Positions 1-36,647 of a stretch of DNA of 36,647 nt are shown piece after piece. The notes under the pieces are model-generated. The model was not told the origin of the DNA. It saw only the letters and a program-made list of their open reading frames with translations, and searched no databases. Both the position numbers and the translations under genes were made by a program. The DNA is taken from IMG/VR virus record IMGVR_UViG_3300022836_000018, positions 1 through 36,647 of that record. The stretch is one strand, 5' to 3'. The DNA comes from a virus. The stretch's first letter is position 1. Each line of letters opens with the position of its first letter.

Positions 1-940
1 CGGATGATGTGAATTCATTATCCAATATCACATATCTCAAAGAATCGTTAGATAGATATGTCCCAAAATTAGTTTTTGTGTCATCGAGCACATTAGAAAA
101 ACTATTTGTGTTGTATGCAATTAAATAACTATCCAACAAAGAGTTCGGTCCGATGTTGCTAGAGTTTATATTTATTTTAAGATACACGATATACACCAAA
201 TCATTAGTGTTAATCCTTTTTCCGTTGATGTCATCGCCAAATTTGATTTCGTAATTTTTATTTTGATTATATCGAACTTCGTAACATTTATCCGAAGTTG
301 TTTTGGTAAATAATTCATTAACTCTTTCCCACTTGCTCCAGTTTGTTGAGTTTTCAGGTTTTACATAAACATCTATACCAAAATGATCTACGGCATTATC
401 ATTTGTTGAAATATAAACAACCTCGTTATCAACTCCGGTTGCTGTATATATCGGATATTCCGTGTAAAGTCCTTGTTTTAATACATGTTTATTATCTAAA
501 TCAGTTATGGATTCTTCGCCATTTAATACCTTTGTGAATGACACATCTTCCGTGAAAGAAAATGGTGTATTACCTACTAACATGTAGGTGTATCTAGGAA
601 TTGTGTAATTTCCACTATTTAAAGTGTTAGTTGTTATTTTTATAGGAGCACTTTGTCCAACCTTTCCGATTGGTTTATAGTTCAACACTTTTATAATTCT
701 GTTCATGTTTTCATATAACTGTGCTTCTGAAAACATACTCTCGGATGAGGTTTTGTTTAGGTAATATAAAAGTGTTGAATATGAATATGAAATCACATCA
801 ATCAGTGCAGAAAGATTGGACCCTTGATAATTTTGATCGGTAAATACACCGTCTTTATTCAATCTATCAACTATAACATCTCTAAGACTCGTACCATCAA
901 ATGTTAAATATGAATTTTTGTTTAATAAATTATCAGCCAT
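1..940 (-). CDS. gp6: Baseplate wedge subunit gp6 (N-terminal part, runs off the window)
   Basis: About 313 codons are open from the ATG at 940 to the window edge with no stop in frame; the C-terminal half lies outside (T4 gp6 has about 660 residues). The N-terminus MADNLLNKNSYLTFDG, the segment LSALIDVISYSYSTLLYYLN and the stretch QLYENMNRIIKVLNYKPIG are typical of gp6, the protein that joins wedges into the baseplate inner ring. It lies just downstream of gp25 on the same strand, as expected for wedge genes. A late-promoter-like octamer GGTAAATA ends five bases before the ATG. No Shine-Dalgarno is present. Identity is a family-pattern judgement from the translated sequence and is quite secure. 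Confidence 0.88.
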   Translation of the reverse strand, partial: MADNLLNKNSYLTFDGTSLRDVIVDRLNKDGVFTDQNYQGSNLSALIDVISYSYSTLLYYLNKTSSESMFSEAQLYENMNRIIKVLNYKPIGKVGQSAPIKITTNTLNSGNYTIPRYTYMLVGNTPFSFTEDVSFTKVLNGEESITDLDNKHVLKQGLYTEYPIYTATGVDNEVVYISTNDNAVDHFGIDVYVKPENSTNWSKWERVNELFTKTTSDKCYEVRYNQNKNYEIKFGDDINGKRINTNDLVYIVYLKININSSNIGPNSLLDSYLIAYNTNSFSNVLDDTKTNFGTYLSNDSLRYVILDNEFTSS

Positions 941-945
941 ATAAA

Positions 946-953
946 TATTTACC
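946..953 (-). promoter_or_regulatory. Late-promoter-like octamer before gp6
   Basis: Minus-strand GGTAAATA followed by five bases and the gp6 ATG. It is a two-mismatch relative of TATAAATA, so it is the weakest of the series. Confidence 0.4.
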
Positions 954-954
954 C

Positions 955-1461
955 TTAGACAATAATTTGTCCGTTATTAGTTACCGATAAATTCACCACA
1001 TGTTTAGTTTTAAGTTTTAAAAAGCGGTAGTGGACCAGTATATCATAACGATTATCATCTGGTTTTGGTCTAACTTGCACCTTGTCAACCCCAATACGAG
1101 GTTCGAACATCTGTAAATTTGTGAGGATCGTATTTCCTATTACATTAGCAACAAAATCATCAACACGTTCAAATAAAAACTGATCTAGTGACGACCCAAA
1201 CTCGGGAGTTAGCAATTTTTGACCTTTTCGAGTATTAAATATATTTCTAATTGAGTTTTTAATGGCGTCATAATCGTTATCAACCTTTATATCACCAGAA
1301 GATTTTGGATGTGCGCCCATACCAACATTTTTTTGTAGTTCTAAATCTAGATGAATATCTGTGTATACGTGGGCGTCTTTAGTGGTCCCAGTAATTACAG
1401 TTTCTCTGGTTTTATTGACCTCTCTAGGCTTTGTAATTGTGTTTAATCGAATTGTTGCCAT
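955..1461 (-). CDS. gp25: Baseplate wedge subunit gp25
   Basis: The protein has 168 residues if started at the ATG at 1461 (MATIRLNT). An in-frame ATG at 1488 would add nine residues, but it lies upstream of the late-type octamer AATAAATA at 1473-1480, which favours 1461. The core matches the gp25/gpW lysozyme-like wedge family: DYDAIKNSIRNIFNTRKGQ, then LLTPEFGSSLDQFLFE and FEPRIGVDKVQV. gp25 is part of the wedge core and helps prime sheath contraction. T4 gp25 is 132 residues; the extra length here is at the N-terminus, before the conserved core. It is followed by gp6 on the same strand. Confidence 0.9.
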   Translation of the reverse strand: MATIRLNTITKPREVNKTRETVITGTTKDAHVYTDIHLDLELQKNVGMGAHPKSSGDIKVDNDYDAIKNSIRNIFNTRKGQKLLTPEFGSSLDQFLFERVDDFVANVIGNTILTNLQMFEPRIGVDKVQVRPKPDDNRYDILVHYRFLKLKTKHVVNLSVTNNGQIIV

Positions 1462-1466
1462 GCTTG

Positions 1467-1474
1467 TATAAGTA
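1467..1474 (+). promoter_or_regulatory. Late-promoter-like octamer TATAAGTA for the 1489 gene
   Basis: TATAAGTA, one mismatch from the T4 late consensus TATAAATA, 14 bases before the plus-strand ATG at 1489. It overlaps by two bases the oppositely directed octamer of gp25. Confidence 0.6.
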
Positions 1475-1480
1475 TTTATT
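1473..1480 (-). promoter_or_regulatory. Late-promoter-like octamer AATAAATA for gp25
   Basis: Minus-strand AATAAATA, one mismatch from TATAAATA, 11 bases before the gp25 ATG at 1461. It decides that start. Confidence 0.6.
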
Positions 1481-1488
1481 ACAAACAT

Positions 1489-2061
1489 ATGATTAATAAG
1501 TTCAATAAATTTAATTCGGTTTACGAATCGGCTTTGGGGAAAATCGTCAAAGAAGAAAACGCCATAGATTCGAAAGTTTATTCGAATGGGTTGAAAATCG
1601 GTTCTAATATCCGTCTAAAACCTAGTTTTTTCTCAAAATCTGAAAGTATCGAGAATATCCCATCCGAACAGTTGGATAGATTAAAGGTTTTAAACAATAC
1701 AAAGTTTGAAAAAGGTGTTCAGCATTTTTTCAAAGTCCGAACAGATAATAGAACCACTGTTGGTCCTAATGTTAAAAGCGCGAACGATCTAAACTCTAAT
1801 AACAAGGAATTTGGTGTTATTTCGGTTGCTTATAAAGATGATCCATCATATAAATTTATGCTTTCGGGTAACGATCTTCGTCATATCGAAATTATCGATT
1901 TTGGAAACGATCTTCCGCCGATATTGAGTCCTGAAAATCCTTATTCTTACCCAGACTCTGAAAGAGGGAAACCAACCCCTGTAAATGATACTCAATTTGT
2001 TGGTCTAGGAAATTCTCCGACGACTCGATCTCTGCCTACTAAGAACACCAAGCTCCGATAA
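1489..2061 (+). CDS. Putative virion/internal protein with targeting-like N-terminus
   Basis: The 190-residue product is not recognised. It starts MINKFNKFNSVYE followed by SALG, resembling the short amphipathic leader plus acidic cleavage site shared by several proteins of this window. The middle (KFEKGVQHFFKVRT, then KEFGVISVAYKDD) looks like a small beta domain, and the last 50 residues are rich in Pro, Ser and Thr and probably disordered. It is transcribed divergently from gp25 from a TATAAGTA late-type box, so late expression is likely. Its stop at 2059-2061 almost touches the end of gp44, a convergent arrangement. Function unknown; packaging in the head is an inference. Confidence 0.75.
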   Translation: MINKFNKFNSVYESALGKIVKEENAIDSKVYSNGLKIGSNIRLKPSFFSKSESIENIPSEQLDRLKVLNNTKFEKGVQHFFKVRTDNRTTVGPNVKSANDLNSNNKEFGVISVAYKDDPSYKFMLSGNDLRHIEIIDFGNDLPPILSPENPYSYPDSERGKPTPVNDTQFVGLGNSPTTRSLPTKNTKLR

Positions 2062-2063
2062 GA

Positions 2064-2990
2064 TCATTTCAAAATTTTCTCTGCACTGATAAGAAAGCAG
2101 TAAAAGTTGATTTCATGGTCAATTACGAAATTGTCTCGATAGGTAAACTCACCCAATTCCAATAATAGTTCTTTTTTCTTGGCATCTGCGATGGGATCAT
2201 CGTAAATGATGTTAAAAAGAGATTTATATAGGTTTTGATAATCCGAATTAAACTCAGATTCGCCTTGGATTATGCATTTTCGGAGTTTTAACACACTATC
2301 ACATGTTTTGAGTTGTGTCCATAGAATTTTTGTAAAATTATCGGCTATATCTCCTTTTACCAGAACCAATTTTCCTGTCACTGATGACATTTGAAGATCG
2401 TTGATGGTTCTTCGCATATCGGGGAATCTATCCTTGACAAAATTGATCAGTTCCGGTAGATTATCACCAATATCGATGTTTTCCTCTTTTAATATCTTAA
2501 TACATCGTTGAATACACCCCTTTAAATCTGGTTTTAGATTGAAAATGATGCATCTGGACCTGATGGGTTCGATGATTTTTGAAAATTGGTTTGCGGTGAG
2601 GATAAAACGAGTCGTTTCATTATATTCCTCCATCACACTTCGAAGTCCTCGCATCGCTGTTGGTGACATACCATCACATTCGTCGAGTAAAATCACTTTT
2701 CTTTGTCCATCAAATGACCTCGTTTGAGCAAATGTCATAACCTTAGTCCGAATGGCATCAATACCACTCTCATCACTAGCATTGATATATAGCGATTGGC
2801 ATCCCAAAACTGCCTTTATGAGCACTTTGGCTGTTGTAGTCTTTCCTATCCCCGCTCTACCATGAAAAAGCAAATGTGGGATATCCGTGGATAGTCTTTC
2901 TAGATGGGTTCTAACATCATCAGTCAGAACAATTTCATCAATTTTAGTCGGTCTCCACTTTTCAACCCAAAGTTTATCATAATGATTCAT
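2064..2990 (-). CDS. gp44: Sliding clamp loader large subunit gp44
   Basis: AAA+ ATPase of 308 residues, close to T4 gp44 (319). Visible motifs are Walker A GRAGIGKT at residues 44-51, Walker B LLDECDG around 101-107, a sensor-1 region ILTANQFSKI near 130-139 and the arginine-finger SRC motif at 145-147. With the small subunit gp62 it would load the gp45 clamp on primer-template DNA for replication and, in T4, for late transcription. It lies alone here, with the gp62-like gene about 17.5 kb away, whereas the two are adjacent in T4. No late-type box directly precedes it, but the short gene upstream on the same strand has one. No Shine-Dalgarno is seen. Confidence 0.92.
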   Translation of the reverse strand: MNHYDKLWVEKWRPTKIDEIVLTDDVRTHLERLSTDIPHLLFHGRAGIGKTTTAKVLIKAVLGCQSLYINASDESGIDAIRTKVMTFAQTRSFDGQRKVILLDECDGMSPTAMRGLRSVMEEYNETTRFILTANQFSKIIEPIRSRCIIFNLKPDLKGCIQRCIKILKEENIDIGDNLPELINFVKDRFPDMRRTINDLQMSSVTGKLVLVKGDIADNFTKILWTQLKTCDSVLKLRKCIIQGESEFNSDYQNLYKSLFNIIYDDPIADAKKKELLLELGEFTYRDNFVIDHEINFYCFLISAEKILK

Positions 2991-3009
2991 TGGATGAATG
3001 TATCATATA

Positions 3010-3174
3010 TTAACCATTTATCAAGTCTTTTCCCGCAAATTGTGGGGGAACCATGTTTTGCTCATTTGTCTGTGTTCTAACACCGCTATTTTGAGCCAAC
3101 CAATTTAAAAGAGATTGAACATGTTCTGTAGATATCTGATATTGGCCGTAGCCTTGTATAATTACCGTTGTCAT
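3010..3174 (-). CDS. Small phage protein, 54 residues
   Basis: The product starts MTTVIIQGYGQYQIS and contains VQSLLNWLAQNSGVR, the layout of small conserved proteins in T4-like phages of unknown role. An in-frame ATG at 3192 would add six residues, but the late-type box GATAAATA at 3183-3190 lies between the two, favouring 3174. It sits immediately upstream of gp44 on the same strand with a 19-base gap. Confidence 0.65.
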   Translation of the reverse strand: MTTVIIQGYGQYQISTEHVQSLLNWLAQNSGVRTQTNEQNMVPPQFAGKDLING

Positions 3175-3182
3175 ATTAAAAC

Positions 3183-3190
3183 TATTTATC
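3183..3190 (-). promoter_or_regulatory. Late-promoter-like octamer GATAAATA for the 54-residue gene
   Basis: One mismatch from TATAAATA; eight bases separate it from the ATG at 3174. The transcript could continue into gp44. Confidence 0.6.
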
Positions 3191-3245
3191 AACTATTTTC
3201 AAATATCAATAAAATATATCTAAAGGTGATAAATGTATAGTATAA

Positions 3246-3253
3246 GATAAATA
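3246..3253 (+). promoter_or_regulatory. Late-promoter-like octamer GATAAATA for gp16
   Basis: One mismatch from TATAAATA; eight bases separate it from the ATG at 3262, the same geometry as at 3183-3190. Confidence 0.6.
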
Positions 3254-3261
3254 TTTAATAT

Positions 3262-3750
3262 ATGCAAGAAAATTCCGAAATTGATGATATTGTAGCTGAA
3301 TTAAAGGCTGGTGCTGCCCCTTCGCATGAGTTTCCTACAAAAATTACAATACCCGAATTAACCGATGAGAATGTTGGTGTGTATATTTACACCAGATCCG
3401 CCGAAATGATCGAATTAGGTATGGCATCTATACGAAGTATGCAGACATTGATAGCCACAGCAGCAGATCCTAAAGAAATTAGCGCATATGCTCAACTTAT
3501 ATCAACCATTTCCAAATCGATAGATAATTTAAATAAGATTTATCTGCAAGAGAAACAATCTAAAAACAACATCGAGATGAAAAAAATTGAAGCAGAAGGT
3601 CGTAACAAGAACCCACTTCTTGGAAATTCGGTGGGTCAACAAAACAACCAAATATTTGTAGGTTCTAGAGACGATGCGATAAAAATGATGAACGGTCCTA
3701 AAAAAATCGAGTTAGAAGATAATGATATTATCGAAGCTAATGTTGGATAA
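3262..3750 (+). CDS. gp16: Terminase small subunit gp16
   Basis: The 162-residue protein matches T4 gp16 (164) in length and layout: an acidic N-terminus, a central two-helix region (SAEMIELGMASIRSMQTLI, then ISAYAQLISTISKSIDNLNK), a charged segment, and near the C-terminus IFVGSRDDAIKMM, the counterpart of the FxGS element of gp16 proteins. gp16 forms a ring that regulates the large terminase gp17 during DNA packaging. gp17 is not in this window. The gene stands alone on the plus strand, convergent with the homing endonuclease that ends eight bases later. No Shine-Dalgarno is present. Confidence 0.85.
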   Translation: MQENSEIDDIVAELKAGAAPSHEFPTKITIPELTDENVGVYIYTRSAEMIELGMASIRSMQTLIATAADPKEISAYAQLISTISKSIDNLNKIYLQEKQSKNNIEMKKIEAEGRNKNPLLGNSVGQQNNQIFVGSRDDAIKMMNGPKKIELEDNDIIEANVG

Positions 3751-3757
3751 CAATCTT

Positions 3758-5209
3758 TTAAATTGGAAATATTTTCTCGAATTTAAGATGTCCACAATCC
3801 CATATTCTATCGAGTCCGTTCAATTGCATATTCTCCCATTCGGTTAAAGTTTCATCATATATTTTTAATTTATTTTTGATGATATCTTTTCGATAGCCGT
3901 ATCTATGTTTTCGTTCGTTTCCAATAATATACCAATATCCCGGTAAGGTCGATCCAATAGATTGAAATCCCATATTGATATATACGTTACCTTTAGACCA
4001 TCGCTTATCAGCATAAGTTATGATTTTTTTGGGTGATCTTGTTCTTTCAAAGAATTTTAACATTTTCGATGCGGCACCAATGATTGAGAAATTAGAAACC
4101 GAACAAAATCTTACCAATTCCCATTCATTTTCTGTTTGATTGTAACCGAGAGCTATCCGTTTGGGTGAAAAAGTCATAACCGATACTAAACGATTTTTAT
4201 AAAAAAGGCCAATGAATACATTCGATTTATCATTCCCCTGTATATGATATTTTTGTAAAAATTTATTTTTGACATCTTTAGATATTTCCTTAATGATACA
4301 TTTTCTGGCATAAATTTTTCTTGTGAAGTGACCTAAAATATTTTTAAGTCTCGTTTTCACAATTTTTTGTTTATTCACCCATTCATCTTCAAATATATGG
4401 ATTAACCGATAACCTAGATTTTCTGCTAATTTAGATTTTTGATAATGGTAAAATTTGGATTTTTTTCCAGACATTTCCGAGTGCCAATACAAACCATCTA
4501 ATTCAATTGCGATATTCTTATCTGGGATTACAACATCCAATTCCATCGGTTTTATGATTTCTCTATCTTGCTCTATTATATTATGTTCGTATTTTTTTAT
4601 ATACTGGATTAATTCGTTTTCGATTATAGACTGTCCCTTAGTTTCGATTTTTGGTAAACATACGAAGCATCTCGGAATTTTTCCATCATCCAAATCACTA
4701 GTAAATTCGTTATTACATATAGAACATTTAAATGGATATTTGTTCTGCACCCCATCGTAATCGGTTATATCAAAAAGGGGAATTATCGATTTTAATCGAT
4801 CTGAGTTTTTCAATTTCGTATAAAATTTATCTAACAACTTTCTTTTAATAGTCTCTTTAACATGTGGTCGAGATTTTTTCACCCCTTCCGAAATTTTCTT
4901 CCTAATTTCTATATTTTTTGATGGATTATCGGTTCCATATTTATCAATAAAATTTTCTTTCGTTCTTTGTTGGATTTCTAGATTTTGAGCAGCATATCGA
5001 ACACCATATTTTTTAAGATTCGTTTCTTCCTTTTTAATTTTTATTTCACATGATTTGGATGGATTATCTACACCATAACGTGATATATATGCCATTTTCT
5101 TCTTATCTTGAACTTCTTTGGATCGGTTCGAATGTCCTAAAATATATGTATTTTTGTGATTTTTTAGGGGTTCACCACAACCACATTTACAATATTTATT
5201 TTCGTTCAT
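3758..5209 (-). CDS. Free-standing homing endonuclease, Vsr/EDxHD-like
   Basis: The 483-residue protein begins with a Cys-rich knuckle (CKCGCGEPL) and a ring of repeats reading KYGVDNPSK, KYGVRYAAQ and KYGTDNPSK (about residues 44-100), as in DNA-binding modules of phage homing endonucleases. A CxxC pair of treble-clef type follows (CSICNNEF, later CFVC). The nuclease core MELDVVIPDKNIAIELDGLY with WHSE and then GYRLIHIFEDEW fits the Vsr-fold EDxHD family. The C-terminal part (YHIQGND, then IGLFYKNRLVSVMTF) resembles the acetyltransferase-like tail often seen on such enzymes. It lies between gp23 and gp16, downstream of the gp23 terminator, an intergenic site typical of selfish endonucleases that spread by cutting a neighbouring gene. 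Confidence 0.82.
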   Translation of the reverse strand: MNENKYCKCGCGEPLKNHKNTYILGHSNRSKEVQDKKKMAYISRYGVDNPSKSCEIKIKKEETNLKKYGVRYAAQNLEIQQRTKENFIDKYGTDNPSKNIEIRKKISEGVKKSRPHVKETIKRKLLDKFYTKLKNSDRLKSIIPLFDITDYDGVQNKYPFKCSICNNEFTSDLDDGKIPRCFVCLPKIETKGQSIIENELIQYIKKYEHNIIEQDREIIKPMELDVVIPDKNIAIELDGLYWHSEMSGKKSKFYHYQKSKLAENLGYRLIHIFEDEWVNKQKIVKTRLKNILGHFTRKIYARKCIIKEISKDVKNKFLQKYHIQGNDKSNVFIGLFYKNRLVSVMTFSPKRIALGYNQTENEWELVRFCSVSNFSIIGAASKMLKFFERTRSPKKIITYADKRWSKGNVYINMGFQSIGSTLPGYWYIIGNERKHRYGYRKDIIKNKLKIYDETLTEWENMQLNGLDRIWDCGHLKFEKIFPI

Positions 5210-5261
5210 TTAATATAATTAACACTGTCGGTGTCGTAAATCAAATTTATTTTTTAAAATG

Positions 5262-5295
5262 AGAAAGCCCACTACCTTACGATAGTGGGCTTTCT
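5262..5295 (-). terminator. Rho-independent terminator after gp23
   Basis: A perfect 13-base-pair stem (5262-5274 with 5283-5295) closes an 8-base loop. Read on the minus strand it follows the gp23 stop by 26 bases and is followed by an A/T-rich tract containing TTTT. It is the strongest hairpin noticed in the window, fitting the need to end abundant capsid transcripts and to insulate the downstream endonuclease. Confidence 0.85.
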
Positions 5296-5321
5296 GGGAC
5301 TTTATTCGTTCTTGTCTAAGC

Positions 5322-6752
5322 TTAGAGGTATACTCTTCCAGATGATGCCGAGAATTCTTGGCCGAGGCCGCGAACAAGGATCACATGATAGAACAAGGAT
5401 GCTCCGAAGATATAATCAACAACACCATATCGAGTCATAAGACCAACCCTTGGGCTGAAATCATTAGGACCGATGGTTCGTTGAATCATTACGGGAATAT
5501 AAGGACAATAAACTATGCCAGTGTCGTAATATTCTGCACCTTTGTAACCTAGTAAAGCGTATTCAAGAGCAGCGTCTCTCGCTCCGGATAGGAACTGGGC
5601 GTCAGTTCTGGTGTCGCGGTAGACTGTGAAGCGGCCTCCGAGATTACCAACCTTGGCAATGCCAGTAGGTTGTGTATTCACGTTACCATTCACACTCATC
5701 CACTGAAACTCAGGCAACATTTCCAAAATCGCACAAACTCTAGGAGTTGCGATGATGAAGTTAGCAGCACCACGCCTGTTACGGATCGCGATACGGTTTG
5801 CTTCAACAATGATCTTGGAATAGAAGTCTCGGTTTCTCTCTCCGAGCCAACGTGCGTCAGCCGAAGCAGCATACCAGAAGCTATAACCATTTCCTGCACC
5901 TGCTGTGAGGGCTACTTGGATCATTCTGATAACCATTTCACGGTCGATTTCGGCCTGTAACTCATACGACATTGCGTTGGTGAGTTCAGAATCGATATCG
6001 AGACCGTTCATGTTCTTCAAGTCCTGCTCTAGTTCAACAGACCAACGCGCTGCAAGGCGGCGGGTGCCAGCTTCGACAGCGGTTTTGCTGAATTCGACGG
6101 TTACTTGAGGAATATTACCAGTTAGCTCAAACTGACTTAGGATCGCAGCAACACCTTGATCGGATTCGAGGATATTGAAACCCGCGTTTCCTGTTAGGGC
6201 TTGCGAGCTTGTGCCAGTAAAGCGTGTATCTAAGTGTTGATAGCCTAGTTCTTTTCCATCGGCACCGGATCTTTCGATTCCTGCGCCGTAGGTGGTTTTG
6301 CCATTGGCATAACCATCGATGCCATTGGCACCTAAACTATCAGCCTCATAGCGGTAACGGAGAGCGAATGCGAGTCCGACTGGACCACTCATTGGCTGAA
6401 CACCGACAATCTCATTGGTAATCAACTCTGGGAACGTACGTCGAACCATTGGTATTAATACCTTTGGTAGACGAGCATCGCCCGTAGCATAATTATCGCC
6501 AGAAAATGCGCCAGCAGTTCCTTGGTGAGATCCGAAGACTCCACCAGTTGCGGCTGAATTACCAGCCTCCTGCAAACACCATTTTTCTTGGTTTTCCATG
6601 AGAATAGCTGTATTTAGGCGGGTGTGTTCGTTGGAAATAGGACTAACTTTGTCAGAACTATGATCGAGAACAGGTTCCCACTTTTCTACAAGCTGTTGTG
6701 CGCGTGAACGGTCAATAAAGCCGGTTGCGGGTTTTACATTTTTAATACTCAT
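5322..6752 (-). CDS. gp23: Major capsid protein gp23
   Basis: The 476-residue protein has the T4 gp23 layout. A 62-residue propeptide ends in LQE followed by AGNSAATGG, matching the (L/I)xE cleavage rule of the gp21 prohead protease (cut expected after E62). The N-terminal arm FSGDNYATGDARLPKV follows, then MVRRTFPELITNEIVGVQPM and the HK97-fold body. T4 gp23 has 521 residues, so this is slightly short. The gene ends upstream of a strong terminator and follows gp22 by 42 bases. The start is preceded by AAAGTAATAAT with no clear late octamer, so it may be read through from gp22. Part of its arm is duplicated in the protein at 31789-32340. Confidence 0.96.
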   Translation of the reverse strand: MSIKNVKPATGFIDRSRAQQLVEKWEPVLDHSSDKVSPISNEHTRLNTAILMENQEKWCLQEAGNSAATGGVFGSHQGTAGAFSGDNYATGDARLPKVLIPMVRRTFPELITNEIVGVQPMSGPVGLAFALRYRYEADSLGANGIDGYANGKTTYGAGIERSGADGKELGYQHLDTRFTGTSSQALTGNAGFNILESDQGVAAILSQFELTGNIPQVTVEFSKTAVEAGTRRLAARWSVELEQDLKNMNGLDIDSELTNAMSYELQAEIDREMVIRMIQVALTAGAGNGYSFWYAASADARWLGERNRDFYSKIIVEANRIAIRNRRGAANFIIATPRVCAILEMLPEFQWMSVNGNVNTQPTGIAKVGNLGGRFTVYRDTRTDAQFLSGARDAALEYALLGYKGAEYYDTGIVYCPYIPVMIQRTIGPNDFSPRVGLMTRYGVVDYIFGASLFYHVILVRGLGQEFSASSGRVYL

Positions 6753-6789
6753 ATTATTACTTTCTTTCTATGGGATACAAAATTGGTGG

Positions 6790-6810
6790 ACGTATTATTT
6801 AGTAATACGT
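6790..6810. other. Short inverted repeat at the gp22-gp23 junction
   Basis: ACGTATTA and TAATACGT form an 8-base-pair stem with a 5-base loop. It covers the last codons and stop of gp22, just before the leader of gp23. It could act as an mRNA processing or stability element that raises capsid over scaffold expression; this is inference. The orientation is symmetric. Confidence 0.45.
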
Positions 6811-7688
6811 TCCAATTCACTCAGATATCCGCTAACAGGACTGTTTGCCCCATTAGTTTTAACGACTCCTTCAGAAACAAGCTGTGTGGGTTTAGCATCA
6901 CGACTGATAGCAGTCTTGGTTGCAGCAACCGCTGACTTCTGTGTTTCTTCCTGTTCGCCGTTTTCGAACATCTCAACAACATAATTGAAATTTTCTCTGA
7001 TGTATGTTACATCCTTATCTTCGAGAAGTTTAATGATAAATTCTTTTTTAGCAGATGCCATTCCTTTAGTTTTACCTTCAAGGATCATTGCAGTCTTAAC
7101 TTTGCCTAACTCACGATGTAGTTTAGCATTTTGGTCGTTGGCCTCGCTCAACAAACCAGCCATCTTGTCAAGTTTGTTCTTTCCCAACTTAACAACCGAC
7201 TTAACATTCTCTTGAACCATTTCCGGATCAAAAGAAACCAATTTACGGATATCATTCAATTGCTTGCGAGCGTGTGTGTTTTTAACCGCTTCTTGGATTT
7301 GTGTGTAAGGAATTTTCTTTTCCAAATACATGGAAATAAATTTATCGAGATCGCAAATGATCTTATTCGAGAAAGTAGATGCTTTCTCGTCGATTGACTT
7401 CTTATAGAAGTTAATGATATTACCAAGTTTCTTGGTGTGTGACTCTGTAATAGCTTTAACAACAATTTTTAACTTATCACAATGATCGGTGTCCGATTTT
7501 TCTAAAATATGGTTCAATTTAGCAGCATGATCTTCATCTTGCTCGAACAAAGCCTTTTCAACGGCCAAAGAAACTCTAGCATCGGACTTTTCTTTAACTG
7601 CTGAGTCAAATGCTTCTGCGATTGCAGAAGCAGTTTCTTCGGTAATTAGATTTGGATCTAAATTTTTGAGAAGTTTTTTGAGTTCCAT
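6795..7688 (-). CDS. gp22: Prohead core scaffolding protein gp22
   Basis: The 297-residue protein is highly charged and mostly helical, with no globular motif, as expected of gp22, the main scaffold of the T4 prohead (269 residues). The N-terminal MELKKLLKNLDPNLITEE and the helical blocks SDARVSLAVEKALFEQDEDH and LRELG-type repeats fit. Several (L/I)xE sites are available for destruction by gp21, for example ITE near residue 17. Position between gp21 and gp23 matches T4 synteny. A TATAAGTA late-type box lies 15 bases before the ATG. No Shine-Dalgarno is present. Confidence 0.88.
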   Translation of the reverse strand: MELKKLLKNLDPNLITEETASAIAEAFDSAVKEKSDARVSLAVEKALFEQDEDHAAKLNHILEKSDTDHCDKLKIVVKAITESHTKKLGNIINFYKKSIDEKASTFSNKIICDLDKFISMYLEKKIPYTQIQEAVKNTHARKQLNDIRKLVSFDPEMVQENVKSVVKLGKNKLDKMAGLLSEANDQNAKLHRELGKVKTAMILEGKTKGMASAKKEFIIKLLEDKDVTYIRENFNYVVEMFENGEQEETQKSAVAATKTAISRDAKPTQLVSEGVVKTNGANSPVSGYLSELERITK

Positions 7689-7703
7689 ATTATTTTGTGT
7701 AAT

Positions 7704-7711
7704 TACTTATA
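7704..7711 (-). promoter_or_regulatory. Late-promoter-like octamer TATAAGTA for gp22
   Basis: One mismatch from TATAAATA, 15 bases before the gp22 ATG at 7688. It probably also serves gp23. Confidence 0.6.
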
Positions 7712-7712
7712 C

Positions 7713-7787
7713 TTATTCATCAACAGTTTGTGTTTTTTTCGAATAATAATTTAATTTGTTCGATTTTTTAAATTCTGTTCTGCTCAT
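7713..7787 (-). CDS. Possible 24-residue peptide upstream of gp22
   Basis: ATG at 7787 to TAA at 7713-7715 encodes MSRTEFKKSNKLNYYSKKTQ plus TVDE. It directly follows a 34-base element that recurs at 23133-23166, where a 15-residue frame (MVVGEFIQRKKDNLT) starts at the same point. Both peptides share M-x3-E-F. It may be a leader peptide, a relic or chance; there is no ribosome-binding signal to help. Confidence 0.3.
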   Translation of the reverse strand: MSRTEFKKSNKLNYYSKKTQTVDE

Positions 7788-7818
7788 AAGGGTTGTAGGT
7801 TAGTGTAATAAAAACACT
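7785..7818. repeat. Intergenic element A (copy of 23133-23166)
   Basis: The plus strand contains GGTTAGTGTAATAAAAACA. It is identical to element B at 25 of 34 positions, and all nine differences are transitions. Both copies lie between minus-strand genes and end (in minus-strand sense) on an ATG of a tiny frame. The plus strand looks like the D-arm of a tRNA, but no complete tRNA can be folded. Confidence 0.5.
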
Positions 7819-7845
7819 GCGATTGTTCTTCCGACAACACGAAAA

Positions 7846-8131
7846 TTAATAACCTTCTTCGATGCCATCTAACCCGTCTGCAAATATTGCAGTGTCCGGG
7901 AGATCTGCTGATGATAATCCTATTTTCTTATTAAGAATGATATCGATAATTTTAACGGCAACATTTCTTGGATCGTTTAGACTTACCACAACCATCGGTT
8001 TCTTTAACAGCCTTGTTAACCTTAACCTTAACCTTTTCGGTGAGAATAGCATCAAGGTTTTTGTCGGCATCCGAATATTTGTTCTCGCAAACATTCATAA
8101 TGAGTTTGGAATATAATGATTTAAGATTCAT
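7846..8131 (-). pseudogene. Prohead core gene (position of T4 gene 68), frame broken
   Basis: From the ATG at 8131 the frame reads MNLKSLYSKLIMNVCENKYS and on through KYSDADKNLDAILTEKVKVKVNKAVKE, then runs into unlikely sequence and a stop. From about 8000 a second frame reads VVVSLNDPRNVAVKIIDIIL to the stop at 7846. The total of 286 bases is one more than a multiple of three; removing one base near the AAAGAAACC stretch would join the halves into about 94 residues. Position between gp21 and gp22 is that of a small prohead core protein (T4 has gene 68 near gp21). It may be a real mutation, a programmed +1 shift or a sequence error. The longer open frame starting at 8094 is misleading in its Arg/Leu-rich first half. 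Confidence 0.5.
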
Positions 8132-8139
8132 AATAATAA

Positions 8140-9900
8140 TTAGAGTTTCTTGATTGCATTAATGAAATTAATGACTTGTTCTTTAAGGAATTCTTGTTGA
8201 GCCTTCTTGGGAAGTTTGGAAATACTCTTTTCAAAATCAGCATAAACTGGTTCGAATAAACCGGATTCACCAACAAGCCATTTCTTAGATTCTAAGATAC
8301 CATTAACAAAGGCAGTTGGAACCGAGGGGTCAGCCACAACATCAACGGCAACCAGATGGATTTCCGAAACCATTGATTTACCACCCTTTTCGTCGAGCCG
8401 TCCAAGTGCTCTAGAAGATACACCCAACTTAACACCATCCATAATAAGTGACTTAACAATATTACCCATAGGAGTAGAAAGAATCTTAGATTTTCCTAAA
8501 AATATATTACCATCTTGTTTAAGTTCGGTAACAACATGGCAAACCCGTTCTAGGTTAACCGTTGCTGAATTTCCAGTCCAAAAGGACTTTCCGTTATCCA
8601 TGCAATAAAAATTTCCATGTTTTACTGTGACACAATAAACTCTCCCTGAAAAATCATCCACTGGTGTTATTTTTAAAAATCGAGAATCTAAATGGATATT
8701 ATTAGTGCTTGATATATTTAATTGATACAATATAGATTTATTTTCTGCCTTTATCAAACGACCCGCAAAGTAATAATCCGATTCTGCTTCAATCTCTCTA
8801 ATATTTCCACAACCGCCCGATTTGAATAAAATTTCATTCAAATCTAATATAAGCTGTTCTGATGTTGAAAACACATTTCGAAAATCGTATCCATCACAAT
8901 TTCCAAATCGACCATCTCCTAAATTAAACCAATATACCAATTCGTCCAATAATGTAGAATCTAAATTTTTAAATTCTTTTGCGATTTTTTTATTATAACA
9001 TGTTGTGCCAAAATTATTTTTAAGATATTCGGCTAATCGATAATCTAACAATTTAAAAATTGATGTGCCGCTATCGGTGATAGTTTCAGACCATTTCATT
9101 TCATCTGGAAATTCCGAAAGCATCTCTCTTATTTTTATAACAATGTCTGATTTCTTTTGAGTTATTCCCACAATCGTTTTTTCCGATTTTACAGTCCACC
9201 CCTCAGATAACCAAATTCCTAAAAATTTAACAAATGTTTCATATTTAATATAAGAATCGGTTTCTGGATTTATATTATATCTACCAACGTCCTTAATATT
9301 TTTTAACCCTTCTAATTTAAATAATTCGGGGGTTTCAGAAACCCAATTTCCTTGCTTTGGTATAGTCGAGTGGTTATATTTATTTCGATTATTATATAAT
9401 TCCTCGGCTGTGACGAAAGATGGTTTATTATATCGATCATAAACTAAAAATCTATGATTTGGAGTTACCTTTGTATCAATATTTCTACCTTTAATATGGT
9501 ATAATTTACCAGTATATGCGTCATCTATCTTTTTATCGATCTGATGTAATTCAATTTCGCGTGTATCTGGATTTAGAGAATAAACCATCTCTTCATTATC
9601 AATATCTTTCAAAAATTTCCAACCATCTCCCGTCAGAATTTTAGCTGTTTCAAGATGACAGTTCGGATGTTCAAGCTCACCAGTAGCTCGATTATTTTTA
9701 ATCATTTCCGTATTATATCTATCAACTTCTTTTACCATCTCTTCCAATGGATAAATTCTATTATTTCTATTAGCCAAATCAGCCATTAAAAATGGTCCTT
9801 GAATATGCATTGTCGAAGGCGTATTTCGATTTTTTTCTTCGATGAGATATTTTACATCGTAATTAGGTTGTTCGACTATAAGTTGAAAAGCATTTTCCAT
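8140..9900 (-). CDS. gp21: Prohead maturation protease gp21, interrupted by an intein
   Basis: The 586-residue precursor has an N-extein (1-80), an intein (81-444) and a C-extein (445-586). The spliced protein would have 222 residues, close to T4 gp21 (212). The exteins show the family S77 protease: RNNRIYP, the histidine motif GELEHPN (H78), NLERVCHVVTELKQDG, and GVSSRALG with the nucleophile serine candidates, then VDVVADPSVPTAFV. gp21 assembles inside the prohead and cuts gp22, gp23 and packaged proteins after (L/I)xE. The intein sits two residues after the conserved histidine, so unspliced protein should be inactive. A GATAAATA late box precedes the ATG by 16 bases. The spliced junction is N80-S445. 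Confidence 0.9.
   Translation of the reverse strand: MENAFQLIVEQPNYDVKYLIEEKNRNTPSTMHIQGPFLMADLANRNNRIYPLEEMVKEVDRYNTEMIKNNRATGELEHPNCHLETAKILTGDGWKFLKDIDNEEMVYSLNPDTREIELHQIDKKIDDAYTGKLYHIKGRNIDTKVTPNHRFLVYDRYNKPSFVTAEELYNNRNKYNHSTIPKQGNWVSETPELFKLEGLKNIKDVGRYNINPETDSYIKYETFVKFLGIWLSEGWTVKSEKTIVGITQKKSDIVIKIREMLSEFPDEMKWSETITDSGTSIFKLLDYRLAEYLKNNFGTTCYNKKIAKEFKNLDSTLLDELVYWFNLGDGRFGNCDGYDFRNVFSTSEQLILDLNEILFKSGGCGNIREIEAESDYYFAGRLIKAENKSILYQLNISSTNNIHLDSRFLKITPVDDFSGRVYCVTVKHGNFYCMDNGKSFWTGNSATVNLERVCHVVTELKQDGNIFLGKSKILSTPMGNIVKSLIMDGVKLGVSSRALGRLDEKGGKSMVSEIHLVAVDVVADPSVPTAFVNGILESKKWLVGESGLFEPVYADFEKSISKLPKKAQQEFLKEQVINFINAIKKL
8569..9660 (-). mobile_element. Intein with LAGLIDADG (DOD) homing domain inside gp21
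   Basis: A 364-residue in-frame insertion. It begins with Cys81 (CHLETAKILTGDGWKFLKDI, block A), has the block B TxxH motif TPNH at 146-149, and carries two DOD-type helices, FLGIWLSEG at 226-234 and LVYWFNLGDG at 321-330. It ends with block F VYCVTVKHGNFYC and Asn444 before Ser445. The penultimate residue is Gly443 instead of the usual His, a variation known among some inteins. Both the splicing and homing parts look intact. Its codon use and AT content resemble the rest of the phage. Confidence 0.92.
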
Positions 9901-9916
9901 GTGTATTGTTATAAAG

Positions 9917-9924
9917 TATTTATC
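9917..9924 (-). promoter_or_regulatory. Late-promoter-like octamer GATAAATA for gp21
   Basis: One mismatch from TATAAATA; 16 bases before the ATG at 9900, the longest spacing in the series. Confidence 0.55.
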
Positions 9925-9963
9925 ATATATGTTTACAATATCTAATATTTGTGAGATATTATT

Positions 9964-9971
9964 AATAAGTA
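9964..9971 (+). promoter_or_regulatory. Late-promoter-like octamer AATAAGTA for the 9977 gene
   Basis: Two mismatches from TATAAATA, five bases before the ATG at 9977. With T4 geometry transcription would start at or next to the ATG. Confidence 0.5.
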
Positions 9972-9976
9972 ATATT

Positions 9977-10396
9977 ATGAAAGACGACGATAGCCTTATT
10001 TTAGAATCACTTTATATCAAAGTTAATGAATATTACCATGATGATGGTGGTAATGCATCTAATCCTTATACAGTAACGATTGAGGATCAGGCTATGGTTG
10101 TGATCAACGGTGACGAATACTATGGTATCGGTGATGTTGAAGTATCTTGGGAATCAACTCCTGAACAAAAACAAACTTATACAGATCCGGGTATACCAGC
10201 TAGTGTCGAAATTTTGGATTTCGATTTTGATGAAAATTTCAGAATTGTTAAAGTTGATGAAGTTTCTGGTAACGAAATTCCTATTACACCTGAAATGGTT
10301 GGTGAGCATGTATATATTCGTTTATTAAGAGCACTTAAAGCCGAAGCCGAGGCTTATGCATCCAACAAGACTGAACAATACGTTCAATCTGTTTAA
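9977..10396 (+). CDS. Putative head-internal protein, 139 residues
   Basis: Starts MKDDDSLILE followed by SLYIKVNEYY: a short leader ending in ILE then Ser, matching the gp21 cleavage rule. The frame is open further upstream to 9899, but the added residues overlap the gp21 promoter and the late-type box, so 9977 is chosen. The rest is acidic (VEILDFDFDENFRIVKVDEV) with predicted beta strands, and is not recognised. It is the only plus-strand gene inside the minus-strand head block and overlaps the 3' end of gp4 by four bases. Capsid packaging is inference. Confidence 0.7.
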   Translation: MKDDDSLILESLYIKVNEYYHDDGGNASNPYTVTIEDQAMVVINGDEYYGIGDVEVSWESTPEQKQTYTDPGIPASVEILDFDFDENFRIVKVDEVSGNEIPITPEMVGEHVYIRLLRALKAEAEAYASNKTEQYVQSV

Positions 10397-10848
10397 ACTG
10401 TTAAATGTTTATCGGTTAAAATGATAAATTTATAACCTTTTTGTTTGGCATACTGTTCAGCAGCTTGCCATTTGGCATTATTGACTGCCCATGTATAACT
10501 TTCATACATAATAGTCTTCTTGGCCTTACGTGGTGTAATGATCGGTGCCATAGTTTGTCTTTCGGGCTTAACTTCGATCAAAAATTTTTGGTTAGATCCA
10601 TCGGTTCTACGCATTTCACACACTAAATCTATAAAATACCGATGTATTTTACCGTCTGGTCCTTGATATGGAACCACTACGCTTTCCGAACCCCAGGTTA
10701 ACACGTTAGAATTATTATCCATCCACCTAAATGCCTTTATTTCCAAACCTGATCGGTAAATTATGGGGATAGACCCCTTATATTTTTCAGGATGTTGAGC
10801 ATTATAAATCCCTTGTTTATATTTGGGATTTTTTCTAAGATTTTTCAT
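10393..10848 (-). CDS. gp4: Head completion protein gp4 (nuclease-like fold)
   Basis: The 151-residue protein matches T4 gp4 (150) along its whole length: YRSGLEIKAFRWMDNNSNVL, WGSESVVVPYQGPDGK, RRYFIDLVCE-type strand, FLIEVKPERQT, then YTWAVNNAKWQAAEQYAKQK and YKFIILT. The E...D...ExK arrangement (GLE, FID, IEVK) is that of TnsA/PD-(D/E)XK nucleases. gp4 is needed to complete DNA-filled heads before tail joining. The ATG overlaps the TGA of the preceding nuclease-like reading frame (ATGA), indicating translational coupling. Confidence 0.9.
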   Translation of the reverse strand: MKNLRKNPKYKQGIYNAQHPEKYKGSIPIIYRSGLEIKAFRWMDNNSNVLTWGSESVVVPYQGPDGKIHRYFIDLVCEMRRTDGSNQKFLIEVKPERQTMAPIITPRKAKKTIMYESYTWAVNNAKWQAAEQYAKQKGYKFIILTDKHLTV

Positions 10849-11052
10849 TTGAGTAAATTATTTTTATCAACAATTACTAATAGATTATATCCAGCGTCTC
10901 TAGTTTTTTTTAAATTTTTTATTATTTAAGTATCTATTTAGGTTGAGTGTATATTTTGATTTAATTTCTATAACGGTATTTAACATTTTAACATAAAAAT
11001 CGGGATAATAATGTTTGTGTTTTACTTCTGTATCACATCCGCTTAAAATCAT
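10845..11052 (-). pseudogene. Small PD-(D/E)XK/Vsr-type nuclease-like gene, frameshifted
   Basis: The ATG at 11052 overlaps the stop of the neck gene (ATGA). The frame reads MILSGCDTEVKHKHYYPDFY, then IEIKSKYTLNLNRYLNNKKF, and stops at a TAG just after a run of eight A (T8 on the plus strand, 10904-10911). In the next frame the sequence continues TRDAGYNLLVIVDKNNLLK to a TGA that overlaps the gp4 ATG. Removing one A gives 68 residues. YYPDFY plus IEIKS plus the GYN...VDKN ending are the C-terminal core seen in phage Vsr-like endonucleases. Perfect coupling at both ends suggests a gene recently intact, slippage expression, or a homopolymer sequencing error. Confidence 0.65.
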
Positions 11053-11909
11053 GCACAGAAAAATCTAGGTGGTTCAGCATCATAACCGCTGGTTATCATT
11101 TGAGCTTCTAATGCTTCCTTTTCTTTGATACCTTGTTGGAAAATATCACTATAATTGACTTGTTGACCACCAAATAAAATTGTTCCCGTATATTTTCCAC
11201 GAATATATCCAATATTTTCTTTGACAAGTGCCATTGTATATTTCCAAACCCACAATTGAGGGACAATTTCTTTAATAGGTTTAAGAATTTTACACCCAAC
11301 CACCCCAAAATAAGGATTTCCACTTTGACTGGGTTCTGGTATAACTCTTAGTACTTGTTCTTCTGGATAAAATCTAATATATGGTGTCATACCTAACAAT
11401 TTTTCACGAGTATCCAACCAAGATTTAAGCATGTGCCATGTGACAAGATCATATCCCATATTACCCAACAGATGACCGAAATACGCTTGTTGTGCAATAG
11501 TGTTTTCGATTGTGAACAAAGTATTGACACCTGAGTTGTTACCTTGTTCGAACGAATGGACTTCGACAACTTTGCGATATTCGTTCATATCATAATCCCA
11601 CCCAGAACTCAATTGGGTAGTCCCGGTCTGCATTAAATTAGGCGTTATATTGATTAGTTTACCAATTTCCAGTCCATATCCTCTTTGATATAGATCTGAT
11701 CGAAATATTAAGAATTCCTCGGTTAATCCAGCGAATTTGGTGAAAAATTCACACGCCATATCGATACATTCATAGATCTGTTCATTTGCGGCTTCTACAT
11801 CAATCATAGGTTCTCCTAAAGATCGTCTAACACGTTGAGCTAACAGTTCATAGCTAGTAATCCTTGGTGAGAACGTTGTTGATCCAAAATTGGTTGGTAA
11901 TACAGACAT
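11049..11909 (-). CDS. gp13: Neck protein, gp13-like
   Basis: The 286-residue protein begins with a segment ITSYELLAQRVRRSLGEPMI, then DVEAANEQIYECIDMACEFF, the helical pattern of T4-like gp13 neck proteins (T4 gp13 has 309 residues). Later it has WDYDMNEYRKVVEVHSFEQG and a C-terminal helical region. gp13 with gp14 closes the packaged head and accepts the tail. It follows gp20 by 20 bases on the same strand and has a CATAAGTA late-type box nine bases before its ATG. The assignment to gp13 rather than another connector protein is moderately sure; gp14 is not seen in the window. Confidence 0.6.
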   Translation of the reverse strand: MSVLPTNFGSTTFSPRITSYELLAQRVRRSLGEPMIDVEAANEQIYECIDMACEFFTKFAGLTEEFLIFRSDLYQRGYGLEIGKLINITPNLMQTGTTQLSSGWDYDMNEYRKVVEVHSFEQGNNSGVNTLFTIENTIAQQAYFGHLLGNMGYDLVTWHMLKSWLDTREKLLGMTPYIRFYPEEQVLRVIPEPSQSGNPYFGVVGCKILKPIKEIVPQLWVWKYTMALVKENIGYIRGKYTGTILFGGQQVNYSDIFQQGIKEKEALEAQMITSGYDAEPPRFFCA

Positions 11910-11918
11910 ATTAATAAT

Positions 11919-11926
11919 TACTTATG
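11919..11926 (-). promoter_or_regulatory. Late-promoter-like octamer CATAAGTA for the gp13-like gene
   Basis: Two mismatches from TATAAATA, nine bases before the ATG at 11909. It lies just at the 3' end of gp20. Confidence 0.5.
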
Positions 11927-11929
11927 ATG

Positions 11930-13804
11930 TTATAGATCTTCTTCAGGATCTTCTTCATCATTTTCTAATGGTTCGGTCCCTACCGGAAAATTTCCACCTT
12001 CTACTGGTACGTCACCGGGAGCACCAAATTCGGGAATTGCTGATCCCATCTCGGAACCCGCGCCCGTTCCATCAGGAGGAACACCCATTCCACCACCTTC
12101 TGGGCCTCCACCACCTTCTAATCCTTCTTGGGCATCAGCCATTGCCTCTAAATGATCTCTCCAATTTGGCCCCATTTGACCAATTTGCATCAATTCCCAT
12201 TGTAGGGCAGCATCTTTACGCAACCATGCCATATTTTCAGAAATCTTATCATCGGTAAGACCAAGATAATATCTCTGTGCAAAGGTTTTCGAGATTGATT
12301 CGTTTTGAGCCATGTTCGAGAAATTGTTATATTTCAAATCAAACAATTGTTGCTGTCTTATTGCAAAATAACTAGATGGTGGTGTAAATTCTAAATCAAA
12401 ATTAGATTCATGTAGTCCGTATTCTTTCCACCAATCTCTAAGTTTTAAATGAGTGACAAATGACGCTTTAAATCCTTGAGCAAATGCTCGTTGAATTCTA
12501 ATGATAAATTTGGCAAATCTAAGCTCTTCTCGCAAGATTTCTGCGCCATCGCTAAAACTTTGCTCTGGGTTTAGTCTGCTAGTAGGAACTTTTAAAGATT
12601 GATAAAGTTTTTTAACGAAATATTGCAAGTCGGCTAGTTCGCCTAATGATCCACCACCCGGAAGTGACTCAACGTTAGACCCATCTTCACCTTTTCTTCG
12701 AGCAAACCAATAATCATCCAACATGGACATAGGTTCGTATACATTAGACGCACCGGGAGACTGGCTCGACCCGTCATAAGATTTTCTATTCCTATACTGA
12801 TGCATCATCTGTTTAATATATGCTTCTGCCTTTGCTGGTGGCAATGTTCCAACGTCGATAGTGAATTTCAATCGTTCTGGTGCTCTAACCATTCGATAAA
12901 TGATAATAGCATCTTCGATGAGTGAAACTTGCTTGTAGGCTCTACGACAATTCTCTAAAAATGGAATTCTGATTGTAAAATCTTCATTCCATATACCAGA
13001 ATGGATATATGTAATTTGTTTTCCTTCTAACGTTAAGATCTGTTGTTGTAAAGAATTAACCGGATTGGTATTCTTCATGTTCGGTGGAACATTTGGATTG
13101 GATTGAATATCAACAGGCTTTTGAAATAAGAAATTTTGAATTACCGTGTTTTGAACATTGTCATATACTGGATTGATAAGATCTCCGGGAACTGTTATTG
13201 CACCAACAATGCCAAGATTGGTTTTTTCTTCATGAATAACATTTTCAAAGAAGACTTCTCCCTCAGTAAGCCAATTTCTACAGTAAGCCCAACCCTTTCT
13301 TTGGATTTCAAAAATATTAATGAATCGATAGAATTCTTTTTCGATCTCTGAGCGTTCTTCGGACTCTATCTTGTTAAAATTGTTAAACTTGATTGAAATA
13401 GCTCGTCCATTATCATCAATATTAACAAAGTCATCGCAAATTTCATCCAAACAATCAGAAACTTCTGCAAATGCGGCCATTCTTCGATATTCCGATAACC
13501 TACGTGGTTTATCGGTGTCCAAAGCGGCGTAAATATACTGATGATATCCTTTATCGGTATTAAATGCACTAGGAGAGAATTGATCCTGCCAAGACTGATC
13601 CATATAAGGACCAGTGATGACAGATTGCCTCATTATTTTGGCTTCACGATTCTTAGTTAATCTACTAAATAACTCATATTTTGGATTATTTTCATCAACG
13701 TCCTGAACAATCTCAGCATAAGGCAATTTTTGTAGTAAACTTGAGACGAACCCTCTACCTTGATCTGTTTTTCCGCCAGCCTGTGAAAATGCGTTTGATG
13801 CCAT
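11930..13804 (-). CDS. gp20: Portal vertex protein gp20
   Basis: The 624-residue portal has the T4 gp20 signature (T4: 524). Seen are ENNPKYELFSRLTKNREAKI, YIYAALDTDKPRRLSEYRRM, AAFAEVSDCLDEICDD, RRAYKQVSLIEDAIIIYRMV, RAPERLKFTIDVGTLPPAKA, YWFARRKGEDGSNVESLPGG and LKVPTSRLN. The last 60 residues are an unusual Gly/Pro/Glu-rich tail (EGLEGGGGPEGGGMGV and on), ending in acidic EDPEEDL. The portal nucleates prohead assembly and is the DNA channel. A GATAAATA late-type box lies nine bases before the ATG. No Shine-Dalgarno is present. Confidence 0.96.
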   Translation of the reverse strand: MASNAFSQAGGKTDQGRGFVSSLLQKLPYAEIVQDVDENNPKYELFSRLTKNREAKIMRQSVITGPYMDQSWQDQFSPSAFNTDKGYHQYIYAALDTDKPRRLSEYRRMAAFAEVSDCLDEICDDFVNIDDNGRAISIKFNNFNKIESEERSEIEKEFYRFINIFEIQRKGWAYCRNWLTEGEVFFENVIHEEKTNLGIVGAITVPGDLINPVYDNVQNTVIQNFLFQKPVDIQSNPNVPPNMKNTNPVNSLQQQILTLEGKQITYIHSGIWNEDFTIRIPFLENCRRAYKQVSLIEDAIIIYRMVRAPERLKFTIDVGTLPPAKAEAYIKQMMHQYRNRKSYDGSSQSPGASNVYEPMSMLDDYWFARRKGEDGSNVESLPGGGSLGELADLQYFVKKLYQSLKVPTSRLNPEQSFSDGAEILREELRFAKFIIRIQRAFAQGFKASFVTHLKLRDWWKEYGLHESNFDLEFTPPSSYFAIRQQQLFDLKYNNFSNMAQNESISKTFAQRYYLGLTDDKISENMAWLRKDAALQWELMQIGQMGPNWRDHLEAMADAQEGLEGGGGPEGGGMGVPPDGTGAGSEMGSAIPEFGAPGDVPVEGGNFPVGTEPLENDEEDPEEDL

Positions 13805-13813
13805 GTTATAATA

Positions 13814-13821
13814 TATTTATC
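13814..13821 (-). promoter_or_regulatory. Late-promoter-like octamer GATAAATA for gp20
   Basis: One mismatch from TATAAATA, nine bases before the ATG at 13804. Confidence 0.6.
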
Positions 13822-13842
13822 GATTTATTCTATAAATCCAAT

Positions 13843-16062
13843 TTATTGAGAATATTTTGGGAATTCGGAAAAATCTGCTTTTTTTATAGGATATGTACTC
13901 CCCAATTCTAAAGCCTTTTCATATAATATATCATAATAATATGATAATAACCCACCAATTCCAAAATTCGAAAACATAGATAACCCAAATAGTATATAGT
14001 CATCATTAACTATAAATCCTTCCGGTGAGCTACTATCACCACCAACTAACGCACCACCATTCCCAGAATATCCGAAACATTGCCAATTATCTGTTCTAGA
14101 TGTACCGCTTACACTTGTTGGAAATGTCATACGATATCGCACTGGTGCGTATTTATGATCTTGGGTACCGTTCACCCCATTGATAGAAAACGAATTCGGT
14201 AGATATAAGTTCCAATCAGGTGGTAATAACGTAGCTGGTTGTATATCAGAACTTATAGCACTTAATAATTTAGCTATAACTATGTCTCCACCAAAATATG
14301 ATCCATCGTATCCTATAGTATTAGCCGACGATGTTATATATCCCGTATGAGCTGCACCAGCAGAACTTCTCCATGTAATAGTCACAGGAAATGCTAAATT
14401 TGATTGGTAATGGCGAGAAAATATACATATATCAGGAGATATTAAAGTTGCTCTACTACGACTATTACTGGTGGTATTATTTTTACCTATAGAATAGAAG
14501 GACATATCGACATCAGCCATCCAATGATTAATATTTCTTTGAGAATATGTGTTAGATGTGTAATAAGACATTTGTGGATGAAAATTGTATAACGGGACAA
14601 ATGCTGATGATGCTTTACCAACTAATCGTTTTTGCACTTCATTATCTATATGATATGCTAAAGAATTAGAATCGAATAGAACATTGGATGATGATGGGAT
14701 ACCAAATATCATCGATTCATCGGTGATATTATAAATATGATCCCCCATAGGAGACCCTGATAAATATATATTAAATAACCCATTATCAGTAGATATTACT
14801 CTATAATCATCCGATATGATCACAGGACCACTTATACCAAAATATAATGATTCTAATGATAATAAATTATCAATATTAAAGGATGAAATATTCCAAGATT
14901 TACCATATATTAATAAATCTTGATACATATCCAGATATGATGATGTTGTTATATATGAACTAGTTACAGGATTTATTAAACTTAGATATATATATGGTGT
15001 ATAATAGGTATACGAAGTCAACGGTATCAAATAAGTTAAAACATTGGTCCCAAAATCAGCAGATATCCCAAAATATCCCGAGTCTACGGCTCGATAACGT
15101 CCATCAACACTCGTAACAGGACCATTGAATGACATATCAACGATATCGATATCCAAGGTCATAACACTAATAGTGGTGTATAAGGTTTCTACCGATCCTA
15201 TAGGTGGGTTATCAAATACTATATTTTCCAACTGCTCTGTTAACACATTTTCCAACTGTTCGGTTAAAATAGTTCCATCGAAATTATATACGAAATAATC
15301 AGTCGATATATATTTACCAATTTGATAAATATCATCAATAAAATTGGATGATATTGTTTGCATTGTTAAATCTATATCATTAACAAATTCAAAAAACGTT
15401 GCTGATATTGTAACTCCGCCACTAGTCCATGATGTTATTTTACCACTTTGATCAACATTTATAATATTGGAATCATCCGTTGACCAAACGATATTAGGAA
15501 TATCGTTACCAAAATAATCCACAACTTTTAAATTATAATATTTTCCTAAATGTTGTGTATTGAATCCTTTTGAGTAATAATCAATTCCTTGATAATCAAC
15601 TAATATAATAAGAAGTGGATTTATAGGATCATCGAAATCGCTATTAATTATGATTCCATCGACCCATGGATTTTGTATATCAACGGCTCCCACATACGAA
15701 CTGATAAATGGCATTCTACTATCAATTGTTAATTTCCCATAACCCGCTTCGTTTTCTATAATCACATCGATATATCCAACAGTTTTGGGGGTTTGAGGTA
15801 AATTGAATGATATAATATTCTCCGACGAAATTTCAAATTCTGGAACAATAATGGCGTCGAATGATGGATATGCTAGATGTTGCTTCAATTTACGAGACGA
15901 AAATGGATCAAATGTTGTTACATTTTCAAACATGTCAATATTCGACCCACTCACATATAAATTTCTTATATCTAAAAATCGTTTTCCATATATTTTTAGA
16001 TATATACTCGATGGTGGTGTATTATTACCAACATTAAAGTGGTATGGATATACTTTTCTCAT
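13843..16062 (-). CDS. Large putative structural protein with TIG/Ig-like domains
   Basis: The 739-residue protein is not recognised as a T4 homologue. Residues about 18-115 (IYLKIYGKRFLDIRNLYVSG to GYIDVIIENEAGYGKLT) resemble an IPT/TIG beta-sandwich. Residues about 150-222 (IVWSTDDSNIINVDQSGKIT, then GGVTISATF) resemble a BIG2 Ig-like domain. A tandem octapeptide LTEQLENV/LTEQLENI follows near residue 270. The remainder is Ser/Tyr/Ile-rich beta sequence, ending in a Gly-rich segment. It lies between gp15 and gp20, where T4 has neck and sheath genes, and starts two bases after the gp15 stop. A collar, whisker or tail decoration role is inferred from composition and position only. Confidence 0.8.
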   Translation of the reverse strand: MRKVYPYHFNVGNNTPPSSIYLKIYGKRFLDIRNLYVSGSNIDMFENVTTFDPFSSRKLKQHLAYPSFDAIIVPEFEISSENIISFNLPQTPKTVGYIDVIIENEAGYGKLTIDSRMPFISSYVGAVDIQNPWVDGIIINSDFDDPINPLLIILVDYQGIDYYSKGFNTQHLGKYYNLKVVDYFGNDIPNIVWSTDDSNIINVDQSGKITSWTSGGVTISATFFEFVNDIDLTMQTISSNFIDDIYQIGKYISTDYFVYNFDGTILTEQLENVLTEQLENIVFDNPPIGSVETLYTTISVMTLDIDIVDMSFNGPVTSVDGRYRAVDSGYFGISADFGTNVLTYLIPLTSYTYYTPYIYLSLINPVTSSYITTSSYLDMYQDLLIYGKSWNISSFNIDNLLSLESLYFGISGPVIISDDYRVISTDNGLFNIYLSGSPMGDHIYNITDESMIFGIPSSSNVLFDSNSLAYHIDNEVQKRLVGKASSAFVPLYNFHPQMSYYTSNTYSQRNINHWMADVDMSFYSIGKNNTTSNSRSRATLISPDICIFSRHYQSNLAFPVTITWRSSAGAAHTGYITSSANTIGYDGSYFGGDIVIAKLLSAISSDIQPATLLPPDWNLYLPNSFSINGVNGTQDHKYAPVRYRMTFPTSVSGTSRTDNWQCFGYSGNGGALVGGDSSSPEGFIVNDDYILFGLSMFSNFGIGGLLSYYYDILYEKALELGSTYPIKKADFSEFPKYSQ

Positions 16063-16063
16063 A

Positions 16064-16810
16064 TTAAAAATTTGGTCGAGCCGAAACGCTAAGATATTCG
16101 GTTGTTAATGTATCTAGATCGACCAATAACCCATTATTGAAATTTGTCGAATTGTAGTCAGAATCAATAACATATATTTTACTAACGACATCTTCCATTT
16201 TTTTAAATAGCCATCCTTTAATAATGAATGATGTATCCGCTGTGACTCTATATGATTGGTTCCCGGCTAAATCGATAGGATAATTCATGGCAATGTTACC
16301 ACTCCATAAAATTTCAGATCGAATTTCGGTTGGAAATTTCGCATCAACATGAGGCATTTTCCACGAAATTACAATATACGGGTCATTGTAAGGAACAAAA
16401 TTTGAAATTATCTGATCCATATCAACTTGATATTTTGTAATGATCGTCATATTAACAGATATATTAATGGGAACGGGTTGTGGGATTTTTTTATCGTATT
16501 CATATACATTGGTTTCGTTGTTATATGGGATCTCGAACCCATCATTCTTATTAAATACCCGAGAATTATCTCTAGATATACTAGCAATACTCACGGAAAC
16601 TGCTGGAAGAGTTAGCCCTCCCGGTGCAGGATTATTCAAAGTGGCAAAAACTCTAGATTTTGGCGCGTAAACATATATCACCTTCACGGCACTTAATGAA
16701 GGAATTACACTCTTTTGATTATCATATCTCTTGATCGTGATATCATTAAATGCTCCAATAAACTGCTCTAATAGAGTTTGGACTTCCCATGCATATGTGT
16801 AGTTCTTCAT
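16064..16810 (-). CDS. gp15: Tail sheath stabiliser/completion protein gp15
   Basis: The 248-residue protein aligns by pattern with T4 gp15 (272): FNDITIKRYD near the start, a central INISVNMTIITKYQVDMDQI followed by SNFVPYNDPYIVISW (compare the FTRYEDDMFQIVEQILPYF region of T4), then ILWSGNIAMNYPIDLAGN and TSFIIKGWLFKK near the end. gp15 caps the tail and binds the neck. A late-type octamer AATAAGTA lies 11 bases before the ATG. The downstream Ig-like gene follows at once, probably co-transcribed. Confidence 0.8.
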   Translation of the reverse strand: MKNYTYAWEVQTLLEQFIGAFNDITIKRYDNQKSVIPSLSAVKVIYVYAPKSRVFATLNNPAPGGLTLPAVSVSIASISRDNSRVFNKNDGFEIPYNNETNVYEYDKKIPQPVPINISVNMTIITKYQVDMDQIISNFVPYNDPYIVISWKMPHVDAKFPTEIRSEILWSGNIAMNYPIDLAGNQSYRVTADTSFIIKGWLFKKMEDVVSKIYVIDSDYNSTNFNNGLLVDLDTLTTEYLSVSARPNF

Positions 16811-16821
16811 ATTATGAGAAC

Positions 16822-16829
16822 TACTTATT
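16822..16829 (-). promoter_or_regulatory. Late-promoter-like octamer AATAAGTA for gp15
   Basis: Two mismatches from TATAAATA, 11 bases before the ATG at 16810, between gp15 and the helicase. Confidence 0.5.
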
Positions 16830-16834
16830 TAAAA

Positions 16835-18484
16835 TTACTTAAATCGTTCTAAGAAATGTTTAGGTAGGTGTGAATTCTCTCTCTGGATCGCACTAACGAG
16901 GGTTCCGTCTAGTATGTATGTGATTGAATAATCATCAATTGATCGAGTGCATCGCCCACTCATCTGAATTACGTTATCCAACATCTTCATAGCATATCGT
17001 TTTGGAAATTCTTTGAAGAGTCTCTTGATTCGATTACTACCCAAAGGTAGATAAGGAGCCTTACAGATGATCTGGAATCGGCCTAGATCGTCGTCTAGAC
17101 TTACTCCGGTATCCATAGATGGGCTAACCATGATAGTGGGTTCTGTTGAGTTTTTATGAATCTCTAAAAGATCTTCGTTAGTTACCCCCGGTTCCCTGAA
17201 TAAATATCGGGGATCGTCACCAATTTGTCGTCTGACTTCTTGAAGAATTCTATTAGAATGGCAGTGAATCACGCCCTTTTCGTTTGCATGAGTCTCGCAT
17301 ACGCTAATCGCGGATTCAATAATTTTTGGCAGAAATTGTTCCATGGTTTTAAAACTTAAATTGTATTTTTTACTACACAAGATCGGAGATTTTTTGGGAT
17401 CAAAACTTGATGAGATTTCAAAAAATTCGAAATCGTCTCGGTCGATTCCCAAGGATTTAGCATATTCAACGGGGTTTGAAATTGTAGCAGACATCATCAA
17501 AACTTTATCGGCTCCATCAAAAAGGATTTGAGTTAATGGTCTGATGTCGTAAGGTGTAAACGTTGCGCCTTCATCATCTAAGGATTCTACCATATATTGG
17601 CATGATGTCCAATATGTGAACGCCTGATCAAGTTCTTTGATCATATTATTCAATCGACTGATTTTTTTAACCAGTTTAGGATTGATGTTTTTGTAGTTAT
17701 TATTTGAACTGTTGGTCGATGCTTCGGCTACGGCATCATCATAAAAAATTTCGAGTTGTGTTCTGATATCCACCAACCAGTTCTTAGCAACATTCAAATT
17801 TTCGCTTTTTAGTGGTTTGACGATTACCTTTTCAAACTCTAGAATTTTGTAATTGATTTTTACGGAATATTTGCCCACAAGTTCTTCTTCTAATTCAGAA
17901 GCTTCGTCTAAAATAAGATATTGCCTCTTTCTAAGAAACTCGGGTAAATTGAAAAATACATTGTAATTTAAAAATGGTCCTTTAGATGCAAGACCTTGAT
18001 TTCTATTTCTATAATAGGGACAACAATTTTCATCAAAACATGTTTGTTTTTGTTTAGTTGATAGGGAACATGGTGCAAAATCAGTAGTAAAGTCGTTATC
18101 GACGAAACATTGATAATTACTCTTTCCTTTGATCGTAAAGTCATCAGAAAATAGATTGTGATATTGGTCTTGTAATGATTTGGTAATCGTCAAAATAAAT
18201 GCACCATATGACTCGGCATTTAAGAAATCGTCCTCAACCGCAAATCCGCCATCCCTCCGTCTTTTGTAAATTTGATAATTTAGAATCAGACTTTCGAGAT
18301 ATGGATCAATATCTCTCGAACTATTTGCAATAGTTTTAGAGATGTGTGATTTTCCCGAACCAGTCGGAAGAACACCTATTGCGAATTTTTTACCTGATGT
18401 CCAGATGCTCTCAATTTTATCTAGAGCGTCGAGTTGTTGTTTTCGTGGAGTGTATTCTTTTGGAAAGAAATCTTTTAATGACAT
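16835..18484 (-). CDS. DinG/XPD-like iron-sulphur SF2 helicase
   Basis: The 549-residue protein has Walker A PTGSGKSH at 40-47, a DEAH-box variant DEAS at 193-196, and C-terminal motifs MVSPSMDTGVSLDDD and IQMSGRCTRSIDDY (motif VI). Between motifs I and II are cysteines 126, 139, 149 and 154/155, the placement of the 4Fe-4S cluster of XPD/DinG helicases. Such enzymes unwind DNA 5'-3' and can resolve R-loops and G-quadruplexes. It is not one of the core T4 helicases (41, Dda, UvsW), so it is an accessory replication or repair gene. No late-type box precedes it, suggesting early or middle expression. No Shine-Dalgarno is present. Confidence 0.85.
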   Translation of the reverse strand: MSLKDFFPKEYTPRKQQLDALDKIESIWTSGKKFAIGVLPTGSGKSHISKTIANSSRDIDPYLESLILNYQIYKRRRDGGFAVEDDFLNAESYGAFILTITKSLQDQYHNLFSDDFTIKGKSNYQCFVDNDFTTDFAPCSLSTKQKQTCFDENCCPYYRNRNQGLASKGPFLNYNVFFNLPEFLRKRQYLILDEASELEEELVGKYSVKINYKILEFEKVIVKPLKSENLNVAKNWLVDIRTQLEIFYDDAVAEASTNSSNNNYKNINPKLVKKISRLNNMIKELDQAFTYWTSCQYMVESLDDEGATFTPYDIRPLTQILFDGADKVLMMSATISNPVEYAKSLGIDRDDFEFFEISSSFDPKKSPILCSKKYNLSFKTMEQFLPKIIESAISVCETHANEKGVIHCHSNRILQEVRRQIGDDPRYLFREPGVTNEDLLEIHKNSTEPTIMVSPSMDTGVSLDDDLGRFQIICKAPYLPLGSNRIKRLFKEFPKRYAMKMLDNVIQMSGRCTRSIDDYSITYILDGTLVSAIQRENSHLPKHFLERFK

Positions 18485-18505
18485 CTTTAATTGATATCAC
18501 ACTTT

Positions 18506-18745
18506 TTACTTTTGAGCAAGTATATTTGTATACCTATTATCAACTATTTTTCGAATACATGTACATCCATAGTATGCAAAATTATCAGAATCTCGTCCAG
18601 AATATCCACGACCGTAGCATTTTTTACAGTTGTTGGGCGGTTGTTTAAGTAGGGCAATCTGTCCTATATCTAGAATTTTTATATCTTTTTCAGGAACTTG
18701 GTAAATAGTTCCGGAGAACACGCTATATATAAATTTGTTAGGCAT
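18506..18745 (-). CDS. Small protein with paired cysteines
   Basis: The 79-residue product (MPNKFIYSVFSGTIYQVPEK and on) contains CKKCYGRGYSGRD then YGCTCIRK, a CxxC...CxC knuckle like a single DnaJ-type zinc repeat. It probably binds zinc. It lies 21 bases upstream of the helicase gene on the same strand and two bases downstream of the membrane protein gene. Function unknown. Confidence 0.65.
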   Translation of the reverse strand: MPNKFIYSVFSGTIYQVPEKDIKILDIGQIALLKQPPNNCKKCYGRGYSGRDSDNFAYYGCTCIRKIVDNRYTNILAQK

Positions 18746-18747
18746 AG

Positions 18748-18969
18748 TTATCGATCAAATATTAGAATGATGAGAAAACCTACTAGAAAAATTGCTGCCG
18801 TTGCTGCTAAAATTGCCAATCCTATGGCGAACCCAACCCATAAAGGTGCCAGAACCCATAACCAAGACCATGTGATGAATCCGGTTAATTTTAAAACTAT
18901 GAATGCGATTGTGAGAAGACCGAAAAAACTAGTTCCTCCTGATATTTTAATTGTGCCTTTATTTTCCAT
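18748..18969 (-). CDS. Small membrane protein with two or three helices
   Basis: The 73-residue product has hydrophobic segments LLTIAFIVLKLTGFI, WSWLWVLAPLWVGFAIGLAI and AATAAIFLVGFLIILIF. The run LKLTGFITWSWLWVLAPLW matches a widespread family of tiny phage and bacterial membrane proteins of unknown function. It belongs to the dense run of small minus-strand genes 18506-20738. Confidence 0.7.
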   Translation of the reverse strand: MENKGTIKISGGTSFFGLLTIAFIVLKLTGFITWSWLWVLAPLWVGFAIGLAILAATAAIFLVGFLIILIFDR

Positions 18970-18975
18970 AATATT

Positions 18976-19335
18976 TTAGTTTTTTGATATAACCAGTATA
19001 TTATCAAAAAATTTGTTTTTTACAAGATTTTTTTTAGGTGTGTATAGAGATATATAAGGCTCGGCATCTTGAAAATGTTTTTGAAGCGTCGAAATTCGAT
19101 AATCGAAATATATCAGATTATCGCTCGGATGCTCTTCGATTTGAAATGGTATAGGAATTTCAATTTTATCTTTATCTTTCTTATCCGTATTTATAACAAA
19201 AACCAAGTAGAAATTCTTTTGGTAGAAAAGAATCATCTTTCCGCTTTTTAATGATTTGTTTTTGATTTCGAATGTCAGATTTTGTTGCAAAAGATTTTTG
19301 CAACATTTTTCTAAAGGTGTGCCGTTAATTAACAT
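18976..19335 (-). CDS. Hypothetical protein, 119 residues
   Basis: Not recognised. The product starts MLINGTPLEKCCKNLLQQNL and has a lysine-rich centre (INTDKKDKDKIEIPIPFQ) with alternating strands. It sits between the DUF2693-like gene (gap of two bases) and the membrane protein gene in what looks like one operon. Confidence 0.6.
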   Translation of the reverse strand: MLINGTPLEKCCKNLLQQNLTFEIKNKSLKSGKMILFYQKNFYLVFVINTDKKDKDKIEIPIPFQIEEHPSDNLIYFDYRISTLQKHFQDAEPYISLYTPKKNLVKNKFFDNILVISKN

Positions 19336-19337
19336 AA

Positions 19338-19763
19338 TTATGGTCTATCTATAAATGCTGATTTCTGTGCTGGTGTCCATTTTAAAACCGTTCCATTAAA
19401 ATATTCCCAGAAATCGTGCTGTGCTTTTTTGTTTTCCAGAACATTGTTGAGATTTTTCTGGGATCTGGTTGGAATTGTCCTAGCAATTCGGATACTTTCT
19501 AATGGGACTGATCTCCAATCCTGCATGATAATATCCCATACAACCAATAGGTTTTTAGATGCTGCATTATATGCTGGTGCATTTCGAGGTTTTCGGAATC
19601 TTAGAATTTTTTTACCTAATTCTGAATTTAAAAGCAATGGATCGAGAGTCATAAGCATTCTTCTGACTGTAGGTCGTCTATTTTTATCTCTCCGGACAAA
19701 AACTATTTCTAATACGTTTTTAAACGCAGAAGATTTTAAACCATCTCTCGAAATTCCGGCCAT
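19338..19763 (-). CDS. Small phage protein, possibly DUF2693-like
   Basis: The 141-residue product has EIVFVRRDKNRRPTVRRMLM followed by TLDP and later NLLVVWDIIMQDWRSVPLES. This combination (a basic-strand K/R-dG-R-x-M-x-T element, then VVWD...WRS) is reminiscent of the DUF2693 family of phage proteins; the family name is from memory and tentative. Its ATG shares bases with the GroES-like gene's end. Function unknown. Confidence 0.55.
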   Translation of the reverse strand: MAGISRDGLKSSAFKNVLEIVFVRRDKNRRPTVRRMLMTLDPLLLNSELGKKILRFRKPRNAPAYNAASKNLLVVWDIIMQDWRSVPLESIRIARTIPTRSQKNLNNVLENKKAQHDFWEYFNGTVLKWTPAQKSAFIDRP

Positions 19764-20146
19764 TATTCTGTTGGTTTTACAACTCCAAAAATTCGACTTT
19801 CGCTTAGGAAAATTACGTTAGAAATTCCGTTGATGTTCGCGGCTTTAATTCCTTTATCGTTTGGGAACATAACATGATCTCCTTGTTTGACGACTTTGCA
19901 ATCGGTTCCAGCCAAAATAACCTTGCCAATTCTCCATGCAAAATTTACAGCATCAATTGGCACATATAGGGAGCCTCTTTTAACTTCTCTACCGTCTGCT
20001 GATACGTCTGCGTATTGCACAAATAGGGTGTCATAAAGGACAGTGGTTAATTCCCAACCGTCTAAGTTGATATCAGAATTTTTATAACTTTCGAGTTCAA
20101 CCAATCCACGGTTAAGGTTTTCAATATTGTGAGGACGTTCTATCAT
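19763..20146 (-). CDS. GroES-like co-chaperonin (gp31 analogue)
   Basis: The 127-residue product has the GroES fold pattern: GSLYVPIDAVNFAWRIGKVI, then LAGTDCKVVKQGDHVMFPND with KGIKAANINGISNVIFLSES and RIFGVV at the end. These match the GKV...G..VKxGDxVxF and ILSESDILAIV elements of GroES. T4 gp31 (111 residues) replaces host GroES so that the large capsid protein can fold in GroEL, so a co-chaperonin fits a T4-like phage. The mobile loop would be in the region of residues 45-60. It overlaps the next gene's start. Confidence 0.65.
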   Translation of the reverse strand: MIERPHNIENLNRGLVELESYKNSDINLDGWELTTVLYDTLFVQYADVSADGREVKRGSLYVPIDAVNFAWRIGKVILAGTDCKVVKQGDHVMFPNDKGIKAANINGISNVIFLSESRIFGVVKPTE

Positions 20147-20152
20147 AGAAAA

Positions 20153-20551
20153 CTATTTACCAATAGCCTCTAATTCTGCAAGTGTTTTATTATATGAAAT
20201 ATATTCTCTCATAGATATATCCATATTTCTACAAATGATCGCTGGGTCAAAGTAATTGATATCGTCTTTATCTACCTTTATAGCCTTTGCTTCGGATTTT
20301 TTAATATATGATGCGTTTTTATTAGTTGTGGGTAAAACGGTCCGGTAAAATCTAGATGATTTTATAAAATCTGAACCCCCTTCTACATTGTTCCATCTGT
20401 TATGAGTCAAATTAACGATCATGGCATTAGTGGGTGTCGTCATAGATATCCATCTATTCAAAATAAATGGAGGAACGGTGTCTGTATCAACAATAGGATC
20501 AGATCCCCATTTTTTTAAAATGAAATCTAAAAATTTAAATAAGTTATCCAT
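20153..20551 (-). CDS. gp62: Clamp loader small subunit, gp62-like
   Basis: The 132-residue product has LFKFLDFILKKWGSDPIVDT, PPFILNRWISM, SRFYRTVLPTTNKNASYIKK and CRNMDISMREYISY. The order F(I/V)NRxLS, a Y/F...P...K...W/Y-K block and a late S-x-RE-x2-Y block is that of gp62 proteins of T4-like phages, though this one is shorter than T4 gp62 (187). If right, it pairs with gp44 at 2064-2990. It could be an unrelated small replication protein. It overlaps the upstream 64-residue gene by eight bases. Confidence 0.5.
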   Translation of the reverse strand: MDNLFKFLDFILKKWGSDPIVDTDTVPPFILNRWISMTTPTNAMIVNLTHNRWNNVEGGSDFIKSSRFYRTVLPTTNKNASYIKKSEAKAIKVDKDDINYFDPAIICRNMDISMREYISYNKTLAELEAIGK

Positions 20552-20738
20552 CCCATGAAGACATCAATTTTAGTCTATTATCCAATTCACCATCGATCTT
20601 ATCGATCCATTTTTTTTTGGCCTTTGCATTCGCATCGATCCATCCATCGCGAAGGATTAAAATAGTTTTATCGGTCTCGGCGATTAATTTTGAATGTTTC
20701 GTCTTTGGTTTTTTATTTTTTGGTGTTGTCGATTTCAT
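20544..20738 (-). CDS. Hypothetical basic protein, 64 residues
   Basis: Lys-rich N-terminus MKSTTPKNKKPKTKHSKLI, then LILRDGWIDANAKAKKKWID. Not recognised. It overlaps the gp62-like gene by eight bases and the glycosyltransferase gene by four bases, so it is translationally coupled in the same operon. AAGGAAA lies about ten bases before its ATG, one of the few Shine-Dalgarno-like matches. Confidence 0.55.
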   Translation of the reverse strand: MKSTTPKNKKPKTKHSKLIAETDKTILILRDGWIDANAKAKKKWIDKIDGELDNRLKLMSSWDG

Positions 20739-21418
20739 TTATATTTTTCCTTAAATTTTACCGAAGATTCTTTCCATCTTTCAGACTGCATAGAATCACC
20801 TAGACCGAAATGTATCACAGATAATTGAAAAACACCAGTCTTAATTTTTAATTTATTGGCTTCTAGTGAGAAATCGATATCTAGATGGTGAAAGTCAAAT
20901 CGTTCATCGAATTTAAGACCTTTTTCTAGGGCAATGTCTACATTCACGCCAATAAATAGACTATCGATCACAAGTGCCCTAGAATCCGTTGGTCCGAAAC
21001 AAGTTGTCCAAACCTTATCATCTTTTGTATGAGAAACTTCACCCACCATATCTTTGCGCTCGGTCATGGTGTGCCATGCAGTAACATCGGATTCTAAATT
21101 ACAGGTTTTAGACCCTGCTAGTCCGATGATGTCATATTTATCAAAGGCCAAGGCGATTTTTTCAGCAAAAAAAAGATCGCTTATCAACAGATCGTCGTGG
21201 ACAAATAAAATATATTTTCCTTTATACTTATCTGTTAAGAATTTATTGTAACATTTTGAAAGTCCTTCCTTATTGTTTTCGATGATTTCGGTTTTTTTAT
21301 CCCATCCAGTTTTTTCTAAGAATGTTCCGATTGGTCGATTAATCAACAAATCAGTTCCCGATCCTCGGGTAGCAGTTACTATAATAAAATTATCAATTAC
21401 ATCTTTAAGGGTTGTCAT
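20735..21418 (-). CDS. Glycosyltransferase, StrF-like
   Basis: The start MTTLKDVIDNFIIVTATRGS at 21418 is preferred over the in-frame ATG at 21499, which would reach into the promoter of the divergent gene. The 227-residue enzyme has CYNKFLTDKYKGKYILFVHD with a DxD-type site (VHDD), IIGLAGSKTCNLE, a second conserved block VIDSLFIGVNVDIALE and FDERFDFHHLDIDFSL, matching the StrF-like glycosyltransferase family. It could glucosylate phage DNA bases, as T4 enzymes do, or modify a surface or virion protein; nothing here shows the acceptor. Confidence 0.7.
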   Translation of the reverse strand: MTTLKDVIDNFIIVTATRGSGTDLLINRPIGTFLEKTGWDKKTEIIENNKEGLSKCYNKFLTDKYKGKYILFVHDDLLISDLFFAEKIALAFDKYDIIGLAGSKTCNLESDVTAWHTMTERKDMVGEVSHTKDDKVWTTCFGPTDSRALVIDSLFIGVNVDIALEKGLKFDERFDFHHLDIDFSLEANKLKIKTGVFQLSVIHFGLGDSMQSERWKESSVKFKEKYK

Positions 21419-21484
21419 GTTTGTTATGTTAAAGCAATAAATGAAAATGTCAAGTCGATAATTTCGATATATGTCACCATAAAG

Positions 21485-21492
21485 AATAAGTA
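21485..21492 (+). promoter_or_regulatory. Late-promoter-like octamer AATAAGTA for the 21502 gene
   Basis: Two mismatches from TATAAATA, nine bases before the ATG at 21502. Confidence 0.5.
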
Positions 21493-21501
21493 ATTTCATA
21501 T

Positions 21502-22122
21502 ATGTCGGTAAAATTAAAAAACACGAAAAAATCTATGAAATCTCTTATTCCAAAACCATCTAAAAAGGTAAATTCCGAAGTAAATCGCGTTTTAAATTCA
21601 AATATGCGAACAATTGAGTTAAATGAGAGCGATATTCCGTTTATCAAGAGCTTTGTTTCGGCACTTCTTAGAGAACAAGGTCGTGATGCCGTTGAACCTA
21701 TCGATGGTTCTGGGTCAGAAGACTCTACGGGATCATCTCCCGACGATTTCACACCAGAAAGAAATCAATCCGATTTTGAAAATTCTCTAAATCCGGAAAC
21801 TGAAAATGATAATTTTGAAGTTCGGGGCGTTGACCCTAGCGTAACTCAACAAAGTGTTCAACAAATCAAAGTTTGGGCTGATAAGTTAGACGAATTTGCA
21901 AATTTTCTGAATGATCCTGATAAATCTACATCACTTCATCGAATTTTGGCGGATTCTGATCGAGCAGGTAGCGTCCTTCGAGGTATCACCAGAAAAGCCA
22001 CCGATTCTATTACCCGTATTGCGGGTGAAGTTGAAAAATTGAAAGAAGTTTTGAATACATTCATAATTACGGCACCAAAAAAACAGAGAGATGCGGCTCA
22101 AACCACCGGACCTATTCAGTAA
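21502..22122 (+). CDS. Putative late/virion protein, 206 residues
   Basis: Not recognised. A basic N-terminus (MSVKLKNTKKSMKSLIPKPS) is followed by an acidic Ser/Asp-rich linker (residues about 65-105) and a helical C-terminal half (VQQIKVWADKLDEFANFLND, then SITRIAGEVEKLKEVLNTF). The AATAAGTA box and the lack of early-gene neighbours on this strand suggest late expression. Its end overlaps the end of the convergent primase gene by seven bases. Confidence 0.7.
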   Translation: MSVKLKNTKKSMKSLIPKPSKKVNSEVNRVLNSNMRTIELNESDIPFIKSFVSALLREQGRDAVEPIDGSGSEDSTGSSPDDFTPERNQSDFENSLNPETENDNFEVRGVDPSVTQQSVQQIKVWADKLDEFANFLNDPDKSTSLHRILADSDRAGSVLRGITRKATDSITRIAGEVEKLKEVLNTFIITAPKKQRDAAQTTGPIQ

Positions 22123-23063
22123 AGATTTTGAATAATGGTTTCTGGGTCAATATGATCTATTTGGTCTTGAATACACCAATCATTCAGATCTTTATGATGA
22201 TTTGACCATTTAAAAATTTTTTCTCCATCGTTTAGCAACTTTATAGTTTTGTTTTTAGTTTCGTCATCTTTAGTGACCGAAATATTATCCAAAACCCATA
22301 TTTTTTGATGAAATGGAAATTCTGCCAGTTGAATTTCTTGTTTTTTCGAAAGAGTCAATCCAGCTAACCCAACCCCATTTTTAACAAAGCAGGAATCTAT
22401 AGCACCCTCGAATAAAAAGATATATTCGAATTTTGGATCTACTTTTTCAATTCCAAATATAGTTTTATCCGATCCATACTTTCCTAGATATCTGGGATTT
22501 GATCCATCCAGTGATCGAGTCTGATAAAATGATATATGCCCCGCATTATCCCAGAAAGGTATCACCAGACGGTTTTTATGGGTATAATCGGTGAGGCTCA
22601 TGTAAAACTTCTTTGGAGCATTTATCGCGGTATTTAAACGCCTCTTTTCAATATAGGAAAGAGCCTTACGAACCCATTTATTTTTTTTATAGTAAGATAT
22701 CTGTGTTTCATCTGAAATATTAACAGAATCACTTGGAAGCGATGGTAAATTTACCTTTTTAAGTGGTTTATTGAGTAGAATGTCTATAGAAATGTCTTCT
22801 TGACCACCTTCGGATAACATTTCGGTGTAGGAAAGACCGGAAACTTCATGAACCCATTTCTTAGCCGTCCATGATTCTGAACAATTGAAGCAAAAAAATG
22901 ATTTAGTCTTGGGGTAATAGAATAATCTCTTTTTTTTACCCCAACTTTTTCCTTCTCTACAAATAGGACATCCGCAATTATAATTGCCATCAAACCGATT
23001 TCTTTCGGGGCTACCTGCATAGGTAAATATAGCATTTAAAACATATTCTTCGGATAATTCCAT
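22116..23063 (-). CDS. gp61: DNA primase gp61
   Basis: The 315-residue protein is near T4 gp61 (342). An N-terminal zinc finger is visible as CGCPIC (about residues 30-35) and CFNC (about 57-60), followed by the toprim core: LVIPFWDNAGHISFYQTRS, then RYLGKYGSDKTIFGIE, YIFLFEGAIDSCFVKNGVG with the catalytic E, and IWVLDNISVTKDDETKNK with the acidic metal site. It makes primers for lagging-strand synthesis with helicase gp41, which is not in the window. Its leader contains a hairpin and repeat element B. No Shine-Dalgarno is present. Confidence 0.9.
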   Translation of the reverse strand: MELSEEYVLNAIFTYAGSPERNRFDGNYNCGCPICREGKSWGKKKRLFYYPKTKSFFCFNCSESWTAKKWVHEVSGLSYTEMLSEGGQEDISIDILLNKPLKKVNLPSLPSDSVNISDETQISYYKKNKWVRKALSYIEKRRLNTAINAPKKFYMSLTDYTHKNRLVIPFWDNAGHISFYQTRSLDGSNPRYLGKYGSDKTIFGIEKVDPKFEYIFLFEGAIDSCFVKNGVGLAGLTLSKKQEIQLAEFPFHQKIWVLDNISVTKDDETKNKTIKLLNDGEKIFKWSNHHKDLNDWCIQDQIDHIDPETIIQNLY

Positions 23064-23132
23064 ACCGTATTATGGCACGGAATTATATTATGTCAAATTA
23101 TCCTTTTTCCTTTGGATAAATTCTCCCACCAC

Positions 23133-23166
23133 CATGAAGATTGTGGGTTAGTGTAGTGGAAACATC
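23133..23166. repeat. Intergenic element B (copy of 7785-7818)
   Basis: The plus strand contains GGTTAGTGTAGTGGAAACA; 25 of 34 positions match element A and the other nine are transitions. In minus-strand sense it ends on an ATG at 23135 that opens a 15-residue frame (MVVGEFIQRKKDNLT). It lies in the 208-base gap between gp61 and the 23272 gene. Confidence 0.5.
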
Positions 23167-23219
23167 GTCTCCAAATGATTTTTTAAAAATAGAGAGGGAA
23201 TCCCAAATTGTTCGGGTTG

Positions 23220-23244
23220 AAATATAATCTATATAATTATATTT
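23220..23244. terminator. AT-rich hairpin downstream of the 24057 gene
   Basis: AAATATAAT and ATTATATTT form a perfect 9-base-pair stem with a 7-base loop, 28 bases after the stop of the minus-strand gene ending at 23272. With no GC pair it is a weak terminator candidate, or an mRNA 3'-end element. Confidence 0.35.
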
Positions 23245-23271
23245 CTAACTCTCTATATCTTTAATCACTTA

Positions 23272-24057
23272 TTAGTAAGATTCGTTATCCGATAAAAACT
23301 GTTCATCACCGAACGGATCGTTTTTATCGATTCCTAATTCTGCGGCAATGTCGTCGGAAATACCAGATTCAGGGTCTTCATCTTCACCTGTTTCATCTCG
23401 GAATGCTTCCATATCATCACCAGAACTTTCTAGATCACTCTCTTCGGGGTCCAAAGAATCTAAAGATGGGTCTTGTAATACGGTTAATATATTATCTTCG
23501 TTGGATATTTGATTATCTGATACCATTTTTTGGATAATATCTTTAACTTCGTTGGCATCATGGCCGTAACGTTCAATATACTGAACAACTTCTTCAACCG
23601 ACGCAGAACCACTTTCGGATTGATGGATAAAATCGTAAATGTGTTGTTGAACACTTTCAACACGTTTATCAGCAGGGATTTCCCCAACATATTCGGAAAA
23701 ATACTGACGATCTGGATCTTTAACAAAATTAAAAAATCTTTCGGCGAAACGAATTTTCTCTATAGAGCTTAGGGCTTGTCCCGAATATGCATTGACTATA
23801 GCTTCTTCCCATTCTGGTAAAGTCTTAGATTCTCCAGACATTTCTTCGTTAGAAAAATACTCATTGTCGTTATACTGCTTCAATCCTCTCAGAGCGAATG
23901 TATAAATCTTTTTAAAGGGGTTACTATCAGGTAAAGTGTTGACATCATTTTCAAGTTTATCAAAATCAATAACCATCTTGTTGTACGTTTTTGGTTTTCT
24001 ACCCTCGGTAATATCTAAAATATTTTCAACGAAAATATCAAATTTAGTCTTGTTCAT
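23272..24057 (-). CDS. Putative head-internal protein with winged-helix-like centre
   Basis: The 261-residue protein begins MNKTKFDIFVENILDITE and then GRK: an amphipathic leader ending in ITE followed by Gly, the exact form of a capsid-targeting sequence with a gp21 site. The centre (SVQQHIYDFIHQSESGSASV, EEVVQYIERYGHDANEVKDI, IQKMVSDNQISNEDN) has the helix spacing of a winged-helix domain. The C-terminal 70 residues are strongly acidic. A CATAAGTA late-type box lies eight bases before the ATG. Packaging in the head and delivery with DNA are inferred; no homologue is recognised. Confidence 0.78.
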   Translation of the reverse strand: MNKTKFDIFVENILDITEGRKPKTYNKMVIDFDKLENDVNTLPDSNPFKKIYTFALRGLKQYNDNEYFSNEEMSGESKTLPEWEEAIVNAYSGQALSSIEKIRFAERFFNFVKDPDRQYFSEYVGEIPADKRVESVQQHIYDFIHQSESGSASVEEVVQYIERYGHDANEVKDIIQKMVSDNQISNEDNILTVLQDPSLDSLDPEESDLESSGDDMEAFRDETGEDEDPESGISDDIAAELGIDKNDPFGDEQFLSDNESY

Positions 24058-24065
24058 ATATAAAT

Positions 24066-24073
24066 TACTTATG
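24066..24073 (-). promoter_or_regulatory. Late-promoter-like octamer CATAAGTA for the 24057 gene
   Basis: Two mismatches from TATAAATA, eight bases before the ATG at 24057. It overlaps the last bases before the NTPase stop. Confidence 0.5.
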
Positions 24074-24077
24074 CTTT

Positions 24078-24740
24078 TTAAGGGACAATAATGCTTTTTT
24101 CAGGAGGCATGGTGATGTCAGACATCAAACTGTCTTCGTCGCCATAATGAGTTCCATCTTTGGTAATGTAAAGAGATGTTAACGCAATTCTCTGTTCGGG
24201 GTTACCAAAAATCTCTATCATTGCAGGACATTCCCCAGTTGGGAATACTCTCCCATCACCTGAATGATATGATGTTTGAAACGCTTTAAACAATTGATCG
24301 ATTTCTTCCCGATATTTCGGATCGGTGCTCCTAAGACCATCAGATTCGATGGCAATTTCGGAAAATTTGGTAATAGGAAAGAAAAATAGAAGATCATACA
24401 ATTTCAAGCATTCTTGGACGATATCTCTAGTAGTATCCAAAAACTTTTTCGATACTTTATCATTGATGTGCAACCAAGATGTATATGCTAGATTATCTAG
24501 AACACATCGGTCAAAAATTACCATGTCGTCTTTAGAATGAGCGGTGCATTGGTCGATCAAGGCATCGAGAATAATTTTTTGAGACTCTTCGCTACCATTT
24601 TCATTAATTATCAAATTTTTTTCTTCGATTACATCCCTGTAGGATTTTTCTGGCGTTGTATACATCGGCCATTTTTTCAAGAAATCTCGGATATATGTAG
24701 TTTTTCCTAAATTAGACGAACCTGTTACACAAATTTTCAT
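24078..24740 (-). CDS. P-loop NTPase/nucleotide kinase (AAA_28/NadR-like)
   Basis: The 220-residue protein has a P-loop GSSNLGKTT at residues 7-15 followed by YIRDFLKKWPMYTTPEKSYR, a Walker-B-like strand MVIFDRCVLDNLAYTSW near residue 97, and an LLFFFPITKF strand. This is the pattern of NadR/AAA_28 NTPases often found in T4-like phages, where they act as nucleotide or nucleoside kinases. The substrate cannot be told. It follows the 93-residue gene by 19 bases. No Shine-Dalgarno or late-type box is seen. Confidence 0.75.
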   Translation of the reverse strand: MKICVTGSSNLGKTTYIRDFLKKWPMYTTPEKSYRDVIEEKNLIINENGSEESQKIILDALIDQCTAHSKDDMVIFDRCVLDNLAYTSWLHINDKVSKKFLDTTRDIVQECLKLYDLLFFFPITKFSEIAIESDGLRSTDPKYREEIDQLFKAFQTSYHSGDGRVFPTGECPAMIEIFGNPEQRIALTSLYITKDGTHYGDEDSLMSDITMPPEKSIIVP

Positions 24741-24759
24741 ATCAACAATATATACACCA

Positions 24760-25041
24760 CTATTTTATTTTTTCAACTATTTCTGGAAAAAATTCTAGAA
24801 GTTCGTCGGTGTGGTTGTCGTCCATGATATCAATCGAGTTGATATTTGTGACAACTTTTACGTTTTCGGTTAAAATGTCGGGTCGTGTTGTTCTCAATCG
24901 AATAGCAAGATCTTTTGTAATCATGACATCTTCTTCATACCATTTTGAAGAAACATCCAAAGAACAAGAAAACAATAAAGATTCGAGAATAGTTCTATAT
25001 TCTTCATTTGTTAATTCAATTGATATAATTTCTTTACTCAT
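24760..25041 (-). CDS. Hypothetical protein, 93 residues
   Basis: Product MSKEIISIELTNEEYRTILE and on, with a helical core (SLLFSCSLDVSSKWYEEDVM, then LAIRLRTTRPDIL). Short proteins with this ELT-EEY...LLFS...W layout occur in T4-like phages without known function. It lies between the 25504 gene and the NTPase on the same strand. Confidence 0.6.
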   Translation of the reverse strand: MSKEIISIELTNEEYRTILESLLFSCSLDVSSKWYEEDVMITKDLAIRLRTTRPDILTENVKVVTNINSIDIMDDNHTDELLEFFPEIVEKIK

Positions 25042-25081
25042 TATGAATTTATAATAAAGTAATTTTTCTAAAAGTCAAATA

Positions 25082-25504
25082 TTAAATGATTTGTTCTGGT
25101 AGTTTTTCATTAGTAATACTTTTTAAAACATCTAACATAGTTTTATAATTTTCAGAATTAGCTCTAGCAGTTGGTGATGTATAACTTCTTAAAAATTCTT
25201 GTTTAGTATTTTCAGGTAGATTCATAAAATCAATAAAGGTATTAAGAAGATTGATAGTAACTGTCTCAGATTCTTTAGGATCTGGTAATTGACTACCGTT
25301 ATCCTCTGGGAGATCAACAGGTGCAAAATCGTCTCCAAAATCTTGTTCTTCGTCTTCCATCGGATTTGGAACATTTTTAGGCTTTACTACATTTTCGGGT
25401 GAATTTAATTCATCCTCTTCTTCGGGAAAATCTTTAGGTGGAAATTCTTCTTCGAATAATCGAATATATGATTGTTTAAAAAGGTCGTTAAATTTAGATG
25501 ACAT
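25082..25504 (-). CDS. Putative head-internal acidic protein, 140 residues
   Basis: The leader MSSKFNDLFKQSYIRLFE followed by EEF fits the amphipathic targeting pattern, with LFE as a possible gp21 site. The rest is Pro/Asp/Glu-rich and disordered (residues 20-75), then a short helical domain (TVTINLLNTFIDFMNLPENT, then KQEFLRSYTSPTARAN). An ACTAAGTA octamer lies five bases before the ATG. It follows the 26559 gene by eight bases, so both may be made together. Not recognised otherwise. Confidence 0.72.
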   Translation of the reverse strand: MSSKFNDLFKQSYIRLFEEEFPPKDFPEEEDELNSPENVVKPKNVPNPMEDEEQDFGDDFAPVDLPEDNGSQLPDPKESETVTINLLNTFIDFMNLPENTKQEFLRSYTSPTARANSENYKTMLDVLKSITNEKLPEQII

Positions 25505-25509
25505 GAAAT

Positions 25510-25517
25510 TACTTAGT
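25510..25517 (-). promoter_or_regulatory. Late-promoter-like octamer ACTAAGTA for the 25504 gene
   Basis: A weaker relative (three mismatches from TATAAATA), five bases before the ATG. It covers the final codons and stop of the upstream gene, so it may be fortuitous. Confidence 0.35.
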
Positions 25518-26559
25518 CGAGTTCTTTCATATAATGCAAAATGTAAGAATCTCCTATAACTCCTTTATTTCGATAATATGAAGGCATACTATCTATATCC
25601 ATTTGTCTCACTTGTTGAGTTGCTGCTGTTGCCTTAACTTCTAAATCGGATCGTTCTAGTCCTTGAACATTGCCACTTTCCATATCTGTTAGAGTGATGT
25701 CATATCGATTACCGAAATAAGTTGATATGGTATATTGATGTTGATCGAGAATTTCGGGGTTACTTTCATATTCATATATTTTACCCTCTTCGTCAAGTGC
25801 ATTACTAATTCCTCGGGCAATAGTCTTTAAAGTATCTCGGGTTAATTCTTTTGTTTCTATCGAATCTCCAGCAACTCTAGACCATCCCCAATTCTTAATA
25901 GCATATTCCCGAGAATCGTTAGTGCATCCATATCCGTGCATAACTAAATCGTTTGCATTTTCAACACCTTGTTTTTTAAGATAATCAATCATGGCATCGG
26001 CTGGATCATGTTTCATAAGTTTTAGTGCTTCGTATTGATCTTCATCATCTTCGTAGTCACCGTTATCTACTATATATTGTAGAATAGCATCTTCATTTTG
26101 TTCTAGGTTAGGATCATCTTCATATCCCATATCAAAGTAGGATAGAACTTCTGATGCACATTTTTGGACGACATATGCTTCATGGTTCATGTCACTAACA
26201 TTAGCATCGGCATACATGGTAGTTCCATTATCATCGAACCAATATTCACCAGATAATCCAACGGTTTCAAAATCTTCTTCTGGTTCTTCGTAATCAGGAG
26301 AAGATTTTTCTTCTTCTTCCATTCTTTGGTTTTCTAAATTGTCTTCATAATTTTTTAAAATATCTTCCGAGGTTTTTAGGACTCTAGATAACATGTCAGA
26401 ATCATATGTTTCTGGACTTCGCATAATGCTACCATCGGGCATTTCTCGATCAATCTTATATTGATTATCACCAACTTTAATCGTTTTTACAATTCTTGTT
26501 GGCTTGTTATAGGATTCTAAAATATTTTGATAAAGGATTTCGAACTTACCGTAGGTCAT
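25513..26559 (-). CDS. Putative head-internal protein, 348 residues
   Basis: The leader MTYGKFEILYQNILE followed by SYNKPTR fits the targeting pattern, with ILE then Ser as a gp21 site. After a strand-rich VKTIKVGDNQYKIDREMPDG comes an acidic linker and a mixed domain with GYGCTNDSREYAIKNWGWSR. No known family is recognised. It is divergent from the lysis cassette with only 18 bases between the two start codons, so their promoters must overlap or lie inside the genes. No clear late-type box is seen. Confidence 0.75.
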   Translation of the reverse strand: MTYGKFEILYQNILESYNKPTRIVKTIKVGDNQYKIDREMPDGSIMRSPETYDSDMLSRVLKTSEDILKNYEDNLENQRMEEEEKSSPDYEEPEEDFETVGLSGEYWFDDNGTTMYADANVSDMNHEAYVVQKCASEVLSYFDMGYEDDPNLEQNEDAILQYIVDNGDYEDDEDQYEALKLMKHDPADAMIDYLKKQGVENANDLVMHGYGCTNDSREYAIKNWGWSRVAGDSIETKELTRDTLKTIARGISNALDEEGKIYEYESNPEILDQHQYTISTYFGNRYDITLTDMESGNVQGLERSDLEVKATAATQQVRQMDIDSMPSYYRNKGVIGDSYILHYMKELD

Positions 26560-26577
26560 ATGAACTAATTATTTAAT

Positions 26578-27264
26578 ATGAGAACAATAATGATTATTTT
26601 AGCATGTCTTTTTATGACGACATCTTGCACAGTGTATACTGAGAAACGAAGCGAGGCACTTTCCCAAGCCGTTACTGCTACTGCTGATTCTATAGACGCT
26701 GCCAGATTTGATCTTGCTGATCATTATTCTAAAGAAGCTGAAAAATTAGCATTTCCACCTAAGAAACGTGTAAAGATTTCATCAATTGTTACCAAGAATG
26801 AATCACCAGAACATTATTTGAAGGTGAACGTTGAAAAGGATAAAGATTATGTATACCCACCTTTACAAAGGTTTGGGTCTATCCAAACACCCAAATCTTA
26901 TCCAGTAAATCCTATGTTAGATTCTAATAACAATGATGTTTTACGTTTGGTCATACCAGAAAAATTCAAAGATGCTAAATTATTGATCGAAGGTTCCGAA
27001 GAATGGTCAGAATTATTGAAAACCCGAGAGTTTTCAAAACAATTAGAACGAGATAATAAAAATCTACTATCCTTACAAAATCGCGTCACCAACGAATTGA
27101 CCAAACAAAGTCAAATGAATTCTAAAATGGTCAAAGATCTGAACATCATGCAAAAGAAGTTGGTTCAAAAAGATCTGGCTATTTTGCAACGTAATATAGT
27201 TATTGTTGCACTGATCGTTGTGATCTTGGGGGCAACATATTTGCGTATAAAAGGCATCCTCTAA
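26578..27264 (+). CDS. Unimolecular-spanin-like lipoprotein
   Basis: The 228-residue protein has a lipoprotein signal (MRTIMIILACLFMTTSC, lipobox-like TTSC with Cys17) and a C-terminal transmembrane helix at about 206-222 (IVIVALIVVILGATYL) with a basic tail RIKGIL. Between them are an Ala-rich helix, a proline-rich middle and a coiled coil (about 155-200). An outer-membrane lipid anchor plus an inner-membrane helix is the architecture of u-spanins such as T1 gp11, which fuse the two membranes in the last step of lysis. It opens the plus-strand cassette that ends with the endolysin, one base before the next gene. This implies a Gram-negative host. Confidence 0.72.
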   Translation: MRTIMIILACLFMTTSCTVYTEKRSEALSQAVTATADSIDAARFDLADHYSKEAEKLAFPPKKRVKISSIVTKNESPEHYLKVNVEKDKDYVYPPLQRFGSIQTPKSYPVNPMLDSNNNDVLRLVIPEKFKDAKLLIEGSEEWSELLKTREFSKQLERDNKNLLSLQNRVTNELTKQSQMNSKMVKDLNIMQKKLVQKDLAILQRNIVIVALIVVILGATYLRIKGIL

Positions 27265-27265
27265 A

Positions 27266-27490
27266 ATGTCTCCATATGGATACATATCTAGTAATGAAAA
27301 AATTGGACCGTTCGGTTCTACCATCGAAAAAGATCCAACTATAGATAATTTAGAAAAAAAATTATTGGAAACCTTTCATTCGATATTACCAAAAGAACCC
27401 GATGTTCCTAAAACATCTCCTACAGGGGTTGTAGAATTCTCGTTCGAAAATGTTCTAAGAGAAATGTTGGCGAATAAGAATACTAAGTAA
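27266..27490 (+). CDS. Hypothetical lysis-cassette protein, 74 residues
   Basis: Product MSPYGYISSNEKIGPFGSTI and on, acidic, ending VEFSFENVLREMLANKNTK. No membrane segment or known domain is visible. It starts one base after the spanin-like gene stop and is followed by the 42-residue membrane protein, so it is part of the same transcript. Confidence 0.6.
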   Translation: MSPYGYISSNEKIGPFGSTIEKDPTIDNLEKKLLETFHSILPKEPDVPKTSPTGVVEFSFENVLREMLANKNTK

Positions 27491-27494
27491 TCTT

Positions 27495-27623
27495 ATGTCA
27501 AATATAGAATCGAAATTTTTAACAATTGTCCGAAATATCAAGGATTGGCTTCTAAAGAACCCAAAATTCAGTATTTTTATCACTGGATTTGTAATCGGTT
27601 TGATTTTTGGACTAATTATCTAA
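27495..27623 (+). CDS. Tiny single-helix membrane protein, 42 residues
   Basis: A short gene: MSNIESKFLTIVRNIKDWLL then KNPKFSIFITGFVIGLIFGLII. A basic, probably cytoplasmic N-terminal half precedes one transmembrane helix with a glycine zipper (GxxxGxxxG) at the C-terminus. It lies four bases after the previous stop and four before the next start. In this cassette it could be a holin, an antiholin or a holin-like pinhole former. An ACTAAGTA octamer lies five bases before the ATG but overlaps the previous stop. Confidence 0.65.
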   Translation: MSNIESKFLTIVRNIKDWLLKNPKFSIFITGFVIGLIFGLII

Positions 27624-27627
27624 TATT

Positions 27628-27906
27628 ATGAACTTTAAAAAACTTATAAACGAAGGTTTGGATAGTATGATGACTGATATCAAAAATCTTCAACCATCTG
27701 GTCAAAATCCACAACAAAATCCACAACAAAATCCGGAAATCGGTAATAATCCGGCACCGACATCACAACAGTCTGATATCAAAGTAGCTCGTTATAAAAA
27801 TTCAAGAAATTTTGGTGTATGGAAAGGTGAAGAACTTATTGTTGTGGCAGTTTATCAAAAAGGTGCAAATCGAGTAGCCGAGATTCTACAGAAGATGAAT
27901 TACTAA
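27628..27906 (+). CDS. Small protein with targeting-like leader and NPQQ repeats
   Basis: The 92-residue product starts MNFKKLINE followed by GLDS, very close in form to the T4 internal-protein leader, with INE then Gly as a gp21 site. A linker with NPQQ repeats (residues about 26-40) follows. The C-terminal domain VARYKNSRNFGVWKGEELIV, then VAVYQKGANRVAEIL belongs to a type of small domain seen in many phage proteins and of unknown function. It lies in the lysis cassette, which is odd for a packaged protein. Confidence 0.68.
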   Translation: MNFKKLINEGLDSMMTDIKNLQPSGQNPQQNPQQNPEIGNNPAPTSQQSDIKVARYKNSRNFGVWKGEELIVVAVYQKGANRVAEILQKMNY

Positions 27907-27910
27907 AATT

Positions 27911-28342
27911 ATGTGGAAATCGATAATGAATATTATCGCTGGTGGTGCAACAATGCTTCAAAGTGGTAAATCACCGCCAACTGCTGGATCTAATGAGGAT
28001 CTGGAATCTTTAAATTTTTTAACAAGTAAGAAATTTTTCGTTATTTTCTCGTCTATTGCTATATTGGTAGTTTTCTTTTTTGTTGGTGTTGGGATTTTAT
28101 TCATAACATCTTTATATCCATTGATAATAGTTCCATATGTTACAATTTTTTCTAAAATTGTTGAAATATTGGCGGTTATTATCGCGGTTTATATTGGTGC
28201 TCAAACAACTCTGGATTTTAAATATGGTTCGACATCGGCAGTGAACCTTTCGGGGGAAAATTCTAATCTGGTTCAAAATTTGAACCAATCTATTGCACAA
28301 ATAGATGAAGGTAGAAGTAAACCCGATTATGAGGAAGAATAA
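27911..28342 (+). CDS. Holin candidate, two transmembrane helices
   Basis: The 143-residue product has hydrophobic helices at about 38-62 (FFVIFSSIAILVVFFFVGVG) and about 72-100 (PLIIVPYVTIFSKIVEILAV, then IIAVYIGA), and a polar acidic C-terminal tail ending KPDYEEE. Two helices and a charged tail directly upstream of the endolysin (stop and start overlap as TAATG) suggest a class II holin. Not recognised by sequence, so the role rests on topology and position. Confidence 0.6.
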   Translation: MWKSIMNIIAGGATMLQSGKSPPTAGSNEDLESLNFLTSKKFFVIFSSIAILVVFFFVGVGILFITSLYPLIIVPYVTIFSKIVEILAVIIAVYIGAQTTLDFKYGSTSAVNLSGENSNLVQNLNQSIAQIDEGRSKPDYEEE

Positions 28343-28956
28343 TGAATTTATTAAGCAAAAAAGGGCTAGATCTAGTTTTAGATTTTGAGGCGGGTGGTTC
28401 TAATGGAGAATACTATCGAAAATTCCTCAATAATCCAACGGTTCCAGCATGGCGAACCACTTCCAGTGGTGTAACCATTGGTATCGGATGGGATTGTGGA
28501 TATAACACATCAAGATCTCTTAAAAAAGAATGGGGTGAGTTCTTAGATGGATCAACTATTAAAAAATTGAATGGTGCTATTGGGTTACATGGAGAAACCG
28601 CTCATAATTACCTTGGTAATTTGATAGATGTTACAATTTCGTGGGATATTGCCAACGATCAGTTCGATAAATACACCGTCGAGAGATATTATAATCTAGC
28701 GTCTAAAACATTCCCTGGTTTTGAATTTGCGCCCCAATGTGTTCGCGATGCTATAGTGTCTATTGTGTTCAATAGAGGAACCAAGTTGACCGGAAATTCT
28801 AGAAAAGAGATGATGGAAATTCGAAACTTATTTATATCTAAAAAATGGTCTAAAATTCCTGCACAGATCCGATCTATGAAAAGATTATGGCCTCATGTGA
28901 AAGGATTGCTTCGTCGTAGAGATGCAGAAGCGAAATTTATCGAAGATGGTCTTTAA
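28342..28956 (+). CDS. Endolysin, lysozyme-like
   Basis: The 204-residue enzyme has LVLDFEAGG with a likely catalytic Glu16, then SSGVTIGIGWDCGY (residues about 41-54) corresponding to the beta-hairpin and Asp/Thr region of T4-type lysozymes, and a helical C-terminal lobe with CVRDAIVSIVFNRGTKL. It cleaves peptidoglycan glycan strands. There is no signal peptide, so it depends on a holin. GAGGA lies about eight bases before its ATG but inside the coding tail of the upstream gene. It ends the plus-strand cassette; the GC-rich minus-strand cassette converges on it. Confidence 0.82.
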   Translation: MNLLSKKGLDLVLDFEAGGSNGEYYRKFLNNPTVPAWRTTSSGVTIGIGWDCGYNTSRSLKKEWGEFLDGSTIKKLNGAIGLHGETAHNYLGNLIDVTISWDIANDQFDKYTVERYYNLASKTFPGFEFAPQCVRDAIVSIVFNRGTKLTGNSRKEMMEIRNLFISKKWSKIPAQIRSMKRLWPHVKGLLRRRDAEAKFIEDGL

Positions 28957-28984
28957 AATCTTACAACTAGTGTCATTTTTACCA

Positions 28985-29007
28985 TTCGACAAAATAAAAT
29001 AGTCGAA
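28985..29007. terminator. Short hairpin after the endolysin
   Basis: TTCGAC and GTCGAA form a 6-base-pair stem around an A-rich 11-base loop, 28 bases after the endolysin stop. It is weak, with no clear T-run, but placed where convergent transcripts meet. Confidence 0.3.
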
Positions 29008-29023
29008 AGATCGGTCCAGAGAA

Positions 29024-29054
29024 CGGCGGACAACGCCTCACCTAACCTCCGCCG
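29024..29054. other. GC-rich hairpin at the edge of the foreign cassette
   Basis: CGGCGGA and TCCGCCG pair perfectly over seven bases across a 17-base loop. The hairpin includes the last codons of the broken gene ending at 29042 and marks the left border of the GC-rich segment. It could be a terminator stem for the minus-strand cassette or a recombination border. Confidence 0.35.
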
Positions 29055-29312
29055 CCTCTGACCTTTGCGTTCTCCTTAAATCCGAGATGGCGAATCATTG
29101 GTTCCCATTTCGTCCCTGTCCCGACTTGGTAAGTAATCCCATCGTCCCCAAGTCCGAGTAGAATCCCTTGCCATGTGGAGTCATTCGGAGCGATCAGGAT
29201 TTGGATAATCTTAGGAGAACAAGACGATGAACTCGAATCATTCCCGCTGGCACTTTGGGTTTCGGGGCTGGGCTTCGGGGCTGGGCTTCGATTTAGATTT
29301 GATTTTATTCAT
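29042..29312 (-). pseudogene. Small gene broken by a 13-base tandem duplication
   Basis: The ATG at 29312 overlaps the stop of the zinc protein gene. The frame reads MNKIKSKSKPSPE and then shifts at a tandem 13-base repeat (29261-29286). With one copy removed, the frame runs on through QSASGNDSSSSCSPKIIQIL and IAPNDSTWQGILLGLGDDGI to KVRGGGG and a TAG at 29042-29044: 85 residues, in exact phase (271 minus 13 is 258 bases). The C-terminal part looks like a small beta domain. Not recognised. The duplication may be a slipped-strand mutation or a reversible switch. Confidence 0.6.
29261..29286. repeat. Perfect 13-base tandem duplication
   Basis: TTCGGGGCTGGGC twice in a row, followed by TTCG, which begins a third copy. 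The unit is not a multiple of three and breaks the surrounding reading frame. Confidence 0.95.
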
Positions 29313-29526
29313 GATTTTTGGGTGTTGATTGGGATGGATTGGTGATAGTGGTGTTCTGCATCCTCGTTTGCGCTTCAATGTTCGTAAGAAAGACTCTATT
29401 TTTTTCACCGACTGGTTTTCCGTGCATTACGCAGCGAGAGTTTTGACACCAGTCTCCGTCATAAATAGCCCAATAACATATCGAGCATCGTGCACTTCGG
29501 TATAATTTGCATTTTTCAGTTTTCAT
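29305..29526 (-). CDS. Small Cys-rich (zinc-ribbon-like) protein, 73 residues
   Basis: The start MKTEKCKLYRSARCSICYWA at 29526 overlaps the methyltransferase stop as ATGA and is preferred over the upstream in-frame ATG at 29643, which lies inside that gene. Cysteines at C6, C14, C17, C27, C32 and a following MHGKPV suggest a zinc knuckle. It may assist the methyltransferase or bind nucleic acid. GC-rich like its neighbours. Confidence 0.6.
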   Translation of the reverse strand: MKTEKCKLYRSARCSICYWAIYDGDWCQNSRCVMHGKPVGEKNRVFLTNIEAQTRMQNTTITNPSQSTPKNHE

Positions 29527-30269
29527 GATTTCGATTTGGTTGGGGCAGAATTGGTCATCTTGTCGATAGATTGCAGAGGCACGGTGATTCCGATCCCTCG
29601 GCGATTCTTTGCCTTCTCCAGAACAAGAAAATAGCTGTGCCACACCCTAGCGTGTTTCTGCGTCCCTTTCTGCGGACTCGGCATACGGTGCTTTGCCGTC
29701 AAAATGAACATATCAGCCAGCCGGAACCCTTCGATTTCCGCCATCATTATCACCTTGTAATGAGTGCAATGCATTTTGTGATTATGTATGATGTCCTGAC
29801 ATTTGAAGATCATCTTGCCCCCCGGTTTAAGCACTCGATACGCCTCACTAATTGAGTCTCGATAGTGATCTTCCAGATCATCGTATCGGTAGTATCCGCC
29901 AAATCGGGCAGTCATTGCCACTCGACCGCCTTGATGATTTCGACCGTTTTTAACATACGTCAGGAATGGCGGATCGAAAACCACGTTGGAAAGCGAAGCC
30001 GCATCAACAGGTAGCATCCGAGAATCGGCCTGTTGCGCCTCTGGCTTCTGCGGTGTCAGGTCGAAGCACAGTCGTGGCCGGGGAAGTGTTTTCCAAAACG
30101 CCCCGTTGCCGTACGTCATATCGCACTCAAATCCCTCAGGGCAGTGCAGTTTTTGGATGTTCGACAGGATTTGATCCTGTGAATCTGAAACAGATCGGAC
30201 GATTTCCGGCTTCTGTAGTCCCTCTTGTTGTTGATTGTGTAGGTCGTATGCTTCTATCGATGCGTTCAT
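29523..30269 (-). CDS. DNA methyltransferase (N6-A/N4-C type)
   Basis: The 248-residue protein has an AdoMet site like DMTYGNGAFW at residues 50-59, the catalytic motif FDPPF at 98-102, and EAYRVLKPGGKMIFKCQDII (about 142-161), with a C-terminal KHARVWHSYFLVLEK strand. Motif I before motif IV and DPPF point to an amino-methyltransferase for adenine or cytosine. It could protect phage DNA from restriction. Its DNA is far more GC-rich than the phage (36 of 60 bases at 30001-30060 against 17 of 60 at 28081-28140), a sign of recent transfer. No cognate nuclease lies beside it inside the GC-rich segment. Confidence 0.82.
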   Translation of the reverse strand: MNASIEAYDLHNQQQEGLQKPEIVRSVSDSQDQILSNIQKLHCPEGFECDMTYGNGAFWKTLPRPRLCFDLTPQKPEAQQADSRMLPVDAASLSNVVFDPPFLTYVKNGRNHQGGRVAMTARFGGYYRYDDLEDHYRDSISEAYRVLKPGGKMIFKCQDIIHNHKMHCTHYKVIMMAEIEGFRLADMFILTAKHRMPSPQKGTQKHARVWHSYFLVLEKAKNRRGIGITVPLQSIDKMTNSAPTKSKS

Positions 30270-30281
30270 AAAGTAGTTTTT

Positions 30282-30755
30282 TTATTTTTTAGTCAACCTT
30301 TTCATAATTTTCTCTAGATCTTCGCCTTTTGGGGAAAAAATATTCATTTCGTCGTATTTGGATACATCATATAATTCTTTATTCTTTATCATAGGCATGG
30401 TTTTACCATTACACAAGTATTTTTTACAAAATCTTTGGATTTTTTTTCCAAAAACATCAGAATCCTCCATATATGTTGATAAGTTACCAAATGAATTGTC
30501 CATATTGAAATAAAATAACCTCATGTTGCTATCTTTTGCAAATGATTCACACCCTATGCGATAGTCTGTAATGGTTTTAGCCAGAAAATCATTTATGCAT
30601 CGCGTATTTCCAACTATTTTCCCATTTTTCATCATGTTCCATTCATAAAGGAAGTCAAGTGACTGCAATGCAAGGGTATATGATAACGATTCTACCGAAA
30701 ATAGTAACAATCTTTCGGAAAGTACACAGTAAAAATGACTTTTAAGATTTTCCAT
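30282..30755 (-). CDS. Hypothetical protein, 157 residues
   Basis: Not recognised. It reads MENLKSHFYCVLSERLLLFS and on, with a mostly helical first half and a basic C-terminus (GEDLEKIMKRLTKK). It overlaps the 3' end of the zinc-motif gene by 14 bases, so it is the last gene of the operon that begins with the capsid-arm protein. AT content is normal for the phage, unlike the cassette that follows. Confidence 0.6.
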   Translation of the reverse strand: MENLKSHFYCVLSERLLLFSVESLSYTLALQSLDFLYEWNMMKNGKIVGNTRCINDFLAKTITDYRIGCESFAKDSNMRLFYFNMDNSFGNLSTYMEDSDVFGKKIQRFCKKYLCNGKTMPMIKNKELYDVSKYDEMNIFSPKGEDLEKIMKRLTKK

Positions 30756-31278
30756 TGCTATTAATTATAGCAGATGTTAAAATATTTTCAACCAATTCCA
30801 CCGGATAGCTTAAATTGGCATGTAAAATCGTTTTTCGAATGTCCGATAGTTGTTCGGTTAATCTTTTTCTCAATTGATCGACTTCTTCTTGGGCGTTTGG
30901 TTCAAGATTCTCCATAATAGGGGTTTCTTGTAGCTTGAAGGCATCTAAAAACGGTTCTGATAGTTTTTGAAGGGTTCCTGCCATTCTCTTATATAGGCGA
31001 TCAAGTGGTGACCTATATTTTTTATCGGGTTTTTGTTCTAACATCTCGAAAAGATGTGACATGACCGCAGATTTTTTCAAATGTTCTTGTGTTATGATCA
31101 TTGCATTGCTTCCTCTGATGTGCATTTTGCCGTATGGGTTGTAACAACATCCCATTCCGATGTTTTTGGACCCACAATACATGCATTTGGAAATTTCGTC
31201 GATATGGGCATGAGTATTCGTAGGGCTAAAGATGCACGGCTTTCCATAATTGCTAGATCCACAGTATACACATTTCAT
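30742..31278 (-). CDS. Protein with two tandem zinc-binding motifs
   Basis: The 178-residue protein has two copies of a CxxCGSxNxGxxC...P...HxHI-like motif: CVYCGSSNYGKPC with HAHI (residues 3-25) and CMYCGSKNIGMGC with MHI (32-55). Each could hold one zinc through three Cys and a His. The rest is helical, with ENLEPNAQEEVDQLRKRLTE and a coiled-coil feel. The ATG overlaps the nuclease stop (ATGA), so both are co-translated; a DNA- or RNA-binding partner of the nuclease is a reasonable guess. Function unknown. Confidence 0.7.
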   Translation of the reverse strand: MKCVYCGSSNYGKPCIFSPTNTHAHIDEISKCMYCGSKNIGMGCCYNPYGKMHIRGSNAMIITQEHLKKSAVMSHLFEMLEQKPDKKYRSPLDRLYKRMAGTLQKLSEPFLDAFKLQETPIMENLEPNAQEEVDQLRKRLTEQLSDIRKTILHANLSYPVELVENILTSAIINSNGKS

Positions 31279-31799
31279 AATTCTATTAAATCTGTTTTTA
31301 TATCATCATATGTTTTCATTTTCAACAAATTATCTTTGTTTGCAATTAAAAACGGTTCGGCGAGTTCTATATAATACTTACCTTGATAAATCATAGTGTT
31401 ATTAGATATTTTGAGATTATATCCAATCGGGTGACAAACGTAGGTGTTCTTGCGGGTGATTTTGAAGAATAATAACCAATTTGGTTTGTTAGTATGGTCC
31501 GATTGTTTGATCCATTCATCGATGATGGCACCTTTGCCTGTGAATAATGAATGAAATGCGAATTCTTTGTAGTTTTTACATTCAATTGAGATATGAGATA
31601 GTTCTTCTGGAACGATTATATCACCATCATGTAATAATTTCTGAGCATCCGTCATTTTATCATATCTAAAGGCATTTTTTCCTCCGGTGAAAGATCCGGA
31701 GTTGGGGACACGTTGAAAATTGAGTTCAAATACTCTCGATAATATATCTACTAGCTCTCGTTCGAACGCATTTCCTTTAGCTTTTGATTTATTTGGCAT
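31275..31799 (-). CDS. PD-(D/E)XK nuclease, Holliday-junction-resolvase-like
   Basis: The 174-residue enzyme has KGNAFERELVDILSRVFELN (conserved Glu near residue 14), RVPNSGSFTGGKNA, DGDIIVPEELSHISIECKNY (D59/E...K, the PD-(D/E)XK core) and a C-terminal strand region. This resembles small resolvases of the Hjc/RecU type and other phage recombination nucleases. T4 uses the unrelated gp49 for junction resolution, so this could be a replacement, but gp49 might lie outside the window. It overlaps the upstream capsid-arm gene by 11 bases. Confidence 0.75.
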   Translation of the reverse strand: MPNKSKAKGNAFERELVDILSRVFELNFQRVPNSGSFTGGKNAFRYDKMTDAQKLLHDGDIIVPEELSHISIECKNYKEFAFHSLFTGKGAIIDEWIKQSDHTNKPNWLLFFKITRKNTYVCHPIGYNLKISNNTMIYQGKYYIELAEPFLIANKDNLLKMKTYDDIKTDLIEL

Positions 31800-32340
31800 T
31801 TTTTTTCTTCTTCGTCCGTTTCTTCTTATTCTTAATTACTCCGGTAGCAAACACTGTCAATTCAGGCATGGTTCTACGCATAACTCCTTTGCCTAGTGCT
31901 TTAGGTAATCGAGAGTCCCCGGTGGCATAGTTATCACCCGAAAAATGAGTCTCAGTAGAGGAAACATCACCAAAAACGCTTGCTGCGCCTCCTGCGGTGT
32001 TAGATTCGACTATCTTATTGACTAATTTGTTAAATTTGCTTTCTTTCATGGTTGAATACTCCTGTATCTTGCTATTTACTTCTTCGGGAGTGACTTTAAA
32101 TTGGTTTTGGATGATCCAATCACGAACCTTGTCCTTAATTTGGCCAATGATCGGACCCTTTATATCAGGTAATTGATCCATTATCATTTGTCCATTGATC
32201 AATCCAGACATTTTCTTTTCAAATTCTTCTTTGGCACCAAACATCTTATGAACATCTTCGGCTCTTTGCATTTTTGTCTCATGTTCCTCGGTTAAATGTT
32301 GCACGGTTTTTTTGAAAAATCTGTTGAAATCATACTTCAT
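31789..32340 (-). CDS. Head-internal protein carrying a copy of the capsid gp23 arm
   Basis: The 183-residue protein starts MKYDFNRFFKKTVQHLTE, a targeting-like leader with LTE as a possible gp21 site. A helical middle ends in SKFNKLVNKIVE, then SNTAGGAASVFG and FSGDNYATGDSRLPKALG, VMRRTMPELTVF. The last part mirrors gp23 from its cleavage site onward (AGNSAATGGVFG, FSGDNYATGDARLPKVL, MVRRTFPELI). The C-terminus is lysine-rich (KNKKKRTKKKKNAK). A gp21 cut after E112 would free a 71-residue basic peptide. A GATAAGTA box lies five bases before the ATG and a perfect TATAAATA at 32389-32396. It heads the operon with the nuclease. Confidence 0.82.
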   Translation of the reverse strand: MKYDFNRFFKKTVQHLTEEHETKMQRAEDVHKMFGAKEEFEKKMSGLINGQMIMDQLPDIKGPIIGQIKDKVRDWIIQNQFKVTPEEVNSKIQEYSTMKESKFNKLVNKIVESNTAGGAASVFGDVSSTETHFSGDNYATGDSRLPKALGKGVMRRTMPELTVFATGVIKNKKKRTKKKKNAK

Positions 32341-32345
32341 AAAGT

Positions 32346-32353
32346 TACTTATC
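32346..32353 (-). promoter_or_regulatory. Late-promoter-like octamer GATAAGTA, proximal
   Basis: Two mismatches from TATAAATA, five bases before the ATG at 32340; with T4 geometry the mRNA would be leaderless. Confidence 0.5.
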
Positions 32354-32388
32354 CAAAAATTCTGCCATGAATATTTGTAATTTATATA

Positions 32389-32396
32389 TATTTATA
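32389..32396 (-). promoter_or_regulatory. Perfect T4-type late promoter TATAAATA
   Basis: Exact match to the T4 late consensus, 48 bases upstream of the ATG at 32340 on the minus strand. A second minus-strand TATAAATA lies at 32572-32579. Confidence 0.65.
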
Positions 32397-32403
32397 ATAT
32401 TCT

Positions 32404-32516
32404 ACCACCTCCACCCCGTCCGCCTCCCATTCAAAATATCATAAATTTAGAATTTGTCAAGTAGTATTTTGAATATTTATTAATTATAAAGACCGCCTCC
32501 CCTCCCTACCGCCTTT
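32404..32516. repeat. Two G-rich (minus-strand) blocks sharing CCGCCTCCC
   Basis: Two C-rich blocks at about 32404-32428 and 32491-32513 stand out in AT-rich DNA and share the direct repeat CCGCCTCCC (32420-32428 and 32493-32501, 73 bases apart). The minus strand shows runs such as GGGAGGGGAGGCGG, able in principle to form G-quadruplexes. They lie in the 261-base gap between divergent genes, together with late-type boxes. A role in replication start or in regulation of the divergent operons is open. Confidence 0.7.
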
Positions 32517-32571
32517 AGGATATATAGAAATATTAATAAGTCAATATAATTCAGTAAAAAAGTTTGCATTT

Positions 32572-32579
32572 TATTTATA
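32572..32579 (-). promoter_or_regulatory. Second TATAAATA in the divergent gap
   Basis: Exact minus-strand TATAAATA 23 bases before the plus-strand uvsY start. It would direct transcription leftwards across the G-rich blocks. In such AT-rich DNA it could be chance. Confidence 0.35.
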
Positions 32580-32601
32580 ATATGTTAGTATATAGGAATA
32601 T

Positions 32602-32997
32602 ATGGAATTGTTCAATACCTATTTAAAGGAAATTAATATCGATACGCAGTTGGATCAATTAAATATCATAGATAAGCAATTGAAACAACCAGCGGTTAGA
32701 CATAAGTGGGTTTCTCGTTTAATGTTGGCTAAAAAATCTTTAAATACCTTAAAGAAAAAGAAAAGGGATATTAGAAAAAGTGTTATGGAGGCTTTATATG
32801 CTCAGATACCAAAAGGAATTCCTAAAGCATCGTTAGATCTAAAAATAGAATCATCTGAAAAAATTCAGGCTATAAATGAAGAAATCGAAAATGCTGAATT
32901 GTTGGTAGAATATTTAGACCGAGTTGAAAAGATTTTTTCTAGTATGACATTTGATTTCAGCAATCTGGCTAAATTGATAAAAATGGAAGAATCTTAA
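32602..32997 (+). CDS. uvsY: Recombination mediator UvsY-like
   Basis: The 131-residue protein is helical and basic in the centre (HKWVSRLMLAKKSLNTLKKK) with a C-terminal helix pair (EIENAELLVEYLDRVEKIFS). Length (T4 UvsY 137), charge pattern and position directly before uvsW identify it. UvsY loads the UvsX recombinase on SSB-coated DNA. AGGA lies about eight bases before the ATG, an occasional Shine-Dalgarno-like match. It starts the plus-strand operon uvsY-uvsW-55-orf-47; the upstream gap holds the G-rich blocks but no clear host-type promoter that I could fix. Confidence 0.7.
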   Translation: MELFNTYLKEINIDTQLDQLNIIDKQLKQPAVRHKWVSRLMLAKKSLNTLKKKKRDIRKSVMEALYAQIPKGIPKASLDLKIESSEKIQAINEEIENAELLVEYLDRVEKIFSSMTFDFSNLAKLIKMEES

Positions 32998-32999
32998 AC

Positions 33000-34415
33000 G
33001 TGATTACAATCGAATTTAGTGGTAAGAAAAAAAATCTGTTACAGATGGTTGGTGATGTTGATACGATTTCAATCGTTCGATCTGCTTTTTCCGTTGCAAA
33101 TCCTGCATTCATATCGAAAAAACCTTACATATCAGCCAGACTTTATGTAATCACCCCAACAGGTAAATTCGACTCTGGATTGCTTGATAATGTAACATCG
33201 GTTTTAGATGCTCATAGTTTTTCATATAAAGTTGATATGCTCGTTAAAGATTATTTCGCTTTAAAGTTCGGTGATGATAAATTAATCGAACTATCGATAC
33301 CTTACCGAGATTTTCAATCAGAAGCCATTAGAACGGCTATTGCGCATCGTAGTGGGGTCATTCTGGTTGGGACTGGTGGAGGAAAAACTCTCTTAGCGGG
33401 TGGATTGATCACAAATATTCGTAAACATATTGGGAAACCAGATGCAAAGGTCATGGTGACGGTTCCAACTCTTCAATTGGTTGAACAAACTTCGAAAGAT
33501 TTTGAGGAATATGGTCTTACCGATATCACAAAATGGTCCGGGAAGAATAAATTAGATCGTGATGCCAATATTATTATTGCCGGAACGCAATATCTCGTAG
33601 GAAAGAACACAGATCTTTCGATCATGGCTGATATTGATATTTTTATCATAGATGAAACCCATGTTTTGCGGAGACAAAATCAATTAAATAAAATATTTAA
33701 ATTTCTTGATACACCTTACAAATTTGGACTCACCGGAACGATGCCATCGGAAAAAATAGATCAATGGAATATCATAGGTAAGATAGGTTCCGTTTTATTT
33801 GAGAAAAAAACCGACGAACTTAAAAATGATGATTATGTATCAAATTTTCATATTTACATTTTAAATATAAACCATGGTCGCAAAGTTTTCACATCCGATC
33901 CAGATGCTCCTGCATCTAAATATCTTAAAGAATTGGATTTTTTGATCAATGATACTCGACGTAATGACGTTATCACCAACCTTTCTTTAAAATTGTCCAC
34001 AAATACTGTGATCATGGTTGACCGCATTATAAATGGTGACAATATTTTAAAAAAATTGCAAGGAAAAACTGATCGACCCGTTTATTTCATCCAAGGGTCT
34101 ACCGAATTGGAAGATCGAGAAACTATTCGTAAATTGATGGAAGAACGTTCTGATGTGATCGTAATTGCATCAACTAAAATATTTTCTACCGGAATTAATA
34201 TTCCAAACTTGCACAACATTATTTTCGCATCAGCCGGAAAAGCAAAAATAAAAATTATTCAGAGTATTGGGAGAGCACTTAGATTGCACCCAACAAAGGA
34301 ATTGGCTCGAATTTTTGATATTTCTGATAATACCCATTATGCGAATATCCATCGAGAAGAACGTAAGAAACTTTATATGAAGGAATTGTATCCTTACACA
34401 GAAAAAAATTTATAA
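33000..34415 (+). CDS. uvsW: DNA helicase/annealing ATPase UvsW
   Basis: The 471-residue SF2 helicase (T4 UvsW 503) starts with GTG two bases after the uvsY stop. Motifs: Q-like PYRDFQSEAI at 101-110, Walker A GTGGGKT at 124-130, DETH at 218-221, motif III GLTGTMP, and C-terminal IIVIASTKIFSTGIN-like motif V and QSIGRALRLHP motif VI. The small N-terminal domain before residue 95 fits UvsW. It drives branch migration, fork regression and the switch from origin to recombination-dependent replication by unwinding R-loops. Confidence 0.9.
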   Translation: MITIEFSGKKKNLLQMVGDVDTISIVRSAFSVANPAFISKKPYISARLYVITPTGKFDSGLLDNVTSVLDAHSFSYKVDMLVKDYFALKFGDDKLIELSIPYRDFQSEAIRTAIAHRSGVILVGTGGGKTLLAGGLITNIRKHIGKPDAKVMVTVPTLQLVEQTSKDFEEYGLTDITKWSGKNKLDRDANIIIAGTQYLVGKNTDLSIMADIDIFIIDETHVLRRQNQLNKIFKFLDTPYKFGLTGTMPSEKIDQWNIIGKIGSVLFEKKTDELKNDDYVSNFHIYILNINHGRKVFTSDPDAPASKYLKELDFLINDTRRNDVITNLSLKLSTNTVIMVDRIINGDNILKKLQGKTDRPVYFIQGSTELEDRETIRKLMEERSDVIVIASTKIFSTGINIPNLHNIIFASAGKAKIKIIQSIGRALRLHPTKELARIFDISDNTHYANIHREERKKLYMKELYPYTEKNL

Positions 34416-34418
34416 ATT

Positions 34419-35066
34419 ATGACAACAATAAAAAAAAGACCCCGAAAAATTAAACAATCTGATCTGACTTTTGATGATGAAGCTCTGCATGAAATGGAGA
34501 TAGATCTTATGATGCACGAAGTTGAAGATAAAGATTTTCATCATTTAAAGGAAGAAGAAGAGGAAGAAGAAGATGATGGTGAAGAACCCTTAGATGAGGA
34601 TGAAGAAGAAGATATCGGTGAAAAAGAAATGGATATCATACGAGATCCAACCAAGACTGGAAAGTTGAAATATTATATCCAACCTAAAGAATTTGATGAC
34701 GAAATTATGAAGTATTACGAAAGCGGTCACATATCTGATGAACTTGCTATCATGATCGATAAGATTGCGAACAAACTCTCGTTTAGTCCTAACTTTATCA
34801 ACTATTCGTTTAAATCCGACATGATCGGTGATGCAGTGGTGAAGATGATGAAAGCATTGATCGGTAAAAAATATCAACATGTTAAAGGTCGTAATCCTTT
34901 TTCATATTATACAAGAATCGCCTTCAATTCTTTCATCTGCCGAATCAAAAAAGAAAAACACACCCAAGAAACCCATGATCGTTACAAAGAAGAACTATTG
35001 ACTTTTTCGGAAAACTATAATACAATCGTAAAGAATAAGAATCTGAGAATTACACCAGATCAATAA
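34419..35066 (+). CDS. gp55: Late transcription sigma factor gp55
   Basis: The 215-residue protein (T4 gp55 185) has the conserved core YSFKSDMIGDAVVKMMKALI followed by YQHVKGRNPFSYYTRIAFNS and FICRIKKEK, the sigma region-2-like part that recognises late promoters. The N-terminus carries an unusually acidic run (residues about 45-75, mostly Glu and Asp). gp55 with gp33 and the gp45 clamp directs host RNA polymerase to late genes; this is the expected reader of the NATAARTA boxes found across the window. It starts three bases after uvsW. Confidence 0.9.
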   Translation: MTTIKKRPRKIKQSDLTFDDEALHEMEIDLMMHEVEDKDFHHLKEEEEEEEDDGEEPLDEDEEEDIGEKEMDIIRDPTKTGKLKYYIQPKEFDDEIMKYYESGHISDELAIMIDKIANKLSFSPNFINYSFKSDMIGDAVVKMMKALIGKKYQHVKGRNPFSYYTRIAFNSFICRIKKEKHTQETHDRYKEELLTFSENYNTIVKNKNLRITPDQ

Positions 35067-35068
35067 TT

Positions 35069-35386
35069 ATGAAAGATAAAATAGAATTAGAAATGGATTT
35101 TGAAACATTTAAACCATTCCACGTCAAGGGTATCACCGGCATCGATATTAGGGAACATTTATTAGATTTCCTAGATCGTTATGAATCACCGATTGTTAAC
35201 TTCGATTGTAGCGTCAAAGCCATAGCATACCTCGAAGAATTATATTACTCGACAACCTTGGAAACATCGATAAATAAAACCAAATATCTATCCATATCCA
35301 TCGCAACGTGTGAGATTAGGTGTTTTGTAGATTTTTACTTGGGTGGATACACAATCAAGTGTGGTGATATTTTATTTGCTCAATGA
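35069..35386 (+). CDS. Hypothetical protein between gp55 and gp47, 105 residues
   Basis: Product MKDKIELEMDFETFKPFHVK and on, a mixed alpha/beta small protein with KAIAYLEELYYSTTLETSIN and CEIRCFVDFYLGGYTIKCGD. Not recognised. The start is two bases after gp55 and the stop overlaps the gp47 ATG (ATGA), so it is coupled to recombination genes. Small genes at this spot are common in T4-like phages. Confidence 0.65.
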   Translation: MKDKIELEMDFETFKPFHVKGITGIDIREHLLDFLDRYESPIVNFDCSVKAIAYLEELYYSTTLETSINKTKYLSISIATCEIRCFVDFYLGGYTIKCGDILFAQ

Positions 35387-36441
35387 TAAAATCATTCAGG
35401 TCGAAAAAAATTGGATTGTTTTCCGATATCCATATTGGTTATGGACAAGATAGCACTTTATGGCATGATAATATCCTCACCTTTGGAAAATGGGCATCGG
35501 ATAAATTCGAGAATTTAGGAATTTCTGAAATAATGATTACCGGAGATATTTTTCATAATCGATCTGATATTTCAGTCAAGACTTTAGATATTGCAAAACA
35601 GTTCTTTGATATGTTTAAAGAATTTCAATTGATTATTTCCACCGGAAATCATGATGCATGGTATAGGGACTCGTCAGAAATACATTCTTTATCGATATTC
35701 AAAGAATGGCAAAATATTACCATTATAGACTCGGAACCCAAATTATTTGGAACCCTTGTTGATAAGGTCGTTTCGATTATTCCATGGGGAACCAAGTTGG
35801 AAGATTTTCCAACATCTGATATATGTTTTTCACATTTAGATATCAAAAGTTTCTATCAAAATAATTATCATGTATGTGAAAAAGGATTCGAATCAGCCGA
35901 CCTTTTTAAAAAATCTAAGTTCATAGTTTCGGGACATTTTCATAAGAAAGATTACCGTGAATATAGTAGTGGTAAAATCATGTATGTTGGAAGTCCATTC
36001 CAGATGAACTTTGGAGAATGTGGTGATGAACGAGGGATCTACACATTTAATTTAGAAGATGAATCGTTCGACTTTATCGAGAACGAAGTGTCATCGGTTC
36101 ATAAAAAGATTAAAGTATCGGATATCACCAAGAAAAAAATAGGGGCAGAAGAATTAAAAAATTCTATACCCGATAATATTATCCGATTGATCGTAGATCA
36201 AAAAATAACACCAGATATCCATAGCATCTTGGTTAGTAAGATTCAGAAATATGAACCTAAAAATTTAACCATCGAATTCGAGCTTCTAGATAGTGTAGGA
36301 GACTCTTTACCAACCGATGGTGATGTTGGGGATGTTTCGGATCTGAGTCAGTTCCTAGACGATTATGTTGAAGCAATGGATACTCCCAATAAGGAAGATC
36401 TTAAAGATTATTTAAACGATGTTTTCAATAGTTTGAAATAA
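35383..36441 (+). CDS. gp47: Recombination nuclease subunit gp47 (SbcD/Mre11-like)
   Basis: The 352-residue protein (T4 gp47 339) shows the metallophosphoesterase motifs: DIHIG at 15-19, GDIFHNR at 54-60, GNHDAW at 88-93, SHLDI at 150-154 and GHFHKK at 184-189. With gp46 (SbcC/Rad50-like, not in the window) it resects ends for recombination and host DNA breakdown. The C-terminal 60 residues are acidic. It ends the plus-strand operon, three bases before the end of the convergent 33-residue gene. Confidence 0.92.
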   Translation: MIKSFRSKKIGLFSDIHIGYGQDSTLWHDNILTFGKWASDKFENLGISEIMITGDIFHNRSDISVKTLDIAKQFFDMFKEFQLIISTGNHDAWYRDSSEIHSLSIFKEWQNITIIDSEPKLFGTLVDKVVSIIPWGTKLEDFPTSDICFSHLDIKSFYQNNYHVCEKGFESADLFKKSKFIVSGHFHKKDYREYSSGKIMYVGSPFQMNFGECGDERGIYTFNLEDESFDFIENEVSSVHKKIKVSDITKKKIGAEELKNSIPDNIIRLIVDQKITPDIHSILVSKIQKYEPKNLTIEFELLDSVGDSLPTDGDVGDVSDLSQFLDDYVEAMDTPNKEDLKDYLNDVFNSLK

Positions 36442-36444
36442 ATA

Positions 36445-36546
36445 TTATTCGTCGTAGAATCCGTCATCACCACGATTCATAATAGATTCTTTGCTTAATA
36501 CTGTATTATATGCCTCTTCTAATAGGTCGGTATCTTTTTCTCTCAT
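36445..36546 (-). CDS. Tiny protein, 33 residues
   Basis: A short frame, MREKDTDLLEEAYNTVLSKE then SIMNRGDDGFYDE, ending TAA. The LLEEAYNTV helix resembles small T4-like proteins of unknown function. It starts four bases after the stop of the partial upstream gene, so it is probably co-expressed. It is convergent with gp47. Confidence 0.5.
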   Translation of the reverse strand: MREKDTDLLEEAYNTVLSKESIMNRGDDGFYDE

Positions 36547-36550
36547 AATA

Positions 36551-36647
36551 TTATAAAACGTAAAAAATTGGTTCGTATACACCTCCATCGGTTCTCGTAA
36601 TAGTCACATGACCATATTTACGAGTCTTTTTACCTTTGATGGTCTCG
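36551..36647 (-). CDS. Partial gene entering from the right edge
   Basis: The C-terminal 31 residues of a minus-strand protein are visible: ETIKGKKTRKYGHVTITRTD then GGVYEPIFYVL and TAA. Basic and strand-rich; not recognised. The rest lies outside. Confidence 0.55.
   Translation of the reverse strand, partial: ETIKGKKTRKYGHVTITRTDGGVYEPIFYVL

Follow-up and report, generated by a model that had tools for sequence, protein, structure and literature searches.

We identified a conserved family of small proteins in uncultured T4-like phages that join a copy of the N-terminal arm of the major capsid protein gp23 to a lysine-rich stretch. The member analyzed here is encoded in a 36,647-base IMG/VR virus record carrying T4-type head genes (the window), about 25 kb away from gp23. 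The parts of its gene and the neighboring and head genes of the window are as follows.

31789..32340, minus strand: whole ORF of the arm-mimic protein, 183 amino acids, open from ATG to stop
32287..32340, minus strand: residues 1-18, capsid-targeting-like N terminus with the first [LI]xE site, LTE/E (slash, predicted cut; from the sequence)
32050..32286, minus strand: residues 19-97, remnant of the C-terminal part of a CCA-adding enzyme (by its match to the L092 fusion)
32005..32049, minus strand: residues 98-112, second targeting-like segment, ending IVE/SN and equivalent to the start of the stand-alone relatives
31858..32004, minus strand: residues 113-161, gp23-like arm (BLASTP and profile searches)
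31792..31857, minus strand: residues 162-183, Lys-rich tail (from the sequence)
32346..32352, minus strand: ATAAGTA, late-promoter-like, 5 nt before the ATG (motif enrichment)
31275..31799, minus strand: PDDEXK endonuclease gene, a separate protein overlapping the end of the arm gene (Pfam PDDEXK_15, 2.1e-22)
32602..32997, plus strand: uvsY-like gene, divergent neighbor (Pfam UvsY, 4e-4, just below cut-off)
33000..34415, plus strand: uvsW-like helicase, synteny anchor (locus comparison)
5322..6752, minus strand: gp23 major capsid protein (Pfam Gp23, E 1.2e-90)
6423..6569, minus strand: gp23 residues 62-110, the arm that the small protein copies (alignment)
6795..7688, minus strand: gp22-like scaffold (Pfam T4_CASP, 2.3e-7)
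8140..9900, minus strand: gp21-like prohead protease with an intein-like insert (Peptidase_S77, 4.9e-21; Intein_splicing, 2.6e-7, below the curated cut-off)
11930-13804: portal gene (Portal_T4)

A gp23-like arm in a small protein

The sequence-only reading of the window had proposed that a small protein mimics the gp23 arm, and the amino acid strings that it quoted are present in the arm protein and in gp23. The likeness is real: a BLASTP comparison restricted to these two sequences gave 26 identical residues out of 50 with E 6e-12, and the Smith-Waterman score of 119 lies far above those of 1000 shuffles (mean 32, maximum 52). Three further IMG/VR contigs (L002-L004), 99.94-99.97% identical to the window DNA across 6.7-14.9 kb, encode an identical protein. 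LTE at residues 16-18 and IVE at residues 110-112 both fit the [LI]xE motif; gp21 motifs of the form L/I-X-E and capsid-targeting sequences are described for T4 in the available text of PMC9026906. A cut after IVE (E112), as predicted, would leave 71 residues, the length that had been stated.

The relationship was also recovered at the level of profiles. A profile of 41 family members, none of them a gp23, retrieved gp23 in 30 of 30 other records with E values from 2.2e-14 to 1.9e-7, the gp23s being judged by their place and frame length. When compared with a gp23 profile, it gave a probability of 98.1 and E 6.8e-14, columns 12-61 of the small protein lying on gp23 columns 52-104. The arm of the family, running from the cleavage site to I-x-RR-x-FPEL, shares its ancestry with the start of gp23 in the same clade. 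Unlike T4 gp23 and gp24, the family has no HK97-fold body, a Lys-rich stretch replacing or interrupting the sequence. PF07068, the model of the Gp23 body, matched neither the arm protein of the window nor any of the 41 members.

The end of the arm in the window gp23, RLPKVLIPMVRRTFPEL, aligns with residues about 90-106 of T4 gp23. According to the available text of PMC7136217, the T4 N-fist consists of residues 66-91, is stabilized by inter-capsomer contacts and is disordered in the five portal-facing subunits; that of PMC9958956 describes T4 gp23 N-terminal regions that are disordered within the prohead and become ordered outer-surface arms and fists upon expansion. As this region of T4 gp23 reorders on expansion, what has been copied is the portion of the capsid protein that changes its arrangement during maturation.

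The arm likeness is to the gp23 of the clade itself, and the family profile does not recognize the gp23 of T4, RM378, S-CAM3 or S-SRM01 (E 0.26 to 4 when these four were searched). In a gp23 tree with long branches, 22 IMG/VR rows and the window formed one clade (99/98); T4, RM378, two cyanophages and two contigs of marine MAGs fell outside it. An assignment of the clade to the Far-T4 phages (PMC4360716) is not claimed on this basis. A pattern scan of 84,980 species genomes for gp23 relatives returned two, at 32-34% only. A resemblance of residues 55-110 to the gp23 propeptide, suggested by weak tblastn extensions, was rejected, the same residues aligning far better with the enzyme fusion described below. 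Residues 4-121 match a 300-aa frame adjoining gp23 in contig G010 (E 4e-5); this frame occupies the place of gp22 and the match may reflect coiled-coil.

The long form carries the end of a CCA-adding enzyme

In contigs L092 and L093 (65% uvsW identity), which encode the same protein, the arm gene is a fusion of 554 aa (L092:2719-4383, minus strand) that combines a CCA-adding enzyme with a head-targeting-like N terminus and the capsid arm. Its parts follow the order targeting-like helix, nucleotidyltransferase head (PolyA_pol, 1.6e-37), RNA-binding part, HD domain, arm and Lys tail. The best NCBIfam model was that of a CCA tRNA nucleotidyltransferase (1.5e-73, below the curated cut-off), a further CCA model, TIGR02692, matched fusion residues 29-459 (also below its curated cut-off), and the best solved relatives are CCA-adding enzymes.

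Window residues 18-161 align with fusion residues 390-537 at 56% identity over 149 positions (E 4e-49). Fusion residues 390-459, within the TIGR02692 match, form part of the region matched by the window protein; residues 18-97 of the latter thus derive from the C-terminal part of an enzyme of the CCA-adding enzyme/poly(A) polymerase family. The catalytic nucleotidyltransferase head and the HD domain present in the enzyme are absent from the window protein. This origin of the extra N-terminal part had been missed by the sequence-only reading. The simplest reading of the alignments is that in the window lineage a CCA-adding enzyme would have been inserted between the targeting helix and the arm, and would later have been lost except for its C-terminal end. 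A scan with the fusion, of a kind that reaches close relatives only, detected no third contig with the full fusion. The L092 enzyme is possibly a tRNA-repair enzyme that is packaged and injected.

A syntenic family beside uvsY and uvsW

When 38 T4-like IMG/VR records were queried with the window protein, all 38 gave a match: three through the identical gene, with gp23 matching as well in one of them, and the other 35 through gp23. Four of these 35 records have, besides gp23, a separate small frame of 78-84 aa beside uvsY and uvsW. A gp23 profile was also run on 22 further records and matched in 4 of them, each time a short frame of the size of the arm gene (81-90 aa), so that the own-pair comparison below stays at 14 genomes. 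To these were added comparisons of uvsW loci, ten initial ones and the best 80 of a search, making 90 loci from 88 contigs (two contigs contributing twice), of which five are copies of the phage of the window. The locus HMM was built from the first ten members (window, L085-L088 and L094-L098), which are therefore not independent of it.

An HMM scan found a divergent arm gene upstream of uvsY in 83 of the 90 loci at E < 1; E was 0.01 or lower in 72 of them and between 0.014 and 0.89 in the 11 weaker ones. Four loci (L113, L126, L129 and L179) end too early to be judged, two (L114 and L116) carry at this place a small Lys-rich gene whose arm has diverged, and in L132 the scan found no arm gene at the uvsY-uvsW locus. 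Despite this conserved place, none of 41 family members was matched by Pfam at E 0.01, and with the window protein and ten relatives the best PHROGs match had E 0.06 (0 of 11 below 0.05). The search for the arm-plus-Lys-tail design in other phages, suggested by the sequence-only reading, thus revealed a syntenic family in many related uncultured T4-like phages. The design is real and common there; it is the 183-aa form that is exceptional, stand-alone relatives having 66-116 aa and loci with 59-60% uvsW identity (L094-L096) encoding the plain form of 78-81 aa.

A second weak profile match in G005 is another small basic protein, one that has no arm. A small basic protein with a targeting-like N terminus and no arm is encoded at L238:1146-1421 (minus strand), in the same 211-kb record as an arm gene.

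Anatomy of the family

The anatomy was analyzed in 78 distinct members, the fusion and the long window form being excluded and the window entered in its M98 form. Lengths run from 66 to 116 aa with a median of 80, and the common design is a predicted N-terminal helix, a gp21-type [LI]xE site, the gp23-like arm and a Lys-rich stretch. An [LI]xE motif is kept within residues 6-24 in 73 of the 78 members (500 shuffles: mean 15.9, maximum 26), the predicted cut falling at the median after residue 14 and leaving a mature part with a median net charge of +10. At least three consecutive K/R residues are present in 75 members. AlphaFold2 modeled the 86-aa form starting at M98, with a 41-row alignment, as a single helix (residues 5-15) in an otherwise unstructured chain (pTM 0.24).

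The arm consensus is roughly N-x-AGG-x-x-SVFG ... SGD-x-YAPGD-x-RIPKVLG, and the strict motif [YFW]A..D.R was found in 41 of 78 members. In a subfamily of 16 alignment rows (L119, L122, L125, L131, L138 and others) the second half of the arm is replaced by a different, NIK-x-AMAIAG-like motif; helix, site and Lys stretch are kept. In 48 members, three K/R in succession precede a loose I-x-RR-like element by no more than 25 residues. Since this element resembles IPMIRRTFPEL of gp23, the Lys stretch looks as if it had been inserted into the arm. Neither this element, present in many relatives, nor the conserved synteny of the family had been noticed in the sequence-only reading.

Arms match the gp23 of their own genome

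In 14 genomes with both genes, every small protein was scored against every gp23 arm. Own pairs exceeded expectation by 298, the s.d. of 50,000 permutations being 58 (p 2e-5, the tree not being modeled). The own gp23 ranked first in four genomes (window, G016, G037 and G063), 2nd to 5th in six, and 7th, 7th, 8th and 13th in the remaining four. Dropping any one of the four best pairs left p <= 2.4e-4 and dropping all four gave p 0.05, so that these four pairs carry most of the signal. Across the 182 off-diagonal cells, which pair different genomes, the score shows almost no correlation with gp23 relatedness (r 0.07).

A recent conversion event involving the two genes was considered as a source of the matching; the codons of the 14 pairs do not support it. 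The numbers of codons shared at identical residues, observed versus expected, were 5 and 9.9 for the window, 10 and 13.2 for G016, 19 and 18.9 for G037, and 13 and 14.9 for G063; agreement was about as codon usage predicts, falling short of it in nine pairs and exceeding it by no more than 2 in five. A conversion old enough for its silent sites to have become saturated may have occurred. Matching to the own gp23 together with codon agreement at chance level speaks for a likeness maintained, or restored, in the protein sequence, which would fit two arms with a common binding partner. The matching within genomes favors those roles that have the arm bind whatever the gp23 arm binds.

Upstream sequences and start sites

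The ATAAGTA element before the arm gene is similar to the T4 late promoter. Of 71 arm genes, 22 have it within 40 nt upstream, compared with 3.2 expected and a maximum of 8 in 300 shuffles; this test is post hoc, the motif having been picked after inspection, and L092 and L121 were excluded from it. Within 40 nt upstream of the window ORFs of at least 130 aa, it was found in 7 of 36 (0.6 expected), and before gp23 genes in none of 79. The exact form of the T4 late promoter, TATAAATA, was not enriched in the 110 nt upstream (3 of 73, with 2.9 expected).

M98 is preceded by AGGAG, 9 nt upstream, and a start there would give a protein of the size of the relatives. Against M98 as the true start, none of the 36 long window ORFs (at least 130 aa) has an AGGAG/GGAGG Shine-Dalgarno sequence, the L092 fusion lacks such a site, and M1 has ATAAGTA upstream. 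The start context of the 183-aa form resembles that of L096. M98 may be an alternative or a second start. Among relatives, 25 of 79 gp23 genes have an AGGAG/GGAGG site, compared with none of these window ORFs; promoter and translation-start habits may differ within the clade.

Relation to known head proteins

The family profile found no match in seven whole records of cultured phages (RM378, phiM19, RAS14, S-SRM01, S-CAM3, HTVC008M and T4), weak evidence for the lack of a relative there, as a counterpart as diverged as their gp23 would escape the profile. A tblastn search of GenBank phages gave no credible match (best E 4), BLAST masking Lys-rich stretches. Among T4 proteins, the family HMM had no significant match to gp67, gp68, gp22 or nine others, and it missed T4 gp23 as well. 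Aligned locally with residues 1-130 of T4 gp23, T4 gp67 and gp22 each outscored 499 of 500 shuffled versions of themselves, which may reflect composition or an old relation.

The T4 internal head proteins with a capsid-targeting sequence (CTS), IPI, IPII, IPIII and Alt, resemble the family in their short N-terminal targeting-like helix, which in the family is a prediction, in the [LI]xE gp21-type site after about 14 residues and in the basic mature part. They differ from it in that no major-capsid arm is described for them in the available text of PMC9026906. The T4 CTS and the N terminus of the window protein are alike in design, not in sequence. T4 gp68 is a small core protein with a basic C terminus, as in the arm family, but its genomic place differs and the similarity is not significant (HMM E 12, a value compatible with a very distant relation). 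T4 Inh, a minor head protein that inhibits gp21, has a place similar to that of the arm gene, on the minus strand beside uvsW; the T4 order is inh(-), segE(+), uvsW(+) and that of the window arm gene(-), uvsY(+), uvsW(+), and a SegE-type GIY-YIG gene adjoins the arm gene in L085, L086, L088 and L225 (Pfam SegE_GIY-YIG, 9e-33 to 4e-32). Inh has 226 aa compared with about 80 in the family, and its HMM score (E 0.77) does not surpass those of unrelated T4 proteins, again compatible with a very distant relation.

Internal head proteins are a known kind. For a copy of the major-capsid arm on a Lys tail, a search of open-licence papers, covering titles and the starts of abstracts, returned no description.

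Other features of the window

Four window genes, at 23272-24057, 25082-25504 and 25513-26559 (minus strand) and 27628-27906 (plus strand), encode proteins with targeting-like N termini by eye and no Pfam match above cut-off; they may be further internal head proteins. Positions 29000-30249 have a G+C content of 0.47-0.49, compared with 0.29-0.39 further out, over a DNA methylase gene (N6_N4_Mtase, 4.6e-8), and this segment was probably acquired. A 483-aa protein near gp23 (3758-5209, minus strand) matches DUF7487 and, weakly, REase_MTES_1575 and a Mom-like model, and is perhaps a mobile endonuclease.

A model for the arm protein and its alternatives

We propose, giving the proposal an even chance, that the arm protein is a gp21-processed internal head protein whose arm would sit in gp23 N-fist/N-arm sites and whose basic part would lie on DNA. 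Its N-terminal helix would target it to the prohead core, where gp21 would cut after [LI]xE (in the window after LTE and/or IVE) and leave a basic peptide starting with a copy of the gp23* N-fist/N-arm. At shell maturation the arm would take an N-fist/N-arm-type site between capsomers, and the Lys-rich part would stay inside the shell and bind DNA, making the protein a shell-genome staple. Against this model, T4 N-terminal regions end on the outer surface after expansion (available text of PMC9958956), so that a tail that touches DNA would have to cross the shell, as gp23 does. The subfamily with another motif in its arm, the presence of the strict arm motif in 41 of 78 members, the low rank of the own gp23 in four genomes, the p of 0.05 left without the four best pairs and the eleven weak syntenic hits count against it as well.

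Docking might take place at vacant arm sites, for example beside the portal. Each of 10 records of 112-230 kb has only one Gp23-family gene and T4 gp24 scores 327 bits for this family, so these phages, whose records may be incomplete, seem to lack gp24, and their vertices would be built by gp23; vacant portal sites would then be the most obvious place. The staple model does not account for the 80-residue enzyme remnant of the window form. From sequence data, the roles listed by the sequence-only reading (plug, DNA anchor, assembly modulator, competitor) would all still be in play.

An alternative, which we regard as unlikely, is that the arm merely holds a basic protein or enzyme cargo whose job lies in the new cell, as for T4 Alt or IPI. 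The CTS-like N terminus with its processing motif would suit an ejected protein, the CCA-adding enzyme between targeting-like helix and arm in L092/L093 looks like packaged cargo, and T4 heads take up CTS fusions and carry them into the cell (available text of PMC9026906). However, the stand-alone members are short, with no fold beyond the helix in the single model made, and a function on the cell side would not need an arm matched to its own gp23. The arm protein could instead act in the core, competing with or templating gp23 arms and setting head size or timing as a stand-in for gp67/gp68, which seems to us doubtful. Inspection of the ORF list (ORFs of at least 60 aa) found no gp67/gp68-like gene between portal and protease, the basic C terminus of T4 gp68 has its parallel here, and the place and size of the arm gene are conserved. 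Yet gp23 arms, disordered in the prohead, order later, which suggests that the copied part acts late (available text of PMC9958956), and the lack of an HMM match to T4 gp67, gp68 and gp22 also speaks against this role, if weakly given that T4 gp23 was missed too.

It is quite improbable that the protein is an inhibitor or decoy substrate of gp21, the counterpart of T4 Inh. The shared genomic place, with the nearby SegE-type genes, and the gp21 motif would fit such a role; the copied arm, however, runs about 49 residues past the cut site, and the HMM value for Inh, a weak argument for the reason just given, does not point to kinship. That the window gene is decaying and functionless, as its missing enzyme part and its excess length over stand-alone relatives might suggest, we consider very improbable: four contigs, albeit nearly identical ones, have an uninterrupted ORF, the C-terminal part is conserved relative to L092 (93 of 159 residues, 60% nucleotide identity), and the fetched loci retain the family.

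Returning to the staple model, we suggest more tentatively that the family represents a new class of head protein, one that would copy the gp23 N-fist/N-arm onto a DNA-binding tail, co-evolve with its own gp23 and act as an enzyme carrier in the head. The arm family would then allow a direct test of which molecules fill the arm sites of vertices and portal, and would offer a natural case of an enzyme fused to an arm of the capsid. If the model is true, these phages would have evolved a shell-to-genome linker by borrowing the capsid part that rearranges at maturation, and the variation of the arm loop between phages would be explained by a partner that must match.
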